Shown: positions 1 to 64,000 of the stretch, one piece after another
Layout of the letters: every line of letters starts with the position of its first letter
How positions within the stretch are numbered: the stretch's first letter is position 1
Source of the DNA: Methanoplanus sp. FWC-SCC4
GTDB lineage: Archaea; Halobacteriota; Methanomicrobia; Methanomicrobiales; Methanomicrobiaceae
Length of the DNA: 64,000 nt
Assembly: GCF_032878975.1 (NCBI RefSeq)
Contig: NZ_CP043875.1
Location: forward strand, 2,038,370 to 2,102,369
Reading direction: 5' to 3'
Made by a program: the position numbers and the translations under genes
Notes under the pieces: model-generated
Told to the model about the DNA's origin: nothing
Databases searched by the model: none
What the model saw: only the letters and a program-made list of their open reading frames with translations

Positions 1-141
1 AAATCCCAGACTGAAATTGAAGAACTTGCAGCACTTTCTGAAGAGACAAATGCCTCTGTGGAAGAGATAAACAGTGCAATAAATGAAGTTACAGACCTTG
101 CACAGGAACTAGAAAAGTCGTTATCACATCTTAAGGTGTAG
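1..141 (+). CDS. Methyl-accepting chemotaxis protein, C-terminal end (partial)
   Basis: An open frame enters from the left edge and ends at TAG 139-141. The 46 visible residues form an acidic heptad-like helix with the phrase LAALSEETNASVEEI, typical of the last helix of the cytoplasmic signalling domain of chemoreceptors. Such proteins dimerise, bind CheW and CheA and relay ligand binding to the archaellum motor. The sensor, membrane and HAMP parts lie outside the window. The cheW gene follows 29 bases later on the same strand, which supports the call. No C-terminal CheR/CheB docking peptide is visible. Confidence 0.85.
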   Translation, partial: KSQTEIEELAALSEETNASVEEINSAINEVTDLAQELEKSLSHLKV

Positions 142-170
142 GTTAGATTAACAAAGGAATCTGAAGCCAT

Positions 171-653
171 ATGACAATAATTGACATCGTAGAATTTGAG
201 ATTGGAAATGAGCATTACGCACTGGACATTAATCTTGCAAGGGAAATCGTGGAGATGGTGGAGATCACCCCGGTTCCAAGAGCCCCTGATATTATTGCAG
301 GTATTATCAATCTGAGGGGAGAGATTACAAATATTATTAATCTGAGTCATATTCTCAATCTTAAAGAAAAAAATGAGCGCAAAGAACAGAAAATAATTGT
401 CCTTGTACCGGAAGCCGCAGAAGGATCAAATGTGGGAATAATTGTCGATGATGTACAATCTGTCCTCCAGGTTTCAGGAGAAGATATTGAAGCCATAAAA
501 GGAGACCTTGCAGGTGATGCCTATGTCAGGGGAGTTATCAAAGTTCCCGATTCATCCGCCACAGATGACAGTGACAAGTCAAAAAAACTGATTATCTGGC
601 TGGATATAGGCGAACTTTTACACGACATGCTTGAATCTGCAAAAAGAAGATAA
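171..653 (+). CDS. cheW: Chemotaxis coupling protein CheW
   Basis: This 160-residue protein is a single CheW domain. CheW is a cytoplasmic adaptor joining chemoreceptors to the CheA kinase. Visible family features are the N-terminal strand EFEIGNEHYALDI, the segment VEITPVPRAPDIIAGIINLR with the conserved GIINLRG turn, and IGIIVDDV-like text (VGIIVDDVQSVL) in the second subdomain. Length matches the family. It sits 29 bases downstream of a chemoreceptor end, so the pair is probably co-transcribed. CheA and CheY are not in the window. The C-terminus has a short insertion rich in Ser and Asp (about residues 126-134) before the last helix. Confidence 0.95.
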   Translation: MTIIDIVEFEIGNEHYALDINLAREIVEMVEITPVPRAPDIIAGIINLRGEITNIINLSHILNLKEKNERKEQKIIVLVPEAAEGSNVGIIVDDVQSVLQVSGEDIEAIKGDLAGDAYVRGVIKVPDSSATDDSDKSKKLIIWLDIGELLHDMLESAKRR

Positions 654-658
654 TTTTT

Positions 659-1786
659 TCATGCGGGGTTCTTCTTCCCTGCAATTATTTTTTTAAAATA
701 TTTTTTCAGATGTTTTGAATATTTACCGGTAAGGCCGCCTATGATTGAAGTCACGAGAACCATCACGGCAACGGTGCCGGAAATTAAGGGTGATCCATAA
801 TATCCTGCAATTGCAAGTGAGAATTCACCCCTTGATGTAGTCTCTGACCATATGTCAATGCCTGACCAGTAACTCCCGTGAATTTTTTTGCCTATGAGAA
901 TTCCGGAGATCAGTTTACTTAATATCGCAAGGATTGAAAGGCCGAGGACCGGCACTATTGGAATGCCATTTGAAAGATCAACGGAAATTCCAAAAAATAC
1001 AAAGAATATTATCAGAAATATATCCCTAAACGGCATTGCATGCTTCTCAAGCAGTTCGGGACTTGTAACCGAAAGTGCTGTTCCAAGGGCAATTGCAGTC
1101 AGGGTTTCAGGGATACCGACAATATCCGAAATTCCTGCCACTGTTAATACAAGCGTAAACGTAAACAAAAGCGGAAGTTCATCATCACGCGACAGAAGTG
1201 CGGATATCTTTGATTTAAAGCCATATACAAGAACAAAGAATGCTGCAATCACCATAAATGCCATTCCCAGAGTTTCTAAAGGATTTTCTCCGGATGCTGA
1301 GAAGAAAACAATGATGAAGAGCAGAATTATGTCCTCAAAGACCATAAGCCACAATATAGTCTCGGATTCAGGTGCCGCCAGTTTTCTGTTTTCAATAAGT
1401 GAAGCAACCGCCATTGCAGAGCTGCTTATGTAAAAGGCACATGCAATAACCACTGCCTCTTCAACCGGAAAACCAAGGAGAACAGAACCAAAAAATCCTA
1501 ACATTATGTTTATTCCAAGATCAATCGTTCCCGAAGAGACAAAGGAGCCCTTCCTTCCTATCAGTTCGGAAGGCTTGAGCTCAAGACCCATTGTGAACAA
1601 CAGAAATATCAGACCCAGACTTGTAAGAAAGTCTGAGATTTCACTTGTCTGAACAATACCAAGACCGCTTGCACCAAGAATCAGTCCGGCAAGCATATAG
1701 AGAGGTATTGGCGGGAAGTTGAACTTCTTTGATATGATTGCAAAGCACAGGCAAAAAAACAGAGCAAGAGCTATGCCTTCCATCAT
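659..1786 (-). CDS. CPA2-family cation:proton antiporter (KhtU/KefB-like)
   Basis: A 375-residue integral membrane protein with about eleven to twelve hydrophobic segments, starting with a signal-anchor-like helix. The text PLYMLAGLILGASGLG and the TMGLELKPSEL motif are typical of the Na+/H+ exchanger fold of the CPA2 family, which exchanges K+ or Na+ for H+. It lacks the C-terminal nucleotide-binding TrkA-N domain seen in full KefB/KefC. Its start overlaps by four bases the end of the upstream gene coding for a separate TrkA-C protein. That two-gene arrangement matches the bacterial KhtT-KhtU K+/H+ efflux system, where the small protein gates the transporter. The ion specificity cannot be read from sequence. 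Confidence 0.85.
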   Translation of the reverse strand: MMEGIALALFFCLCFAIISKKFNFPPIPLYMLAGLILGASGLGIVQTSEISDFLTSLGLIFLLFTMGLELKPSELIGRKGSFVSSGTIDLGINIMLGFFGSVLLGFPVEEAVVIACAFYISSSAMAVASLIENRKLAAPESETILWLMVFEDIILLFIIVFFSASGENPLETLGMAFMVIAAFFVLVYGFKSKISALLSRDDELPLLFTFTLVLTVAGISDIVGIPETLTAIALGTALSVTSPELLEKHAMPFRDIFLIIFFVFFGISVDLSNGIPIVPVLGLSILAILSKLISGILIGKKIHGSYWSGIDIWSETTSRGEFSLAIAGYYGSPLISGTVAVMVLVTSIIGGLTGKYSKHLKKYFKKIIAGKKNPA

Positions 1787-2271
1787 GGCTTTATAAATTC
1801 CTCCTCAAATCTTTTCAGCTGTTCAGACTCTCCAATGACAAGCACGGAATCACCTTTTAAAAAGACGAAATCAGCCGGAGGATTGACCTGACTTTCCCCC
1901 CTGCGACTCACTGCAACAACCGTTGCGCCGGTCTTTGAACGTATCTGAAGATCCAAAAGCCGTTTCCCGTCAACCCTTTCATTAAGGTGATATGTATGAA
2001 CCTTAATCGAGAGGTCTGAAAGTGCTGAGAATACAACACTGATCTCTTCTTCATCAGCCTCCAGTACTGCCCCGGTCAGTACATTTCCAATCCTTCGTGA
2101 TTCAAAAGGCGTCAGTCTTGCAGAGGCCGACTCAATACCATCCCCGGATTCGACATATAACTGCACACCCCCGCCTTTTTCCATGTAAACCATCATAATT
2201 CTGTCGCCGGATTCAGTATCCATCTCATATTTTGTGCCTACACCCGGCAGATCTTTCGATGTAAACGTCAT
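1783..2271 (-). CDS. TrkA-C domain regulatory subunit of antiporter (KhtT-like)
   Basis: This 162-residue soluble protein ends in an RCK_C/TrkA-C domain (about residues 75-160): the pattern AVSRRGESQVNPPADFVF followed by KGDSVLVIGESEQLKRFEE is characteristic, with the conserved G-D-x-L-x-V-x-G turn. The N-terminal half (residues 1-70) resembles the short extra domain of KhtT. Known relatives bind a small ligand and gate the partner antiporter. The gene overlaps the antiporter gene by four bases, indicating translational coupling. A promoter is likely in the AT-rich stretch 2275-2400, but no distinct operator was seen. Confidence 0.8.
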   Translation of the reverse strand: MTFTSKDLPGVGTKYEMDTESGDRIMMVYMEKGGGVQLYVESGDGIESASARLTPFESRRIGNVLTGAVLEADEEEISVVFSALSDLSIKVHTYHLNERVDGKRLLDLQIRSKTGATVVAVSRRGESQVNPPADFVFLKGDSVLVIGESEQLKRFEEEFIKP

Positions 2272-2458
2272 TGAAATGAAGAATACATCTTAAAAGTTAT
2301 CTATATTTTGGTATAGTCCTCCGGTAAACCAAAAAACTAAAAAAATACCCCTGAACAGATAAAGATCATTTTTAACACGAATGCAGTACAGATTAAAATT
2401 AATCAGATAACTCTTCCTGTATTCACTTTAAAATAACGGAAGATTTTGAGGATAAGCC

Positions 2459-3172
2459 ATGAATGATAAACCCATAAAAGCATCAGATATTGCAAAAATT
2501 GTCAGGATGACTGAAGCCGAGGTAAAAGAAATATCAAAAAAATATGAGAAAATAATTCCCTCAAGATACCTTGGCAGAGTCAGAATCTATGAGAAGAGTG
2601 CAGCGGATGTTATCTCAGGGATTGCAAAGATGGCATCGGAAGGAACAGACAGGGAAGAGATAATCTCACATTTCGGAGGCGAAGAAAAAAAGCAGAGTAC
2701 AAAAGAAAAAGTTGCTGAAAGGATTCGTAAAAATCCGGTACTGATAAACAAAAAAATACCGGTTAAAAAGAGAGAAAAAGAATCAGGAGAGAGCACTCCG
2801 GAAAAAAACAGAACACAGACCAGAAGAGAGATTGTTTCAGCAGTAAAAGTCAGGTCAGATTCGGATAAATCCGCGATGCTTGAACTCAAAATATCAAAAC
2901 TTACAGCACGCATTGATAAACTGGAGGCAGAACTTTCAAAAGTCAGTGAAAATACGGAATCAGAAATAAAAAACATTGGAAAAAGTATTGATTCTCTCCA
3001 GAAACAGATTGATGTGATATCGGAATGGACAGAATATTTTGACAAAAACTTTGAGAGCAAAATGGAATTTCAGAAGAAAACAAACCAGTATTCTGATGAT
3101 AAAATCGAAGCACTCAAAGCAGAAATTGAATTTTTGAAACTTCCATGGTGGAAAAGACTCTCTTCGAGATAA
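2459..3172 (+). CDS. Coiled-coil protein with MerR-like N-terminal helix-turn-helix
   Basis: A 237-residue hydrophilic protein of unknown function. Residues 5-60 (IKASDIAKIVRMTEAEVKE and YLGRVRIYEKSAADVI) resemble the winged helix-turn-helix of MerR-type proteins, in which a DNA-binding helix is followed by a short wing. A basic linker spans about residues 75-130, and residues 135-225 form a long heptad-rich coiled coil, ending in the basic text LPWWKRLSSR. The architecture suggests an oligomeric DNA-associated or scaffolding protein rather than a classical regulator. It stands alone between the antiporter pair (opposite strand) and the lipoprotein genes. I do not recognise a named family. 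Confidence 0.6.
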   Translation: MNDKPIKASDIAKIVRMTEAEVKEISKKYEKIIPSRYLGRVRIYEKSAADVISGIAKMASEGTDREEIISHFGGEEKKQSTKEKVAERIRKNPVLINKKIPVKKREKESGESTPEKNRTQTRREIVSAVKVRSDSDKSAMLELKISKLTARIDKLEAELSKVSENTESEIKNIGKSIDSLQKQIDVISEWTEYFDKNFESKMEFQKKTNQYSDDKIEALKAEIEFLKLPWWKRLSSR

Positions 3173-3459
3173 ACAAAGGCCGGTAAGCACCGGTTTAAAA
3201 GACAAAAGATCAGGAGTTCACCTGAACAGGAGGGATTATTAAAATCATCATATACATCAAAAACCTAAAAAATAACCTTTTTTAACCGCATATTATTCAA
3301 TTACACAGAGATTTATAAATTTGGGAGTAAAATCATCACATTTAGATAATTTTTCAAAGATAAATCAGATAATGACGGATTAAGGAGAACACAAGTATTT
3401 TTTAAATTATCCGATACAATTCACAAATGATACTAATTAAATTAGTTAACCAGTATTAC

Positions 3460-4277
3460 ATGGACAAAAGAGTACTGACTGTACTGCTGATTCTGGCAGC
3501 AGTTTTTGCAGTAGGTATTGCAGGCTGTACGGGTCCGCATCGGATGGAGAAACCCACGGAGCCGATGAAACCACCGCACCAGAAACCACAGAAGAAAAGG
3601 CAGTGTACAAAGTAGGTATTGATGCACCATACCCTCCATTCTCAATTCTTGACGAAAATGGAAACCCTACAGGTTTTGACTCGGAATCAATTGAATGGAT
3701 TGCAAAAGATCAGGGTTTTGAGGTCGAATTTAAACAGGTATCATTTGACGGAATGATCCCTGCACTTCAGACAGGAAAGATCGACATGATCTATTCCGGA
3801 ATGACAATTACACCTGAGAGAGAAGAGAAAATAAACTTCTCAGCACCTTACTGGACAGTAAACCAGACAGTAATTGTAAAAGAAGGTTCAACCGGAACAG
3901 TTGACGATTTAAAGGCAGGAAAGCTCACAGTAGGTACCCAGAGGGGAACAACAGCAGAGATCTGGATTGACCAAAACCTGGTTGAAACAGGAATCATGCC
4001 CGAAGAGAACCTCAGGCTCTACGACAATCCGCCTCTGGCAGTTGCAGATTTAATCAACGGCCGTATTGATGCTGTAATGTATGACAGCACAGTTGTTGAG
4101 GATATGATCAAAGGAAAGCCTGTCAGCAAATTAGGATTTATCGAAACCGATGAATACTTTGGAATTGCCGTACGCAAGGATGACACAGAACTTCTCGAAA
4201 AGCTCAACACCGGACTTGACAACCTTATGGCTTCAGAAGACTGGACCGGTTTAATTGAAAAATACAAGATGAAATAA
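3460..4277 (+). pseudogene. Solute-binding lipoprotein of a polar amino-acid type ABC transporter, frameshifted
   Basis: Two frames together encode one family-3 extracellular solute-binding protein. The first, from ATG 3460, gives a lipoprotein signal MDKRVLTVLLILAAVFAVG ending in the lipobox I-A-G-C. The second, readable from about 3537 to TAA 4277, gives the mature domain starting ASDGETHG and continuing KAVYKVGIDAPYPPFSILDE. The frames join near 3526-3537 after the codons for C-T-G; one extra base there would restore a protein of about 272 residues that aligns end to end with the paralogue at 4770-5600. The lesion may be real or a sequencing error. An internal ATG at 3603 would yield only the mature domain without a signal. 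The AT-rich stretch near 3433-3442 fits a TATA box for a near-leaderless start at 3460. Confidence 0.8.
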
Positions 4278-4301
4278 ACCTAAAATCAGGTTTACCTTTT
4301 T

Positions 4302-4685
4302 TTAGCACCCTGTTGTGCTTTTGCCTGTTGCACCTTCTAAAATCGGCATAAAGGAAATTATTTTTAAAACTGTGTTGTCGGGATTGACAAATTCATGAAA
4401 CTCACATGACGGAACATACGCCACGTCCCCCTTACCAATTGTCTCCTCTTCTCCGTCCGGCGATCTTATAGTACACCTACCTTCCACCACGTAAACATAA
4501 TGGGATTCTTTATGCCTGTGCATCTTTGCATACCCGTGTGGTTCAAATTCCATAGTCCAAAGGGAGTGTGAAACCGGGCTGTCCTTTGAAGTCAGAAAAA
4601 ATTTTATCCAGAGTCCTTTGATATCATCTTTTTTAACCCTGTAATCTTCAATATCACTGCCTCTTTTTATTATCATGGTTTTCAT
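4302..4685 (-). CDS. Cupin-domain protein
   Basis: A small single-domain cupin of 127 residues. The two cupin motifs are visible: HGYAKMHRHKESHYVYVVEG (metal-binding histidines and the Glu position) and YVPSCEFHEFVNPDN (second motif with His). Cupins of this size bind a metal and may be enzymes, sugar isomerase-like proteins or sensors; the substrate is not evident. The ATG at 4685 is preferred because a TATA-like ATTTATAAAT at about 4701-4710 lies 20-25 bases upstream, suggesting a leaderless message; an upstream in-frame ATG at 4698-4700 falls inside that box. It lies convergent to the frameshifted lipoprotein gene. Confidence 0.8.
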   Translation of the reverse strand: MKTMIIKRGSDIEDYRVKKDDIKGLWIKFFLTSKDSPVSHSLWTMEFEPHGYAKMHRHKESHYVYVVEGRCTIRSPDGEEETIGKGDVAYVPSCEFHEFVNPDNTVLKIISFMPILEGATGKSTTGC

Positions 4686-4769
4686 CAACAACTCCAACAT
4701 TTATAAATATTACATACAGCCGGCATCAATTCAAAAAGCATATTTATTAAACAAGCTTAATCCCTGATT

Positions 4770-5600
4770 ATGGACAGGAGAATATTATCAGTAGTACTGA
4801 TAATTATGGCTGTTTTAGCAGTTGCAACCACAGGGTGTACATCAGAGGCACCTGAACAAAAAACATCAGAGGATTCCATAAAAATATCCCCTGACCAGAC
4901 CCCCGCCGCTCCAGGCGAAAAAGTGATTTATAAGGTTGGAGTTGACATTCCCTATCAGCCTTTTTCAATGCTTGATGATGAGGGAAACCCGACAGGATTT
5001 GACGTGGAGTCCATTGAATGGATTGCAGAGGATCAAGGTTTTTCTGTTGAATTCAAAACAATAGCATGGGACGGAGCAATTCCGGCACTTCAGTCGGGAT
5101 CAATTGACATAATCATTTCAGGTATGACAATTACCCCTGAAAGAGCAGAAAAGATAAACTTCTCAACACCTTACTGGACAGTAAACCAGGCAGTCATTGC
5201 AATGGATGACTCTGATGCAACAGTTGATGAGCTGATGGCAGGAGAACTCACCATAGGCACACACAGGGGATGTACGGCTGCAATCTGGATTGATCAAAAT
5301 CTGGTTGAAACAGGAATCATGCCCGAAGAGAACCTCAAACTCTACGACAACCCGCCTCTGGCAGTTGCAGACTTAATCAACGGCCGTGTTGACACCGTTA
5401 TGTATGACAGCACTGTCATTTATGACATTATTGAAGGAAAACCGGTAAAGAAGATTGGTCTTGTTGAAACCAACGAGCAGTTTGGCATAGCTGTCAGAAA
5501 ATCCGACCCCGAACTTCTCGAAAAGATCAACACAGGACTTGAAAACCTAATGGAATCCCCAAAATGGGATGAGATGATTGAAAAATACAGGATGAAATAA
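4770..5600 (+). CDS. Solute-binding lipoprotein, family 3 (amino-acid type)
   Basis: A 276-residue extracellular binding protein. The N-terminus carries a lipoprotein signal with lipobox A-T-T-G-C, then a short linker and an SBP_bac_3 fold (VGVDIPYQPFSMLDDEGNP, FDVESIEWIAEDQGF, FSTPYWTVNQAVI). It would capture a polar amino acid or related compound and deliver it to an ABC permease; no permease or ATPase gene is in the neighbourhood, so it is an orphan here or serves a distant transporter. It is clearly paralogous to the gene at 3460-4277. The TATA-like TATTTATTAA at 4741-4750 lies about 25 bases before the ATG, consistent with leaderless transcription. Confidence 0.9.
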   Translation: MDRRILSVVLIIMAVLAVATTGCTSEAPEQKTSEDSIKISPDQTPAAPGEKVIYKVGVDIPYQPFSMLDDEGNPTGFDVESIEWIAEDQGFSVEFKTIAWDGAIPALQSGSIDIIISGMTITPERAEKINFSTPYWTVNQAVIAMDDSDATVDELMAGELTIGTHRGCTAAIWIDQNLVETGIMPEENLKLYDNPPLAVADLINGRVDTVMYDSTVIYDIIEGKPVKKIGLVETNEQFGIAVRKSDPELLEKINTGLENLMESPKWDEMIEKYRMK

Positions 5601-5817
5601 ATCCTGAATTACTTTTTTTAAATATTTCCAAATTCTAAAGAAGATTCATAAACACCAAACTGTTACATTATAAGCATCATTTTCCGGACACCCCGGGTTT
5701 TTGAAGTGATGCAGTATTAAAATAAAGGATTATAACAAAGAGAGCAATGGCAGCTTTATAAACAGGCATTATTTCAGGATATCTCTGTTACTTTTTTCAA
5801 CCTGCATAGTAATACCG

Positions 5818-7173
5818 ATGATGAGCGAATCAATGCTTGTCGCCGCTCTTCCCAACATTGAGCATGAATTTGCGGCATCAGGCATTTTTGTGGCATGGAT
5901 TTTGCCGGTGGTTCTTTTGGTCGGGGCTGCCCTGTCACCATTTTTCGGGACACTCGGGGATGCCTTTGGAAGAAAATGGGTTCTCGCAATATGCCTTTTA
6001 TTCTATGTTGCAGGCGTAATGTTTGCAGGCTTTGCATGGGATATCTGGTCACTTCTTGTCTTTCGTGCCATGCAGGGAATAGGTATTGCCGCATCACCTA
6101 TCGCATATGCCCTTGTATCCGAACAATTTCCTGTTCATAAAATACCATTTGGAATCAGTGTTCTTGCCGCATCATATGGTGCCGGCACATTCGCCGGGAT
6201 TTTCATCGGCTCATATATAATCAACTACCTGGGCTGGAGATGGACTTATTATCTCTTAACACCCGTTGTCATCGCACACCTTCTTGCAATAATTCTGATG
6301 GTAAGGCCGTCAGTGCACACATTCAAAAAGGAAATAGACTGGAAAGGAGCATTTGCCCTTTTAATGACTATGTTTTTCCTGATGCTCGCAATGTCCGTGG
6401 TTTATGAGGACGGAATCTGGTCATATAACAGCGCAATCCCTGTAATTTTGTGTATAATTGCAGGGTACATATTCGTGAAAACAGAAAAAACAGCGATAAT
6501 GCCTGCAATAGATATAGCCATGCTGAAAAAGCCGGTTATAATCCTGATATCACTGACAGCGTTTATAGTAAACTGTGCAACATTCATGCTCATTCAGGCA
6601 ATGCCGTTTGTTGTGCAGGCACCAACCGGTCTCTTTATGGAAGAGAGATTTGTCGGGCTTATAATGATCCCGGGATCAATAGCCGACATGATTGCAAGTC
6701 CGCTGTGCGGCGCATGGATGAGACGAAGAAGTGCAAAAATTCCGTTATATACAGGATCTCTGATGATGGTTGCAGCACCTCTCTGCTTTATTTTATTTCC
6801 CCTGAGTCTGAGCCTTCTTGCAGTGGTATGGATGCTTTTTAGCGGCGGAATGGGCATTGTGGCAACTGCATACATGATTATCACTATAAACTCCGTGCCC
6901 TCAGAGAGAACAGCGGGCGCAACAGGACTTCTTCACTCGGGAATTAATATCGGTGGTATGCTCGGCCCTATTATCGCAGGAATTTTCCTCGCCGCATATT
7001 CCTTTGAAACATATATTGCAGGAGAACTGTGGGTGGTACCTGAGAGTACAGCATATAATCTGATATTCGGACTGGGATTGCTGATGGCTGTCGCGGTTTT
7101 TGTTCTTGTGCTAATGATAATCAGACAGATTAGTGCCAATTCAAAAACAACAAAAGAATTATCGGGCATTTAA
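5818..7173 (+). CDS. Major facilitator superfamily transporter (DHA2-like drug exporter)
   Basis: A large multi-pass membrane protein (451 residues from ATG 5818) of the 14-helix drug:H+ antiporter type. Recognisable pieces are MLVAALPNIEHEF, the motif A region GTLGDAFGRKWVL, and FRAMQGIGIAASPIAYALV. The frame is open upstream to 5710 and encodes ISLLLFSTCIVIPMMSESML, which resembles the missing first membrane helix of this family, but no ATG, GTG or TTG occurs there. Either the first helix is truncated or initiation uses an unusual codon. A TATA-like TTTATAAA lies at 5755-5762. Substrate unknown. It is 28% or so similar in layout to the second MFS gene at 24493 only by eye; no percentage was computed. 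Confidence 0.85.
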   Translation: MMSESMLVAALPNIEHEFAASGIFVAWILPVVLLVGAALSPFFGTLGDAFGRKWVLAICLLFYVAGVMFAGFAWDIWSLLVFRAMQGIGIAASPIAYALVSEQFPVHKIPFGISVLAASYGAGTFAGIFIGSYIINYLGWRWTYYLLTPVVIAHLLAIILMVRPSVHTFKKEIDWKGAFALLMTMFFLMLAMSVVYEDGIWSYNSAIPVILCIIAGYIFVKTEKTAIMPAIDIAMLKKPVIILISLTAFIVNCATFMLIQAMPFVVQAPTGLFMEERFVGLIMIPGSIADMIASPLCGAWMRRRSAKIPLYTGSLMMVAAPLCFILFPLSLSLLAVVWMLFSGGMGIVATAYMIITINSVPSERTAGATGLLHSGINIGGMLGPIIAGIFLAAYSFETYIAGELWVVPESTAYNLIFGLGLLMAVAVFVLVLMIIRQISANSKTTKELSGI

Positions 7174-7285
7174 CATAATTTTCAGGAATAATCCTTCTAA
7201 AAGCACATTTTTTCCTGAGACAATAATTACAATAGGAATTTCTTTTCTGAGAAATATTTAACTGCTTTAAAATAAATCATGATTT

Positions 7286-8077
7286 ATGTTACCAATGAAT
7301 CATACAGCAGCATGTATGTACTTTGGAATAATCATTTCAATATTTCTAATATGTATGCCTTCTGCCGCACTTCATGCAGAAATAATCAACAAAAGCCTGA
7401 CTGACTCACAAACAGAAGGTGACGTTGTAGAATACATAATCCAATTCAGTGACATCCCGAAGCAGACCAGGATTCTTGAGATTGCAACCGACTTAACACC
7501 GGTGCCGGAAAAAAATCTCTGGGAGATTACGAAACCTGACGGATTCAAAGTATCAGGGGGGGAAGAATCATTAAATGACCGAAACATTGAGCTTGAAACT
7601 CTTAATTCACCGGGGGACTCGGTAACAGCAAAGATATACGGCAGGGTGCCTGTACTTACAACAGTCGAGGTTGTAAACGGGGTCGTGGTTACAAAGGTGA
7701 ATACACGAAAAACAGGCTATACGTATTATCACATCCAGGCACTTGACGAAAACAGGGACATACTCGGAACAGCCGCAACAGAAACATTCTCAATAGTGGT
7801 CCCTGATGATGAACAGTTTTCAGCAAGACTTGAGAAGGTTTCAAATGCCGACCTGCGCAGACAGATAAACAGCCTTTATGATAAGGGCCTCAAGGATGAG
7901 GCAAACGAGCTTTTGAAGTATGCCGAGTCTCCAAAGGATTCGACTGTTTCACTCCTGGCAGCAATAATTATCGGAGTTTTTATGCTTATAGCCGGTTTTG
8001 CCGGCGGAACAGTTTTCGGCCAGATCAGGGCTAAAAATATTCAGGATTTCCAGGATGAATACAAAGGGGGGAAATAA
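7286..8077 (+). CDS. Signal-peptide, single-pass membrane protein, first gene of the tubulin-like cluster
   Basis: A 263-residue protein of unknown family. Residues 4-30 form a signal peptide (ISIFLICMPSAALHAE), residues 30-210 are a predicted extracytoplasmic domain rich in beta strands (FSDIPKQTRILEIATDLTPV), and residues about 214-240 are a C-terminal membrane helix (AAIIIGVFMLIAGFAGGTVF) followed by a short basic tail. This places the bulk outside the cell and the tail in the cytoplasm. It ends three bases before the start of the tubulin-like gene, so the two are very probably one operon. ATG 7295 is an alternative start. An AT-rich box near 7253-7262 may be the promoter of the whole cluster. 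Confidence 0.65.
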   Translation: MLPMNHTAACMYFGIIISIFLICMPSAALHAEIINKSLTDSQTEGDVVEYIIQFSDIPKQTRILEIATDLTPVPEKNLWEITKPDGFKVSGGEESLNDRNIELETLNSPGDSVTAKIYGRVPVLTTVEVVNGVVVTKVNTRKTGYTYYHIQALDENRDILGTAATETFSIVVPDDEQFSARLEKVSNADLRRQINSLYDKGLKDEANELLKYAESPKDSTVSLLAAIIIGVFMLIAGFAGGTVFGQIRAKNIQDFQDEYKGGK

Positions 8078-8080
8078 AGA

Positions 8081-11000
8081 ATGGCACATGATGATATAAT
8101 CGAGGGAAAACCTTTCCAGATGCCCGATGAACTAACGGTGGTTGCAGTCGGGGGATGCGGCAAAAAACTCATAAATCATCTTTATACTCATGAATGGTTT
8201 TTGAGACACTATCTCTCAGACGGAAAAAAGCTCAGCCTTTACACAATCGATACCGACACAAACCAGAGAAAAGACGATATTGAAAGGGTAAAAAAGGTTG
8301 AAAAAAGCATAGGCGACATCCAGAAAACAAACAGCCAGATGGGAGGGAGTGTCAAATGCTATCATTACCACCTTCCTGACCTTGCAAATGTTGAAAGGGT
8401 ATCGTCACTCACATCAAAGGACATTATTGCACAGATCAAAAACAGGCGTGAAAAGCCGCTTGTTAATGTCTGGTGGATGAATGATCCGGATTTCGGGTTC
8501 GACTACCAGATGCTCAAACAGGTGGACAAAAATATTGTAGATGACTTCGGAGGCGGTGTCCACAGAAGGCGTGCGATTTCAAAAGCGGTTTTCTACAAGG
8601 CTATAACACAGGGAGGAGAACAGTTCCCGTCATTTCAGGGGCACGGGCCGGTTGCGATAATTGTCGGTCTCGGGGGCGGAACAGGCTCGGGAATGTTCAT
8701 AGATCTTGCAAGATACATCAAGGAAAAACGCGGTCAGGAGGCTAAAATTACCCTCTTCTGTGTTCTTCCTTCGGTGAGCGAGGGGGAGAAGGAGCAGCTC
8801 AATGCCGCAATCTCACTATCAGAGATTGAATATCTCAATATGAAGGAAGACAAACTCTTCAACTACATAATCCTCTCATCACTGAGCCCTACAGGATATG
8901 TTGACGGAGGTGACAGAAAACAGGAGGTTGTTGAGTTTGACTCCGCATTCCCTTATCTTTTCATAAACTCATTTTATCTCCCGACAGCAGACATCTCCGC
9001 AATCATTGATGCCAAAAAAGACTATTCCGGATTTATATTCGCAAACTCGCATGTCATCGAATACCCGGTTGAAAACCTGCAGTCACTTAAGAAAGGATTT
9101 GAGGATGCAATTGATGAGTTCGGAGAAATTGCAGTCAACAGATCAAAGACACTAAAGGAGATCTCAGACTTTTTTGCAACATATAAAAATCTCTACCCGG
9201 ATGAATTTTCAAAAACCGACAATGAAATCACCCACGATGATGTCAACTTTTACAGAAAGGAGATTGAAAGAATCAAAAAAATATGGGAGAATGAGATTAC
9301 TGATCTCCTCAATTTCCAGTCACGCCATATAATAGAATCTGCAATCACCAACAACATGCCGGAGGAATTAAAGGACATCTCGTCTGTGAGGGATTTTGAC
9401 AAGCTTTCAGAATATGTCAGAAGGCTGAGAAGATCACTTGAAAACGAAAGCAGACCACACGAAAATGCAAAGGATCAGGAACTCTACGAGGTTATAAAGA
9501 AAAATCTGCATCTTCTTGAGATTATGGCAGATCTGCAGAAGATGACACTTCCGGTCAGTGAAAAATCCGCCAGAATCGCACTTGTAAACCTTATAAGAGG
9601 TGAGGAAAACTTTGGAAAAATTTCAGGGGATCTTTCAGCAAGGGAGTCTTCACTGAAATCCGGGATAAGTGAGACTGATGTTAAGGTCAGTTCAAAACGC
9701 TCTGAGCTTGATGAATACTTAAAAGAGCAGGAAAAAATGCTCGAACATGTCAGATCAGAGATGACCGGACTTACAAAACCGGTGGATGATTATGTCGCAC
9801 TCGGCCGGGGAGGCGGGGAACAGGCCGATATTGAAAATCTTGAAAAGGAATATCTGGATAAATTTGCAGGTTTTCTCTTTGAACTAAAGGGTAAACTGAA
9901 TCTGCCAGAAAAGAAGAAGAAGTCAAAACCTATAAAACGTGAAAACTGGCTTTTGGATCTTCCTCTTGGAGACCTCCAGGGAGATGTTGAAAGACTTGAG
10001 AGGATTACAAAAACCGATCTCTCATACTTAAATGACCTTGCGGAATCGGTGGCTCTTTACTATTTCAACGAATATATGATGAGAGTTTCTAAAAAACAGG
10101 GCGTTTTAGACAGTCTGCTTGGAAAAAAGCTGAACCAGGAGATGTTCAGGAGTGAAAAAGCGACAAAAGAGGAACGCATCAGAAAGATTGCAACACTCCA
10201 CCCGGGAAAAATATCAATCCGTGATCCTTTTGACGTTTTTATCCAGGATAAATTCCTGACCCGCGAATTTGATTCAAAACTGGGATCAATCCGTGAGGCT
10301 GCAGTCTCACCACTTGTATCAGAGTTTAATCTTGCTTCGGATGAGAGGGATAAAATTATTCATGTCTTTTCAGGCAACAACATAGGGCAAATAATCTCGG
10401 CAATAAGAGATGAGCTTACAGCCATACTAAACGAAAGGTACGGATTTGTTGCAAAGATATCAAATGCAAACAATGAGATTGACAGCCTCATTCGTTCCCA
10501 GAAAACTATGAAGCAGGAAGTTGAATTCCTCGAAAAAATAGATTCACTGATTGTCTCAACATTTGAATTCAGAAAGAAATTTAACAGCGGCATTCTGGCA
10601 TATGAATCAGACCTGAGAGCCATTGATGAGAGAAGAAAAAGAGGCGATACGACAATAGAAGGGATGTACCGGACCTGGTTTGGAGAGATAAATCCAAACG
10701 TGCTCTCTCTTTTAAATGATGACTCGGATCTCTCAGTCCTTGACTACGATCCCGAAGGGAGATCAGAGATTGAAAAACTCTACAATATCGTAAGCTGGAA
10801 ATACAAAGAACTAATTGACGCTCACAAACTCGGCATCAACAACATTTCAATAGGATATGGGACAGGAGGAACAGAGAGATGGAGTTTTGAGAAATCAGCC
10901 CTTGTTGCATCTTCCCCTTCAAGATGGCTGTCCCAGCTCATTGACAACAAATCCGGAGATTTCAGGCGCTATCTGGTAAAGGCACTCGATTTAAAGGGTG

Positions 11001-11335
11001 TTGACAGTGCAAAGATAAACTCACACAACTACACAAAACCCTGGGAGATTTCACTTACATTCTTCGCAGCCGCAAGTTTCCTTGACAATGTATCACCTCT
11101 GACAACGGGCGGGGGATACTGGGAAAAATACCAGAGATCAAAGAACAACATACTTCATCATTCGCTGTATCTTCAGGATGGAAAATACATCGTCCGGGAT
11201 CACACCCTCCTTCTTGCAGACGCTGCCGAGATTGCTGACCTTGAATCAGGCGATAAAAACCACAGGGCAGAGATGAAGGAAAGGGTGACAGGGCTCTATC
11301 AGATAAAGGATATAAAAGAGGCCGCCGGGGAATGA
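8081..11335 (+). CDS. Large tubulin/FtsZ-superfamily protein (Tubulin_2-like)
   Basis: A 1084-residue cytoplasmic protein. Residues 20-30 (TVVAVGGCGKKL) look like the first nucleotide-binding loop of FtsZ/tubulin, and residues 197-204 (LGGGTGSG) match the tubulin signature G-G-G-T-G-[ST]-G that contacts GTP phosphates. After this come alternating strands and helices (ITLFCVLPSVSEGEKEQLNA) as in the GTPase domain to about residue 330. The remaining 700 residues are mostly helical with charged coiled-coil-like stretches and end in another globular part; FtsZ is normally only 350-400 residues. The size and the neighbours match the tubulin-like family Pfam calls Tubulin_2 and the FtsZ-like families linked by Makarova and Koonin (2010, from memory) to membrane remodelling. 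The stop overlaps the next start by four bases. Confidence 0.85.
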   Translation: MAHDDIIEGKPFQMPDELTVVAVGGCGKKLINHLYTHEWFLRHYLSDGKKLSLYTIDTDTNQRKDDIERVKKVEKSIGDIQKTNSQMGGSVKCYHYHLPDLANVERVSSLTSKDIIAQIKNRREKPLVNVWWMNDPDFGFDYQMLKQVDKNIVDDFGGGVHRRRAISKAVFYKAITQGGEQFPSFQGHGPVAIIVGLGGGTGSGMFIDLARYIKEKRGQEAKITLFCVLPSVSEGEKEQLNAAISLSEIEYLNMKEDKLFNYIILSSLSPTGYVDGGDRKQEVVEFDSAFPYLFINSFYLPTADISAIIDAKKDYSGFIFANSHVIEYPVENLQSLKKGFEDAIDEFGEIAVNRSKTLKEISDFFATYKNLYPDEFSKTDNEITHDDVNFYRKEIERIKKIWENEITDLLNFQSRHIIESAITNNMPEELKDISSVRDFDKLSEYVRRLRRSLENESRPHENAKDQELYEVIKKNLHLLEIMADLQKMTLPVSEKSARIALVNLIRGEENFGKISGDLSARESSLKSGISETDVKVSSKRSELDEYLKEQEKMLEHVRSEMTGLTKPVDDYVALGRGGGEQADIENLEKEYLDKFAGFLFELKGKLNLPEKKKKSKPIKRENWLLDLPLGDLQGDVERLERITKTDLSYLNDLAESVALYYFNEYMMRVSKKQGVLDSLLGKKLNQEMFRSEKATKEERIRKIATLHPGKISIRDPFDVFIQDKFLTREFDSKLGSIREAAVSPLVSEFNLASDERDKIIHVFSGNNIGQIISAIRDELTAILNERYGFVAKISNANNEIDSLIRSQKTMKQEVEFLEKIDSLIVSTFEFRKKFNSGILAYESDLRAIDERRKRGDTTIEGMYRTWFGEINPNVLSLLNDDSDLSVLDYDPEGRSEIEKLYNIVSWKYKELIDAHKLGINNISIGYGTGGTERWSFEKSALVASSPSRWLSQLIDNKSGDFRRYLVKALDLKGVDSAKINSHNYTKPWEISLTFFAAASFLDNVSPLTTGGGYWEKYQRSKNNILHHSLYLQDGKYIVRDHTLLLADAAEIADLESGDKNHRAEMKERVTGLYQIKDIKEAAGE

Positions 11336-12897
11336 TAATAAACAACAAAAAAAGAAAATTCTACCTTCTTTTGGCGTTGCCCCTGGGTCTTTTTGTAGCT
11401 TATATTTTCATGACAATTGCACCTGTCTTCAAGCAGCATCCGGCACCTGTGGAGCTTACTGTTGTACTTGAATACTTGTGCGGCCTTTTTTTCGCAATCG
11501 CGGCAGGGATGCTTTTTAACGAGGATTCAAGGGTCAACGGGGTGCTTTATGCAGTTATTTTCGCGGCAATTCCGGTTTTTTACGTCATCCTGACACCGGG
11601 TGCAAACACAGGCCTTTTGATTGTGACCTTCGCCGCAGGTGTTGTCTCCGGCGCCGTATTTGTCATAAATTCGGTTTTCACAAACCGTTATGACAATCTT
11701 GCAAAATTCGCAAAAGTAATTTTTACACTTTTTTTTGCAATCATCATCTCCTTTCTTGCATATGAACTGTACATATCATCATATTCACCGGAATCAACCG
11801 TATCTGGCGCAATTGCCCTGCAGAACGTATTCTTCTTTGGAACAGGCATTGTGATGTCAGCGATCCTCTGGTGGCTCTCTATTAAGGTAACGGTGGGTGT
11901 CAGGGCATCAGATATATTCATCTTCGGCCCGAGGTCTTCTGGGAAGACGTACTTTGTCCTCGGACTCTGGGACTACATATCCGAAAACTTTGAAAAGGGC
12001 CATTCAAACGAGGGTGTTATCTTAACCGGTGATCCAAATGACCCGGGCGAAGAGCTTCGCATCTCAAACCTTTACGCAAACGTCCTTGACGGAAAGATAC
12101 TCTCAAGGACATTTCGCTACCAGATGGTCATGTATCAGCTTACAGGAAAAAAGTACGGCATAATCCCGGTAAAATGGACTGTTGTGGACTATGCAGGCGA
12201 ATATTATGACGAACTAAACGAGATCAATTTCAAACGGGCAATTGATGTCATTACAGAGAGAATGGATATGCCCTATAATGAGGTTCGCAAAAATGTCGGA
12301 ACAATCGATTTTGTGAAGTTCATCAAACTCTATCATGCAGACAAACTCTCAGACCCCGAATTTACAAAAAGTGTAATCCTTGCAACAATGTACGGCAACT
12401 TCCTGAGAGCCGGAAAAGTGATTTTCTTAATTGACGGGGAGAAGATAACTGACGACAAGAGGGGCCATGCACAGCTTGCAAGAGAATTCGGCGGGTATAT
12501 GAAGACACTCATCGATCTTGAGGGGAAAAACTATTCCCGGTTTTTCAGCGCAAACAAGAAGTACGCACTTGTCGTTACAAAGACAGACCTGTTGTTTTGG
12601 AAAAACGAGGAGATAAAAAATTTCATCCTCTCACTCAACGGACACAAGCTCTCAGACATTCCTGAAAAAGCGAAAGAAGCACTAAGTATCGAAAAAAAGC
12701 TCTTTGAAATTCTAAGCTCCAATAAGGTCTTTAAAAACCTTGTAAACATGATGAACGATATTAACATGTATTTCATTGCAGTATCCGTGGATGCAACGGC
12801 AGAGCCTTTCCCGACAGAAGACGGATTTGAAGAGGAGATTGCACCAAGCGGCATTACACCGTGGAGATTTACTGAGATATTCAGATTCGGACTCTGA
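11332..12897 (+). CDS. Membrane-anchored P-loop GTPase of the tubulin-like cluster
   Basis: A 521-residue protein. Residues 1-185 contain about six hydrophobic helices; the cytoplasmic remainder is a GTPase domain. The Walker A/G1 loop GPRSSGKT is at residues 199-206, directly after the last helix. A G3-like WTVVDYAGEYYDE follows at about 283-295, and a G4-like VVTKTDLLFW (T-K-x-D) at about 417-424. The family is not one I can name; relatives are described as the distinct GTPase accompanying prokaryotic tubulin-like proteins. It is translationally coupled to the tubulin-like gene (four-base overlap), suggesting a complex that ties the filament-forming protein to the membrane. A long helical insert separates G3 and G4. 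Confidence 0.8.
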   Translation: MIINNKKRKFYLLLALPLGLFVAYIFMTIAPVFKQHPAPVELTVVLEYLCGLFFAIAAGMLFNEDSRVNGVLYAVIFAAIPVFYVILTPGANTGLLIVTFAAGVVSGAVFVINSVFTNRYDNLAKFAKVIFTLFFAIIISFLAYELYISSYSPESTVSGAIALQNVFFFGTGIVMSAILWWLSIKVTVGVRASDIFIFGPRSSGKTYFVLGLWDYISENFEKGHSNEGVILTGDPNDPGEELRISNLYANVLDGKILSRTFRYQMVMYQLTGKKYGIIPVKWTVVDYAGEYYDELNEINFKRAIDVITERMDMPYNEVRKNVGTIDFVKFIKLYHADKLSDPEFTKSVILATMYGNFLRAGKVIFLIDGEKITDDKRGHAQLAREFGGYMKTLIDLEGKNYSRFFSANKKYALVVTKTDLLFWKNEEIKNFILSLNGHKLSDIPEKAKEALSIEKKLFEILSSNKVFKNLVNMMNDINMYFIAVSVDATAEPFPTEDGFEEEIAPSGITPWRFTEIFRFGL

Positions 12898-12920
12898 AAA
12901 TTAGAGGGGGGGGTAAAATT

Positions 12921-14366
12921 ATGGATGATTCATATGGGATCTTCACAACCGACGGGCAGATTGTGGCAGGCGATCTTTACGATGATTCGGTCGTCCGTCT
13001 GGCAGAAAAGCTTGACGAGAGCATGGCATCCCTTTACATCAGCACCAAAAACGGACAGTTCCTGCTCGGAGCGGCTGTCAATGTTCAGAAAAAGGGAAGA
13101 CGTCCTGATACTTTCATATATCTTGAAAAACTTTTGTGGTATTCTAAAATACCGCCCAGAATAGATCTTGCCTACATTCACGACTTTTACAGAAGAATTG
13201 AGACGCATCTTCTTGAAATAGATTATAAAATCAGGGATCTGGCATCGGATGCCCGTTTTTTTGGTGAAAGACAAAAACAAACAATTACCAGACTCTCATC
13301 AGCTGATGTCTCACAATACTGCACGGGGAGAATACTGCTCTCAAAGCCGGTCGTCTGCATCTCGGCTGATCTTTTAAAGTCAGTCGATTTCGTGTTATCT
13401 GTTACTGAAAAGATAGCTCCTTATCTGCATACCGGATTTACAATTGTAGTCTCAAAAAGGACATTCAAAGATGCTGACCTTCTTGTGACTGAGAGTTACC
13501 CCGACGGCTATAACATCGAACTTGATTCGGAAACAGTCACTGACCCCTTTGAATACTATTACAAAAGTGCAGGTCTGCTTTCACAAAGGCAGGATGTCAC
13601 GGCAACTCTTTCAGGGGCAAAAACACGTGAAAGACTCACACTTGGTCTCATAAGTGATCTGAAATCTTATGAAAGGCAGAAAGGAGACAAAGCGGGCGAT
13701 ACGGATTCCTTTATAAAATCTGAAAATATTGGTGTTTTTGCCGATTTTGCATATGAGAGGGAGAGCAGTCCAAAAACCCGGAGTATTAACGGCTCAAAAA
13801 GACCTTCTGAAGAGGAATACACAAAATGGGAGGTTACAGGTCCTGAAAGGGACAGGCTCAAAAAAGACTACGAAGAGCATATGGAGAAAAAAAGAAGGGG
13901 GAGACTGAAAATAATTGTGCTTGTTCTCTTTGCGGTTGTTTTTTTCGCAGTTGCATCCATCCTTTTTGTTATCCCTAAAATGCAGATCAATGAAAGCACA
14001 ATCATACAGACCCAGACAGAGACCCCTTATGAAACACTTGTCCCGACACCCCCTTCGAAAACGGCTGTAATTGAGAGGCTCAATGCCACTTTTGGAAACA
14101 CTCCGTCAGGTCTGTCTGGTGCGAGCGGCATTTACAGGATAACAGTCAGAGAGCCCGAAATTGTCCATATAAACCTCTCTGAGAACTATACGCCGGATTA
14201 TTCATACTATCTGATGAAGTTCAACGAAACCGGATATACCTGGGACTATGTGAGCGGAACATCGGAGTACTCGGAAAAAGGGGCGGATGTTGATATTTTA
14301 ACTTCCGGCATATACAGGATATTCGCCGGAAAACAGCCTGCTGAAAACATGTCCTGGGATATATGA
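12921..14366 (+). CDS. Single-pass membrane protein of the tubulin-like cluster
   Basis: A 481-residue protein of unknown family. Residues 1-325 are hydrophilic and probably cytoplasmic, with a mixed alpha/beta N-terminal domain (YGIFTTDGQIVAGDLYDDSV) and a charged, low-complexity linker; a stop-transfer stretch KKRRGRLK precedes one membrane helix at about residues 330-351 (IIVLVLFAVVFFAVASILFV). Residues 355-481 are extracellular, with a Thr/Pro-rich linker and a small beta domain carrying several N-x-S/T sites. The start is fixed by a strong ribosome-binding site (GAGGGGGGGG at about 12904-12913). Position 23 bases after the GTPase gene supports a shared function. Proteins of similar placement have been called GTPase-associated, but I cannot show homology. 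Confidence 0.65.
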   Translation: MDDSYGIFTTDGQIVAGDLYDDSVVRLAEKLDESMASLYISTKNGQFLLGAAVNVQKKGRRPDTFIYLEKLLWYSKIPPRIDLAYIHDFYRRIETHLLEIDYKIRDLASDARFFGERQKQTITRLSSADVSQYCTGRILLSKPVVCISADLLKSVDFVLSVTEKIAPYLHTGFTIVVSKRTFKDADLLVTESYPDGYNIELDSETVTDPFEYYYKSAGLLSQRQDVTATLSGAKTRERLTLGLISDLKSYERQKGDKAGDTDSFIKSENIGVFADFAYERESSPKTRSINGSKRPSEEEYTKWEVTGPERDRLKKDYEEHMEKKRRGRLKIIVLVLFAVVFFAVASILFVIPKMQINESTIIQTQTETPYETLVPTPPSKTAVIERLNATFGNTPSGLSGASGIYRITVREPEIVHINLSENYTPDYSYYLMKFNETGYTWDYVSGTSEYSEKGADVDILTSGIYRIFAGKQPAENMSWDI

Positions 14367-14414
14367 ATACAAGCGTCCTGAAGGTATTAAAGACGGATAT
14401 TAAGTGATCTGAAA

Positions 14415-15947
14415 ATGCCACCCCCTGATTTTTTTAACCGGTTCTTTTTTTTATCCCTGATATGCATTTTTTTAATCCTTGCAGCCATTGCCTCCCCCGC
14501 CTCTGCCGAAGTAAAGAAAGGTACGCTTGTAATAAGTTCTGAACCAAAAGGCGCTCTTATTTATCTTAATGATGAAGATACGGGCCTGTACACAAACACA
14601 GTTATCGAGGATGTGTACCCGGGGATTCACTTTGTAAGGCTTGAGATGCCCGGATACAGAACATGGGAGAAGATATTTGAGGTTAAGGAAGGACAGATTA
14701 CAAAGGTCGGAACAGAGCTCGAGGCTGTAACGGGGGGTGCATATTCGATTACCACAAGGCCGGAGGGGGCACGGATTTTTGTGGACGGAGAATTTCAGGG
14801 GATTTCAAACACTGTTTTATACGGCCTTTTGACAGGTGAGCATGAGATTCTCCTGACACTTGAAAACTATTCAGATTTTAAAAAGACGGTTTTAATAAGA
14901 GAGGATTTGCCCGGCTCCCTGACACATGTATTTGAAAGCCTGCCGGTTAAAGGGAGAATCATATTTACCTCAGCCCCTTTGGGCGCTGATATTTTCCTAA
15001 ACGAAAACTTAACAGGCATTACCCCCTTCACCCTTGACGAGACGGAGCCGGGAATCTATGATGTCCGGATAAAGATGCCGGGATATGAAACATGGGAGAA
15101 GACTCTCAGTGTTGAGGCGGGAAGGATTACTGAGATCACGGCAGAGCTGGTTCCTGCAAAAGCGGAGATATTAATAGAGACAGTCCCTGATGGTGCATCC
15201 GTTGTGATCGACGGCGTGCTGAAGGGGGATACTCCGTTAACAGTTTCCACAGAGCAGGGGGAGCACGGGATCATAATTTACAGATTCGGTTATGAAAATA
15301 TCTCTGAAACATTCAGAACCGGTTATCAGGGAATAAAACTCTCATACACCCTTGTATCGAAAGCTCCGGTGGCAATCTCCGATGCCGAATCGGTCATTGA
15401 GAGAAACCTGATATACAGCCCAAAGGAAGCACAGATTCTACTTGAAAAGGCCAGAACAAGTTATACCAAAGGCGACTCTGAGGGTGCGATTCTTCTCGCT
15501 GAAAGGGCTATAAAAAAAGCTCAGGATGTGGACTCAGACGGCATTTATAATAGTGAGGACATTCTCCCGTCTGTAAACAACCTGCCGGTTTACATATCAC
15601 CGTTCATGATCATCACTTTTTTTTGTTATCTCCTCTATAATGATTTTAAAAATCATACAGTAGTGCCGAAATTAAGGATTGAAATGCCGGATATTGTAAA
15701 GTCATCCGATAATCTGGCAAAAGCTCTTGTCGGGATAGAGATTGAAGGCAGATACCGCGGTCTTGTATGCACAGTCTACATCGACGGTGCTGTTCTGGAT
15801 CATATTGCCGAAACCGGAACATTTGAGATAAACATCTCAGGCTATTCGTATGGTGTCCACAGGCTGAATGCCCATCTTCAGGTTATAAAGGAGAGATACG
15901 GAAAGGCAGAGGTGACAGCCACAAGGCAGTTTTCAGTTGAGGGATAA
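14415..15947 (+). CDS. PEGA-repeat surface protein, membrane anchored
   Basis: A 510-residue protein with a cleavable signal (FLILAAIASPASAE), then four PEGA-type beta repeats, each with a core such as SSEPKGALIYLNDEDTG, TTRPEGARIFVDGEFQG, SAPLGADIFLNENLTG and TVPDGASVVIDGVLKG, spanning about residues 35-320. Next is a helical segment (ERNLIYSPKEAQILLEKART), a D-S-D-G-I-Y-N-S-E-D loop reminiscent of calcium-binding dockerin or thrombospondin-3 loops, a membrane helix (YISPFMIITFFCYLLYNDF) and a C-terminal beta domain of about 110 residues. PEGA repeats are found in prokaryotic surface proteins. It follows the previous gene by 48 bases and is probably the last member of the cluster. Confidence 0.8.
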   Translation: MPPPDFFNRFFFLSLICIFLILAAIASPASAEVKKGTLVISSEPKGALIYLNDEDTGLYTNTVIEDVYPGIHFVRLEMPGYRTWEKIFEVKEGQITKVGTELEAVTGGAYSITTRPEGARIFVDGEFQGISNTVLYGLLTGEHEILLTLENYSDFKKTVLIREDLPGSLTHVFESLPVKGRIIFTSAPLGADIFLNENLTGITPFTLDETEPGIYDVRIKMPGYETWEKTLSVEAGRITEITAELVPAKAEILIETVPDGASVVIDGVLKGDTPLTVSTEQGEHGIIIYRFGYENISETFRTGYQGIKLSYTLVSKAPVAISDAESVIERNLIYSPKEAQILLEKARTSYTKGDSEGAILLAERAIKKAQDVDSDGIYNSEDILPSVNNLPVYISPFMIITFFCYLLYNDFKNHTVVPKLRIEMPDIVKSSDNLAKALVGIEIEGRYRGLVCTVYIDGAVLDHIAETGTFEINISGYSYGVHRLNAHLQVIKERYGKAEVTATRQFSVEG

Positions 15948-15949
15948 AA

Positions 15950-17200
15950 TCAGGATATCGTCAGGATGTACAACAGGTATATCACAACCTGCCCTCCGGT
16001 AATCAGAACGCCGGCCTTTGCAAACCGAAGAAATCCAATGCATATACCTTTTTTTTCAGCATTCTGAACGATTATGATGTTGCTTGCGGCACCAAAGAGC
16101 AGAAGATTTCCGGCAAGTGTGCTTCCTGCGGCAAGCGACATTAAGACATTCGGTCCTGCACCCGAAGAGAGCACAAGCGGCATAAAGAGAGCCACGAACG
16201 GAACATTTGAGATAAACTGGCTTACGATAAGTCCCATTAGCATCGTCAGGGCAGGAGTGAAGGAAAAGCAGCCTGAACCCTCAAAAAACGCCTGGAAGAA
16301 TCCGGTGTTCCATACACTCTGCATGAGGACAAACATTGCGGCGAAGAAGAGAAGGGTATGCCAGTCGGCCTCCCTTAATATCTCCATTCTTTTTTTGGAG
16401 AACAAAAGAAGAGGCAGTGCCGATATTATGGCGATTGAAAAGAGGGGAATATGGATACCGTATCCTGACAAAACAGCAGATGAAAGGATCAGCCCTGCAA
16501 GAATTAAGAGAGATAAAAATGAGGGATCAAAGAACCAAAATCCGGATGGCTCCCTTTTCTCATCTGTGCAAAAATCGTCTTTAAAATGCTCCCTGTATAG
16601 AAATCTAAGACAGAGATATACGAAAATAAGGGAGAGGAGTGTGGGCAGTCCGAGGTAATATAAAAAGGCAAAGAACGGGTTTTCAATGCCGGACATCGTT
16701 GCAATCAGAAGATTCTGCGGGTTTCCTACCGGACTTGCCACGCTGCCCGTTGTAACCGAAAAAGCAAGTGCCAGAAGAAGCATTTCAGGAGGCAGTCTGA
16801 ATTTTTTCGAGAGGGTTACTGCAAGGGGGGCTGCGATTATTGCAACAGTGTCGTTCATTAAAACCGCCGAGAGCAAACCTGTTAAAAAAATGAATGAGAG
16901 GAGAAATACGTCCTGATTTTTTGCTTTTGAAAATATTCTGTTTGATAGTGATTCGAGAACACCGCTTTTGAAGAGTCCTGCCCCTATAATAAAAACGCCG
17001 GACAAAAAGAGCATGACATCAGGACTGACTGCCATTAATGCATCTTTTGGGGTTATACTGCCGGTCAGAAGAACAAAAGCCGCTCCTCCGCACATTATCT
17101 GCCAGATGCTGATTTTAAACCTGAGAATATTCCTAATCGCAATTAAAAGAAGAACTGACGCGAGAGTTGCCAGGGGTATTAACGGATACTGCGTAAGCAA
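15950..17200 (-). CDS. ArsB/NhaD-type ion permease
   Basis: A 416-residue membrane protein with about eleven to twelve helices of the ion transporter superfamily that includes ArsB, NhaD and CitT. Visible features include MLFLSGVFIIGAGLFKSGVL, the conserved NDTVAIIAAPLAV in the first half and its inverted counterpart SNVPFVALFMPLVL in the second, where each N-D/N-V loop re-enters the membrane. Substrate may be arsenite, Na+ or a dicarboxylate; no arsenic-resistance gene (arsR, arsC, arsA) is adjacent, so I do not assign ArsB. The gene is antiparallel to and ends just two bases from the PEGA gene. Confidence 0.85.
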   Translation of the reverse strand: MLTQYPLIPLATLASVLLLIAIRNILRFKISIWQIMCGGAAFVLLTGSITPKDALMAVSPDVMLFLSGVFIIGAGLFKSGVLESLSNRIFSKAKNQDVFLLSFIFLTGLLSAVLMNDTVAIIAAPLAVTLSKKFRLPPEMLLLALAFSVTTGSVASPVGNPQNLLIATMSGIENPFFAFLYYLGLPTLLSLIFVYLCLRFLYREHFKDDFCTDEKREPSGFWFFDPSFLSLLILAGLILSSAVLSGYGIHIPLFSIAIISALPLLLFSKKRMEILREADWHTLLFFAAMFVLMQSVWNTGFFQAFFEGSGCFSFTPALTMLMGLIVSQFISNVPFVALFMPLVLSSGAGPNVLMSLAAGSTLAGNLLLFGAASNIIIVQNAEKKGICIGFLRFAKAGVLITGGQVVIYLLYILTIS

Positions 17201-17244
17201 TGTTTAAGCATCCGGGGATATAAAGGTAGTTTAGGGGGAATGTA

Positions 17245-18216
17245 ATTATTCTTAGTGAAAAATTTATTACAGGACTTGCGGTAATTCTGCTAGCTTTTCT
17301 GATCTTCTGTCCGGTTTCATCAATGCTTGCATATTCGTACAGTGATACGACATTCGGTTTTGAGGAGAGCAGGTATGAGGACATATACGCTGCAAACGGG
17401 ATTACACCGCCGAAAACCGAATTAAAAAGGGCAAACTCGCCGGACTTTTTTGAGATTTTGCCGGAAGAAAAAAGGGTGGAGATCTTTGGAGAAGATAATT
17501 TTGATAATATTCCTTTCGGCAGGGTCATCGCAGGAAATTATGTCATATTCCTAATTGACACAGGGGAGGCCGTGCATGCCGTTGAAACAGACGGAACAAA
17601 TGTCAGGGAGTATGATATAGAGCCGGTGGTTGTTGCAGAGCAGAACCTCCCGGTGGCTGAGAGAAAAACAGGCGATATCGAACCAAATCTTTTCAGGGGA
17701 TACAAAATAAACAGAATTTTTCTGGAAACGATTCCGGGAGTTAATGATAACCAGACCGGATTTGTCGATATAATAACCGTCTTTAGCGATGACAAAACCA
17801 GAGTATTCGGCTATGACATGATAAAATACCACATAGAAGGCAGTTTTTACGGCAACTACGACGGGAATATGGTTTATGCCGCTGACAAAAGCACGACGTG
17901 GAATGCATTCGGAACGATAATCAGAAAATCGATGAACAGCATCAGGGGACCCGGGACGATGTCAGGAGAGATCTCTTTGGAGGAGGAATACCAGATCCCT
18001 TCAATACCGTTCAGCCCGGTTTTTACCACACAGTCAAAGGTCAGGGCAGGCCCATACGGTGATGTGGACTGGTTTTCTCACTCAGGGAACTTTGTCTCGC
18101 CGACTTTGGGGCTTATAGGACTTGCTGCATATTTATTTGCTTTTTATATCTGCTCTGTTCGGGTTTACAAATATTTTTTTAAGCGTGAGGAGGAGAAGGA
18201 GGGGGAGGAAAAGTAG
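17245..18216 (+). CDS. Secreted, C-terminally membrane-anchored protein of unknown function; likely ATT start
   Basis: The first ATG in frame is 17323, but the frame is open from 17230 and encodes a convincing signal peptide (FITGLAVILLAFLIFCPVSS) before it. No ATG, GTG or TTG is available upstream. A ribosome-binding site AGGGGG at 17233-17238 sits six bases before ATT 17245, so initiation at ATT (323 residues) is proposed. The mature part is a predicted extracytoplasmic beta-rich domain, followed by a membrane helix near the end (LGLIGLAAYLFAFYICSVRV) and a tail of Lys and Glu. The topology resembles the first gene of the tubulin-like cluster and it lies on the same strand just beyond the permease, so it may belong with it. 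Family unknown. Confidence 0.6.
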   Translation: MILSEKFITGLAVILLAFLIFCPVSSMLAYSYSDTTFGFEESRYEDIYAANGITPPKTELKRANSPDFFEILPEEKRVEIFGEDNFDNIPFGRVIAGNYVIFLIDTGEAVHAVETDGTNVREYDIEPVVVAEQNLPVAERKTGDIEPNLFRGYKINRIFLETIPGVNDNQTGFVDIITVFSDDKTRVFGYDMIKYHIEGSFYGNYDGNMVYAADKSTTWNAFGTIIRKSMNSIRGPGTMSGEISLEEEYQIPSIPFSPVFTTQSKVRAGPYGDVDWFSHSGNFVSPTLGLIGLAAYLFAFYICSVRVYKYFFKREEEKEGEEK

Positions 18217-18234
18217 AGAAAAAAGAGGTCAGGA

Positions 18235-18567
18235 TTATTCTTTGAGTATTTTGTATAACTGGTCATGAAGAAGCGGGATATCATCAGAAATAACTTCCCA
18301 AACCTGACTTAGATTTATAACAAAATACCCGTGAATTAACCTGTCACGAAGCCCTGACATACCTTTCCAGTCAATATAAGGATGTGCTTCCCGAAAATCC
18401 GGGGAAATCTGTTTTGCAGCTTCCCCTATTACTCCTAATGACTGAATAACTGCTTTTTGAATTATTCTGCTTTCCAGAAATTTAGAACGGGTCATGGAAT
18501 CGATGGTTTCGAGTATAAATTCCGATTCCTCATAGATATGGGAGAGATACAAAGAATCTTTTTTCAA
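18235..18567 (-). CDS. hepT: HepT-like toxin (DUF86), copy 1
   Basis: A 110-residue helical protein of the HepT/DUF86 family. The catalytic R-x4-H-x-Y motif is visible as RDRLIHGY near residue 80, preceded by the conserved KGMSGLRD; an upstream helix carries the typical QSLGVIGEAAKQIS. HepT proteins are HEPN-fold ribonucleases or targets of AMPylation, neutralised by the cognate minimal nucleotidyltransferase. The start overlaps the stop of that partner gene (18564-18896) by four bases. Function as a toxin is known for relatives and inferred here. Confidence 0.9.
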   Translation of the reverse strand: MKKDSLYLSHIYEESEFILETIDSMTRSKFLESRIIQKAVIQSLGVIGEAAKQISPDFREAHPYIDWKGMSGLRDRLIHGYFVINLSQVWEVISDDIPLLHDQLYKILKE

Positions 18568-18896
18568 ACGGCACCTCTTTTTCTGCCATAAAGAATAACT
18601 TCAGCATCAACATAAGGCCTGAGATACGGACTCATCCACTCAGAAGAGACCAAATCAACTTTACGTCCGAATAATTTTTCCAGATACTCGCCGAGATCAA
18701 GAAGGGCATGGTAGGTCTTGATTCCGGGTTTAAACCTATATAATATATCCACGTCGCTTTCCGGCGTATCCTCACCACGACTGACCGAGCCGAAAACCCC
18801 AAGGCTTTCAATACCAAAACGCTCCTGGATTTCAGGGAGGTGTGACTCAAGCTTTGCAAGTACTTCGGATTTTATGCTGTGATATGGTTTTTTCAC
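18564..18896 (-). CDS. mntA: MntA-like minimal nucleotidyltransferase antitoxin, copy 1
   Basis: A 110-residue nucleotidyltransferase. The catalytic motif G-S-x10-D-x-D is seen as LGVFGSVSRGEDTPESDVDI at about residues 33-52, followed by the conserved strand with KVDLVSSEW containing the third acidic residue. Relatives transfer AMP to a tyrosine of HepT and so block its RNase activity. It is the upstream gene of a two-gene operon with the four-base overlap typical of this toxin-antitoxin class. A second, divergent pair lies at 22935-23601. Confidence 0.9.
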   Translation of the reverse strand: MKKPYHSIKSEVLAKLESHLPEIQERFGIESLGVFGSVSRGEDTPESDVDILYRFKPGIKTYHALLDLGEYLEKLFGRKVDLVSSEWMSPYLRPYVDAEVILYGRKRGAV

Positions 18897-19195
18897 CTGG
18901 CCGTCCTCCTCTTTTTCTGATAATGACTATTATGTCTGCATGATATCAAGATATTTTCGGCTCTTAAGATATCATTAAAATTAGATATTTCATTGGTTTC
19001 CTGTTACACTGGTGTTTTTAAGAGTTGATTCTCCTTTTTAACCGGATTATCTTTCAGTCTGCCTCTGTTCGTGAACCGGGACAAAATCCAAACTTTGTAA
19101 ACGTAATATCTTGTTGCGGGATTAAGGCTAAGCCCCCATATCCTGATGATGGTCATTACTAATAAACACAAAACCACGTGTTCTGAAAGTATTTC
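18897..19195. other. Intergenic stretch at the left border of the accessory region
   Basis: No gene is supported in these 299 bases. The stretch contains a near-palindromic TGATATCAAGATAT / AAGATATCA pair at about 18941-18973 that could serve as operator or terminator for the neighbouring toxin-antitoxin operon, but this is only a visual impression. Confidence 0.4.
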
Positions 19196-20197
19196 ATGAA
19201 AACATTTAACTTATCAAATTTATCATTATCAAATATGGTTTCTGAAAAAGCAGATCCTAAAAATTGTTGGCTTTTTCAAATTTACGAGAATAAAAAGAAG
19301 TGGGTAATATTACATTTCTGGCATCCTTTAAAAATCAGATGGACATTTTTTATTTCATTTCCTATCATATCCATCCTAATTGCCTTTTTGATTGATAACT
19401 ATATTATTAACAGAAAACCAGATTTCGCATTTACATGGAGTATAGGTGCGGCCGTAATTATTGCAATAATAATTTTCTATTTCACTCAAAAAGAAATAAA
19501 AAGGCTTGAATATGCTGATGCTTTAAAAAAATTATTAATCGAATTTGGAGAGAATAAAGACTGTTTTGAAAGATTTACACAAATAGTAAATGAGCGATTT
19601 GATGAACTTGAAAAGGAAAATAAGTGGAACTGGATGCCTAAACAAGATTCTTATACTAATTGGGCAAACGGAAATAATTTTCAATATAAATATTTTTCAA
19701 CAAATGCCTATTTTAATTTTGTAAATCAAGGGCACATATTAAACACAAAATATTTAGAGATTCCAAAAGGGCAAATTGCTAATATCTATGAAATCTATTT
19801 TGATTTTAACATTAAATTACAGCATACAGAAAATCTAATTCAAAACTTTAGTTTTCCAGACTATTATTACCTTGAAATTCCTCATGATACAAAGAAATTT
19901 TATTATAGATTATTAAAATATGAGATTCCATTAAAAATGAATCTTAAAAATATAGATTGTGGAGAATTCGGAAATATTCTATGGGATATCACAACACGAG
20001 ATGTCTGTCCTTTTGATAATGAAAAGGAGATTATAAAATTCTTGAAATGTCAATTCTACAATCACTACGCAAATGATCATATCAATTCTGGTTTTTTTAA
20101 AAATTACCAAGCAGTTCATGATCAATTAGCTCAATATTTTGATTTTGAAAATGAAGAAATAAGAAAGAAAGAGAAAGAAAAGAAATCATTTTTTTAA
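19196..20197 (+). CDS. AT-rich gene for a two-helix membrane protein of unknown function
   Basis: A 333-residue protein. Two hydrophobic helices sit at about residues 60-80 (FISFPIISILIAFLI) and 88-107 (SIGAAVIIAIIIFYFT), followed by a Lys/Glu-rich, Asn-rich cytoplasmic domain to the end. Codon use is much more A/T-rich than in neighbours (many AAA, TTT, ATT), which points to recent transfer. It ends in a charged KKEKEKKSFF tail and stops 45 bases before the tRNA-Val fragment. I do not recognise the family; the position between toxin-antitoxin operons makes a role in defence or mobile-element biology plausible but unproven. Confidence 0.6.
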   Translation: MKTFNLSNLSLSNMVSEKADPKNCWLFQIYENKKKWVILHFWHPLKIRWTFFISFPIISILIAFLIDNYIINRKPDFAFTWSIGAAVIIAIIIFYFTQKEIKRLEYADALKKLLIEFGENKDCFERFTQIVNERFDELEKENKWNWMPKQDSYTNWANGNNFQYKYFSTNAYFNFVNQGHILNTKYLEIPKGQIANIYEIYFDFNIKLQHTENLIQNFSFPDYYYLEIPHDTKKFYYRLLKYEIPLKMNLKNIDCGEFGNILWDITTRDVCPFDNEKEIIKFLKCQFYNHYANDHINSGFFKNYQAVHDQLAQYFDFENEEIRKKEKEKKSFF

Positions 20198-20226
20198 TAT
20201 TTAGTTCATTATTTTATTTTTAAAAA

Positions 20227-20295
20227 GAAGGCAAATTAAAAATGGACTCGTCGAGATTCGAACTCGAGATCTCCGCCGAGTGAAGGCAACGTCAT
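20227..20295 (-). repeat. Partial duplicate of tRNA-Val 3' part (putative attachment site)
   Basis: Bases 20243-20295 repeat the 3' 53 nucleotides of the complete tRNA-Val gene (23793-23845), from the discriminator base through the T arm and anticodon arm, with a few mismatches (for example near 20270, 20279 and 20289). The similarity continues into the 3' flank (GAAGGCAA...AAAAT, 20227-20242) with one indel. It has no 5' half and cannot be a functional tRNA. A 3' tRNA copy at the far end of a gene block is the classical footprint of tyrosine-recombinase integration. Confidence 0.85.
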
Positions 20296-20423
20296 TTTAG
20301 GGCATAATTGCCAAAATAACGCCAATACAGATTTAGAAAAATTTCCAGAGCCTTGCGGAAAAATCAATTCTTTCGTTTGGAAAATAGTTCAATACTCCTG
20401 ATAATTAAGGGGAGAATAATAAA

Positions 20424-20463
20424 TTACGTCCTTTTGCACAGTTAATCGTTTTTAGAATTTCTG
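20424..20463. repeat. 40-bp direct repeat, left copy
   Basis: The 40 bases beginning TTACGTCCTTTTGCAC recur at 21561-21600 in the same orientation with only about four differences. The two copies bracket the zeta-like kinase operon exactly (its stop is at 20465, its start at about 21453). Confidence 0.8.
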
Positions 20464-20464
20464 T

Positions 20465-21121
20465 CTAAATTACTTGATAACACTGAATCAAAATACCCCT
20501 ATCGATCAGAGGGGTAACAATGTGATTAACGACCCATTCATCAATCTCTTCATCATCCGTTTGCCAAACTACCATCTCAGGTTCAATATCACATTCAGTT
20601 TGAATAAATTTCTGAAATATAAGCTTTGGATCAACATTGTCATAAGAATTATCATATACTGATACTTCATCCGCTAAAAGAATCATATCAGGCAAAAAAG
20701 CTATGGAGCGGGCATATCTCCCTCTTATTTTATCCTCAGGAACACCATGACCTCCTTCCAAAACACGTTGATGAACACGAGCAACATTAATATCAGGATT
20801 TTTAGTGGTAATATAAGTTAGATTAATCCTATAACCCTCTTTTTTTGCATATTCCATAATCACCAAGCGGCTTTTATGGGAAAATACTGTCTCCCATGCA
20901 AAAGGCAATCCCTCGGATATAGTCTCTCTAAGTATCCTTTCTGTCTCCAACTGTGCTTTTTTTGACTTTTCGAGACCATCAGGCATCTTTGATATCTCAG
21001 GATCTGCACGTGCGCAATAATCTGCATTTAAATAATTAATGCCTGTTTCATCAATCAAACGTTCAATAATTGTAGATTTTCCAGAACCATTTGGTCCGGC
21101 AAAAAGAAAAAATTCTTTCAT
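20465..21121 (-). CDS. Zeta-toxin-like P-loop kinase
   Basis: A 218-residue protein with Walker A FAGPNGSGKST at residues 7-17. The text ARVHQRVLEGGHGVPEDKIR (about residues 113-132) followed by GRYARS is the substrate/lid region typical of zeta-toxin-like and related AAA kinases of unknown substrate. Zeta toxins phosphorylate UDP-N-acetylglucosamine in bacteria, and this archaeal relative may act on another nucleotide sugar. The start overlaps the end of the upstream gene (21118-21453) by four bases, as in toxin-antitoxin modules. It lies inside the tRNA-Val island between 40-bp direct repeats. Confidence 0.8.
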   Translation of the reverse strand: MKEFFLFAGPNGSGKSTIIERLIDETGINYLNADYCARADPEISKMPDGLEKSKKAQLETERILRETISEGLPFAWETVFSHKSRLVIMEYAKKEGYRINLTYITTKNPDINVARVHQRVLEGGHGVPEDKIRGRYARSIAFLPDMILLADEVSVYDNSYDNVDPKLIFQKFIQTECDIEPEMVVWQTDDEEIDEWVVNHIVTPLIDRGILIQCYQVI

Positions 21122-21453
21122 TGAGATTCAGAGCTATGACTTTTATACGTCCTTCGGGCAGCTCTCATCAGAATATCATCGGTTTTTTTAAATGATGGAG
21201 TCTCTCCCTTTTCACTCCATTTAGTACCTGCTGATATTTTCAGGCTCCCGGCTGACATTCTGTTAATATAACTCTGCCTGTCAAATTCCTTTATAGGCTC
21301 GCAGTAAAATCCGGATTTTGATTCTCTCACAAGATTTGAATCCTGTTTGCTATTAGACATCTTATGGCGCACACCTTCATAAGAAACAGAATGAGAGCTT
21401 ATTCCTCTGAATTCTTGCCGTGAATTCTTCTTATTATATCTTCTTTCAGTCAT
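21118..21453 (-). CDS. Small basic partner protein of the zeta-like kinase (possible antitoxin)
   Basis: From ATG 21453 (MTERRYNKKNSRQ) this gives 111 residues; an in-frame ATG at 21480 would add nine. The protein is hydrophilic, rich in Ser, Lys and Arg, with no clear fold; the central part YCEPIKEFDRQSYINRMSAG and the C-terminal helix TDDILMRAARRTYKSH may be the binding portions. Its four-base overlap with the kinase gene and order (small gene first) suggest an antitoxin or regulator. No homologue recognised. Confidence 0.6.
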   Translation of the reverse strand: MTERRYNKKNSRQEFRGISSHSVSYEGVRHKMSNSKQDSNLVRESKSGFYCEPIKEFDRQSYINRMSAGSLKISAGTKWSEKGETPSFKKTDDILMRAARRTYKSHSSESQ

Positions 21454-21560
21454 AATTACAAGCCTAAATTCACTTATCATTCATATCTCAGAATAATATT
21501 TAAAATGGATCTTGTTCCTATTTAACTGAGTAGAATGATAATTTAGAGAAGGGTTTTTTA

Positions 21561-21600
21561 TTACGTCCTTTTGCACTGTTAATCGTTTTTAGGAATTCTG
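21561..21600. repeat. 40-bp direct repeat, right copy
   Basis: Right copy of the repeat at 20424-20463, upstream of the zeta-like operon. It may be a recombination scar of module insertion. Confidence 0.8.
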
Positions 21601-22337
21601 ATAGCGGGCTGTCTTAGATTTGGACTTTGAGTTTAAAAATCTCCAGTGCGGGAGTAATAAGAGCTGTTTTAATAATTATTATTAACTTGCATTTAACTTG
21701 CAAATATGGAAGTCCATCCTAACTCATGTTCTAATTATTCTATGATATTTATGCCGTATTTTGCATTCTCTCTGATTTCAGAGATTCCCCTTAACTTACA
21801 TTTAACTTGCAATTCTCAAATACATTTTAGATGATGAAAATTAAAATCCTTTAAATTCAACATTATATCTAATTTTACTCTTAAAACGTGAATTATTTTA
21901 ACTTCCTGTTAACTTGCATTTCTCAAATATATGCTGTTGATTCTGAAATTTTCATCTTCACGGTCATAGCCCCATAAATCAAAGATCTTTTGTATTCATC
22001 TGGTTTCTGGATGAGAGTTCCTGTTATAATATGTCATGATTATCTAGGAAATGAAGTCTTATTCTTGGCCTCTTAAAATATATTTTCAGTTTAGGACGTC
22101 ATAAAATTCTATAAGAAAAGCGTTTTTTAACAGAATTCTATAGTTATTGATTATTTTTCTCCTCCCTTTTTTCTCCTCAATTTTTCAGGAGAAAAACAGG
22201 AGAAATTAAAGAAAAATATGATACCAAAAAGGAGTATATTTGATATAGGGGGGCCGGCATCATGTGGCTGCTCTTCACCCTCCTTCACAGAATCTTTGTT
22301 CTGCGTAATCCAGATAACTAAATATAAAATATAGCCC
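21601..22337. other. AT-rich non-coding stretch with reiterated TTAACTTGCA units
   Basis: No gene is supported here. The motif TTAACTTGCA or a one-base variant occurs at 21682 and again at 21693 (adjacent), 21791 and 21802 (adjacent), and 21909, the groups being about 107-109 bases apart. The last two share the extension TTCTCAAATA. They may be operators of the zeta-like operon, remnants of a tandem duplication, or binding sites for a lost protein. The leftward part (22151-22337) can be read as an extended frame of the methylase remnant but lies beyond its true end. Confidence 0.5.
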
Positions 22338-22930
22338 TCATTCCTCTTTGAGATCTTCATATAGCCCTGAAAATTGCTCGATTGCAGTTTGAAGACTGCG
22401 ATAGCACCTGCAATTACATCGGGTTCAAGGAAGTTTTCGCTATCTTCAAGGCTTTTATCCTTTATCCAGAATATATCAAGACATACTTTATCACGTTTTA
22501 TCAGGTCCTCATATTTATAGGGTTTAAACCGTTCTGTTGCAGATCTCTTGCGGCGGTTTTCCGGATTATAGGATTTGATGAAATCTTTTAAATCTTCAAA
22601 GGATAGTGGATTTTCCTTTAAAGTAAAGTGCAGATTTGTCCTTAAGTTATATATCCAGTGAGTATCTGTCCATGGCTCTTCCCGACCAGATTTTCTATCA
22701 AAAAAGATGACATTTGCCTTTACTCCCAGAGCATAAAAGATACCTGTTGGAAGCCTGAGAAGGGTATGAACATAACATTCAGCAAGGAGTTTTTTCCTTA
22801 TAGTCTCTCCCGCACCACCTTCAAACAATACATTGTCAGAGATAACCACTGCGACACTGCCATTTATCTTTAGCATACTTCTTACATGCTAAAGGAAGTT
22901 TAACTGCTTTTTTGCCAAAAGCCGATTTGA
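22338..22930 (-). pseudogene. hsdM: Decayed type I restriction-modification methylase (hsdM) fragment
   Basis: Only the last third of an N6-adenine methylase subunit remains. The text VLFEGGAGETIRKKLLAECY, then LRLPTGIFYALGVKANVIFF and KSYNPENRRKRSATERF, is unmistakable HsdM. The SAM-binding and catalytic NPPF region is absent. Upstream of ATG 22876 the frame continues as H-V-R-S, a TAG stop (22889-22891) where relatives have Gln, then K-K-Q-L-N-F-L, so a nonsense change is present. At the 3' end a frameshift near 22395-22410 is needed to read the native end LQTAIEQFSGLYEDLKEE with stop at 22338. No hsdS or hsdR is nearby. It is a remnant of a restriction system within the tRNA-Val island. 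Confidence 0.85.
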
Positions 22931-22934
22931 ATTA

Positions 22935-23282
22935 TTATTTTACTCTTTCAAGAAGTGTTTTGATTTCTGATTTGAGAATGGGCAAATCCTTTTCAATAAC
23001 TCCCCATACAACCTCATCGGAGATGCTTGCATATCCATGAATAAGCCGGTTTCTAAAAGATATTATTCTGGAAGGATTTGTTATCGCGGCTTTATATTGA
23101 GGATTTCTTTCAAAAAGCTGTTTTAATGCCTCTCCGATTATTTCAAACTGCCTTTCAACGGCAGATTTGAGCATAATATCTGATTCATAATCCTCGAAGC
23201 ATTTTCCGGACACAAATTTCTGTATGTTTCCGGCTGACTCTTCAATGTCATAGAGATACTTTTCAGGTTCATGCTGAGGCAT
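22935..23282 (-). CDS. hepT: HepT-like toxin (DUF86), copy 2
   Basis: A 115-residue helical protein with the R-x4-H-x-Y motif as RNRLIHGY, preceded by the typical RQFEIIGEALKQLFERNP helix. It is divergent from copy 1 at 18235-18567, so the two are not a recent duplication. Start overlaps the stop of the nucleotidyltransferase gene by 14 bases. It lies directly next to the hsdM remnant. Confidence 0.9.
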   Translation of the reverse strand: MPQHEPEKYLYDIEESAGNIQKFVSGKCFEDYESDIMLKSAVERQFEIIGEALKQLFERNPQYKAAITNPSRIISFRNRLIHGYASISDEVVWGVIEKDLPILKSEIKTLLERVK

Positions 23283-23601
23283 AGACCATTACCCCTGACT
23301 CGTCAATATTCTTCTTCAGATAAGGATTTCTTACAGCCTCTTTCTCAAGGAGATCAACACTGCGGCCAAAAAAACTTTCAAGCTCTTCCAGCAGGCCGAA
23401 ATAGGAATCGGCATGCTCTGCCGGAGTCATTTTCTTAAATGAAATCATAATGTCAATGTCGCTTTTTTCAGGATTGAAATCGGAACGAATTGCAGATCCA
23501 AAGATAAACATCTCAGAAACATTGTATTTACGGCACAATTCATCAAGCCTTTTACTGTTTTTTAAGAAATACGTAAACGGGCTTTCCGGTTTCATCTGCA
23601 T
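23269..23601 (-). CDS. mntA: MntA-like minimal nucleotidyltransferase antitoxin, copy 2
   Basis: A 110-residue protein with the nucleotidyltransferase motif MFIFGSAIRSDFNPEKSDID at about residues 31-50, and a later acidic strand RSVDLLEKEAVRN. Spacing between GS and the first Asp of D-x-D is 11 rather than 10 residues. As the upstream gene of the pair it presumably AMPylates and silences the HepT toxin at 22935-23282. It is the gene nearest to the tRNA-Val integration site. Confidence 0.85.
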   Translation of the reverse strand: MQMKPESPFTYFLKNSKRLDELCRKYNVSEMFIFGSAIRSDFNPEKSDIDIMISFKKMTPAEHADSYFGLLEELESFFGRSVDLLEKEAVRNPYLKKNIDESGVMVYASA

Positions 23602-23792
23602 ATAATACTGAATAGTTACTTTATGAAATGATATAATAATTATCCAAAATATACTGGAAACGAGATGTTGATGTTCGCAGAAACGAATATTTGTTCGCTA
23701 TTTTGAGCATCCGGAAAAAAAACAGGTTTCATTCATTTAGTTCAATCTCTCAGATGATTTCATGCTGTTCTAAGAGAGAAGGCAATTTAAAA

Positions 23793-23866
23793 TGGACTCG
23801 TCGAGATTCGAACTCGAGACCTCCGCCGTGTGAAGGCGACGTCATAACCAGCTAGACCACGAGTCC
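23793..23866 (-). tRNA. tRNA-Val (CAC)
   Basis: A complete 74-nt cloverleaf is seen on the minus strand: acceptor GGACTCG/CGAGTCC, D arm GTC...GAC, anticodon stem TCGCC/GGCGG with loop TTCACAC (anticodon CAC, reading GTG), T stem TCGAG/CTCGA with loop TTCGAAT, discriminator A. CCA is not encoded. The 3' end faces the accessory island and is duplicated at 20243-20295. Confidence 0.95.
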
Positions 23867-23893
23867 CTGATTAACCTTCATTTATTCTCTCTT

Positions 23894-24232
23894 TTAAGGC
23901 TTAAGCGTTTTGACTTTTATCAAAAAAGGCCTTCTTTCAGTCTTAATTTCCGGCATTTTTTCAACATTTTCAAAAACCTTCAGACCCGAAAAACACTTAC
24001 CGCAGATTACCTCACCATCCTCAAGGTAATGGGGTCCGGGACTTCTGCACAAATAACAGACAGAATCCCAGTCAACATCAGGCCGGGCTACATTCTCCGG
24101 CATAAATATCAGACCGCAGTCCGGACACTGAAAAAAGATGTCCCTTAAAGGTCCGTACCCGTCAAGATCCCCTGAAACTAACTGCATCCTCCCCGAATAA
24201 TCACATCTCCAGCATTTTGCATTAAAAGCCAT
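23894..24232 (-). CDS. Small multi-zinc-ribbon protein
   Basis: A 112-residue protein with four C-x2-C-type pairs: C-W-R-C near residue 7, C-P-D-C near 38, C-Y-L-C near 63 and C-G-K-C near 80, enough for two zinc ribbons. It could be a nucleic-acid binding or regulatory protein; function unknown. The start at 24232 (MAFNAKCWRCDYSG) is preferred to an upstream ATG at 24313 because a run GGGGGGG lies eight bases before it as a ribosome-binding site, and the upstream extension is not conserved-looking. It lies just outside the tRNA-Val gene. Confidence 0.7.
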   Translation of the reverse strand: MAFNAKCWRCDYSGRMQLVSGDLDGYGPLRDIFFQCPDCGLIFMPENVARPDVDWDSVCYLCRSPGPHYLEDGEVICGKCFSGLKVFENVEKMPEIKTERRPFLIKVKTLKP

Positions 24233-24492
24233 AAAAACACCCCCCCGAATATTTACATTACATGGCCAAAGACCAGATAAGGACAAACTACAATAAAATC
24301 TTTTGCCGGTCATCCCCGCCGGCCCACTGGAACTTTTGGGAAAATAAACGGCAAATGACCTTGAAAAAATCAGAAAAGGCGGCGAAACGGCAGGATGAAC
24401 CCATAATAATTCCTCTCTCCCCGGTGAATAATATCAAAAAAAGAACATTCCTGCAAAACTTATCTTATCTCCTCACCTAATGGTAATTTACA

Positions 24493-25881
24493 ATGGATGA
24501 ACGGCAGAAGATCATTTTAATTCTTACATCAATCGGATCTTTTCTGACACCGTTTATGGGATCGTCAATAAACATCGCAATCCCTGAAATCGGGCACGAA
24601 TTCCTGAGCAGTGCAATCCTGCTCTCGTGGGTTACAACGTCTTACCTCCTGACATCAGCAATCCTCATTGTCCCGATGGGAAGGCTTGCCGACATCAGGG
24701 GGAGAGTCGGAATATTCCTCTCAGGTGTTGCAATATACACAGCCGGCTCTCTCATATGCACAATAGCACCCTCGGCTGAATGGCTTATTGTATTCAGAAT
24801 TATTCAGGGCATCGGAGGCGCCATGCTCTATGCAACCTCGATTGCGATTATTACAAGCGTATTTCATGCAAAAGAGAGGGGCATGGCCCTCGGGATTAAT
24901 GTCGCATTCATATACACCGGCCTTACCATAGGGCCGTTTTTAGGCGGAATTGTAACGGAATTCTTCGGATGGAGAAGCATATTTTACCTCAATGTCCTGA
25001 TAGGACTCTTCGTTCTTCTGGCAGGCATGAAATACCTCAAAGTCCCTGAGATAAAAGAGGAGATGACAAGATTCGATCTCCCGGGCTCTGTTCTTTACGC
25101 TGTAACTATATTTCTTTTAATGATCGGCTTTCAGGAACTCCCCTCAGAACCCGGAATTGTTCTCTTTGCACTTGCGGGAGTTTCATTCATTGCATTCGTG
25201 TACCAGGAGAACAGGGCGGAATATCCGGTAATAAGGCTTTCACTCTTCACAAAAAACAGGGTTTTTGCATTCTCAAACCTCGCTGCACTAATAAATTACA
25301 GCTCGACATACGCAATAGGGTTCTTACTGAGCATATATCTCCAGAATGTGAAGGGTTTCTCACCGTTTTCAGCCGGAACAATACTGATTGCACAGCCGAT
25401 AATGCAGGCTTTGTTCTCACCTGCGATGGGGAAGTTATCAGACAAATACCCCTCACGACTGCTTGCAACCGCCGGCATGGCAATGATCACAATCGGTCTT
25501 GTGCCCTTTGCAAACCTTGGTCTTGAAACATCGGTCACATTCATAATCGCAGACCTTGCATTCCTTGGTCTCGGATACGCACTCTTTTCATCGCCGAACA
25601 CACATGCCGTGATGGACAGCGTCAATGAAAGATGCTACGGGGTCGCATCAGGAATTCTCGGCACAATGAGGCTCTCGGGGATGATGGTCTCAATGGGAAT
25701 CTCAATGTTCGCCTTCTCCCTTACAATCGGAAGAGACCCTCTTTCAATAACAGACCTTGCAGGACTTGTAAGCGCTATTGAAATAGCATTCGCGATTTTT
25801 GCAGCCCTCTGTGCTCTTGGAACAATTGCCTCATATGTCAGAAATCCAAAAAAGCAGAACAGGACAGAGGATAGCTCATAA
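24493..25881 (+). CDS. Major facilitator superfamily transporter (DHA2 drug exporter family)
   Basis: A 462-residue protein with about 14 hydrophobic helices. Helix 1 carries SFLTPFMGSSINIAIPEIGH (with the position normally D-x-x-I-V-N), followed by motif A PMGRLADIRGRVGIFLSG and RIIQGIGGAMLYATSIAII; the mid-protein antiporter motif C-like GLTIGPFLGGIVTEFFGWR is present. Such proteins expel drugs or other amphiphiles using the proton or sodium gradient. It is complete, unlike the related gene at 5818-7173 whose first helix is outside any canonical start. No regulator is adjacent. Confidence 0.9.
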   Translation: MDERQKIILILTSIGSFLTPFMGSSINIAIPEIGHEFLSSAILLSWVTTSYLLTSAILIVPMGRLADIRGRVGIFLSGVAIYTAGSLICTIAPSAEWLIVFRIIQGIGGAMLYATSIAIITSVFHAKERGMALGINVAFIYTGLTIGPFLGGIVTEFFGWRSIFYLNVLIGLFVLLAGMKYLKVPEIKEEMTRFDLPGSVLYAVTIFLLMIGFQELPSEPGIVLFALAGVSFIAFVYQENRAEYPVIRLSLFTKNRVFAFSNLAALINYSSTYAIGFLLSIYLQNVKGFSPFSAGTILIAQPIMQALFSPAMGKLSDKYPSRLLATAGMAMITIGLVPFANLGLETSVTFIIADLAFLGLGYALFSSPNTHAVMDSVNERCYGVASGILGTMRLSGMMVSMGISMFAFSLTIGRDPLSITDLAGLVSAIEIAFAIFAALCALGTIASYVRNPKKQNRTEDSS

Positions 25882-26253
25882 AACAGGCCGACTCTTTCTC
25901 AATATTGAAGTTGTGATTTGAACTGTGGAAAGGACAGGCATGCGATATCTGATGATATCGTTTTTCCTCCATTTTTTCCCTAATTTTTCCCTTATTCTTT
26001 GTTTGGTTAGTTCCGGGAAGGCTGGCGGCTGGCCCCATGGTAAAATCGGAGATTTATGTATCAAGATTTATCTTGTCGGTGCGGGAATATTATTTGTTTT
26101 TGGAGCATGGGCACTTGGGAAGTTTTTATTGAAATAAAAAATTGATGATTTTTGAGAATATTTTTATAACTAATATATATTGGACTTAATTTTTTCTTTG
26201 GATGACACCCATAATATTATGAACAATATTTTATTGTTTTGGAATTGATTAAA
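25882..26253. other. Intergenic stretch with possible short membrane ORF
   Basis: No firm gene. A frame open from 25925 ends at 26137 with the hydrophobic text IYLVGAGILFVFGAWALGKF, which could be a small membrane protein, but its front part overlaps a repeated sequence (TTGGTTAGTTCCGGGAAGGCTG at 26003-26024, repeated at 28043-28064), so a chance frame or a gene remnant is as likely. Confidence 0.35.
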
Positions 26254-26391
26254 ATGACATACAAATGTGGTGAAAAGCCAGGAATTGGTACATACAAATG
26301 TACAAAATGCGGAGCTACTAAAAGACTAGATGATAAAACAGACACATTACCCCCTTGTTCTGTTTGTAATCATTGTGAATTTAAAAAGTAA
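26254..26391 (+). CDS. Small zinc-ribbon protein (45 residues)
   Basis: A short gene below usual ORF cut-offs. The protein starts MTYKCGEKPGIGTYKCTKCG, then has a C-x2-C pair near residue 38 (PPCSVCNHCEFKK). The spacing C-x2-C...C-x2-C and the G-T-Y-K-C text match rubredoxin-like or YjzC-like zinc ribbons found in phage and accessory regions. Function unknown. It is in the AT-rich block preceding the PIN-like gene and could be part of the same acquired segment. Confidence 0.65.
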   Translation: MTYKCGEKPGIGTYKCTKCGATKRLDDKTDTLPPCSVCNHCEFKK

Positions 26392-26622
26392 ATTCAAACA
26401 ATTCTTCTTTTTTTTCTTGGAAAAAATGTTATAAGCTTAAATATTTCTTCAGAACTTGCCCGTTTCTGTTTTTCCTCATGCTTTTTGTTTTTAGTGTCAG
26501 ATCAAGAGAACAGCCTAAAAGAGTTTAGAGAGAAAATCAGGAATAGATTAATCTCATGCTGGAAAGATAACAATAATATAAATATAGAATAAATTTTGCT
26601 TAAAATATGAGGGATTGAAAAG
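26392..26622. other. AT-rich gap, possible gene remnant
   Basis: A frame from GTG 26494 to TAA 26592 encodes 32 residues with ordinary hydrophilic composition (SDQENSLKEFREKIRNRL). It is too short to call and may be the end of a lost gene. Confidence 0.25.
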
Positions 26623-27846
26623 ATGAAGAATAAATTTTTTGGGTATTATAAATATTCAAAGGAACAATTTAAAGAAATCTGGGATGATTGTATCTTTGTT
26701 TTTGATACAAGTGTTCTTTTAAATTTTCATAAATATAATCCAAAAAATGTTGAAGAAACATTTAATAATTTTTTAATGAATTCAGACAGATTCTGGATTC
26801 CATATCATGTAGGAGAAGAATATCACAGAAATTTATTTAAAGTAATTATTTCTCAACTTTCGGTATATGACAAAGTATTAAATGAAATAAAGAGTTCTAA
26901 AAATAAAATAAAAGGTTTATGTGAACAATACAAACTACACCCATATCTAAAATTAAATGATTCTGTAAAAGATCTAATGAATGAATTTGAAAAATGCTCA
27001 GAATCAATAAATAAATATAAAAAAAATCATCCTTCTGAAACAGAAAATAATAAAGTATCTCAAATAATAGGTGACTTTTTTGAAGATAAAATAGGAGAAA
27101 GTCCCATAAATAATGAAATCGAAGAAATCGAAAGAGAAGGGGAAAAGAGATATGAGAAACAAATTTCTCCGGGATTCCGTGATATTAAAAAGCCTGCAAA
27201 TAAATATGGAGATTTTATAATTTGGAAAGAAATTATTGAGTATTCTAAATTAAAAGATAAGCCAATTGTTTTTATAGTTGATGATGAAAAAAATGATTTT
27301 TGGCAAAAAAGAGGAAAAAAAATAATAGGCCCAGCTCCTGATTTAATAACAGAATTCTATCGAGAAACTAATCAATATTATTACCAATATACATTAGATA
27401 AATTTTTAAAATGCTATGATGAGATGTTCAAATCACAAAATAAGGAATTAATTTCTGATGTTGAAGATCTTAAAAGAAAGAGAGAACAAATATTAAATAA
27501 GAATTATAACAAATTGCAATTTTATGATGGAAATCATAAATTTGTATCATATGATGATAGTTTAAATGAAAATTTTCAATATATTAAAAATGTCATCCTT
27601 GACAGCCCATTGGAAGGTCCAGAATTGTCACATTTGAGGCAATTAATGAGAAAATATATTGAAACAGAGCATAAATATGATGCTTTTTATAATTCTATAA
27701 GAGAATGTGATCCTAATTTTTTGGAACAAGAATATGAATTGGCAGATTTAAGAGATTATATGCAAGATTTAAAAATACAAATATTGAGCGAATTTGAATT
27801 AATTCATGAATCTAATAAAAATCATTTTTATTTAGATAATTATTAA
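26623..27846 (+). CDS. PIN-like domain protein (PIN_8-like), possible defence ribonuclease
   Basis: A 407-residue AT-rich gene. The N-terminal strand CIFVFDTSVLLNFHKYN (residues 22-38) has the D-T-S-x-L-L-N pattern of PIN nucleases, WIPYHVGEEYHRN supplies further acidic residues, and the text KDKPIVFIVDDEKNDFW (about residues 213-229) fits the distal acidic cluster closing the active site. A long helical insert of about 120 residues lies between. The C-terminal 150 residues are helical and charged. This arrangement resembles the PIN_8 group of large PIN-like proteins seen in defence islands. Foreign base composition and flanking 22-bp repeats indicate acquisition. The substrate is unknown. 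Confidence 0.65.
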   Translation: MKNKFFGYYKYSKEQFKEIWDDCIFVFDTSVLLNFHKYNPKNVEETFNNFLMNSDRFWIPYHVGEEYHRNLFKVIISQLSVYDKVLNEIKSSKNKIKGLCEQYKLHPYLKLNDSVKDLMNEFEKCSESINKYKKNHPSETENNKVSQIIGDFFEDKIGESPINNEIEEIEREGEKRYEKQISPGFRDIKKPANKYGDFIIWKEIIEYSKLKDKPIVFIVDDEKNDFWQKRGKKIIGPAPDLITEFYRETNQYYYQYTLDKFLKCYDEMFKSQNKELISDVEDLKRKREQILNKNYNKLQFYDGNHKFVSYDDSLNENFQYIKNVILDSPLEGPELSHLRQLMRKYIETEHKYDAFYNSIRECDPNFLEQEYELADLRDYMQDLKIQILSEFELIHESNKNHFYLDNY

Positions 27847-28253
27847 TTTATATCATTAGCTCAGAATATACCAAGTTCAAAATTTCATAGTAGAGACACA
27901 CCTTTTTTGACCAGAGTTTATGCTGGTTCAGTTTCAGGTCAGGAGATCTGATAGGCCTTCGCAGGGATGGAGAAGGCATCCCGGCCTCAGGCACTTCACT
28001 TCAGATCGTGTTTCCCCCTTTTGTTTTTCCTAATTTCATCGGTTGGTAAGTTCCGGGAAGGCTGACGATCTATATTTACAAACTTTAAATTCAGGCAATA
28101 ATCCTGTTCAGAAATAACCCCTGATGATGGTGATCTCTGCAAAGGCCTTAAAGAATCATTAACAGTTACGCCGTGAAAATCATTCAGCCGTTATAGTTGA
28201 AGACGGAATTGTCATTAAACAAAAAACAATTTTAAAAAACTCTCAAAAACGAG
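27847..28253. other. Non-coding stretch containing a strong nested stem-loop
   Basis: No gene is seen. At 27945-28007 three nested perfect inverted repeats occur: GATCTGA (27945-27951) with TCAGATC (28001-28007), AGGCC (27953-27957) with GGCCT (27983-27987), and GGGATG (27964-27969) with CATCCC (27977-27982) around a small loop. This could be a small RNA, a mobile-element end, or a terminator. The 22-bp repeat copy at 28043-28064 follows. Confidence 0.55.
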
Positions 28254-28324
28254 TGCACCGACCGGGAATTGAACCCGGGCTATTGGCTTGGAAGGCCAAA
28301 GTCATGCCACTAGACCATCGGTGC
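28254..28324 (-). tRNA. tRNA-Gly (TCC)
   Basis: A complete 71-nt cloverleaf on the minus strand: acceptor GCACCGA/TCGGTGC, D arm GTC/GAC with loop TAGTGGCAT, anticodon stem TTGGC/GCCAA with loop CTTCCAA (anticodon TCC), T stem CCGGG/CCCGG with loop TTCAATT, discriminator A. CCA is not encoded. Its 3' end faces the AT-rich accessory stretch on the left. Confidence 0.95.
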
Positions 28325-28871
28325 ATTACACAACACTTGTGCTCTCTAATGTTTACCCTCACAGGTATTAAAAATAGTGTTTTGATTCCGGGGATCAGAC
28401 ATCCCTTTTGTATACAGACATACAGAAATCCGCCACATAACAGCCTGAATACTCAAAATAAGTACAATTATAATCCATTTCACCAAAGACCATGCAAAGA
28501 GGCCTGCTGCGTTCACAATCCGGATCGCCGGACTCACTGAAATATTCGTCACTTCCTTCAAGGCGGGTCACCCTGCCGATAACAAGCGAATACTTCCCGA
28601 CGCCCTATTTCCCCCCTTAAGCATACCACTCCATCCAATACATCCCAAAAGCGGGCTTAGAGTGACGGACTTCCGGGGCCCGTAAATTTGCCTTTGCAAA
28701 TTCATCAGTACCGGCGGGAATGGTGGCGCTAACAGATCATAATTTCAGGCTGCACAAACAATGCACAGAATTTATCCTGAATTAAAAACCTGGAAAAAAA
28801 GTGTTCATAAACCAAAAAAAATTCAGTTTCAATATCTGTCTAAAAATATTTTTAAAAGAATTCAGGGGGAA
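28325..28871. other. Gap with two short minus-strand frames, probably gene remnants
   Basis: Over 500 bases without a firm gene. On the minus strand, 28617-28736 is open and reads PAGTDEFAKANLRAPEVRHS and KPAFGMYWMEWYA before a stop, without a start codon. Bases 28395-28604 are open and read SLVIGRVTRLEGSDEYFSES and ending in KRDV; GTG 28571 would be its only possible start. Composition looks protein-like in both. A competing frame (28346-28561) has a hydrophobic helix. A decayed or truncated gene beside the tRNA-Gly is the best reading. Confidence 0.35.
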
Positions 28872-29759
28872 TTAATACCCTCTGAGTTCTGCCTCAATCT
28901 TTTCAAGAGCAGCAACACGCCTGTCAAGTGAAGGGTGGGTTGCAAGAAGCTCTGTCAGGCTCTTTCCTGAGATTGCAGGGATGATAAAGAATGCATTTGC
29001 ACCCTCAATCTCCTGTTTCTTCTTTGCAGGAACGTACTCCATCTTTCCGCTGATCTTATTCAGAGCTGAAATTAAGGCTCTCGGATTTCCTGTAATCATT
29101 GCGCTGCCACGGTCTGCCGCAAATTCACGGTAACGTGAAAGCAGAAGCATAAGAAGCGTTGCAACAATCCAGACAAAGATGGACACAACCCATATTGCAA
29201 TCCATGCACCGTTGTTGTCACGGCTGTCAAAGAGATTCATAAAGAACGCATTCTGCATGACCATTGATGCAATCATTGCAATGAAACTTGCAACCGTCAT
29301 GGTGAGAATATCACGGTTTTTAACATGTGAAAGCTCATGCGCAATTACAGCCTCAAGCTCCTCACGGTTGAGAGTCTTCATGATGGAATCTGTAACCGCC
29401 ACAACAGCGTGGTTCGGGCTCCTGCCTGTTGCAAATGCATTTGGAACAGGTGAAGCCATGACTGCAATTCTTGGCTTTGGAAGATCCGCTTCCCTGCAAA
29501 GCTTCTCAATCATTGCATGAAGCTCAGGCTCTTCATCTTCAGCAACTATCCTTGCCCGTGTACTGGCCAGAACAAGTCTGTCAGAGAGGAAGTATTGTCC
29601 AAAGGCAAACAAAAATGCAAGACCTACCAGGAAATAAAAACGTCCGGGGAAGAAGTAATTTATTGCGCCTATAAAGAACAGGTAGACCGCAAGGATTAAC
29701 ATCCATGTGAGAAAGACCCGGCCTGTCAGCCCCCAGTCTCTCTTCCATTTACCTATCAT
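28872..29759 (-). CDS. htpX: HtpX-like membrane zinc metalloprotease
   Basis: A 295-residue M48-family protease. Two N-terminal helices (FLTWMLILAVYLFFIGAI and FLVGLAFLFAFGQYFL) are followed by the cytoplasmic catalytic part with H-E-L-S-H at residues 141-145 (AVIAHELSHVKNRDI), then two more helices (about residues 152-200) and the third zinc-ligand region REFAADRGSAMITGNP. Typical HtpX features SPVPNAFATGRSP and the C-terminal THPSLDRRVAALEKI are present. It degrades misfolded membrane proteins. The gene is solitary, antiparallel to thi4. Confidence 0.95.
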   Translation of the reverse strand: MIGKWKRDWGLTGRVFLTWMLILAVYLFFIGAINYFFPGRFYFLVGLAFLFAFGQYFLSDRLVLASTRARIVAEDEEPELHAMIEKLCREADLPKPRIAVMASPVPNAFATGRSPNHAVVAVTDSIMKTLNREELEAVIAHELSHVKNRDILTMTVASFIAMIASMVMQNAFFMNLFDSRDNNGAWIAIWVVSIFVWIVATLLMLLLSRYREFAADRGSAMITGNPRALISALNKISGKMEYVPAKKKQEIEGANAFFIIPAISGKSLTELLATHPSLDRRVAALEKIEAELRGY

Positions 29760-29881
29760 AGTATTATTATATTTGGCATTCGGGGGTTAAATATGTCACA
29801 CCACCGACAGAGTTTAAAATACCCGGCAGGGAAAAAAATCAATTCCATTATACCCTCTAAAGATAAACTATAAAGCCTCGG

Positions 29882-30661
29882 GTGACTGAAAAAATGGAAC
29901 TTGATGAAGTTACAATAAGCAGAGCAATACTCTCAGAGCAAAGCAGAATAATGCTTGACTACTTCGACCTGGACTGTGCAATTGTAGGCGGAGGCCCCTC
30001 AGGGATCACCTGTGCAGCACTCCTCGCAGAAGAAGGAATTAAAGTCGCCCTCATTGAAAAAAAGCTGTCTATCGGCGGAGGAATGTGGGGCGGCGGAATG
30101 ATGTTTCCGCGCATAGTAGTACAGGAGGAAGCAAGGCGGCTTCTTGACCACTTCGGAATAAAATATACGGAATACGAAAAGGGCTATTTTGTCGCATCAT
30201 CTGTCGAAGCAGTGTCAAAAACACTCGCAGCTGCCTGCGATGCAGGTGTTGAGGTATTTAACCTGACAACTGTTGAAGATGTTGTGGTAAAGGAGGACAA
30301 AAGAGTAAGCGGTCTTGTCATAAACTGGTCACCGGTTGAAATGGCAGGTCTTCACATAGATCCCCTAACGCTCAGATCAAAGGTCACCATTGACGCAACA
30401 GGCCATGACTCAACTGTCGCACACATGGTCAGAGACAAAGGCGGAGACCTTGAGATCAAAGGAGAGGGCTTCATGTGGGCTGAAAAGGCCGAGTCAAACA
30501 TCCTCAAACACACAAAAGAGGTGTTCCCCGGCCTCATTGTAACAGGAATGGCAGCAAACGCCGTTGCAGGTGAAAACAGAATGGGCCCGGTATTCGGCGG
30601 AATGCTCCTCTCGGGGGAAAAAGCAGCTCTTCTTGCCAAAGAGGCCCTTAATTTAAAATAA
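29882..30661 (+). CDS. thi4: Thi4-family thiazole synthase / ribulose-1,5-bisphosphate isomerase-like protein
   Basis: A 259-residue FAD/NAD-binding protein. The dinucleotide fold is shown by [20 protein letters not shown] (residues 32-51), followed by [17 protein letters not shown] and the C-terminal [20 protein letters not shown]. It forms the thiazole precursor of thiamine from NAD and glycine. The residue at the sulfur-donor position is His158 ([10 protein letters not shown]) rather than the Cys of yeast Thi4, as in archaeal enzymes that use free sulfide and iron. Starts are GTG 29882 or ATG 29894. No thiamine riboswitch was seen upstream. Other thiamine genes (thiE, thiM) are at the right edge of the window. 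Confidence 0.92.
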
Positions 30662-30784
30662 ACCGACATTTTTTTGGTATTTTTCAAAGGAACTTTGCCA
30701 ATTGTATTTCAATAAAAGCCCTTACCCTTCTTCCAGAATAAATCAAAATATATTAGAAGTGGCTTTCAGAAAACATAATGTTAC

Positions 30785-31438
30785 ATGGAAGGAGATACCG
30801 CACCTGAAGAAATCGGAGATGTCGCATACGGAATCTTTGAGATTATTCTTAACAAGGGGCTTAAAAGCCGCGGAGATTATCTTTTTGAGCGCGTGGAAAG
30901 GGAGGATGATTTCAGGCAGGATTTTGAGGAAATATTTTCTGATTTTACAACAGACTACGAAATTCTCGCCAATGCACTTCTTGAAAAATTCACAGACACC
31001 AATACAATATACAATAAAATATGCGAAGGGGAGGGCGTTTTCCCATCAAAGACAACGCAGATGTACTGGATTGTTCAGGACGCACCCGATTTTGAGGCAA
31101 ATCCCGATGACGAAAACAGAGGCGGGAAGTGGCTGATATTCCTTGAGAGGGATGTGGCTGACCTGATGTGGAGAAAGATAAGGGATGCAACGGTAAAGGG
31201 CCGCCTCGGGATATCAGCAAAAACCAGTACAGCAAAGGAAAACCCCGATTCCCGTGATGACCGCATCGTAATCTACGTCCATACAAAAGACTGGGAAGAC
31301 GCAGATGACGTCATGAATATAAGAGAGGTCTTAAGAGAACTCGGCGTGGAACAACGCATCGGATACAAGAGAAATATTGAAACATACCACGGTGACTACT
31401 CTGAAGGTGGAAAAAAGGTAACATATTACAGCGCATAA
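30785..31438 (+). CDS. Bles03-like (UPF0696) protein
   Basis: A 217-residue soluble protein. The centre and C-terminus resemble the Bles03 family (human C11orf68, called a putative phosphothreonine lyase-like domain): GGKWLIFLERDVADLMWRKI, then KGRLGISAKTSTAKENP, DDRIVIYVHTKDWEDADDVM and VLRELGVEQRIGYKRNIETY. The N-terminal third (about residues 1-70) is acidic and helical. No reaction has been shown for archaeal members to my knowledge. It follows thi4 by 123 bases with its own ATG and may be separately transcribed. Confidence 0.75.
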   Translation: MEGDTAPEEIGDVAYGIFEIILNKGLKSRGDYLFERVEREDDFRQDFEEIFSDFTTDYEILANALLEKFTDTNTIYNKICEGEGVFPSKTTQMYWIVQDAPDFEANPDDENRGGKWLIFLERDVADLMWRKIRDATVKGRLGISAKTSTAKENPDSRDDRIVIYVHTKDWEDADDVMNIREVLRELGVEQRIGYKRNIETYHGDYSEGGKKVTYYSA

Positions 31439-31670
31439 GAGTGCCGGACATCCATTATTTTTTATAAGAATGAAAAACCCGTCCGTTTGAACATGTGAAA
31501 CCGGATATCCGGCCACTGCCCAAACAAAATTGAGAATTTATGATACAATTCTGCAATAAGAACTGTTTTTTAACAATAAACTGGCACTAAAGGCAGAATA
31601 CACCTTTAATTCCCATTTTAAGAAAAAAGTATAGATACCTGTGTAACCCGGGTAAACACAGGGAAAAAGA

Positions 31671-31817
31671 TTATCCTTTTCTCTCCTTTGATTTTGGTCT
31701 TAAACCATCATATCCACATTTGCGACACTTTGTTGCACGAGGTGCGTTTCTTGCATTACATTTCATGCAGATTTTTACGTCAAGGAGCCTTGCCTCGGCC
31801 TCTGGAAATCTTGCCAT
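31671..31817 (-). CDS. rpl40e: Large ribosomal subunit protein eL40
   Basis: A 48-residue basic protein starting [20 protein letters not shown], with the zinc-ribbon pairs C-M-K-C (17-20) and C-R-K-C (31-34) and the basic tail RPKSKERKG. This is the archaeal L40e, which in eukaryotes is the ubiquitin-fusion ribosomal protein. It was found below the usual ORF length. It lies next to the XTP diphosphatase gene on the same strand, a frequent archaeal arrangement. Confidence 0.95.
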
Positions 31818-32018
31818 TTTTGTATCCCCTATATGTTTAGTTGTTCAGTTCTATATACAACGATGTCTGGCATATTAACAGTTTGGATATACCGCAGCAT
31901 ACTGCTTTGTCACATATGCCAAAGGTAACGGCATCAAAATTATTCTGACGGAAAACAGCCGGAAATATTTCGCTGAACCAATTTCAGAACAGTTCTGATT
32001 TTTACAAAAACCACTCGC

Positions 32019-32567
32019 TCACTGCTTCTTTAAATACCATTCACCAAATGCTTCCAGAGCCCTGCCCCTGTGAGAGACCGCAGATTTATCCTTTAGGGGA
32101 ATTTCAGCGAATGTTTTCCCGGATACCTCAAAGATTGGGTCATATCCAAAACCCTCACTGCCACGCGGGCCTGTGGTAATACTGCCTTCCACCCTGCCCC
32201 TGAATATTAAAACACCGTCTTCATCCGCATAAGCGATTGCTGTTTCAAAATAAGCACAACGGTTTTCCTGATTTTCCATAAGACGAAGAATGCCTTCCAT
32301 CCCGATTGTGTCAAGAACGAATGCGGCGTACGCACCTGGAAATCCGTTGAGAGAACTTATGTAAAATCCTGTATCGTCAACAATTAAAGGCTCTTTTACA
32401 GCATCATACGCAGCCTTAGCCTTCACGCGTGCAATATTCCCAACATCATTATCCTTTATTTCAGGCAGATCAAGCTTTACATGGCCAACCCTGACCTTTC
32501 CGTTGAAAAATTCTTCAACTTCTTTTGCCTTGTCGGGATTTCCTGTCACTACCTTTAGATTCATCAT
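32019..32567 (-). CDS. XTP/dITP diphosphatase (RdgB/HAM1 family)
   Basis: A 182-residue enzyme that removes pyrophosphate from non-canonical purine nucleotides. The N-terminal substrate loop VVTGNPDKAKEVEEFF, the acidic VDDTGFYISSLNGFPGAYAA, and the C-terminal GFGYDPIFEVSG plus SAVSHRGRALEAF are all family signatures. ATG 32564 is as likely a start as 32567. It sits upstream of rpl40e on the same strand. In Euryarchaeota the gene often neighbours kae1, which lies here about 4 kb away. Confidence 0.93.
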   Translation of the reverse strand: MMNLKVVTGNPDKAKEVEEFFNGKVRVGHVKLDLPEIKDNDVGNIARVKAKAAYDAVKEPLIVDDTGFYISSLNGFPGAYAAFVLDTIGMEGILRLMENQENRCAYFETAIAYADEDGVLIFRGRVEGSITTGPRGSEGFGYDPIFEVSGKTFAEIPLKDKSAVSHRGRALEAFGEWYLKKQ

Positions 32568-32824
32568 CTCTTTTAATTGGCACTGGGTTCAAAAAATGAT
32601 TTACTATGGAAATCACTTTTTGATCCACTTAAAAATGTTTCCGGCCGGGCCGTATTTCAAAACCCCTTATCCGGAACAATGACACCAAAAATACAAAATT
32701 CAAAATATCGTTCTTTTGAATTTGCGATACTATTTTATTCTATTATTCCGACTATCCGCCTGAAAATCCGGACATTAAACTGTCTGATAAATTAATTTCA
32801 GCATGGTAAAATAGGGGGATAATA

Positions 32825-33202
32825 ATGCCAAAAGTAATACATTTTGAATTTCCGGCGGAAAACCCGGAAAGGGCCGCCGCATTTTATGATCACGTATTCA
32901 AATGGAAGGCTCAAAAATACGGAGACATGGAATACTGGCTTTTGACAACCGGAAATGAGGATGAGGAGGGTATAGACGGTGCCATTGCACCCAAAAAGGA
33001 CATGATCACGGATTCTGTAATAAACACCGTCAGTGTCCTCTCTCTGGACGATTCCATAAAAAAAGTCAGAGAAGCGGGGGGAGAATTAATGACAGAAAAA
33101 ATGGAAATCCCGGGAATAGGCCACCATATTTACTGTCGTGACACTGAAGGCAATGTTTTCGGGATACTTGAGAGCATAAAAGACCCAAAAGGCGGACTTT
33201 GA
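32825..33202 (+). CDS. VOC-fold (glyoxalase/bleomycin-resistance family) protein
   Basis: A 125-residue protein with the two beta-alpha-beta-beta-beta units of the vicinal oxygen chelate fold. VIHFEFPAENPERAAAFYDH (residues 4-23) and KWKAQKYGDMEYWLLTTG form the first, and SVLSLDDSIKKVREAGGELM with GIGHHIYCRDTEGNVFGILE the second; metal-ligand-like His and Glu are present. The substrate is unknown. It is followed after three bases by the HNH-motif gene and is likely in the same operon. Confidence 0.85.
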   Translation: MPKVIHFEFPAENPERAAAFYDHVFKWKAQKYGDMEYWLLTTGNEDEEGIDGAIAPKKDMITDSVINTVSVLSLDDSIKKVREAGGELMTEKMEIPGIGHHIYCRDTEGNVFGILESIKDPKGGL

Positions 33203-33205
33203 GAT

Positions 33206-33808
33206 ATGTTTCCAAACGAACTTGCATTTTTGAGAGAAATGAACACAATGTCTGAGGTTTCCAAAAAAGGTGTTTTTAATATCAATAAAAAAATAATCCG
33301 GTTTGAAAAGGAAATCAAAAACAATACCGAGCGTGAAGGGGAGGTATGCGGAATTTTTTCAGAAAAAGGAGAACTCCTCTGCTGGTTTGCGGGTTTTTCC
33401 GCACTTATGATAACAAACAAAGAATGTCCTGAAACTAAAGGCACCATACTGACGCACAACCACGTATCAGATTCATCCTTCTCAAAATATGATTTGAAAA
33501 CGGCATCCGAACTTAAATTAAAAGAGATCAGGGTGGCGGGATTCACCGCAGTTTATTCAATGAAACCTTCATTAAAATCAGGAACCGGAGAATGGCCTGC
33601 ACCTGATGTCATTGTCAGGAGATATGAAGAGATAAGCAGAGACAGGCATATCAGATCCAAAATTAACGAGCTGATGGCAGTCCTGGAGTCATCAGCCAGC
33701 AAAAAAGAAGGAAATATTGAGATATTAAAGGTGAAGTCCGATCTTATCTGTGAAAAGCTTGCAAAAGATCTGGGACTTTTGTATTCAAAAGGGAGGTGGG
33801 TTGGTTAA
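33206..33808 (+). CDS. Protein with a JAB/RadC-like T-H-N-H-x(7)-D motif
   Basis: A 200-residue protein. Residues 82-97 read GTILTHNHVSDSSFSKYD, close to the H-N-H-P-S-G...S-x-x-D metal-binding loop of RadC-type JAB1/MPN proteases and of domains next to phage-head and toxin proteins; the sequence keeps both His and the Asp while Pro and Gly are replaced. The preceding GIFSEKGELLCWFAGFSALM may be the strand carrying an acidic partner. A helical C-terminal part follows (about residues 125-195). It may be a metal-dependent peptidase or a degenerate binding protein. It is coupled to the VOC gene. Family assignment is tentative. Confidence 0.55.
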   Translation: MFPNELAFLREMNTMSEVSKKGVFNINKKIIRFEKEIKNNTEREGEVCGIFSEKGELLCWFAGFSALMITNKECPETKGTILTHNHVSDSSFSKYDLKTASELKLKEIRVAGFTAVYSMKPSLKSGTGEWPAPDVIVRRYEEISRDRHIRSKINELMAVLESSASKKEGNIEILKVKSDLICEKLAKDLGLLYSKGRWVG

Positions 33809-33832
33809 ACTGCCATTCCACAAAAATGACGT

Positions 33833-34441
33833 TTAGTTGAGCACATTTATTGTATTAATTTTTGGCGGCGCCTTTCTGTCAATTACAAGCGGTGTGCCCT
33901 CGGGCGGAGCCAGACTTAATTTAAATCTCTCATTGGGATGAATTTTGTCTCCAACTTCCATTAACAGACATATCTGCTCACAGCTTTCAAGCAGAAGATC
34001 ATCAGACCCCTCCATTATGCTATAAACAGTCCACTCCCCGCTTTTTACCGGCATCCTCTGCCCTGTTGCCGAACTGTTGAACTCAAGATCCATTATTTCA
34101 TGGGAGTTTGAAAAAGTGACAGTCGTCTTTTTGATGTCAACCGGAGTATTTCCGGCGGAAAGGCCCACAACAGCAATAACCGAGTCCATCATCCCTGATG
34201 AACTGTCATCATCAATACTGAACCTGCTGTCTGATCCGTAGACATCACCAAGAAGAATTATCGCCGAGGAAGCCTGACCGACTGATGAATAAACGACTTC
34301 CTGACTTTTCTGTGTTGTAAAAAAACCGGCACCAAGTAGTACATAAGAGAACACTGCTGCAACAACAACAAATGCAATGAGAACGATGGCTGCTTCAAGA
34401 CCGGTGAAACCTTCAATATTTTTTGTAATACCCTGTTTCAT
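33833..34441 (-). CDS. flaB: Archaellin (archaeal flagellin)
   Basis: A 202-residue protein with a class III signal: a short basic leader ending K-N-I-E-G, cleaved before F-T-G-L-E by the prepilin peptidase FlaK, then the hydrophobic helix LEAAIVLIAFVVVAAVFSYV. The following FFTTQKSQEVVYSSVGQASS and LGDVYGSDSRFS are archaellin core texts, and the remainder is beta-rich with two N-x-S/T sites. It would be a filament subunit of the swimming organelle. No other fla/arl genes are near; chemotaxis genes at the left edge are consistent with motility. Confidence 0.88.
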   Translation of the reverse strand: MKQGITKNIEGFTGLEAAIVLIAFVVVAAVFSYVLLGAGFFTTQKSQEVVYSSVGQASSAIILLGDVYGSDSRFSIDDDSSSGMMDSVIAVVGLSAGNTPVDIKKTTVTFSNSHEIMDLEFNSSATGQRMPVKSGEWTVYSIMEGSDDLLLESCEQICLLMEVGDKIHPNERFKLSLAPPEGTPLVIDRKAPPKINTINVLN

Positions 34442-34667
34442 TTATGTTCTCCTGTCTTTTCTATCAGTGTTTTATTAAGGACATCAGATATATGCAGGTT
34501 TTGAAATATATTAAAATATTAATTAAAATATTTTTGAATTAAAAACACATGAGAAGGTGTTAAGACCCGGATAAATTAAAAAAATATTCAGCATTCAAAA
34601 ACGCAATTTTCCGGCAGGGAAGTATTTTAAAAATACAATTCTGTACTTATTGATGTGAGTTTAGGTG

Positions 34668-35264
34668 ATGGCGATAAAATATATCGGGGACAAGCTTCAG
34701 TTTTCATATATAAAAGAAGAAGACCTGCCTTCAGTATGCCGGATGCTTGAAAAAGAAAATGTATGCAAATGGCTCTTTTTTGGACCCAATACACATGAAA
34801 CAACCAGAGAATATTTCACTCCCCTCATTGAATCAGTGAAAAAAAGCCTTGATGCAAAAGAAATTCCAAAAAACCCGGTCTTTACAATAAAAACAAAAGA
34901 AGAAGGACATTTTGTGGGTCAGTGTGCACTCCTTCAGATCGATTATTCTCCGGGGGCATTTCTTCTGGGATATCAGATAGATGACATATGCTGGCACAGG
35001 AGTTATGGAACCGAAGCCTGCGAATTTCTGGTATATTATGCATTTTTTATCGCAGAAGGATACAGAATTAACGGTGACTGCGTAAGTGAGAATACAGGCT
35101 CATGGAAAGTCATGCAAAAATGCGGATTCAAAAAGGAGGGATGCCAGCGAAATTACTGGCACTATAACGATAATTATTATGACCGTGCCCTCTACGGACT
35201 TTTAAAAGAGGATTTGAATGAGGATATGATTTCATACTACAAAGAAAAATTTTCAGGAGTTTAA
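34668..35264 (+). CDS. GNAT-family N-acetyltransferase (RimJ/RimL type)
   Basis: A 198-residue acetyltransferase. Visible elements are the N-terminal YIKEEDLPSVCRMLEKENVC, the acetyl-CoA binding area FLLGYQIDDICWHRSYGTEA (with a degenerate Q/R-x-x-G-x-G/A loop), and the C-terminal CVSENTGSWKVMQKCGFKKE, typical of RimJ/RimL-type enzymes. ATG 34668 is preferred to GTG 34665, with AGG just upstream. Substrate unknown; it stands alone. Confidence 0.85.
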   Translation: MAIKYIGDKLQFSYIKEEDLPSVCRMLEKENVCKWLFFGPNTHETTREYFTPLIESVKKSLDAKEIPKNPVFTIKTKEEGHFVGQCALLQIDYSPGAFLLGYQIDDICWHRSYGTEACEFLVYYAFFIAEGYRINGDCVSENTGSWKVMQKCGFKKEGCQRNYWHYNDNYYDRALYGLLKEDLNEDMISYYKEKFSGV

Positions 35265-35313
35265 TCAAAACCACCTGATCCTAACAGGGAAACATTCACT
35301 TTGAATTATTATT

Positions 35314-36369
35314 TTAAAGCTGATTCAGGATCTTTTCTGTCGTTTTAAAATGAACTTTTCCTGATTTTTTCAGTTCATCCTTCCCTTTAAGAGATACAAG
35401 CTGTTTTCCGGCCTTAATTACACCGGGGCCGGCACCCTTTGGAATATTGATATTATAAAGGGCCGAAAGCTGATCGATTTTTTTAATGAACCTCTCACGT
35501 GCAAGAACGGATGCAGCCGCCACCGCAATATTCTGTTCCGCTTTGCAGACCTGTATCAGCTCTATTTTTCTTCCCTTCTCCTGAAGCTTTGAGAGAATAT
35601 ATCTCTCGTTACCAAACTTATCCGAGATGACTCTTTTTGAATCTTTTTTTCCGAGAATCTCCTCAATCGCCTTTGCATGGCCCCATGCAAGAAGATGATT
35701 CAGGTTTTTCCCTTCTTTTCGGAACTGATCATACAGCCTGTTGTAGGTCTGGGGAGATATTTCAATTACTGAATATCCGTCCCTGCAGATTTCCCTGATC
35801 TCCGGTGCAATTTTTCGGATTTTGTAGTCATCCAGGAGTTTGCTGTCAGTGACTCCGAGCGAGAATAATTTTTTGGCAGTTACTTCATCTACAAATACTC
35901 CCGCAATAACAAGAGGGCCGAAATAATCCCCCTTGCCCGATTCATCTGTCCCGATTATGGGGTATCCGTAATCAGGAAATCCGCCGTTATTCCTCCCGGC
36001 TTTATCTTTTTGACAACTAAATCCCGGCGACTTTTTATCATTTCCGGCAATTTTTATATCAAGAGCACCTGCTATGGTATCCTTAAAACTTTTATCGCGA
36101 AATTGCGAAAAGTCATAATTTATCATGCCGTTCTTTTTGACATATACCCTCAGCAGCCCGTTTTTGCCGTCATGGGATATTCTGAACTGAAATCCGTAGG
36201 GTATCTCACGATAATCTGATATCCTGTATCCCTTATCTTCAAGAACACACTTTGCTGTTTCAAATACTTTATCCGGTTCTGTTATTTTCCCTGAAATTAG
36301 ACACCAACTCCATATCCGAAACTCTGCCTTTGATATCATCAGATATGCAAAGAGAAAAACCTGATACAA
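35314..36369 (-). CDS. rnhC: Ribonuclease HIII-like protein
   Basis: A 351-residue protein. Residues 40-95 match the TBP-like substrate-binding domain of RNase HIII (ISDYREIPYGFQFRISHDG). The catalytic part begins at IIGTDESGKGDYFGPLVIAG, which contains the Asp-Glu pair, followed by VTDSKLLDD and, later, VISDKFGNERYI and AAASVLARERFIKKI with the other acidic residues. The enzyme cuts RNA in RNA-DNA hybrids. Archaea usually have only HII; an HIII-type gene is uncommon. The start is uncertain: ATG 36339 region or downstream may be used instead of 36369. It follows the kae1-bud32 gene on the same strand. Confidence 0.85.
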   Translation of the reverse strand: MYQVFLFAYLMISKAEFRIWSWCLISGKITEPDKVFETAKCVLEDKGYRISDYREIPYGFQFRISHDGKNGLLRVYVKKNGMINYDFSQFRDKSFKDTIAGALDIKIAGNDKKSPGFSCQKDKAGRNNGGFPDYGYPIIGTDESGKGDYFGPLVIAGVFVDEVTAKKLFSLGVTDSKLLDDYKIRKIAPEIREICRDGYSVIEISPQTYNRLYDQFRKEGKNLNHLLAWGHAKAIEEILGKKDSKRVISDKFGNERYILSKLQEKGRKIELIQVCKAEQNIAVAAASVLARERFIKKIDQLSALYNINIPKGAGPGVIKAGKQLVSLKGKDELKKSGKVHFKTTEKILNQL

Positions 36370-36397
36370 GAATATGTTTCAGATTAAAAAAATTATT

Positions 36398-37990
36398 TTA
36401 ATGAAGATAACGGCCTCTTGCCCTGATCTCCTCAACTCTTTCCAGAACCTGATCAGCACATTCAAAAGTATTCCTGTACCCTTCACAGAAAGAATCCCTC
36501 AGTTTCCCGTGATCAGGTGCAGTACTCTCAAGTGTCTGGAAAAAGACGTGAACATCAACTCCCCTTGATTCAATCTCTGATGAAATATACGAAAGTCCGA
36601 AATCAATCAGGACACACTGGCCGCTGCCTTCCCTGACAATTATGTTTGAAGTTGTCAGATCTCCGTGAATTATACCACCACAGTGAAGTCTTCCAACCAT
36701 TTCTCCGGCAGCGAGAACATTCCCGCAAGTCAGCTCAAGCTTGAGCATATTCCCGGATATATTCTCCATAACGAGAGAATCAGCCGTCACATCACGAACA
36801 ATCGGAGTCGGGACACCACATCTTCTTGCCATGGAAATAAGTCTCGCCTCTGCACGTGTCCTTTCCGCAATCAGCCTTTTGTCAAGAGAAGGGTTTCTGT
36901 AACGTTTTGACAGACGTTTCTTTACGACATTATCCCCGAGGGTTGTGACAACCGCCTCAGCACCCCTTGCCTGACCGTTCTCAATAAGATTCGCACGTGC
37001 ATAGGGAAGATCCCCCGTATCATTCCTCCAGAAAACCTCGACATCATCGGAACGGTAACCGGGATTCACCGCGGAATCAAAAACAGGTATGGTCTGACCC
37101 GCCTCAAGCATGATTTTGCCGGTAAGTGCAATCATTGCACCATTATCGCCGATGTATTTTTTCTCAGGCACGTAAAACGTGGCTCCGCGTTCATCACACA
37201 TCTCCCCAAGCATCTCGCGAAGACGTGAATTTGCACCCACACCTCCTACAAGCAAAACCTCATCCTTACCGGAATGTGCAAGAGCCCTTTCGGTAACCTC
37301 AACACACATTGCAAAGGCAGTCTCCTGAAATCCTGCGCATACATCTTCAAGCGGTGCTTTGCAGTCCTTCGCAGCCGACATGATCCCTGAAAAAGCAAGA
37401 TCCATACCCTTAACGGTATACGGAAGCTCGACAGGATCTCCCTCTGATGCCAGCTTTTCAATAAGCGGACCTCCCGGATGCGGCATACCCTTTGACCTTG
37501 CAAACTTGTCAAGACAGTTGCCAAGCCCGATATCCAGAGTCTCTCCGAAAATCCTGTACCTTGACTTCAGGAATCCGAGAACCTGCGTATTTGCACCGCT
37601 TGCATAAAGCACAACAGGATCATCACAGCCGCACTGCCACCTGCCAATCTCGACATGGGCAACACAGTGATTCACACCGATAAGCGGGACATCGAGTGCC
37701 AGTGCAAGCGACCTTGCGGCAGTCCCGACAGTTCTAAGACAGGGTCCAAGTCCCGGACCTCTTGAAAAAGCAATACCTTTTATTTTATGTATGTCCTGAC
37801 CAAGAAGCGCCTTTTCGATTACCTCCTTCATAGCGGAGGCGTGGTGCTGCGAAGCCTCGCGGGGGTGAATACCTCCGGACGGCGGGCTATAGGGTCTGGA
37901 AAAGAGAGAAATCACGTCCTCTCCGAAAAGAGCGGCACTGAGGTTCCACGCTGTCCCCTCAATCCCTAATATCTGCCCAGATTCAGGCAT
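36398..37990 (-). CDS. kae1-bud32: Kae1-Bud32 fusion (tRNA t6A biosynthesis)
   Basis: A 530-residue fusion. Residues 1-325 are Kae1/TsaD, which transfers threonylcarbamoyl to A37 of ANN-decoding tRNAs: metal ligands HASAMKE and NHCVAHVEIGR, and the ASKHA phosphate loops (VGGVGANSRLREML). Residues about 330-530 are the small kinase/ATPase Bud32, with the catalytic loop IHGDLTTSNIIV and IDFGLSYISSEIE. The subunits together form the KEOPS core. Fusion is known in several euryarchaea. ATG 37990 (MPESGQ) avoids most overlap with the S27ae stop at 37997; an upstream ATG at 37996 is possible. Confidence 0.96.
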   Translation of the reverse strand: MPESGQILGIEGTAWNLSAALFGEDVISLFSRPYSPPSGGIHPREASQHHASAMKEVIEKALLGQDIHKIKGIAFSRGPGLGPCLRTVGTAARSLALALDVPLIGVNHCVAHVEIGRWQCGCDDPVVLYASGANTQVLGFLKSRYRIFGETLDIGLGNCLDKFARSKGMPHPGGPLIEKLASEGDPVELPYTVKGMDLAFSGIMSAAKDCKAPLEDVCAGFQETAFAMCVEVTERALAHSGKDEVLLVGGVGANSRLREMLGEMCDERGATFYVPEKKYIGDNGAMIALTGKIMLEAGQTIPVFDSAVNPGYRSDDVEVFWRNDTGDLPYARANLIENGQARGAEAVVTTLGDNVVKKRLSKRYRNPSLDKRLIAERTRAEARLISMARRCGVPTPIVRDVTADSLVMENISGNMLKLELTCGNVLAAGEMVGRLHCGGIIHGDLTTSNIIVREGSGQCVLIDFGLSYISSEIESRGVDVHVFFQTLESTAPDHGKLRDSFCEGYRNTFECADQVLERVEEIRARGRYLH

Positions 37991-37996
37991 TATCAC

Positions 37997-38152
37997 TTAT
38001 TTTGTAAATTCTGTATATCCGCACTTTCCACATGCAACGCGATCCTTGTGTTCAGCCATGAAAACACCAGGTCCGCAGCGTGGGCAGTGTCTGCGCTGTG
38101 CAACAGCATTGTCGCCCTCAACCTTGTAATACTCGTGACGTTTTACTGCCAT
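37997..38152 (-). CDS. rps27ae: Small ribosomal subunit protein eS31 (S27ae)
   Basis: A 51-residue protein starting [20 protein letters not shown] with the zinc-binding pairs C-P-R-C (23-26) and C-G-K-C (41-44). This is archaeal S27ae, fused to ubiquitin in eukaryotes. It is too short for typical ORF lists. It lies five bases downstream of the S24e gene and directly upstream of kae1-bud32, the conserved archaeal order. Confidence 0.96.
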
Positions 38153-38157
38153 ATTAC

Positions 38158-38475
38158 TCAGGCCTCCTCATTGGATTCTTCACCCTCAGGCTTTTCTTCC
38201 TCAAAGGTACTGCGCTCAACAACGTACTCAAGCTCTGTTGCCTTCAGTGCACTGACATCCCCATAGATGCGTGCCCTGCCAACAATCTCCTGCTTCCCAA
38301 ATTCTCCTACGAGTGAATCCACAACACAAAGTTTTGGATCGACATTGCGGAGTGCACAAAGTTTTCCGATTATCTCCCTTCTTGAAGGTGTTGCGCCTTC
38401 ATAAGTAAGGATGAAATCAAGCTCTGTGCGGTCAAGAAGCTTATTTTCCTCATCTCTTGTAAATTCGAAGTCCAT
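38158..38475 (-). CDS. rps24e: Small ribosomal subunit protein eS24
   Basis: A 105-residue protein with the S24e core: [20 protein letters not shown], then [20 protein letters not shown] and the glycine turn [15 protein letters not shown]. The acidic C-terminal tail ([13 protein letters not shown]) is longer than usual but common in this group. It is part of the information-processing cluster leading to kae1-bud32. Confidence 0.96.
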
Positions 38476-38554
38476 CGATATCCCTCAAATATTGTCTACA
38501 AATTTATTTAAAACCAACAGCCACGTAAAAATAATACGCGCCCTGTCTTTAAGA

Positions 38555-39040
38555 TCAAATCTCCTCAAAAAGACTGAATAATTCCTTTGCCCGCCTTTTT
38601 GCATCAGAATCCACAATCCTGACAACAACACCCTCACAGGGCTGCCCGTACAAAATCGCACATCCGTCTTCTAAAAGGTTAACCAGCGGAATTACTGCCA
38701 GATCCTCTTCACCCTCGACATGAATCAGCGCAGGAGGATCCAAAACGGCATTCTCGAGCGCAGAAATCAGTTCATCAGTGATACATCCTGCAGGGTTTTT
38801 CACTTCAATTCTTTTAACAGGCAAAAGAGGAGTACACCGGCACGGCTCACGCATGGTATTACCGTCAATCACCGAGAGATTAGGCACAATTCCCTTTCTC
38901 CGGATATTTCGTGTAACCACATCCCCTACTGCATAGAGGGGGGCATCACCGGCATACTCAAGTGCGGAGGTTATATCAGGAAAAAGTTCACCAAAAGGCT
39001 CCCTGAACTTTTTCCGGTGCTTTTCCGGCAAAAACCACAT
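38555..39040 (-). CDS. GTP-dependent dephospho-CoA kinase (DUF359)
   Basis: A 161-residue protein of the DUF359 family, which catalyses the last step of archaeal coenzyme A synthesis (phosphorylation of dephospho-CoA with GTP). Conserved pieces are KFREPFGELFPDI, YAVGDVVTRNI, PNLSVIDGNTMREPC and the acidic VEGEEDLAVIPLVNL; the last supplies catalytic Asp and Glu. It follows spt4 by five bases, a common gene order in euryarchaea. Confidence 0.92.
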   Translation of the reverse strand: MWFLPEKHRKKFREPFGELFPDITSALEYAGDAPLYAVGDVVTRNIRRKGIVPNLSVIDGNTMREPCRCTPLLPVKRIEVKNPAGCITDELISALENAVLDPPALIHVEGEEDLAVIPLVNLLEDGCAILYGQPCEGVVVRIVDSDAKRRAKELFSLFEEI

Positions 39041-39045
39041 AACGT

Positions 39046-39249
39046 CTAACGAACCTTAAGGGCGTATCTGCCGGGCATATCAATATTCATTTTTTTTGCA
39101 ATCCGGGAATTTTTAGGATCGACAATGTAAAGATAACCGGCCCAGTCCTCACTTAAATTGGTGCTTCCGCATGTGACACATGCCTCACCGTCAACCACAT
39201 GGTGGCAGTTGCGGCAGACCATGAGCTGTTTTTTACTCCGCGGCGCCAT
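39046..39249 (-). CDS. spt4: Transcription elongation factor Spt4
   Basis: A 67-residue zinc-ribbon protein: C-R-N-C (12-15) and C-V-T-C (24-27) are the metal ligands, and the text DWAGYLYIVDPKNSRIAKKM is the Spt5-binding face. Spt4 with Spt5 stimulates elongation by RNA polymerase. It overlaps the end of rpo7 by 17 bases, so translation is coupled. Older annotations call it RNA polymerase subunit E''. Confidence 0.96.
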   Translation of the reverse strand: MAPRSKKQLMVCRNCHHVVDGEACVTCGSTNLSEDWAGYLYIVDPKNSRIAKKMNIDMPGRYALKVR

Positions 39250-39805
39250 CCGCTACACCACCCTCTGATTCTTCGAGAATCCAGTTCTCAGTACCAAGAC
39301 CTGCCTGACGCATGGTAAGACCTACCTTGCTCTCACGTGGATCACGCTCTGAAAGACTTAAAGAAACAACACGTGCACGGACACCGTCACCTACACCTAT
39401 CGTCCTCTTGGTCTCCTGACAGATCAGCTTGCCATTCTTTTCATCGTAATTGATGTAATCGTCAGAGATCTGACTTACATGGAGCATTGCATCGATAGGA
39501 CCCAGAGAAACAAATGCACCAAAGCTGGTGGTTTCAACTACCTCGCCCTCAATTATCTCCTGCATTGCAAGACGAAGAACCACGGCATCAAAGTCAACAC
39601 GATAGTAAACCGCACCGTCACTTGGTATGATATCTCCCTCGCCAATCTCATGGATCTCTGTTACGGCTATGAATATACCAATATCCTTGTCAATACTGCC
39701 TTCAAGCTGTTTTTGAAGTTCATCAAGAACAACTACTTCCAAATCTTCCCCAAGGCGGTTTGGAGGAACCCGAACCTTATCCTCAAGCTTCATTTTATAA
39801 TACAT
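39233..39805 (-). CDS. rpo7: RNA polymerase subunit Rpo7 (RpoE')
   Basis: A 190-residue protein. The N-terminal RNP-like domain (MYYKMKLEDKVRVPPNRLG, then GIFIAVTEIHEIGEGDIIP) is followed by an S1 RNA-binding domain (IIEGEVVETTSFGAFVSLGP...LHVSQIS). Rpo7 forms the polymerase stalk with Rpo4 and binds nascent RNA. Start at ATG 39805 (MYYKMK) is typical of the family; a further ATG at 39811 would add two residues. Confidence 0.95.
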   Translation of the reverse strand: MYYKMKLEDKVRVPPNRLGEDLEVVVLDELQKQLEGSIDKDIGIFIAVTEIHEIGEGDIIPSDGAVYYRVDFDAVVLRLAMQEIIEGEVVETTSFGAFVSLGPIDAMLHVSQISDDYINYDEKNGKLICQETKRTIGVGDGVRARVVSLSLSERDPRESKVGLTMRQAGLGTENWILEESEGGVADGAAE

Positions 39806-39839
39806 TTTCAAATCACCCTGTATTTTGCCGGATTATATC

Positions 39840-40253
39840 TCAACCCCTGATTATTTCCAGAGTCTTTTGGTTTCTTAAAACTATTACATCAATATGTAAT
39901 TTGAGAAGCTTATTCCTAAGCCCCCGGTCGTTTGTCATAACCATACAACCGTTCTCTTCAGCGTACCTGACAATCATGTCATCAACAGGAATTCCTGATA
40001 CAGGACTATTTTCAATCCTGCATCTCCGGGAGAGAGAATGCCCAACGCGCGCAGCACTTGCACATCTTCCTTTGCCGGTCGAAAGACCTTTTAGTTCGGA
40101 CACAACTTCGGTCAGGGTTAAAGGCTCAAATGCACCGACCAAAAGCTCGATTTCGGAGAAGATATCTACTCCGAATTCGGCAGGGGTCATAAGTGCATTT
40201 GCATCCAGAAGGACACTTACTCTGTTAGTGTTCCCATTCCGATCAGACGCCAA
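39840..40253 (-). CDS. PIN-domain protein (Fcf1/Utp24-like)
   Basis: A 137-residue PIN nuclease. The acidic residues are at [11 protein letters not shown] (about residues 14-24), TLTEVVSEL, and [15 protein letters not shown] with [12 protein letters not shown]. This is the family usually found between aIF2-gamma and rpo7 in euryarchaea and thought to act in rRNA maturation like Fcf1. The chosen start overlaps the aIF2-gamma stop by 37 bases; no other ATG/GTG/TTG start lies closer to the domain. Function inferred from context and fold. Confidence 0.88.
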
Positions 40254-41452
40254 CGGCCACCAACCTGCCGGCTGATTGCAATACGGGAACCTACGGCAAC
40301 ACAGACCGGTCTTTTGAGCACAACATCAACAACGTCCTTTTTGGTGTTTACAACAACACCAACAGTGACCGCTGTTCCGACAGAGAGCATAAGAGGCTCC
40401 TTGTGTCTCAAAGGATCAATTGTGAACTCATCATCAGAACCAACAACCCTTTCCATCAAAGAAACCTTAAAAGAAAGTTTCTCCCAGACAGGCGGCAGCT
40501 TTCCGACATGGCCTGCAACCTGGCCTGAAAGCGCATCACTCTTTGTGAGCGCGGGATCAAGTTTTGTTCCAACGCCAAGAAGACCGCCCGGTGTTGCCTG
40601 TGCAACCTTCTTATTGCCGGCATTTATTGTTGTTATTTTGGTAACAATAGGCTCCCAGTGAATCTGGTTTTCAGCTTCATATTTTCTGCCGGGCCTGATT
40701 TCTATCTCATCGCCCTCATTAAAGGCACCCTGGGTAAGGGAACCTCCTATAACTCCGCCGTTTACATCACGCCAGTTGCATCCCGGCTTGTTGATGTCAA
40801 AGGAACGGGCAATAAGCATAAGCGGCTCTTCATCCGGATCGCGTTTTGGTGCAGGTATATATTCATCAAGTGTCTGAAGAAGCGCTCCGATATTTATCCC
40901 CTGCTGTGCAGAAACAGGAACAACAGGAGCATTTTCAGCAATGGTCCCTTTGACGAACTGCTTTATCTGTTTGTAGTGAGCAAGCGCCTGTTCCTGTGAA
41001 ACAACATCGATTTTATTCTGCACGATCACTATATTTTCAATTCCCACAAGCTCAAGAGCCATAAGGTGTTCTTTTGTCTGCGGCTGCGGGCATTTTTCAT
41101 TTGCCGCAATAACAAGCATTGCCCCGTCCATAAGGGCCGAACCGGAAAGCATTGTTGCCATTAAAGTCTCGTGGCCGGGTGCATCAACAAAAGATATTGT
41201 CCTGTACGGCTCTGCCTCACCGCCACAAACCGGGCACTTCTCACTTGTGGAGAGAGCCTCCGGGCCTTCACATTTAGGGCATTTGTATATTGTCGCATCC
41301 GCATAACCCAGGCGAATCGAAATGCCGCGTTTTATTTCTTCACTATGCCTGTCAGCCCACTGTCCGGTAATCCCGGAAACAAGAGTGGTTTTCCCATGGT
41401 CCACATGACCGACAAGTCCAATATTTACATCAGGGATGTTTACATCGCTCAC
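40217..41452 (-). CDS. eif2g: Translation initiation factor aIF2 subunit gamma
   Basis: A 411-residue GTPase that brings initiator tRNA to the small ribosomal subunit. G1 is [15 protein letters not shown] (residues about 13-27), the zinc-knuckle CPKCEG...CPVCGG (about 58-80) is specific to this subunit, G3 is [15 protein letters not shown] and G4 VQNKIDVV. The EF-Tu-like domains 2 and 3 follow. It heads a long minus-strand run. A good ribosome-binding site (AGGAGG) lies upstream near 41461-41466. Confidence 0.97.
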
Positions 41453-41726
41453 TACTGTTCAAACCTCCTTATAAGTATAGGTCAGCACTACTTATACCTA
41501 CTCTGTGGGTACAAAATACCTTCTGTCCCTCAAAAATAGAACCACTTCCACCAGCGGGTCATACAAAAACAGTATCCGGATTTTCAATATCGAATAAAAT
41601 AGCAACAGTTAAAACGCACATCCACAATCAATGCATATCAAGTAATAAATTATTATAATATTTGACACAAACAGTAAAACTGTATATCTGTATCAAAAAA
41701 TTACTGATGCATTTACAGGTGATAAT

Positions 41727-42167
41727 ATGACACATGAATCAGACCTTTCAAGAATAGGAATTTCACTTCCAAAAAACCTGCTGGACAGATTTGATGATAT
41801 CCTCAGTTATCGCGGTTATTCTTCACGATCTGAGGGCATCAGGGATGCCATCCGCAGTTACATCACCTACTACCAGTGGATGTCTGATGTACAGGGAGAA
41901 AGGCAGGGTGTCATCACAATGGTATATGATCATGAACAACGCGGACTTTTGCAGGTGTTAACAGAAATCCAGCATGACCATATTAACATTATACAGTCCT
42001 CACTCCACTCACATGTCAGCCACGACAAATGCCTGGAAATCATACTTGTAAGAGGGGATGCAGGAGAGATCAAGAAGATTGCGGAGCGCCTGATGGCACA
42101 AAAAGGCGTTGAATCGGTAAAACTTACGACAATTCCAATTGAAGATGAGCTTAAACACTCACACTAA
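41727..42167 (+). CDS. nikR: NikR-family nickel-responsive regulator
   Basis: A 146-residue protein. A ribbon-helix-helix DNA-binding domain is at residues 5-50 (SRIGISLPKNLLDRFDDIL...GYSSRSEGIRDAIRSYI); the ACT-like metal domain follows with GVITMVYDHEQRGLLQVLTE and the nickel-ligand cluster SSLHSHVSHDKCLEIILVRG, keeping the His and Cys ligands. NikR represses nickel-uptake genes when nickel is ample, relevant because methyl-CoM reductase and hydrogenases need it. No nickel transporter is adjacent. A palindromic operator was not confidently seen. Confidence 0.93.
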   Translation: MTHESDLSRIGISLPKNLLDRFDDILSYRGYSSRSEGIRDAIRSYITYYQWMSDVQGERQGVITMVYDHEQRGLLQVLTEIQHDHINIIQSSLHSHVSHDKCLEIILVRGDAGEIKKIAERLMAQKGVESVKLTTIPIEDELKHSH

Positions 42168-42228
42168 ATAAATTACTCAGACATACATTTTTAAAAAAAG
42201 AAAAACAGTGACAGTTAACAGGGAGAAA

Positions 42229-42516
42229 TTACCCTGCTCCGACACCGGTCACATCATCAAATGCTTCTTCAATCTCTTTTGAATCCATCGTCTTTTGGTA
42301 TCTTAAAAGCTCAATATCTCCCTCTTTCTCTTTCATCTCATGTACTTCCTTAACAGAATCAACAGGAATTAAAAGATCCACCCTGTAACGAAGATTTGTG
42401 GTATCAACTCTGGCAAAAAGCTTTCCGGAAATTGAGTCTATCCCGACAACTTTTCCGGATGTACCTGTTCTTGGATACCTTACAAGACTTCCTACCCTTA
42501 TATCCTCGCCGGCCAT
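42229..42516 (-). CDS. DUF2098-family protein
   Basis: A 95-residue protein with an SH3-like first half (IRVGSLVRYPRTGTSGKVVG, then LFARVDTTNLRYRVDLLIPV) and an acidic C-terminal helix (DSKEIEEAFDDVTGVG). It matches the DUF2098 family restricted mainly to methanogens. The exact role is unknown. It is divergent from the methanogenesis-marker 1 gene, with 58 bases between the two starts, which suggests a shared regulatory region. Confidence 0.8.
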   Translation of the reverse strand: MAGEDIRVGSLVRYPRTGTSGKVVGIDSISGKLFARVDTTNLRYRVDLLIPVDSVKEVHEMKEKEGDIELLRYQKTMDSKEIEEAFDDVTGVGAG

Positions 42517-42574
42517 TACATCTAGTTTTGTGTCCGGCTAAAATATAAACATTGGGAGTCTAAAATTTTCTACA

Positions 42575-43780
42575 ATGAGTAATATCCGGATAAACAGAGT
42601 GAAAAAAGAATATTTTTCAGGTACACACCGTGTGAAAGACCCGATAGACACACTTAACCTGATTAAAACCCTCATGCCGGAGATTGGCGTCACAGAGGTC
42701 TCTGACATAACACATCTTGACCGCCTTAATATCCCTGTTTATTCTGCCACACGCCCGCGGGCTGCAAGAGGCTCTGTGAGAATCAATGCGGGAAAAGGCA
42801 CTATTCCGGCACATGCCGAAGTTTCTGCAATGATGGAGGCAATAGAGCGATTTTCATCCGAATACCGTGGAGAAGTGATGGATCTTGCGAGTTATGAGCA
42901 GATAGGTCTCACAAAAGCCGTGGACCCGGCCGATCTAATCCTGCCACGCGAACTTGAAATAGGCGAACAGCTCCACTGGCTTCCTTCAAGGGACATCCTG
43001 AATGATGAGGATATATACATACCTGCAAACGCGGTTTTTCACCCATATGATCCGCTTGGAATGGCACAGCAGCTTTTCAGAAGTGACACAAACGGTCTTG
43101 CAGCAGGAAATGTGATCGAAGAGGCAATACTACACGGTATCTTTGAGGTTATTGAACGCGACGCATTAAGCGATGCGGAGAACAGGAGATCCCTTGGAAG
43201 AAAAATCATTGTCGAAAGCGGACCTGTAAAAGAACTCATCGATATATTTGAGAAAAACGGAATAAATGTTCATCTCTGGTATCTTAACGGAAGAACAGGC
43301 GTTCCGACTATCGCCGCCGGTGCAGACGATACCAAAACAAAAGATCCCTTTATGCTGGTCACAGGTTCGGGAACACACCTGAATCCGGAAATTGCCGCAC
43401 TAAGGGCACTTACAGAGGTCGCACAAAGCCGTGCAAGTACAATCAAAGGAGGAAAGGAAGACCCTTCAAGACGCCGGATTGCAGATAAAGCAGGATATGA
43501 AAGGCTGAAAAGAATAAACAGAATGTGGTTTAAGGATGATGCCAAACCGGTTTCCCTAACCTCAATAGCGGATAAAAGCACGGATTACATAGATGACGAC
43601 ATCAGGGTTACTCTAAAAGAGCTTGAAAATCACTGTGACAGAGTATGTGTATGCGATCTTTCCAAAACACAAGTCCCTGTTGTAAGAGTGGTTATTCCGG
43701 GATTTGAAGTTTCATATGTGGATCATACCAGGAAAAGAACAAAACTTCAGTCAGGTGCACACTTTAACACACTGAACTGA
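42575..43780 (+). CDS. ycaO: YcaO-domain protein, methanogenesis marker 1 (McrA glycine thioamidation)
   Basis: A 401-residue YcaO enzyme. YcaO proteins activate a backbone amide with ATP; the methanogen member makes the thioglycine of methyl-coenzyme M reductase McrA with the help of TfuA. ATP-binding motifs are HAEVSAMMEAIERFSSEYRG (about residues 78-97) and NVIEEAILHGIFEVIERDA, with later LNPEIAALRALTEVAQSRA. The C-terminus ends with the family P-V-V-R-V-V-I-P-G text. TfuA is not adjacent here. A strong marker of a methanogen. Confidence 0.92.
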   Translation: MSNIRINRVKKEYFSGTHRVKDPIDTLNLIKTLMPEIGVTEVSDITHLDRLNIPVYSATRPRAARGSVRINAGKGTIPAHAEVSAMMEAIERFSSEYRGEVMDLASYEQIGLTKAVDPADLILPRELEIGEQLHWLPSRDILNDEDIYIPANAVFHPYDPLGMAQQLFRSDTNGLAAGNVIEEAILHGIFEVIERDALSDAENRRSLGRKIIVESGPVKELIDIFEKNGINVHLWYLNGRTGVPTIAAGADDTKTKDPFMLVTGSGTHLNPEIAALRALTEVAQSRASTIKGGKEDPSRRRIADKAGYERLKRINRMWFKDDAKPVSLTSIADKSTDYIDDDIRVTLKELENHCDRVCVCDLSKTQVPVVRVVIPGFEVSYVDHTRKRTKLQSGAHFNTLN

Positions 43781-44001
43781 TTTTCTGATTATTCTCCAGA
43801 TATTTTTTCGGCAGATATATAGGATATATAGCTGATTCAGAAAAATAAGATATATTACTCATATTTTCTCTGTTTTTTGCAGATATCTCTAATCAAAATG
43901 AATATTTCAGTAATTTTTTTCGTTTTGAAATTATATGAAACACCAAAAAATGGTTAACACAAAAATGGTTTTATGAACTTCCTAAAAAAAGAGTATATCT
44001 T

Positions 44002-46587
44002 TTAGTTAACCAAAAGACCGTCCATCACGGCGTCTTCACTGACTGAAAAGGTCTTACCGGTTTCAGTTATTCTGTAATCACCGGATACTTTGGTACCATA
44101 GTTGTCTTTGGTTGTTGAGTATGGAACAATAAATTCCCCGTCCACACTTCTCTGTTTGTAGGTGAATTCTCTTCCCTGATCACTCACAAGCTTAAGTTCA
44201 ATAGTGCCTTCTCCTTTAATACGGGCACCTTTAACGTACTCAAAGACCTTAACAAACTTCAGCTCTCCATTGGAGATCGTATTTGTGGGTGACTCGTGGA
44301 TAAGGCGGTAGTGCTCAAGGGCAGGCACATAATCAGGCGGAGTCAGCAGATTTTCTCCAAGGACCGCCGCACGTGTACCGGGCAATCCGGCGGAGTTAAT
44401 CTGTGCCGCTTTGGAAAATGCCTCTTTTGAAGGCAGAATCTCATATTTTGTCAGTAATGGACCATTAACGCCATAGGCGCTGCCGTCTGTATATTCAACA
44501 TACAGTGAACTGTTTCCTTCTGCCATTGAACCGTCCAGATTGTGAAGTCTGGCAATCATTGTATTATAATAATCAGGCATATTGAGCTTCAGCTGGCCAA
44601 TTGTTCCATCCTGTGTCCTTACTGCAAAATATGCCTCATATGGAGAATTCATGACAGTTGAATTGTACCAGGTCGACATTGCCCAGAACTTTGAATCAGC
44701 CATCATGCCGTCTGTTATGACATAGCGTGTATTGAGGTTGTCAAGTATTTTGTCTGATTCTGACTCATCCATCTGGATAAAGTAGGCGGCAGCACCGTTT
44801 GGACCCGCAACACCCTCCTGGAAAGGATTTGAATTCGGGGCACGTTTTGCAACGAAAGTTATCCAGTGACCATAATCCCACCATGTCATTACTCCGTATG
44901 AATCGGAGGGATTTTGGTATGTCTTCCGGTCATAGACTTCGTAGTAATCAATTCCCGGCTCAGGAGTATTTTCACCAAGCCACACAAGAGACTCTTCCCA
45001 GTCGGGAATCATGCCGCTGTTCTTCAACCCGTTTGCAAGACCAATGTCAGCCTGTACAGAGGTAAACAGGAACATCAGCGCAAGGACTACTCCCAGAACT
45101 GCGGGAGCAAGATATACCGGATCAACACTTGATTTTTTGGGAGATACAGGCTTTTTTGTATCCTTCTTCCCGCCCTTACGAACGGTTTTTTCACCTGAAC
45201 CTGTTTCCGGACTCTCTGTGACTACAGGTTTTGCATTGCCGCCAGATAATTTGGAGAACTCCTTTGCACCAAAGTCCAGGGTCCATCCGACAAAAAGACC
45301 TGAAAGAAGTGCAATGTTTGCGGCAAGGTAGTATTCATACCTGAGCTGAACAGTCGTTGAATACAGTATCATCAATGACCAGACAAATGCAAAAAGATAT
45401 GTCTGCTTTGACTCTTTGACAAATTTGTATAATACTGCCACAAATCCGAGAGCCATGAGTATAAGACCGTAATTAAACGCAAGCCACGCCTGATCAAAGT
45501 TCCAGTGCCTTGCCTCTTCAATTGTCGTAAGTGTTGCAGTATACCCAAAGAAAGATCCAAGGCTTGAGATAAAGAATGAATAAAACTCAGGCATTGCAAC
45601 CATTATGAACAAAAAGCCGGCAACTGCCAGACCTGCCAGTGAGGCAATATAATGTGAAAGCGGTCTTTTCACAAAGAATACGGAGAAAGCATACAAAACG
45701 AGGGTTGCTACAATCAACGCCAGATAAGCGAAGATATGCCCCATTGAATACCTCGCCATGCTCATACCGTCATGCTGGATTCCAAGCGCCAGAAAACCGA
45801 TTATTGCTATTGCAAATGTCACGACATTTACCAAAAGGAGATAGTCGCTTCTTTTGCCTTTCACCCTGTCCCATATAAACTGAAGACCTGTGTAGATCGC
45901 GACAATCAGTGCGAACAGAATCATTGTCGGCATTACAAACAGGCCCAAAAGATAGGTAATTCCTGCAAATACCGCAATAAGACACGGAACTTTCAGCGTA
46001 TCCGCGGATTTTAGATCTACTTCGTGCTCGCGTGTATATGCGAGATAAAAAAGATATACCAGACAAAACAGGGTGCTGAAGAGAACTTCTGCAATGTGGT
46101 GATCAACAAAGCCAAACATTGAACGGTATATATACTGACCTGCCACAAAGACCATGAATAAAGAGGCCAGAATACCGCCTTTCCAGTCTGATATTTTAGA
46201 TCCTACCATATACATCAGGGGAACCATCGCAGCACCCATCAGTGCAGGCATGTATGATGCAACATACATTACGTCAGTGCGTGTCGATGCACCTGCCAGA
46301 ATGCACATAATTGCACCAATCATCGGGTAGAGAGGACCCCAGAAGTTGTGCGTTCCTGTCGGATAGTGGGTCATCGGGTCAAACCAGGGATATTCAAGCG
46401 GGTTTGCAACCATCACCTCAATCTGCCGGAGGTTATACCAGGGATCGTTTCCGAGAAGGTTTACACCCACATCGGTTACAAGCCCCTCAGCCGGAATCAG
46501 ACGAATCCAGAGGGCAATTATTGTAAATAGGAGTACAAGAAGCCCTACAATATAGTTCTTAGAGCAATTTAATGATTTAATATCCAT
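44002..46587 (-). CDS. aglB: Oligosaccharyltransferase AglB (STT3 family)
   Basis: An 861-residue membrane glycosyltransferase that transfers the lipid-linked glycan to Asn in N-x-S/T sequons. About thirteen helices occupy residues 12-510; the first extracellular loop has LLGNDPWYNLRQIEVMVANP with the catalytic D and the text GFVDHHIAEVLFSTLF carries D-H-H. The globular catalytic motif WWDYGHW is at residues 569-575. A Lys-rich linker with PVSPKKS precedes the last helix. Genes for nucleotide-sugar modification follow on the opposite strand, so the locus is an N-glycosylation cluster. Confidence 0.96.
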   Translation of the reverse strand: MDIKSLNCSKNYIVGLLVLLFTIIALWIRLIPAEGLVTDVGVNLLGNDPWYNLRQIEVMVANPLEYPWFDPMTHYPTGTHNFWGPLYPMIGAIMCILAGASTRTDVMYVASYMPALMGAAMVPLMYMVGSKISDWKGGILASLFMVFVAGQYIYRSMFGFVDHHIAEVLFSTLFCLVYLFYLAYTREHEVDLKSADTLKVPCLIAVFAGITYLLGLFVMPTMILFALIVAIYTGLQFIWDRVKGKRSDYLLLVNVVTFAIAIIGFLALGIQHDGMSMARYSMGHIFAYLALIVATLVLYAFSVFFVKRPLSHYIASLAGLAVAGFLFIMVAMPEFYSFFISSLGSFFGYTATLTTIEEARHWNFDQAWLAFNYGLILMALGFVAVLYKFVKESKQTYLFAFVWSLMILYSTTVQLRYEYYLAANIALLSGLFVGWTLDFGAKEFSKLSGGNAKPVVTESPETGSGEKTVRKGGKKDTKKPVSPKKSSVDPVYLAPAVLGVVLALMFLFTSVQADIGLANGLKNSGMIPDWEESLVWLGENTPEPGIDYYEVYDRKTYQNPSDSYGVMTWWDYGHWITFVAKRAPNSNPFQEGVAGPNGAAAYFIQMDESESDKILDNLNTRYVITDGMMADSKFWAMSTWYNSTVMNSPYEAYFAVRTQDGTIGQLKLNMPDYYNTMIARLHNLDGSMAEGNSSLYVEYTDGSAYGVNGPLLTKYEILPSKEAFSKAAQINSAGLPGTRAAVLGENLLTPPDYVPALEHYRLIHESPTNTISNGELKFVKVFEYVKGARIKGEGTIELKLVSDQGREFTYKQRSVDGEFIVPYSTTKDNYGTKVSGDYRITETGKTFSVSEDAVMDGLLVN

Positions 46588-46722
46588 AGACTCTCCTTTT
46601 AGAATTATTTCGTGCTATGACTATTATATTATTGTGCAAAGATAAATCGGAACAAAGAATAAACATGTAATAATCACAAAAATTAATGCTATTGATAATT
46701 AAGAAATTCAGGAAATATCATA

Positions 46723-47334
46723 ATGAAAGATTATATTCTTGGAAAAAACCATAAACTTGGAAAATATCTTTCTCTTGGAGAATTCCCCGAAGAATGTCCC
46801 GAAAAACTGGATATAGGGGACAATGCTACAATCAGATCACATTCGGTGATATATAGAGGCACCAAAATTGGTGATAATTTCCAGACAGGGCACGGGGTTT
46901 TAATCAGAGAAGGAAACACCATAGGGAATAATGTCAGCATCGGGACCCATAGTATTCTGGAATGCGAAAATACCATAGGAAACAATGTAAGAATACATTC
47001 TAACTGTTTTATCCCCGAATTTGTAATCATTGAAGACAGGGCATGGATAGGCCCCTCGGTTACAGTATTAAATACACTTCACCCCCCCTGCCCGAAATTT
47101 TCAGAATGTGCAAAGGGTGTTGTTATTGGAGAAGGAGCAAAAATCGGTGGCGGCGTCACCATTGGACCTAAAGTAAAAATTGGTGAAAATTCTATTGTCG
47201 GATTTGGTTCTGTCGTAGTATCAGATGTTCCTGAAAACAGTGTTGTTGTAGGCAATCCTGCAAAAGTAATCAAGTCAAAGAATGAACTAAAATGTGTAAT
47301 GCAATTTTTTGAAAGGCCTTATATCTGGGAGTGA
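46723..47334 (+). CDS. Left-handed beta-helix N-acetyltransferase (WbpD/WlbB-like)
   Basis: A 203-residue protein made largely of hexapeptide repeats (IGDNATIRSHSVIYRGTKIG, GDNFQTGHGVLIREGNTIGN, AWIGPSVTVLNTLHPPCPKF, IGPKVKIGENSIVGFGSVVV). It closes with the short VVGNPAKVIK text typical of sugar acetyltransferases of the WbpD/WlbB type. It would acetylate the 3-amino group of a UDP-amino sugar. The aminotransferase and dehydrogenase genes follow directly, forming a three-step block for a 2,3-diacetamido-sugar. Confidence 0.85.
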   Translation: MKDYILGKNHKLGKYLSLGEFPEECPEKLDIGDNATIRSHSVIYRGTKIGDNFQTGHGVLIREGNTIGNNVSIGTHSILECENTIGNNVRIHSNCFIPEFVIIEDRAWIGPSVTVLNTLHPPCPKFSECAKGVVIGEGAKIGGGVTIGPKVKIGENSIVGFGSVVVSDVPENSVVVGNPAKVIKSKNELKCVMQFFERPYIWE

Positions 47335-47341
47335 ATTAAAC

Positions 47342-48439
47342 ATGCAAAAAATCAATATGGCTGAAATGTACCACGACAAAGAGATTACTGATTCGGTACT
47401 ATCAGTCATTTCTAGTGGGAAATATATAAAAGGAGAGAATAATAAAAAATTTGAGGCAGAATTTTCGGATTTCTGTAATACAAAACACTCTGTTGTTGTT
47501 AACTCAGGAACAAACGCACTAATTCTTGCGCTAAAATCTCTGGGCATTAAAAAGGGTGATGAGGTAATTATTCCTTCCCACACCTTTATAGCAACAGCAA
47601 ATGCGGTTCTTTTTTGTGGTGCAAAACCTGTTTTTGCAGATATAAACAAAGAAAACTACACAATCAATGCAGAAGAGATCAAAAGTAAAATAACCAAAAA
47701 AACAAAAGCTTTAATTCCGGTTCATATTTACGGACATCCATGTGACATGGATGAAATTTCCGAACTGGCAAAAGAGAAAGATATCAATATTGTTGAGGAT
47801 GCCTGTCAGGCACATGGAGCTGAATATAAAGGAAAAACTGCGGGTTCGCTTGGAGATATTGCTGCATTCAGCTTCTTCCCATCCAAAAATATGACTGTTG
47901 CAGGAGATGGGGGCGCCATTACAACTAATAATGATGAAATAGCCGAAAAAGCAGCTGCAATAAGAGACCAGGGAAGAAAAGAAGGCGAAAAATATTATCA
48001 TGATTACCCCGGCCTGAATCTCAGACTAAGCGAGATACATGCTGCAATCGGCAGAGTCCAGTTAAAACATCTGAATGAATGGAATAAAATACGGAGAAAT
48101 AACGCAGGATATTATACCGCCTATTTTGAAGGAAATCCACATATAGTTACTCCAAATGAAGAAAAATGGGCAAGGGCAGTTTATCACCAGTATGTAATAA
48201 GAGCAGAGAAAAGAGAACAACTTCAGGATTATTTATCCAAAAACGGAATCTCTTCAGGAATCCATTACCCATTACCTGTTCACCTGCAGCCTGCAATGAA
48301 AGGTTTTACGGATCCTGTGAATCTAAAAGTTACTGAAGAGATTGCAAAGAGCATATTATCAATTCCTGTTCATCCATTCTTAAAAGAAGAGGAACTTGAA
48401 TACATCTCAGAAAAGATTACCGAATTCTACAGAAAATAA
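47342..48439 (+). CDS. DegT/DnrJ/EryC1 PLP-dependent sugar aminotransferase (WbpE-like)
   Basis: A 365-residue aminotransferase. The PLP lysine lies in FSFFPSKNMTVAGDGG, and the cofactor-binding VVNSGTNALILALKSLGIKK and VEDACQAHGAEYKG are conserved; the C-terminal GIHYPLPVHLQPAM is a family motif. It would aminate a 3-keto UDP-sugar. ATG 47342, seven bases after the previous stop, is chosen; a longer frame from 47309 overlaps the acetyltransferase gene and is unlikely. Confidence 0.92.
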   Translation: MQKINMAEMYHDKEITDSVLSVISSGKYIKGENNKKFEAEFSDFCNTKHSVVVNSGTNALILALKSLGIKKGDEVIIPSHTFIATANAVLFCGAKPVFADINKENYTINAEEIKSKITKKTKALIPVHIYGHPCDMDEISELAKEKDINIVEDACQAHGAEYKGKTAGSLGDIAAFSFFPSKNMTVAGDGGAITTNNDEIAEKAAAIRDQGRKEGEKYYHDYPGLNLRLSEIHAAIGRVQLKHLNEWNKIRRNNAGYYTAYFEGNPHIVTPNEEKWARAVYHQYVIRAEKREQLQDYLSKNGISSGIHYPLPVHLQPAMKGFTDPVNLKVTEEIAKSILSIPVHPFLKEEELEYISEKITEFYRK

Positions 48440-48455
48440 TTTATGGGTGACGTAA

Positions 48456-49457
48456 ATGGTTGGAATAGGCCTGATAGGTACAGGATACTGGGGAAAGAAT
48501 CACGCAAGAAACTGGAAAAGAATGCTGGATGATGGAATAATTGACAAACTTGTTTTCTGCGACATTGATGAAAAAAGGGTAAAAGAACTTGCAGGAGATG
48601 AAATTCCATATACAACAAATTATAAGGATCTTCTTAATGACGATGAAATCTCCGGTATTGACATAGTAACACCATCAAATACTCATTTTCCTCTTGGAAA
48701 AGAGGCATTAATTGCAGGAAAAGATGTTTTTGTGGAAAAACCCCTTACAATGAGTACAAAAGAAGCTGAAGAGCTTGTCAGTACCGCAGAAAACTGTAAA
48801 AAAATATTGATGGTTGGTCATATCTTCAGATATCATCCGGGGATACTGGAAGTCAAAAAAATGATTGAAAAAGGGGATTTTGGAAGGATGCATTACATGT
48901 ATACAACACGTATGGCATATTCAACCCCACGACGCGACATGGGCGTAATGTATGCTCTTGGCGTTCATGAACTTGACCTGTACTGTTATCTGCTGGGTGT
49001 TCAGTATCCAAATCTTGCAAAAATGACAAAAGGTTCGTTCCTGCAGCCAAATATTGAGGAGTTTGCAAGCATTTTAATGGAATTCGACAACAATATATCA
49101 GGTTATGCAACAGAAAGCTGGATGTCTCCTTTTGATAAAAAAATGAGAACTCTGACAATTGTCGGGAGTCGAAAATCCGTAAAAGTTGATTACATGAAAC
49201 ACAATGAAATTTATGTCTTCGATGGGATTATGGAATCCAGACAGGACGGAAACCAGAGAATTCCCTTTGTATCCGAAGGTGAGATCAGAACTATCTCAAT
49301 TCCTGAAAAAGAACCATTAAGAGAAGAATTATGTGATTTTGTTAACTCCATAAATACAAGAAAACAACCTCTTGCAGACATGTACTCCGGAATGAGAGCT
49401 GTTGAAATGGTTGAAAAATGCCTAAGAGATGGCTTTTTCAGACCTGATGAAAATTAA
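48456..49457 (+). CDS. Gfo/Idh/MocA-family UDP-sugar 3-dehydrogenase (WbpB-like)
   Basis: A 333-residue NAD(P)-dependent oxidoreductase. The Rossmann loop VGIGLIGTGYWGKNHARNW is at the N-terminus, the E-K-P motif in VFVEKPLTMSTKEAEELV, and the catalytic-domain text GVHELDLYCYLLG with HD-x-x-like His-Glu-Leu-Asp. It oxidises C3 of a UDP-sugar acid before amination. With the two genes before it, this completes the modification block of the pathway to GlcNAc3NAcA-type sugars known from methanogen N-glycans; the UDP-GlcNAc 6-dehydrogenase is not in the window. Confidence 0.88.
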   Translation: MVGIGLIGTGYWGKNHARNWKRMLDDGIIDKLVFCDIDEKRVKELAGDEIPYTTNYKDLLNDDEISGIDIVTPSNTHFPLGKEALIAGKDVFVEKPLTMSTKEAEELVSTAENCKKILMVGHIFRYHPGILEVKKMIEKGDFGRMHYMYTTRMAYSTPRRDMGVMYALGVHELDLYCYLLGVQYPNLAKMTKGSFLQPNIEEFASILMEFDNNISGYATESWMSPFDKKMRTLTIVGSRKSVKVDYMKHNEIYVFDGIMESRQDGNQRIPFVSEGEIRTISIPEKEPLREELCDFVNSINTRKQPLADMYSGMRAVEMVEKCLRDGFFRPDEN

Positions 49458-49487
49458 GAAATTTATCCCCCCTATAATTTTTAATAT

Positions 49488-50633
49488 TCATTTTTTATTA
49501 TTTACAAGATCAAAAAGGATTGCCTCCATATCCTCAGAACGTCTTTTCCAACTGTAAGGTTCAACATCTGGCGTGTATTCCTTTGGATTATCCATAATAT
49601 ATTTTATTTTTTCAACAAATTCTTCATTATTCTCATAAACAAAAGTATTGTCCCAGCCAATCTCTATTATTCCCGGGGAGGGTTTTATTAATACAGGCTT
49701 ATTACAGGCTGAATACTCAAAAAATTTGTTTGACATGGATATGCCATACCACTCAGGAGAAGAAAGAGGAATTGTGCACACATCCATTACAGAAATATAT
49801 TTTGGAAGTTCCTTATGTTCCACCAGACCCGTAAATATGACCCTGTCTGAAAGCATAAGATCTTCAGCGAGTTTTTTTAATTCATCAAGATAATCAGTAA
49901 AAAGAGAACCTCCAACAATTAGAAGTCTGGTTTTCGGATTATAACCAATCAGTTTGGGCAGGGTTTTGATCACTTCATCAAGCTCAAATCTTCGTTCAAT
50001 GCTTCCAAGAAAACCAATTACAAAATCATCATCGGAAATACCACAAATATCCCTGCCAATCTTTTTATCCATTGGTTTAAAATAATCAGTTGCAACACCA
50101 TTCGGAATGACTGTACTTTCATATCCAAGTTCTGAAATCATGTCCTGAAGCGCAGGAGAAACCGTTGTAATTTTATCACTTTTTTTCAGATTATATCCGG
50201 TAATATACAGAACAACATTATAAATCAACGAGGAAAGTATCCTGTTTTTATAATATATTGCAGCGGAATCTGGGAACCAGTCTTTTAGATCAAATAATAT
50301 CGGGACATTATGTTTTTTAGCAGCTCTGATAACCGCAGTCCCCGCAAGAACATTCCCTGCAACGACAACATCAATTTTTTCCTCTTCAATGATCCTTTTC
50401 ATCACTTTGAAATGATGTGGGGCATTCAGGGTATAATGAAAAACCGGATTCTTTGTGAAAAATTTTGTTGCCTCATGCACGATAAGATTCGTTTTTCTTT
50501 CATCTCCTTCACTTACATGAAAATGTGGCACATGAATCTCATGTTTCTCTGCAAGATACTCAAAGATATAATGATGCCGGGATGGAACAGGATGGTGTAT
50601 ATAATCCTGGGTTGAGACAAGAAGTATTTTCAT
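49488..50633 (-). CDS. Glycosyltransferase family 4 (GT-B fold)
   Basis: A 381-residue glycosyltransferase. The N-terminal MKILLVSTQDYIHHPVPSRH is the acceptor-side domain; the C-terminal donor side has IGFLGSIERRFELDEVIKTL, LLIVGGSLFTDYLDELKKLA, VIFTGLVEHKELPKYISVMD and a F-F-E-Y-S-A-C-N-K-P text replacing the usual E-x7-E. ATG 50633 begins with the canonical MKILLV; ATG 50678 upstream gives a non-conserved extension. It is convergent with the sugar genes and probably adds one residue of the N-glycan or another surface glycan. Confidence 0.87.
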   Translation of the reverse strand: MKILLVSTQDYIHHPVPSRHHYIFEYLAEKHEIHVPHFHVSEGDERKTNLIVHEATKFFTKNPVFHYTLNAPHHFKVMKRIIEEEKIDVVVAGNVLAGTAVIRAAKKHNVPILFDLKDWFPDSAAIYYKNRILSSLIYNVVLYITGYNLKKSDKITTVSPALQDMISELGYESTVIPNGVATDYFKPMDKKIGRDICGISDDDFVIGFLGSIERRFELDEVIKTLPKLIGYNPKTRLLIVGGSLFTDYLDELKKLAEDLMLSDRVIFTGLVEHKELPKYISVMDVCTIPLSSPEWYGISMSNKFFEYSACNKPVLIKPSPGIIEIGWDNTFVYENNEEFVEKIKYIMDNPKEYTPDVEPYSWKRRSEDMEAILFDLVNNKK

Positions 50634-50681
50634 TGAATTTCTCTCCTGAAATGTTAATATTTCATAATATTTATACAAATT

Positions 50682-51926
50682 TCAATCAGTAATTATATTC
50701 ATGCCCCTCACAAGGGGCTTTGACAAGTGCCTTCTTGCAACCGGCGGCACTTCGTACCATCCGGGTTTGAGAGTTCTCTTTAGAACCTCTTTTTCTGGCT
50801 CTGCCTCCCTTGCTCCGCAGATCCTGCACTTATAGCCCTTATTAAGACCCGCACTGGTCATCCTCCTTTTGCAACTGCCACATAATGGGGGTTTTATCAA
50901 AAAGTCCTCAGCAAGAGAATCAATACAGATTTTTTCAAGGTTTATGCTTTCCCCCTTGTAGCTTCCGCAGACAAGAATTCTGTCACCCGGGCGAAGTTCT
51001 CTTACAATATCACGGAAATTCTTGGTCGGCTCATAAGCCATGCACCTGACGGTAAAACCGCCATCCTCTAATTCAAAGGAAACGTGCCCTCCCGTTCCGG
51101 TGACCGGTGCCGAACTGACTGTTCCTGAAAGTCTGTAAGAACGCCCTTCTTTGATTTCAGCTATAGATGCATCGATCAGGTGTGCATCAGTACCCTGATT
51201 GGTCTGATAAATCATTTTCCGAACAGGAATTTCACCGGCAATATATGATCCGCCTTTTAAAACCCACTCAGGCGAGTCGCCCCTGATTCCGTAAAGAACA
51301 GGATCTGGAGTGTGGGGAACGCACACAACAACACGGTTTTTGGTATCAACAGAATCCCAGGTATGAGGTGTTGTCATCTCTTCAGAGAGAAAAACGCTGC
51401 TTTTATCAACGCAGCGGATTCCTTTTTGACGATGATCCCTGTATGCCAGAAGCTCAAAGGTAAAATCGGGAAGAACAGCAGATACAGCCGCAGCAGCTCC
51501 GATAAGACCTCTTTTTATCTTCCAGCCCCTGTAAAGCGAGCCTGATTTTTCCAGAAGTTCTTCAGCCTCTTCAATGGTACAGAAATCCCTGAGTGCCTTA
51601 AAATAAAAATCCTCAGAAACAGGTCCGTCTGAGACTACAACTCCCGGATTGGTGTTTTCACAGTCAAACTCCGCAAGTTCCTCAACAAGGCCGCATGCTA
51701 TATCAAATGCTTTTTTCCGGTCACCCGTGCACTCTATGCAGACGGCCGCATTGCCCCTTGTCTTGTGCTTTGCATTTGGATTTAAACGGATTAAAAACCG
51801 TCCGGATATGGAAAAGCCCTCACTCTCAAGTCTGTCACACAAGACGGCACCAAGATATGTGGTACACATTCCGTTTGGAGAATCGGTATCGTCAATTCCG
51901 ATTCTGAATATTGATACTATCTGAAT
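50682..51926 (-). CDS. tiaS: tRNA(Ile2) 2-agmatinylcytidine synthetase TiaS; likely non-ATG start
   Basis: TiaS joins agmatine to C34 of tRNA-Ile(CAU) so that it reads AUA. The family hallmark I-G-I-D-D-T-D-S-P-N-G is encoded upstream of the first ATG (51869), in the open frame 51870-51926, and is essential for ATP binding. No ATG, GTG or TTG occurs in that stretch; the candidates are ATT 51926 and ATA 51920, with AGGAG at 51931-51935 as ribosome-binding site. From ATT it would be 414 residues. The centre has an OB-fold-like segment (SGTVSSAPVTGTGGHVSFEL), and the end a zinc ribbon C-G-S-C/C-R-I-C. The gene is divergent from the HTH regulator at 51994. Confidence 0.9.
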   Translation of the reverse strand: MQIVSIFRIGIDDTDSPNGMCTTYLGAVLCDRLESEGFSISGRFLIRLNPNAKHKTRGNAAVCIECTGDRKKAFDIACGLVEELAEFDCENTNPGVVVSDGPVSEDFYFKALRDFCTIEEAEELLEKSGSLYRGWKIKRGLIGAAAAVSAVLPDFTFELLAYRDHRQKGIRCVDKSSVFLSEEMTTPHTWDSVDTKNRVVVCVPHTPDPVLYGIRGDSPEWVLKGGSYIAGEIPVRKMIYQTNQGTDAHLIDASIAEIKEGRSYRLSGTVSSAPVTGTGGHVSFELEDGGFTVRCMAYEPTKNFRDIVRELRPGDRILVCGSYKGESINLEKICIDSLAEDFLIKPPLCGSCKRRMTSAGLNKGYKCRICGAREAEPEKEVLKRTLKPGWYEVPPVARRHLSKPLVRGMNIITD

Positions 51927-51993
51927 TCAACTCCTGATGCTAATACAGTACTAATTATATAGTTACATTCTCTAAAGAAAGGTAACAAAAAAG

Positions 51994-52932
51994 ATGTCGC
52001 AAGAGAGACTTCTCCAGACTGTTGTAAGCGTGCTGATAATGGCAGGTTACAATGTATCAGAGCGTTGCGGGATGCGTCCGCGCAGTTTTGACCTTATAGC
52101 TGGAAAGCGGGATAACCTTCTGGTGATAAAAGTAGTTTCCCATATAGACAGCGTAGGCGAGGATAGTGCACACGATCTTTGTATTATTGCAAAACACCTC
52201 AGTGCAAAACCCCTTTTAGTCGGAGAAAAATCAAGGGACTCCGAACTTGAGAGAGGAGCTGTTTATTTAAGATACGGAATTATTGCAACGAGTGCCACAA
52301 CACTCTACGATTTCTTTGTAGAGGACGTTCCCCCGCTTGTATATGCCCAGCCGGGCGGTCTGTACGTAAATATCAACGGAACAAAACTACGGGAGATGCG
52401 TGAGCGGCACAGTTTGTCCCTTGGGGATCTGGCAAACTCACTTGGTGTTTCCAGAAGAACAATATCAAAGTATGAAAGCGGCATGGGTACAACCCTCGAC
52501 ATTGCAATAAAACTCGAAGAACTCTTTGATACTGCAATTGTCGAGGCAATTGATCTCCTTTCACACGGCCCTTCACCAGGGTTTGATCTTAAACACGAAG
52601 AACAGAAAGAGGATAAAAGTGCCAAATCATCATCCGTCCCACAGGATTTTGAAAGGCTTGGAATGGAGACACACCCCATGCAGCGTGCGCCTTTTGAAGC
52701 ACTTGCCATATATGAAAAAACAACAATTCTTGCCGGCTACGGTACTGCACAAAAAACGCTCAGACGTGCAGCGCTGATAGGGAATATATCGGACATTACA
52801 AATTCAAGAGCCGTATGTGTCATTACCGATTATAATAAAAGAAAAAAAGTGGGAAAGACACTTATCATCGGCGAAGAAGAACTTTCAACCCTGAATCTTG
52901 GTTCTGATCTCATTGATCTGATCGACGAGTGA
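51994..52932 (+). CDS. Archaeal HTH-type transcriptional regulator
   Basis: A 312-residue protein of a conserved archaeal family. Residues 1-115 (RLLQTVVSVLIMAGYNVSER, FDLIAGKRDNLLVIKVVSHI) look like a nuclease-like or restriction-endonuclease-fold sensing domain; residues 128-185 are a Cro/Xre helix-turn-helix (LREMRERHSLSLGDLANSLG, then VSRRTISKYESGM). A C-terminal domain of about 100 residues follows. It lies 57 bases before the thermosome gene. Target genes unknown; the neighbour is a possibility only. Confidence 0.85.
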   Translation: MSQERLLQTVVSVLIMAGYNVSERCGMRPRSFDLIAGKRDNLLVIKVVSHIDSVGEDSAHDLCIIAKHLSAKPLLVGEKSRDSELERGAVYLRYGIIATSATTLYDFFVEDVPPLVYAQPGGLYVNINGTKLREMRERHSLSLGDLANSLGVSRRTISKYESGMGTTLDIAIKLEELFDTAIVEAIDLLSHGPSPGFDLKHEEQKEDKSAKSSSVPQDFERLGMETHPMQRAPFEALAIYEKTTILAGYGTAQKTLRRAALIGNISDITNSRAVCVITDYNKRKKVGKTLIIGEEELSTLNLGSDLIDLIDE

Positions 52933-52980
52933 TAATATATATATAGAACTACTAACCACCTTTTTAAGAAATTAAAGGAG
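52930..52980 (+). promoter_or_regulatory. Promoter and ribosome-binding site of the thermosome gene
   Basis: A TATA-like ATAATATATATATA at about 52932-52945 lies 45-55 bases before the ATG at 52990, and AAAGGAG at 52974-52980 is a good ribosome-binding site. This suggests its own strong promoter rather than read-through from the HTH gene. Confidence 0.55.
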
Positions 52981-52989
52981 ATAATAATC

Positions 52990-54648
52990 ATGGCAGCAAA
53001 TCTTGGCGGTCAGCCAATTTTCATTCTTAAAGAAGGCAGCCAGCGCACACGCGGTCGCGATGCGCAGAGCGGCAATATTGCAGCAGCAAAGGCAGTTGCA
53101 GGCGCAGTTCGTACAACACTCGGTCCAAAAGGTATGGACAAGATGCTTGTTGACACCATCGGTGATGTCGTAATCACAAACGACGGCGTTACAATCCTCA
53201 AAGAGATGGATATCGAGCACCCTGCAGCAAAGATGATGGTCGAGGTTGCAAAGACACAGGACGATGAGGTCGGAGACGGAACAACATCAGCTGTAGTCAT
53301 TGCAGGTGAACTTTTAAAGCGCTCAGAAGAGCTTCTTGACCAGGATGTTCACCCCACAGTAATTGCACACGGTTACAGACTTGCAGCAGACAAGGCACAG
53401 GAACTCATCAAAGAGCTTGCAATCGACGTCAAGGCAGACGATGTTGAAATGCTCAAGAAGATTGCAGACACAGCAATGACAGGAAAAGGTGCAGAGGCAG
53501 CAAAGGAAAAACTCAACGAACTTGTCGTAAAGGCAATCACAATGATTGCAGATGAGGACGGAACAGTCGACACAGACTTTGTTAAAGTTGAAAAGAAAGT
53601 CGGCGGTTCAATCGAGGACTCAGAAATTGTCGAGGGTGTTGTAATCGACAAAGAGCGTGTACACCCCGCAATGCCAAAGAAGGTAGAAAACGCAAAGATT
53701 CTCCTCTTAAATGCACCTGTTGAATTCAAGAAGACAGAAGTGGATGCAGAGATCTCAATCACATCACCGGACCAGCTTCAGATGTTCCTTGATGAAGAAG
53801 AAAAGATGATCAAATCAATGGTCAGCAAGATTGTTGATTCAGGTGCAAATGTTCTCGTATGCCAGAAAGGTATCGATGACATCGCACAGCACTACCTCGC
53901 AAAAGCAGGAGTTCTTGCAGTCCGCCGTGTAAAGAAGTCAGACCTGACAAAACTTTCACGTGCAACAGGCGCATCAGTCATCTCCTCAATCGATGCAATT
54001 GACGCAAATGAATTCGGTTCAGCAGGCCTTGTCGAAGAGAAGAAGGTCGGCGGCGAAGAGATGATCTTTGTCACAGAATGCAACAACCCGAAAGCATGCA
54101 CACTCATCGTACGCGGTGGAACAGAACACGTTGTAGATGAACTTGACCGTGCACTTGAAGACGCACTCCGCGTTGTATCAGTCGCAGTCGAAGACAAGAA
54201 GTTTGTTGCAGGCGGAGGATCACCGGAAGTTGAGCTTTCACTCAGACTCCGTGAATTTGCAGCAACCCAGGAAGGACGTGCACAGCTTGCAATTGAATCA
54301 TTCGCAGGCGCTCTTGAGATCATCCCAAGAACACTCGCAGAAAATGCAGGTCTTGACCCAATCGACATGCTTGTCGAACTCCGCTCAGAACACGAGAACG
54401 GCAAGAAGACAGCAGGTCTTAACGTATTTGAGGCAAAGGCAGTTGATATGCTTGCAGCAGGCGTAGTTGAGCCAATGCGTGTCAAGACACAGGCAATTGC
54501 ATCAGCAGCAGAAGCCGCAATCATGATCCTCAGAATCGATGACGTAATCGCTGCATCCAAGATGGGCGGCGGCGACATGCCTTCACCTGAAGAAATGGCA
54601 GGTATGGGCGGCATGGGTGGCATGGGCGGAATGCCACCAATGATGTAA
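52990..54648 (+). CDS. ths: Thermosome subunit (group II chaperonin)
   Basis: A 552-residue chaperonin subunit. Typical sequences are [40 protein letters not shown], and [19 protein letters not shown] with the catalytic D-G-T-T; later [20 protein letters not shown] and [10 protein letters not shown]-like text close the equatorial domain. The tail is rich in G-G-M repeats as in methanogens. Group II chaperonins form two stacked rings and fold cytosolic proteins using ATP. Codon use is strongly biased toward few codons, consistent with high expression. Confidence 0.98.
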
Positions 54649-55100
54649 TACCAAAATTAAATCAAATTTTTATATCTTTTTTAGCCGGTTTAACTTATTT
54701 TTAAAAAATTATACAGAATGTTTTTTGATTGTTTCCGGATGCGTCAGTTTTTTTAAGAAAATTCATAGGTGATTTTTCAAAAGTTTTGTCTGAATTTTAA
54801 AAATGAGATTATAAGCAGACCATATCTGTTTGTTATGCATTTGTGCGCAGCTTATGTGAATGGCATATATTTCCACTCCGGACGTCTATTTTATCAAAGG
54901 TTTCTTTTTGATTATATATTTTAGAAATATCATTTTGGGAAAGGCCAGGGGTTTTGCAAATTATTTCATAAAGAAAGAAAACCAGATAGCAACAATTATC
55001 AGAGATAATAAATATAGTGAGTATAATTGAAAAATTATTTTTACTTAACTTAAACAACTCAATTAAATAAATCAATCTTTGTTTGAAGGGGGAGCAAAAA
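54649..55100. other. Intergenic stretch after the thermosome gene
   Basis: A T-rich run ATTTTTATATCTTTTTT at 54665-54681 probably ends thermosome transcription. The rest (54700-55080) holds no firm gene. A minus-strand frame (54833-55075) includes the text CKTPGLSQNDISKIYNQKET, which could be a helix-turn-helix remnant, and a plus-strand frame from 54859 competes with it; neither has gene-like support. Confidence 0.4.
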
Positions 55101-56990
55101 ATGACGGTTAAAAAAAATAAAGATAATTACAAACTGTCCCTTATATCATACCTTCTTATAGCCATCATAATAATTATAGCGCCTCTTTTTGCAATAATTT
55201 CATTCATTGACTACAATGAAATAAAAAATGACTTTAATTCAAATTATAATCTCCTTCAGAATAATACTGAAAACAGTATAATGGAGGCAATAGAACTCTC
55301 AAACAAAGGTCTTCTGGTTTATGACAAAACACTTGATGAACAGATGAGATCAGCTTTCATACCTTTTTTTGAGGAATATTACAATAAAAATCAAAATCCC
55401 GAAGAGATGGATCTCGAATTTATAAAAGAAAAATTAGGGGATAATTATGAACTCTATATAATTAATAAAAACCAGGTCATCATAAAGACGACAAAAGAAG
55501 AAGATATGGGACTTGATTTTAAGGCATACAGTGATTTTTCAAATTATCTTGATGAAATTCTTCAAACCGACGGTTATTCTGGAGACAGGGTTGTAAGAGG
55601 CCTGAATGATTTAAATACCGTAAGCAAGTATTCGTACTACCCTACTCCGGATCACAACTATATTCTTGAATTATCATATGAAATCAAGGACTACGACGAA
55701 ATAAGATCCCATCTGAAATATTCAGCACCTGTTGAGGATTTGAAAGGGATGAATCCCTATCTTAAGGACGTGGCACTCTATGACATATTCGGATATACAA
55801 TAAAAAATGCAGATGAGACCAGTCCTGAAATCCTGAATATGCTAAAAGAGCAGATCTTGCAAAATGAAAATAACTTTGAGGTTACAAATGAGGACGAAAA
55901 GACGGTTACAAGATACAGGTACACAGACCTCTATGATCCTGAATTTGGATCAAACCCGAGTGTTGTAGTTGGTTTTACATATTCAAAAGAGCTTATCGAA
56001 ACCGAATTAAATAAAATGGTAGTTTCAAAATTTGCGTCTTTTATTCTGATTTTCGCTTTAATCATCATGATTTCATATGTTGTTTCCACACATGTTGCAA
56101 TGCCTGTAAAAACACTTGCAGAAGATACAGATACGATATTAAAAGGCGATCTTGAGAGGAAAATCAAAACCGGCGGCCCTGAAGAGATCATATCCCTTCA
56201 AAACAGCATTTCTGAAATGGTAAACCGTCTCAAAAATAATATATCCGTACTGGAGGAACAAAAAAAGACTATCCTCATTCACAATCAGGAGCTTGAATCG
56301 CTCATAGATAAAAGAACCAATGAACTGAGAACCGCAGGTGAAGATGCCGACTTTTTCCTGGATATAATGACACACGACATAAACAATGCAAATATGGCTG
56401 CACTCGGATTTGCAGAATATCTTAACGATTCACTCAGCGATGACCTTAAAATCCCTTCAGAAAAGATAATTGCATCAATAAAACACAGTGATGATATCAT
56501 AAAAAATGTCTCAACAATCAGAAAGATAAGGGAAAAGGGAAGCCAGATGAAATTCATCGATCTGGATGAAACGATAAATAAGGTAATAAGACATTTCCCG
56601 GACATTAATATCAGTTTTGAAGAATCAGGACAGAGAGTCATTGCAAATGAACTTCTGACCGAGGTCTTCTCAAACATACTTGGCAATTCACAGAAATATG
56701 CAGGCAAAAACTGCAATGTAAAGATATACACAAAAGAACAGGGTGACCGGATTAAAATAATTATTGAAGACGACGGTCCGGGAATCCCTGATGAGATGAA
56801 AAACCGGATTTTTGAGAAATTTTTACGGAATCTGGATAATAAAAACAGGGTAAGCGGAAAGGGGATCGGACTCTACATCGTACATGACCTTGTTGCCCTG
56901 AAGTACGGCGGAGAGGTATATGCAGAAGACAAAATCCCCGGGGAACATGAAAACGGGCTTAGGATCTGTGTGATCCTGAAAAAAGGTTAG
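55101..56990 (+). CDS. Membrane sensor histidine kinase (orphan)
   Basis: A 629-residue kinase. Helix 1 (about residues 15-35) and helix 2 (about 312-332, LIFALIIMISYVVSTHVAMP) frame an extracellular sensor domain of about 270 residues, likely Cache-type, followed by a HAMP linker (about 335-385) and a short coiled coil. The phosphoacceptor region reads FFLDIMTHDINNANMAALGF with His425, and the ATPase has NILGNSQKYAG (N box), IIEDDGPGIPDEMKNRIFEK (G1) and GKGIGLYIVHDLVALKYGGE (G2). ATG 55101 follows AAGGGGGAG. No response regulator is adjacent; the ligand is unknown. Confidence 0.9.
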   Translation: MTVKKNKDNYKLSLISYLLIAIIIIIAPLFAIISFIDYNEIKNDFNSNYNLLQNNTENSIMEAIELSNKGLLVYDKTLDEQMRSAFIPFFEEYYNKNQNPEEMDLEFIKEKLGDNYELYIINKNQVIIKTTKEEDMGLDFKAYSDFSNYLDEILQTDGYSGDRVVRGLNDLNTVSKYSYYPTPDHNYILELSYEIKDYDEIRSHLKYSAPVEDLKGMNPYLKDVALYDIFGYTIKNADETSPEILNMLKEQILQNENNFEVTNEDEKTVTRYRYTDLYDPEFGSNPSVVVGFTYSKELIETELNKMVVSKFASFILIFALIIMISYVVSTHVAMPVKTLAEDTDTILKGDLERKIKTGGPEEIISLQNSISEMVNRLKNNISVLEEQKKTILIHNQELESLIDKRTNELRTAGEDADFFLDIMTHDINNANMAALGFAEYLNDSLSDDLKIPSEKIIASIKHSDDIIKNVSTIRKIREKGSQMKFIDLDETINKVIRHFPDINISFEESGQRVIANELLTEVFSNILGNSQKYAGKNCNVKIYTKEQGDRIKIIIEDDGPGIPDEMKNRIFEKFLRNLDNKNRVSGKGIGLYIVHDLVALKYGGEVYAEDKIPGEHENGLRICVILKKG

Positions 56991-57051
56991 TCTGATATCA
57001 GCAGATAAATATAATTTTTTACCACTGCATCATATTTTCCGGATTTACTGA

Positions 57052-57924
57052 TTAAAGCCGGACATCAAGGCCAAGTATGGAACTTTTGCCCGAAAAAACA
57101 TCCCTTGCTATTTTAAAAAGACCTACAGAGGCACACCACTCGTCATAAACCAAAACATCCACACCCAAAAGCCCGGAGACCTCAGAGGCAATAAGAGGGG
57201 CGGCCGAACCCGCAAGTGCAATTTTTGCATTTTTGTTCAAAAGCCCAAGAGAGGCACATTCCATTGCCGAAAACATGGCAAGTGCACTTAAACGATCAGA
57301 CTCAGGGAGATTTTCATCAACACCGGCATGCATAAACGCCTCATTTGCAGTCCACTCCCCATAATCAATTTTCCTGATACCGTCCACATCAATTGCCCCG
57401 TGCTTTCTGCCAGGCGCAAACACACATGCATCAAATGCACCGGTAATTTTCCCCTCCGACACGAGAAGCGACACCGTGTTTGAACTTACATCAGAAACAA
57501 TGAAATCATCGCCCAGTTTTTGCATGACTTCGTATGCAATCCCGAGCTTTTCAGGACTGGTCTGGTGGGAATATACCTTAAAGCGTGGGTCAGTAGGGGA
57601 ATTCCTGTGAATTCCGGGGATTACTATTGCAGGAATCCCGCTTTTGTATATTTCATCATAAACACGCGTTCCGCCGCCTATGTGTTCACCGGCACCCTCA
57701 CGTGTGATTACTCCCCTGTTTTTAACATCCCTTATATTTGTGATTTCAGAGATCCCGTCACCCATCGAATAGCAGACGGAAAAACCCTCTATATCGTCAA
57801 CACTGCATATCTCTTCCAAATCCGAGAGTTCAAAATATACCGCGTCCTTGCGTGAGATCTTGAAGTATTTATCCTCTGATGCAAATCTTATGGCGGTAGT
57901 TCCGTGATCAATGCCTATGAACAT
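57052..57924 (-). CDS. Methanogenesis marker protein 12 (kinase-like ASKHA fold)
   Basis: A 290-residue protein with the ASKHA phosphate loop MFIGIDHGTTAIRFASED at the start and FIVSDVSSNTVSLLVSEGK and IALAGSAAPLIASEVSGLLG as later nucleotide-binding texts. Size and these motifs match the methanogenesis marker 12 group, found in methanogens and related to sugar-kinase-like proteins (DUF1464). The biochemical role is not established. It is a solitary gene, antiparallel to the histidine kinase. Confidence 0.78.
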   Translation of the reverse strand: MFIGIDHGTTAIRFASEDKYFKISRKDAVYFELSDLEEICSVDDIEGFSVCYSMGDGISEITNIRDVKNRGVITREGAGEHIGGGTRVYDEIYKSGIPAIVIPGIHRNSPTDPRFKVYSHQTSPEKLGIAYEVMQKLGDDFIVSDVSSNTVSLLVSEGKITGAFDACVFAPGRKHGAIDVDGIRKIDYGEWTANEAFMHAGVDENLPESDRLSALAMFSAMECASLGLLNKNAKIALAGSAAPLIASEVSGLLGVDVLVYDEWCASVGLFKIARDVFSGKSSILGLDVRL

Positions 57925-58175
57925 GATTTTCCTGATAACTATTTGGCATGAAAATCATAAATCATTTCCATAAAAAACAGTCTGGTTTTTAGTTTTCATG
58001 ACTTCCCATATATAAGGGGAATTATTATATTCAGCCCTGCCAGTTAAGTGATTCAGGATAGAAAGCATCATGCATATTAATATAAGAAAAATCTGAAAGA
58101 ATGCGTAAAAGATCAAAACCCCGTGACAATCAAAATACAGGGTTATTTTTTTGTAATATATGGAGATAAACAGAT

Positions 58176-59339
58176 TTGAACACTTCAGACAACGATAATT
58201 TTAAACCCGAAGGGATAATCGGGGTATTTGCACTTTTTGCGATATGCGCAGCAGTTATATTTCTCATTCCGGTTTCGGGAGACGCGGAATCATTCGTACT
58301 CTCAATTCTTCAGGTTGCACCGTTTGTAACACTTGGAATGCTGGCATATCTCTCGGAGCGTTTCCCCGGACTTAAAATTCCAACATACATGTGCCTGTTC
58401 TCATTAATCGGAATTTCAGCACTTCTCGCAGTTGGAATAGGGGCTGTTTCTATCCTTCCGCCTGAAATTATATCAGCTACGGATGACGCATTTATCGAGG
58501 CATCGATTGAGGCAGGGGCATTCAATGCGGAAATTCTTCAGCTTACGCTGCTATTTTGCCTGACAGTCATTGCCGGACTTTTTAGCCTGGTTGGTTTATC
58601 AACAAAATTCAGGGAATTTCTGGCACGTTATATTCCAATAGACCCGAAGTCATTTCCGCATAAGATAGCACTTGTTGCAATTCTTGCGATAACACTGACC
58701 ATGGTCGTTCCGCTCCTCGTAACAGGGGCTCCGCCGTATTTATCCGAAGCTTTTCTAAACGCACCCGACCAGATGATGTCTGATGCAATAACTCTGGATA
58801 TATTCACACTTCTCTCAATGGTGCTTGCATCCTTTTTGCTTGCAGGGCTTTTTACAACAAGAAACCTGAAAGATGTCGCTGAAAGGCTCGGTCTTGTAAA
58901 ACCTTCAGGCAGGGAAATCCTTATCGCAGCAGGATTTGGTATCCTGCTTGTTGCACTTTTTACAGGGATAGATCACCTGATAAGCTTCATCTGGGATTAT
59001 ATGGGCTGGGCAACAACCGATTCGGAAGCGGTAAACAAACTCTTTGCCGCCTATTTAACACCGGTTGGAATAGTTGTAGCAGCAGTCTGTGCAGGTTTTG
59101 GCGAAGAGATTGCAATAAGGGGTCTCCTGCAGCCAAAGTTTGGCATTATCATACCGTCACTTTTATTTGCCGCACTTCATGCATTCCAGTACAGCTGGGA
59201 CGGTGTCTTGTCAGTCTTTATTGCAGGAATTATCTTTGCAATCATAAGAAGCCGTTACAACACCTCGGTTTCGGCAATCACACACACAGTGTATGACTTC
59301 ATCCTCTTCTTTGTAATTATGACAGGGATTTCAATCTGA
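58176..59339 (+). CDS. CPBP-family intramembrane metalloprotease
   Basis: A 387-residue membrane protein with about ten helices. The CAAX-protease/bacteriocin-processing motifs are in the C-terminal half: E-E-x3-R in GFGEEIAIRGLLQ, F-x3-H in LFAALHAFQYSW, and the third His in SAITHTVYDF. Such enzymes cut within or near the membrane, in bacteria often for bacteriocin self-immunity or prenyl-protein processing. The start is TTG 58176 (ribosome-binding GGAG at 58161-58164); no ATG is available in frame upstream. Substrate unknown. Confidence 0.85.
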   Translation: MNTSDNDNFKPEGIIGVFALFAICAAVIFLIPVSGDAESFVLSILQVAPFVTLGMLAYLSERFPGLKIPTYMCLFSLIGISALLAVGIGAVSILPPEIISATDDAFIEASIEAGAFNAEILQLTLLFCLTVIAGLFSLVGLSTKFREFLARYIPIDPKSFPHKIALVAILAITLTMVVPLLVTGAPPYLSEAFLNAPDQMMSDAITLDIFTLLSMVLASFLLAGLFTTRNLKDVAERLGLVKPSGREILIAAGFGILLVALFTGIDHLISFIWDYMGWATTDSEAVNKLFAAYLTPVGIVVAAVCAGFGEEIAIRGLLQPKFGIIIPSLLFAALHAFQYSWDGVLSVFIAGIIFAIIRSRYNTSVSAITHTVYDFILFFVIMTGISI

Positions 59340-59604
59340 ATTGTTTAAAAAAATAATCAGAATCAAAAATTAAAAACCAAAACAACCCCCTGATTTTTAA
59401 AGCATAAGTGGGGAAAATAATTTTTTTGTGGGATAAATCTGAGTACATCCACACCTGGTCACAACCGCAATAATATTTAGGAGTTTTATAAACATTATTC
59501 ATGCAGAAAATTTAAGCTGCACCGGTTTTTTAAAAAAAGGTGTCTGAAAAAAGTTTCAGGCAGCGTCTTATGAAAATTTACGGAGTTGATTTCAGAGATA
59601 ATAT
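59340..59604. other. Intergenic stretch between convergent genes
   Basis: No gene is seen in 265 bases. A T-rich run lies at 59421-59427, and the duplicated tract GTCTGAAAAAAGTTTCAGGCAGC (59541-59563) contains the inverted pair CTGAAA/TTTCAG around 59543-59558, a plausible terminator hairpin. Confidence 0.45.
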
Positions 59605-60486
59605 TCAGACTCTGAACTTTCCGTCATACTTTCGCTTTATCCACTCCATCGCCACAATCACCAGTATGCCGGAGATAAACAAAAATATGACACTTAAGTC
59701 AAAACCCCCTGCACTTTCAATTTTATTGAAAAGCATCCTTACCGAACCGAGCATCAGCCCTGTCAGGAATGAGAGCATTGAAACCTGATGATTTTTTAAG
59801 AGGTATTTAAGAACCTTTGAAAACATCAAAAGACCGATAAGACCGCCTGCGATATAGGAGATAATCTCCGGGAGTGATACCGCCTTTAACGCTGCAAGAA
59901 GATACTCGTACTGATTCATAAGAAGTGTGATGTATGCTCCCGAAATTCCAGGAAGGATCATTGCACATATTGCAATCATGCCTGTGAAGAACAAAACCGG
60001 AAGAGAGTGTCCAAGAGATGCGGGGTTTAATCCTGCTATCACGAATCCTGCAATAATTCCACAGATAAGAAACAATCCGGCTTTTATCGTCCTTGCTTCG
60101 TATTCAATCTCCAGGAAAATCAAAACGGACGAGGCAACAATCAGCCCGAAGAAAAACGAGTAGGTAAGGCCCGGATAGACTTCAAGAAGATATAGTATAA
60201 TCCTTGCAAAAGTTATGACTGCAAGACCTATTCCTCCAACAAGGAACAGAAGAAATACAAAATCAATTCTTTCAAGCTCTTTTTCAAAGGATTTGAAATC
60301 CCCCTTTAACAAAGGAACGACAATAGCAGGGCGTATATTTCCAATTGCCGTTATAAGCCTTTCATATATCCCTGTGATAAGTGCAATAGTCCCCCCCGAT
60401 ACCCCGGGGATGATGTCACAAGTCCCCATCAAAAGACCTTTTATTAATATTGAAAAATTTTCAACAATTAAATCGTAAATTTTCAC
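59605..60486 (-). CDS. DUF368-family membrane protein
   Basis: A 293-residue membrane protein with about eight to nine helices. The hallmark of the DUF368 family is present twice: KGLLMGTCDIIPGVSGGTIA near residue 17 and IAICAMILPGISGAYITLLM near residue 180, as in an inverted repeat with P-G-x-S-G re-entrant loops. Members have been linked to polyprenyl-phosphate translocation in bacteria, where DUF368 and DedA proteins act as undecaprenyl-phosphate flippases; whether the archaeal form moves dolichyl phosphate is inference. If so it may serve the N-glycosylation pathway encoded at 44-50 kb. Confidence 0.88.
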   Translation of the reverse strand: MKIYDLIVENFSILIKGLLMGTCDIIPGVSGGTIALITGIYERLITAIGNIRPAIVVPLLKGDFKSFEKELERIDFVFLLFLVGGIGLAVITFARIILYLLEVYPGLTYSFFFGLIVASSVLIFLEIEYEARTIKAGLFLICGIIAGFVIAGLNPASLGHSLPVLFFTGMIAICAMILPGISGAYITLLMNQYEYLLAALKAVSLPEIISYIAGGLIGLLMFSKVLKYLLKNHQVSMLSFLTGLMLGSVRMLFNKIESAGGFDLSVIFLFISGILVIVAMEWIKRKYDGKFRV

Positions 60487-60600
60487 ATTATTATCTTTGC
60501 CGGATGTATTATTTAATCATTGGAAATACCGGCGCTTACTGGTTTAAGACAGAGTGATCCTGAAATAACAGGAGAAAAAACGGGTAATTATTAAAAAATA

Positions 60601-61230
60601 TTATTTGGTTCCAAAAAGCCTGTCACCCGCATCTCCAAGACCAGGGACAATGTAGCCTTTCTCATTTAAGTGATCATCAATTACAGCCGGCATAATATCG
60701 ACATCAGGATGATCCTCTTCCATTCTTGAAAGACCCTCAGGTGCCGCAAGAATGCAGAGAACCTTAATATCCTTGCATCCCTGCTTTTTCAGGAGCTTGC
60801 AGACGGCAGAGGTTGTTCCTCCGGTTGCAAGCATAGGATCAAGGACATAAACCCTTCTCTGATGGATCTCTGTTGCAAGCTTTGCATAGTAAAGCTTTGG
60901 CTGGAGTGTTGATTCATCACGGTAATATCCGACATAGCTAATCTTGGCAGTCGGGATTACTTTTAAAAATCCTTCCTGCATTCCGATTCCCGCACGGAAA
61001 ATCGGAACAATTGAAGGGTCAATACCGGCTAGTTTCTGAACCTCAACCGGTTTTCCCTCCCATCCGGGTATTGTCGTCTTTTCAAGCTCACAGTCTTTAG
61101 TAACCTCGTATGTCAGAAAGTTTGTAAGTTCTGTTACAAGCTCCCTGAAGTCCTTTGAATTTGTATCAATGTTCCTTAGCATTCCAAGCTTGTGTGTGAC
61201 AAGCGGGTGTGAGACTTTTATAACTGCCAT
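60601..61230 (-). CDS. upp: Uracil phosphoribosyltransferase
   Basis: A 209-residue enzyme making UMP from uracil and PRPP. The PRPP loop YVLDPMLATGGTTSAVCKLL is at about residues 127-146, and the uracil-binding YIVPGLGDAGDRLFGTK closes the protein; the N-terminal VSHPLVTHKLGMLRNIDT is the family start. ATG 61230 (MAVIKVSH) is preferred; it lies just before the stop of uraA (61232), so the two are translationally linked in a uracil-salvage operon. Confidence 0.96.
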   Translation of the reverse strand: MAVIKVSHPLVTHKLGMLRNIDTNSKDFRELVTELTNFLTYEVTKDCELEKTTIPGWEGKPVEVQKLAGIDPSIVPIFRAGIGMQEGFLKVIPTAKISYVGYYRDESTLQPKLYYAKLATEIHQRRVYVLDPMLATGGTTSAVCKLLKKQGCKDIKVLCILAAPEGLSRMEEDHPDVDIMPAVIDDHLNEKGYIVPGLGDAGDRLFGTK

Positions 61231-61231
61231 A

Positions 61232-62491
61232 TCAGAAATCAACTCCGTGATCTTCGGGTTCGCTGCATTCTTTTGGTGCAGGAATTACAAAGTTCAGTAT
61301 TACTCCGATTATTGCTGCAAGTCCTATTCCGGCAAGCTTGAACTCACCGAGAGGAATAAACAGACCTCCGATACCTGTTACGAGAACAAGCGAGAGGATT
61401 ACTATGTTTTTCTGGCAGGAGAGATCGACTTTGTTTTTTATCAGCTGGTCAATACCAAGACTTGCGATAAGGCCAAAGAGCAGGATCATTACTCCGCCCA
61501 TTACAGGTATCGGTATTGAGTGCAGGAATGCACCGATTTTTGCAACGAATGCAAAGAGAATTGCAAATATTGCACCGAATGTCATGATTTTCGGGTCATA
61601 CATCTTTGTCAGTGCAACGGCTCCGGTAACTTCGGAGTATGTTGTGTTTGGCGGACCGCCGATGAAAGATGCGACAAATGTTGCAACACCGTCACCCAGC
61701 ATTGTGTTTTGAACACCGGGGTCTTTGAGGTAGTCTTTGCCTGTAACAGAACCTATTGCAAGAATGTCACCAAAATGCTCGATTGCAGGTGCAATGGCAA
61801 CAGGGACAATGAAAAGAATTGCTGCAAGGTTCCACTCGGGAAGAACAAAGTGAGGCACTGCAATTATATCTGCTGCATAAAATTCTGTAAGGTTGACAAC
61901 GCCAAAGAACAAAGATACAAGGTATCCCACAGCAATTCCGCAGAGGATCGGGATCAGCTTGAACCATCCCTTTGCAAAGATGAACATTGCAAGCGTTGTT
62001 AACAGTGATATTCCTGCGATAATGAGTGCTGTTTCAACAGGTATTACCTGCACGTCTCCTGCAAGGCCGAGAGCCATATTGACAGCGACAGGTGCAAGTG
62101 AAAGACCAATGACACAGATAACAGGCCCGACAACGACAGGCGGGAAGAATTTTTGTACAATCTCAATACCAAAGAAACGGATTATAAAACTTAACAGAAC
62201 ATAAAAAAGACCGGCGGCGGCAAGACCACAAAGGGTGCTCGGAATTCCCCATGTGGCAACACCGTATGATATCGCCGGAATGAAGGCGAACGATGATGCC
62301 AGAAAGATAGGCACTTTCCACCTTGTTATTACCTGAAATATTAATGTTCCTACACCGGCGGTGAACAGTGCAACACTTGGATCAAGACCTGTGAGCAATG
62401 GCACAAGAACAAGAGCACCAAAAGCCACAAAAATGACCTGGACACCACCTATTACTTTTTTAAGAGTATCTGAATAACTAACGGACTCCAT
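61232..62491 (-). CDS. uraA: Uracil/xanthine permease (UraA family)
   Basis: A 419-residue permease with about 13-14 helices of the nucleobase-ascorbate transporter family. Conserved texts are QVIFVAFGALVLVPLLTGLD near the start, AIEHFGDILAIGSVTGKDYL with the Glu that binds the base, GGPPNTTYSEVTGAVALTKM, and PIPVMGGVMILLFGLIASLG. Uptake of uracil is coupled to the proton gradient. ATG 62491 follows GGAGAG by five bases; the upstream ATG at 62521 is not needed. It is co-transcribed with upp. Confidence 0.95.
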   Translation of the reverse strand: MESVSYSDTLKKVIGGVQVIFVAFGALVLVPLLTGLDPSVALFTAGVGTLIFQVITRWKVPIFLASSFAFIPAISYGVATWGIPSTLCGLAAAGLFYVLLSFIIRFFGIEIVQKFFPPVVVGPVICVIGLSLAPVAVNMALGLAGDVQVIPVETALIIAGISLLTTLAMFIFAKGWFKLIPILCGIAVGYLVSLFFGVVNLTEFYAADIIAVPHFVLPEWNLAAILFIVPVAIAPAIEHFGDILAIGSVTGKDYLKDPGVQNTMLGDGVATFVASFIGGPPNTTYSEVTGAVALTKMYDPKIMTFGAIFAILFAFVAKIGAFLHSIPIPVMGGVMILLFGLIASLGIDQLIKNKVDLSCQKNIVILSLVLVTGIGGLFIPLGEFKLAGIGLAAIIGVILNFVIPAPKECSEPEDHGVDF

Positions 62492-62690
62492 TATAACTCT
62501 CCAAAAAAAGAACAACCCCATAGACTTTAAAATTAGAAATAATCGAACTATGCGGTTTTCCTTTTGACATATTCATAGCTACACCAGAAATGTATCCTTA
62601 ATAAATTCTTTTTTTTGCGGGATATATCTATTGTTTTTTGGATACTTCCGGAAAAATTTATTTTCAAATATAATTAAAAAAAAGAAAGGC

Positions 62691-63332
62691 TCAAAATCCT
62701 GCCCGGGAATCCTTTGCAGACCTGATGGCTTCTTTCATCTCATATGCAGCGGACGGGATGTCTTGCTGACTCACAACAGCGGAAATCACCGCAACGCCAT
62801 TTGCTCCTGCCGAGATGACATCAGCGGCATTATGGACCCCTATCCCGCCAATTCCAAGGATGGGTATCGACACCCTTGAAGATATTTTTGAAAGTTCAAG
62901 GAGTCCGTGTCCCGGCCCTGCATCATCCTTGGAACCTGTGTTAAATGTGGGACTGAGTGCAATATAGTCTGCACCGCCGTCCTCTGCCAGTACCGCCTCT
63001 TTTACGTTCCCGACAGAGACGCCTATCAGAAAATCCCCGGGGACAATCGCCCTTGCATATTCAAGCGGCAGATCGTCCTGACCTAAGTGGACTCCGTTTG
63101 CACCAGAAGCCAGTGCAACATCGAGCCTGTCGTTTACAAAAAAAAGGGCACCATTCTCTTTTGCAATATCAGCTATTTCAGAGGCGACTCTTACCATCTC
63201 CCTGCATGGCATGTTCTTGTCCCTGAGCTGGACTGCATCGGCACCTCCAAGGATTGAAAGCCGGGCAATCTCTGTGTGTGAAAGGCCGTTACCTAATCCC
63301 TCATCAGTTACTACGTAAAGGTCATACGCCAT
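62691..63332 (-). CDS. thiE: Thiamine-phosphate synthase
   Basis: A 213-residue TIM-barrel enzyme joining hydroxymethylpyrimidine diphosphate and thiazole phosphate. Motifs seen are GGADAVQLRDKNMPCREMVR, FFVNDRLDVALASGANGVHL with GQDDLP, IGVSVGNVKEAVLAEDGGAD and YIALSPTFNTGSK, and the C-terminal phosphate loop GIGGIGVHNAADVISAGANG. It overlaps the thiM gene by 11 bases, so the pair is one operon, complementing thi4 at 29.9 kb. Confidence 0.95.
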   Translation of the reverse strand: MAYDLYVVTDEGLGNGLSHTEIARLSILGGADAVQLRDKNMPCREMVRVASEIADIAKENGALFFVNDRLDVALASGANGVHLGQDDLPLEYARAIVPGDFLIGVSVGNVKEAVLAEDGGADYIALSPTFNTGSKDDAGPGHGLLELSKISSRVSIPILGIGGIGVHNAADVISAGANGVAVISAVVSQQDIPSAAYEMKEAIRSAKDSRAGF

Positions 63333-64000
63333 TGTATTCTTTCACCTTTGCATCCACTTTAAGCTCAACGGGCTTTAGTGAATAAAGCTGATCAAAGAGT
63401 GCAGTCCTGAAAGAATAAGGCCCGTTGGCGCACATTCCAGCCTTTTCACCGGCAAGACCGAATGCTGCAAGGGCTGATGCCGATGACAGCATATAATCCT
63501 CAGATACGCCTGCAAAGGAGCCCAACACAGATGCCGCCATGCAGCCGGTTCCTGAGAGTTTTCCCATCATTTCATGACCGTTCTCTACGGTAAGAGTCCT
63601 GTTTCCGTCAGTTACAATGTCGGTTGCACCGCTCATCACCACAATGGTCTCAAAATTTTCTGCGCATTCAACTGCAATATCTGCCGCATCGCCGTCAATA
63701 CTTTCAGAATCCACGCCCCTTACTTTTCCTTTTGAGCCTGCCAGAACACCGATCTCTCCGGCATTGCCCTTTAAAACCGAAATATCGAGCTCTGAAAGAA
63801 GATAAAGAGTGCTCTCTGTTCTCAGTTTTGTGGCACCGGCACCCACAGGATCAAGGATAACCGGTATTTCAAGTTCGTTTGCACGTCTTCCGGCAACAAG
63901 CATTGACTTTATCTGACCAGGGGAGAGTGTACCAATATTTAACACAAGAGCACCGGCATAGGATACCATCTCCGATACCTCCTCCACTGCATGTGCCATC
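63322..64000 (-). CDS. thiM: Hydroxyethylthiazole kinase (partial, N-terminus outside window)
   Basis: The visible 226 residues cover the C-terminal five sixths of ThiM. The frame begins at the right edge as MAHAVEEVSEMVSYAGALVL, which in complete ThiM is internal (after the PLVHHITN region), so the gene continues beyond 64000. ATP and substrate motifs are VILDPVGAGATKLRTESTLY, ISVLKGNAGEIGVLAG, and the catalytic KLSGTGCMAASVLGSF with the Cys typical of the family. It phosphorylates hydroxyethylthiazole for salvage of thiamine, upstream of thiE. Confidence 0.94.
   Translation of the reverse strand, partial: MAHAVEEVSEMVSYAGALVLNIGTLSPGQIKSMLVAGRRANELEIPVILDPVGAGATKLRTESTLYLLSELDISVLKGNAGEIGVLAGSKGKVRGVDSESIDGDAADIAVECAENFETIVVMSGATDIVTDGNRTLTVENGHEMMGKLSGTGCMAASVLGSFAGVSEDYMLSSASALAAFGLAGEKAGMCANGPYSFRTALFDQLYSLKPVELKVDAKVKEYNGV

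Follow-up and report, generated by a model that had tools for sequence, protein, structure and literature searches.

The five-gene cluster at positions 7286-15947 of the window (the whole 64,000-nucleotide stretch of Methanoplanus sp. FWC-SCC4 DNA that was analysed, from a nearly complete 2.3-Mb genome) is a version of a known, experimentally unstudied system rather than one new in kind: a tubulin-superfamily protein of the FtsZl1 type is encoded next to a membrane GTPase and to proteins anchored in the membrane and facing outward. The anatomy of the set is well supported. All five genes, designated A to E, lie on the forward strand in that order with intergenic gaps of 3, -4, 23 and 48 bases, as described in an earlier note made from the sequence alone, and are flanked by unrelated transporter genes: an MFS gene upstream of A and, downstream of E, a convergent CitMHS-family gene at 15950 whose stop codon lies 3 bases from that of E. 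Promoter and terminator scans of the cluster returned scores near shuffle levels and were uninformative. The earlier note had made its reading depend on the association with a GTPase and membrane proteins being conserved elsewhere; tens of archaeal genomes show the A-B-C-D(-E) order again, even where the proteins are only about 25% identical, and for this reason we regard the cluster as real. Because C adjoins B in essentially all complete loci, A-B-C-D is maintained and the genes overlap or nearly overlap, gene order makes it likely that their products function together.

Gene B (8081..11335, forward strand) encodes a soluble protein of 1084 residues, identified through Pfam, an AF2 model and VIA-align as an FtsZl1/Tubulin_2 protein, with a predicted GTP-binding, tubulin-type domain followed by a long helical arm. 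It matches Pfam Tubulin_2 at 8.7e-13 (48.7 bits, above the curated cut-off of 27) and, more weakly, Pfam Tubulin (1.7e-10). The nucleotide-binding domain (residues 15-330; 8123..9070, forward strand), delimited by the model, fold matches and profiles, carries a T1-like GGCGKK (residues 24-29), the T4 loop GGGTGSG (residues 198-204) that had already drawn attention to this protein, and a conserved EGEKEQLNA (residues 234-242). The AF2 model, computed from a 13-sequence alignment (mean pLDDT 72, pTM 0.49), predicts a Rossmann-type domain at residues 15-266 with six strands in tubulin order, and its top VIA-align matches were Odinarchaeal FtsZ1 (Z 16.0, 191 residues, 4.3 Å), CetZ (Z 14.8) and TubZ (Z 14.3), over 191-209 residues. 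The tubulin fold, on whose presence in residues 1-330 the earlier note had staked its proposal, was thus found by AF2 and VIA-align at residues 15-320. Archaeal FtsZ profiles align to B in two collinear blocks, one at the T1-like GGCGKK and the other from T4 to the helix-5 region. The Tubulin_2 match and the FtsZ-type N-terminal fold bear out the placement of B in the FtsZ-like family of Makarova and Koonin; its size, described as giant, is the usual one for this family, the type protein Huta_2051 having 1051 residues (PMC2875224).

The same tubulin-type fold, with Z values of 14-16 to FtsZ and CetZ, would be expected if B were an FtsZ/CetZ-type accessory protein for division or cell shape, surrounded by incidental neighbours. 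We consider this very improbable: B scores 16.6 bits against the FtsZ equivalog model TIGR00065, far under the cut-off of 295.2, two genes for canonical FtsZ and one CetZ-like gene lie elsewhere in the genome, and the linked genes are conserved over large distances. In searches of PDB with the B sequence, FtsZ was matched only at E values above 0.3. The proposed distinction between B and division FtsZ is thus upheld by the two canonical FtsZ genes, the CetZ-like gene and a 920-residue relative. This relative is a second large tubulin-superfamily ORF located outside the window (G000:C1:390487 onward; locus L061:1498-3492), a 920-codon frame whose product has a MRILAIGVGGAGS domain at its N-terminus and ends in a long, acidic tail of low complexity; it is possibly the second CetZ reported for Methanomicrobiales in an extended form.

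Beyond the nucleotide-binding domain, AF2 secondary structure and the conservation profile delineate a long helical and coiled-coil region of poor sequence conservation (residues 331-880; 9071..10720, forward strand; helices at 330-854 in the model), followed by a C-terminal alpha/beta domain (residues 881-1084; 10721..11332, forward strand) that is less certain in the model and carries conserved FLDN, HH and G-Y--R. Neither a recognizable T7 loop nor an FtsZ-type C-terminal domain was detected in B, and hhalign of residues 880-1084 against the FtsZ C-terminal domain was not significant; polymerization is therefore uncertain, and B may not polymerize. The same features are wanting in FtsZl1, whose description includes missing T6-H7 elements (PMC2875224). 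They are in keeping with B being a GTP-dependent sensor or scaffold instead of a filament, in which case the two nucleotide-binding proteins would relay the state of the envelope to the cytoplasm as a signalling or transport complex. The reviewer Jekely's published alternative similarly placed FtsZl1 in transport or signalling, and the outer beta-sandwich of D resembles that of adhesion receptors. However, the FtsZl1 authors note that all characterized FtsZ/tubulin proteins polymerize, and the C-terminal AF2 model of B is weak enough (pLDDT 40-80, pTM 0.49) for a T7-like surface still to be allowed. On balance we find such a sensor or signalling complex unlikely. Residues 939-1000, with an S7-H9-S8-H10-like order, were considered as a possible displaced FtsZ activation domain; hhalign was not significant, and the VIA alignments reaching residues 981-995 of B gained about 20 residues over those confined to the N-domain.

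Gene C (11332..12897, forward strand; 521 residues) encodes a polytopic membrane protein in which about six hydrophobic helices precede a cytoplasmic GTPase domain closest to DO-GTPase2, in agreement with its earlier reading as a multi-helix membrane protein with a GPRSSGKT GTPase domain. The P-loop GPRSSGKT (residues 199-206) is followed by a Walker B VDYAGE (residues 285-290) and by TKTD (residues 416-419). The window protein scores 14.4 bits (E 0.03) against Pfam DO-GTPase2 (PF19993), under the curated cut-off of 27; this family was listed for all 13 aligned C members, with a best E value of 1.1e-5 and a best score of 25.6 bits against the same cut-off, and different relatives cover positions 5-108 and 112-208, in both halves of the 226-position model. 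Since none of the 13 members passes the cut-off, C is labelled only DO-GTPase2-like; a genome-wide search for the DO-GTPase2 family did not recover the window protein. VDYAGE, a candidate for the conserved Walker B-region glutamate of DO-GTPase2, occurs in the window and in most relatives, with Ser or Lys at this position in loci L036, L046 and L048. The best PDB profile match of C is SRP receptor beta (E 0.017), a suggestive similarity to a membrane GTPase whose partner carries a longin-type domain (PMC3521125). In one haloarchaeon (locus L106, reverse strand, ORFs 12010-15549), two C-type membrane GTPase genes follow B in tandem, the paired arrangement behind the name double-GTPases.

Gene D (12921..14366, forward strand; 481 residues) has the topology earlier ascribed to it, that of a single-pass protein with a large cytoplasmic domain: some 330 cytoplasmic residues, one transmembrane helix (~332-352) and some 130 outer residues. 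Its AF2 model (mean pLDDT 75) and VIA-align together suggest a longin-like segment (residues 1-103, of which 1-100 form a beta-beta-alpha-beta-beta-beta-alpha unit), an alpha/beta segment (103-190), a helical segment (211-267) and an outer beta-sandwich (~373-472). A 30-member alignment gave no convincing match in Pfam and PDB sequence profile searches. By structure, residues 1-105 align to about 30 longin/roadblock chains (Z 5-6, 2-3 Å, 82-97 residues), each below the safe level of the tool, while residues 1-272 can be superposed, segment after segment, on complete DENN modules (longin, DENN and dDENN domains). The DENND1B match (Z 8.1, 205 residues, 5.4 Å) is at a level that unrelated models can reach, Z values of about 8 being possible background; DENND1A and DENND10 follow at Z 7.5 and 6.8. 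Because independent matches agree on functional class and domain order, we give the longin/DENN reading stronger credence than any single score would suggest; as modelled, the cytoplasmic part of D resembles longin/DENN-type GTPase partners, if not conclusively. The outer domain aligns to GAIN/ZU5 chains (Z 6-8, VIA-align), and the models lend support to a ZU5/GAIN-like outer domain as they do to the fold of B and to a longin/DENN-like D.

The location of a longin-like D beside a membrane GTPase gene recalls longin/roadblock-GTPase pairs (SRP receptor alpha/beta, MglA-MglB, Rag-Ragulator), and its modelled longin-like, alpha/beta and helical segments stand in DENN order. D differs from both groups in showing no detected sequence similarity to them, in being membrane-anchored and in bearing an outer domain. 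PMC3521125 describes DENN as a module of eukaryotes, with a longin domain descended from the roadblock-type GTPase partners of prokaryotes. We tentatively suggest that D may be a prokaryotic, membrane-anchored longin-DENN module regulating a membrane GTPase that controls tubulin-type assembly, in other words a non-eukaryotic regulator resembling DENN and connected both to a cytoskeletal protein and to the surface of the cell. Should D truly be of this kind, it would be relevant to how GTPase regulation arose in eukaryotes and to roles of the archaeal cytoskeleton beyond division. GAP1-N2 (PF20013) had no matches in Pfam scans of the D members, and in 20 related genomes no match exceeded the cut-off.

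The two remaining genes encode membrane-anchored, surface-exposed proteins, such that A, D and E all face outward. Gene A (7286..8077, forward strand; 263 residues) combines a signal peptide, an outer domain, a C-terminal transmembrane helix (~222-245) immediately preceded by a conserved juxtamembrane stretch, KGL..EA, and a short cytoplasmic tail, consistent with its initial description as secreted and membrane-anchored. A Pfam search assigned A to no family; its orthologues are found upstream of B down to 18% identity, that of the Methanoperedenaceae locus L036 among them. Gene E (14415..15947, forward strand; 510 residues) has the signal peptide and PEGA repeats previously attributed to it (four stretches, Pfam PEGA 4.2e-56), and in addition another hydrophobic helix, close to residue 390, and a domain at the C-terminus, neither of which the earlier note mentions.

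Conservation was surveyed by applying family profiles built here to 50 B loci. Orthologues of B occur in Methanomicrobiales, on 16 named GTDB contigs and, across the phylum, in 47 of 393 genomes. In 47 of the 50 loci the gene immediately downstream of B is C; in the other three, the contig ends (L111), B is a tandem paralogue (L045:16071) or a rival ORF masked a C that tblastn detects (L050). A is upstream of B in about 40 loci, and the sets comprise A-B-C-D-E in 18, A-B-C-D in 10 and A-B-C in 9. Close relatives share the order, and so do distant ones whose proteins are 25-45% identical. Both Methanomicrobiaceae and a related family (f8) retain A-B-C-D; D seems to be missing from one genus-level group (g11). 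Most genomes of Methanomicrobiaceae carry the cluster, and its core genes are strongly conserved there, B and for the most part C being 70-77% identical. B-C persists in the more distant versions of Methanoperedenaceae, haloarchaea and Methanohalobium, most of which have a single-pass protein at the position of D whose HMM link to D is uncertain. In the B tree, the loci with a window-type PEGA gene group into a single clade of 19 rows that has full SH-aLRT support; its lone E-less row is the tandem paralogue, and in one row A falls beyond the distance window. The only "E" call elsewhere in the tree (L104) is a different beta-rich outer domain. Orthologues of the window-type E are accordingly confined to one Methanomicrobiales clade, and we define here A-B-C as the archaeal core, D as widespread and the PEGA gene as the marker of that clade. 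In an E-less clade, a single-helix protein of 173-189 residues with a Thr/Pro-rich linker is encoded after C or D (L047:11938-12459, L048:12257-12799 and L051:7747-8316) and may be a separate surface partner.

The FtsZl1 family and its link to a GTPase are already published: Makarova and Koonin described them in 2010, archaeal operons with a membrane-associated GTPase included (PMC2875224), and our literature search found no experiments on FtsZl1 since. The cluster shares with that description an N-terminal FtsZ-like domain with GGGTGSG, a coiled-coil middle and a separate C-terminal domain in a protein of ~1050-1100 residues, a linked P-loop GTPase with TxKD (TKTD at residues 416-419 of C) that is membrane-associated in archaea, uncharacterized membrane proteins in the operon and a canonical FtsZ in the same genome. 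It differs in the absence of adjacent vWA and OmpA genes, in its conserved partners A and D and, in one clade, in its PEGA protein. No vWA gene lies beside the window cluster and three are found elsewhere in the genome. Since the source speaks of vWA as a "majority" partner, frequent and not obligatory, its absence does not decide FtsZl1 membership; the OmpA link concerns several genomes only, with a proteobacterial named context (PMC2875224). The earlier note was correct that vWA and OmpA are missing beside this cluster, but went too far in making it a new variant in which PEGA replaces them: E is restricted to one clade, the constant partners being A, C and, in most cases, D; membrane-associated GTPases had already been reported with FtsZl1 in archaea (PMC2875224); and a VWA gene accompanies the Haloplanus cluster. 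A and D may correspond to the unnamed families A1/A2 of PMC2875224. In the literature searched we found no description of an archaeal A-B-C-D core, of a clade-specific PEGA partner or of a possible longin-DENN regulator. The compact core (A-B-C, usually with D) is thereby defined in methanogens, including lineages with cultured members.

A second parallel is with the DO-GTPase/GAP1-N2 systems with tubulin genes described, mainly from bacteria, by Kaur et al. 2020 (PMC7159879). Common to both are a DO-GTPase2-like GTPase with N-terminal membrane helices, a tubulin-type protein, envelope-facing domains including PEGA and, in haloarchaeal relatives, Hsp70, VWA or kinase-like associates; different here are the sub-threshold Pfam score of C and the lack of a recognizable GAP1 or FNIII-repeat protein. 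The Haloplanus set has VWA, Hsp70, GrpE and beta-propeller genes alongside, and the set of another haloarchaeon is accompanied by a protein that we read from its sequence as kinase-like. Because these relatives add associates described for both systems, they tie the methanogen cluster to the FtsZl1 and DO-GTPase descriptions alike. A role in conflict has been proposed for the bacterial DO-GTPase-GAP1 systems (PMC7159879), and by extension the surface and membrane parts of the present cluster would sense an invader, the GTPase would set a threshold and B would assemble as an effector disrupting the infected cell or its membrane. The resemblance of C to DO-GTPase2, which is the GTPase in these predicted systems, the tubulin-like proteins found in about half of GAP1-N2 neighborhoods (PMC7159879), the VWA and Hsp70 genes of relatives and the patchy distribution (47/393 genomes) are all compatible with such a role. 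A defence-model search, however, gave only weak, chance-level matches, relatives of B were absent from viral contigs, and the cluster is found in most Methanomicrobiaceae genomes with a strongly conserved core (70-77% for B and mostly for C) and no sign of rapid effector turnover, so that we judge an immunity function rather unlikely.

We favor instead, with about even confidence, an FtsZl1/DO-GTPase-type trans-membrane apparatus in which D tunes C, C controls the assembly of membrane-attached B, and A, D and E are turned outward; filament formation by B and the function of the cluster are both inferred. D would bind the GTPase domain of C and set its nucleotide state, in the manner of longin/roadblock proteins with SRP receptor beta, MglA and Rag GTPases. 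This switch would be coupled to the outer domains of A and D, and of E in the PEGA clade, which may contact or sense the S-layer or envelope, and would recruit B and control its GTP-dependent assembly at the cytoplasmic side of the membrane. A scaffold of this kind would act locally, shaping the envelope, anchoring the surface or responding to stress, and would be distinct from the division machinery; the coexistence of B with canonical FtsZ in the same genome lends weight to this reading. A filament linked across the membrane to the cell surface is plausible from the predicted topology. The wiring thus proposed, from outward-facing partners through a longin/DENN-like D and a membrane GTPase to tubulin-type assembly, is testable.

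Two further loci deserve mention. A Methanoculleus-like A-E cluster lies on a contig binned as a Bacteroidota MAG (L027:946-9593); transfer to bacteria was considered and set aside, the contig being almost certainly bin contamination. In another genome of the same order (G027) there are three FtsZl1 genes: the first belongs to an A-E cluster (L045:7771-11028), the second is a fast-diverging tandem copy right after it (L045:16071-19361) and the third lies in a separate A-B-C cluster (L046:7772-10945).

Follow-up and report, generated by a model that had tools for sequence, protein, structure and literature searches.

A conserved archaeal cassette combines a tubulin-like protein of the FtsZl1 type with a membrane GTPase distantly homologous to DO-GTPase2

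FtsZl1 operons, described in 2010, encode, besides vWA proteins, kinases and OmpA-like proteins, a diverged GTPase that is membrane-associated in archaea and typically not in bacteria (Makarova and Koonin, PMC2875224). Membrane remodelling was the role predicted for these operons in the same paper. DO-GTPases, which are mainly bacterial and also found in a few archaea, occur with GAP1, tubulin and Hsp70, and bacterial GAP1-N2 systems have tubulin partners (Kaur et al. 2020, PMC7159879). A 2023 study treated the Tubulin_2 proteins as an FtsZ-like group of their own (PMC9871819). In the open-access literature we found no functional study of the cassette described here and no paper that connects the FtsZl1 GTPase of archaea with the DO-GTPases, although such members may be included in the full data of Kaur et al. 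(PMC7159879).

We analyzed a window of 64,000 nucleotides (G000:C1:2038370-2102369) from the 2.31-Mb, single-contig genome of Methanoplanus sp. FWC-SCC4. At about genome positions 2045655-2054316 it carries a cassette whose parts and order can be read directly from the DNA, as follows (window coordinates).

7286 to 8077, plus strand: SP263, 263 aa, with an N-terminal signal/anchor segment and one C-terminal helix
8081 to 11335, plus strand: tubulin-like protein of the FtsZl1/Tubulin_2 type, 1084 aa, matching Pfam Tubulin_2 and Tubulin
11332 to 11335, plus strand: four-base ATGA overlap of the tubulin-like gene and the GTPase gene
11332 to 12897, plus strand: membrane GTPase, 521 aa, with six hydrophobic segments followed by a DO-GTPase2-like domain
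11926 to 11949, plus strand: G1 motif (P-loop) GPRSSGKT, residues 199-206 of the membrane GTPase
12187 to 12201, plus strand: G3 motif DYAGE, residues 286-290 of the membrane GTPase
12577 to 12588, plus strand: G4 motif TKTD, residues 416-419 of the membrane GTPase
12921 to 14366, plus strand: THIRD, 481 aa, with one hydrophobic segment (residues 331-349)
14415 to 15947, plus strand: PEGA-repeat protein, 510 aa, with two hydrophobic segments (Pfam PEGA, 4.2e-56)

SP263, the tubulin-like protein, the membrane GTPase and THIRD form the core cassette, and the PEGA-repeat protein is the fifth cassette gene in the window's near relatives. The cassette is an archaeal form of the FtsZl1 operon. As in the published operons, a Tubulin_2/FtsZl1 protein of about 1000 aa is accompanied by further membrane proteins and by a neighboring GTPase with Walker A, Walker B and TxKD-type motifs that is membrane-associated in archaea, whereas the cassette lacks the protein kinase gene and the vWA gene, the latter being present in the majority of the published operons but not in all; the PEGA-repeat protein of the window's relatives is an addition (PMC2875224). 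A genome-wide search for VWA gave matches only at 156693 and 1284207, away from the cassette. Beyond the published description, the present analysis ties the archaeal membrane GTPase to DO-GTPase2 and shows that the gene overlap is conserved and the four-gene core constant. A transporter gene upstream of the cassette (window 5818-7173) is also a syntenic neighbor in L031, L034, L035, L046, L047 and L048. On the minus strand of the window, an overlapping gene pair at 18235-18896 looks by eye like a HepT/MNT toxin-antitoxin module, and a P-loop protein at 20465-21121 looks by eye like a zeta-toxin-type kinase.

The fetched loci of the window's family have the arrangement SP263, tubulin-like protein, GTPase, THIRD, PEGA, which is also complete in L039 and L040 from other families of the same order, according to gene calls that retain the longest ORFs and may overlook genes such as SP263 of L036. 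Methanosarcinaceae-like genomes keep the first four genes and lack PEGA; the THIRD gene of L075 was missed by the first profile and recovered by a wider one. One other family of the order has a reduced form made up of the tubulin-like and GTPase genes, in the five loci L041-L045, where SP263 appeared in 3 of 5 gene calls and no THIRD was detected. In the window, the TGA of the tubulin-like gene and the ATG of the GTPase gene share the four bases ATGA, and the same in-frame overlap was present in 19 of 32 archaeal loci, which are at the same time 19 of the 21 loci from the window's order, counting the window itself. These results support the original prediction that the GTPase gene is translationally coupled to a tubulin-like gene, with the correction that the partner is the upstream gene at 8081-11335, outside the segment 11332-14366 for which the coupling had been proposed. 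That the genes form one operon, also proposed there, is supported by their tight spacing and by the gene order conserved in relatives.

A search of 60 near relatives detected the membrane GTPase in 25; in the phylum at large, profile A1 at an E value of 1e-8 detected it in 19 of 294 genomes. Tubulin_2 was present in 61 of the 294 genomes, and comparison of the two genome lists indicated that these include all 19 that were GTPase-positive. Loci were fetched from 15 Tubulin_2-positive, profile-negative genomes: four had a diverged membrane GTPase adjoining, found by a wider profile and not included in the A1 count, and none was seen in the other 11, one of which (L301) is a locus whose gene calls lacked the tubulin-like gene itself. 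The tubulin-like/GTPase pair also occurs on plasmids of Methanohalobium, Haloplanus and Halorubrum. Since L298 and L080 agree in length and genes and so are apparently one plasmid, only L080 enters the 32-row counts. On two haloarchaeal plasmids (L081 and L082) the pair lies within several kilobases of Hsp70 and VWA genes, with GrpE in one of them, surroundings that recall the published tubulin-Hsp70-GTPase class (Kaur et al., PMC7159879). No cassette relatives were found among viral contigs, and tblastn against plasmids with the GTPase and a bacterial GAP1 as queries gave no match. Other archaeal families (L288-L293 and L302) have a shorter Tubulin_2 gene (approximately 900 aa) without this GTPase; it usually adjoins a signal-plus-helix gene and a gene of approximately 145 aa for which one to three helices are predicted, which is a different recurring partner set. 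In L039 (13071-16361; also L303, 2071-5361) a second, diverged long tubulin-like gene directly follows the PEGA gene of the cassette.

Hydropathy placed the six hydrophobic segments of the membrane GTPase at residues 12-30, 44-62, 70-88, 94-112, 126-144 and 161-179, and G1 starts about 20 residues past the sixth, in line with the earlier description of six helices with G1 directly after the last. We aligned the window copy with 20 homologues that were 24-77% identical to it. In these 21 sequences G199, P200, G204, K205, T206, D286, Y287, G289, T416, K417 and D419 were invariant; invariance of these eleven G1, G3 and G4 residues indicates motif conservation far beyond chance. Among 32 archaeal GTPase rows, GPxxxGKT and DYxG were each found in 32, DYxGE in 26 and TKxD in 30, the two exceptions to TKxD being one SETD and one gap. 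The conserved motifs, and the DO-GTPase2 matches of 10 of 10 representatives described below, support the earlier reading that DYAGE and TKTD mark a true GTPase, and on their basis a transporter ATPase was rejected as the identity of 11332-12897. A single-sequence AlphaFold2 model of the membrane GTPase had a mean pLDDT of 38.6, and a second single-sequence structure model in the cassette analysis one of 33.9.

Pfam DO-GTPase2 (PF19993) matched 21 of 21 members of the GTPase alignment A1 at E values up to 5 (best 1.7e-5). The window GTPase itself scored below the curated cut-off (E 0.03; 14.4 bits versus 27), as did the best of the 10 matching representatives (24.2 bits). A search with the same model in 20 archaeal relatives at E 0.01 returned short P-loop matches elsewhere and never the window gene. 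Profile-profile comparison by hhalign of the archaeal GTPase with bacterial DO-GTPase2 gave an E value of 2.6e-8 in global mode and of 8.7e-5 to 1.8e-4 in local mode, the bacterial profile being drawn from Streptomyces-order genomes (64 hits and 2 starting sequences) and holding some genes twice, as the small and large loci overlap. In neither mode did any of 100 shuffles, in which the columns of the bacterial profile only were permuted, score as high. The profile E values and the shuffles thus indicate that the window GTPase is a distant DO-GTPase2 homologue lying outside the curated family. Dynamin, GIMAP/AIG1, SRPRB and Gtr/Rag models matched none of the 10 representatives at E values up to 10, in a scan where HMMER filters most matches above E 0.1, and the best PDB sequence match, to SRP receptor beta, was not significant (E 0.1). 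As in the DO-GTPase2 and GAP1-N2/tubulin systems, the homologous domain has a glutamate after DxxG (DYAGE in the window) and a tubulin-like partner, and membrane helices precede the domain as in some DO-GTPase2 members; six segments do so here, compared with four N-terminal helices and one C-terminal helix in some bacterial DO-GTPases (PMC7159879).

GAP1 was not detectable in the window's cassette, unlike in the GAP1-N2/DO-GTPase/tubulin systems, where GAP1 has the gene position that THIRD occupies here (PMC7159879). A search of 16 THIRD members against Pfam gave no convincing match and no GAP1 model. An identity of THIRD with GAP1 is attractive by eye and from gene position, but hhalign against GAP1 profiles gave no significant match (over six comparisons, between 2 and 36 of the 100 shuffles reached the real score), so that THIRD can be called only a hypothetical equivalent of GAP1. 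Kinship of THIRD with the third genes of the haloarchaeal and Methanohalobium cassettes found no support either (hhalign E 0.34-0.59). THIRD is predicted to have a cytoplasmic N-terminal part of about 330 aa, a helix at 331-349 and an external C-terminal domain of about 130 residues. The one membrane helix and the cytoplasmic part had been recognized from the sequence at the outset; the roughly 130 residues past the helix had gone unmentioned. The cytoplasmic part is longer in the homologues from Methanosarcinaceae-like loci.

These comparisons bear on whether the cassette might be a conflict system of the DO-GTPase type, anti-invader or stress-triggered, in which external or cytoplasmic sensing would flip the membrane GTPase and the tubulin-like protein would then form a harmful or protective structure. 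The homology of the GTPase, the tubulin partners of bacterial GAP1-N2 systems together with the occurrence of such systems in a few archaea (PMC7159879), and the haloarchaeal plasmid copies near Hsp70 and VWA genes all fit this explanation. However, neither Pfam nor hhalign detected GAP1, Pfam revealed no recognizable nuclease, TIR or pore effector in the cassette, PADLOC gave weak partial matches only (best E 0.0016), and the cassette is chromosomal, stable and syntenic across whole genera of the family. We regard a conflict system as unlikely.

The tubulin-like protein scored above both Pfam cut-offs (Tubulin_2, 8.7e-13, 48.7 bits versus a cut-off of 27; Tubulin, 1.7e-10). It shares the T1 and T4 GTP-binding loops with FtsZ, tubulin and CetZ, as conserved GGCGK and GLGGGTGSG, respectively, and GGGTGSG was present in the window copy and in 30 of 34 aligned rows. 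Unlike those proteins, it has a long C-terminal region, with conserved residues of its own, and no recognizable T7 N-x-D: a simple search for the T7-type pattern N.D[FLVIW] found none in the window copy and no conservation across the alignment. Filament formation is consequently doubtful, and the original description of the protein as probably polymeric goes further than the sequence shows. T6-H7 could not be identified in the FtsZl1 family either, according to the text of the 2010 paper (PMC2875224). That paper left filament formation of FtsZl1 open and allowed for its absence. The genes may accordingly be merely co-regulated and the tubulin-like protein may be a monomeric GTP-binding signalling protein that does not assemble, as the unrecognized T7-type motif would allow; this we consider very unlikely, given that the characterized members of the tubulin superfamily all form filaments (PMC2875224) and that the long conserved C-terminal region could provide other contacts. 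The genome has four further tubulin-family frames besides 8081-11335, indicating that conventional division need not depend on the tubulin-like protein of the cassette and is probably not its role. One of them, at G000:C1:390487-390978 outside the window, is a 920-residue open frame (Tubulin-family match, E 3.7e-13) and thus a second unusually long relative; the other three are FtsZ/CetZ-sized.

Three of the five cassette products are predicted from hydropathy to face the envelope. The bulk of SP263, which had no match in a Pfam search, is predicted to lie outside the cell. In 12 loci of the family, identity to the window was 66-77% for the tubulin-like protein and the GTPase and 35-57% for SP263, THIRD and PEGA, ranges that leave out the most diverged family locus (L038) and a truncated PEGA frame of L049 (66%). 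The values for L038 were 46% for the GTPase, 50-59% for the tubulin-like protein, 32% for THIRD, 43% for SP263 and 31% for PEGA; its tubulin-like gene (5250-8515) consists of two overlapping frames, probably owing to a frameshift in the draft contig. The faster divergence of the outward-facing parts is as expected if they adapt to a changing surface. The same envelope-facing products raise the question of biogenesis or transport at the envelope or surface layer, with the GTPase and the tubulin-like protein powering or positioning the export or assembly of surface proteins, and PEGA and SP263 as parts of the surface. Transport or signalling had been put forward as an alternative by a referee of the 2010 paper (PMC2875224), and the PEGA protein is constant in near relatives. 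Because a channel or substrate gene was never a constant neighbor and Methanosarcinaceae-like loci do without PEGA, we judge such a function to be quite unlikely.

The explanation we prefer, with a probability of roughly 55%, is that the cassette encodes an envelope-spanning GTP switch that controls a tubulin-like scaffold and serves either to remodel membranes or to mount an envelope response, with interactions between the products deduced from gene order. The gene order conserved in relatives, the ATGA overlap that joins the two GTP-binding genes in 19 of the 21 loci from the order, the presence of Tubulin_2 in every GTPase-positive genome and the faster divergence of SP263, THIRD and PEGA than of the two GTP-binding proteins argue for this switch and scaffold, as do the four other tubulin-family frames, the profile homology to DO-GTPase2, and the same gene combination with its predicted membrane remodelling in the 2010 paper (PMC2875224). 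The unrecognizable T7-type residues, the absence of a vWA partner and the several archaea that have Tubulin_2 but no detectable membrane GTPase adjoining count against it. As to signal, direction and output, we infer the following course. Two GTP-binding proteins, a membrane-anchored one and a soluble one, would be synthesized in step, and the membrane GTPase would switch between its GTP and GDP states on the inner side of the membrane. With their external domains, SP263, THIRD and the PEGA protein may sense or bind the cell envelope and set the nucleotide state of the GTPase, so that the state of the envelope would be relayed via THIRD and the GTPase to the tubulin-like protein. The GTPase would then recruit or release the tubulin-like scaffold, which may assemble or disassemble at the membrane for local remodelling or an envelope response. 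The original suggestion for this locus, nucleotide-gated assembly at the membrane, is a reasonable inference and close to the 2010 proposal (PMC2875224).

In a wider and more tentative reading, which is possible though we would not favor it at present, the archaeal FtsZl1 remodelling operons and the bacterial DO-GTPase/GAP1/tubulin conflict systems would be one ancient system. Its form in methanogens and haloarchaea would have a polytopic GTPase as the switch, translated in step with the tubulin-like partner in the window's order, and a fast-diverging, single-pass protein like THIRD in the place of GAP1, linking the outside to a GTP-gated scaffold. The cassette shows which partners are constant in methanogens, and it ties the membrane GTPase to the DO-GTPase superfamily. 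Methanosarcina species are genetically tractable. If they are included among the Methanosarcinaceae-like genomes that carry the cassette, its function, in membrane reshaping or in the response to envelope damage, would be testable genetically.
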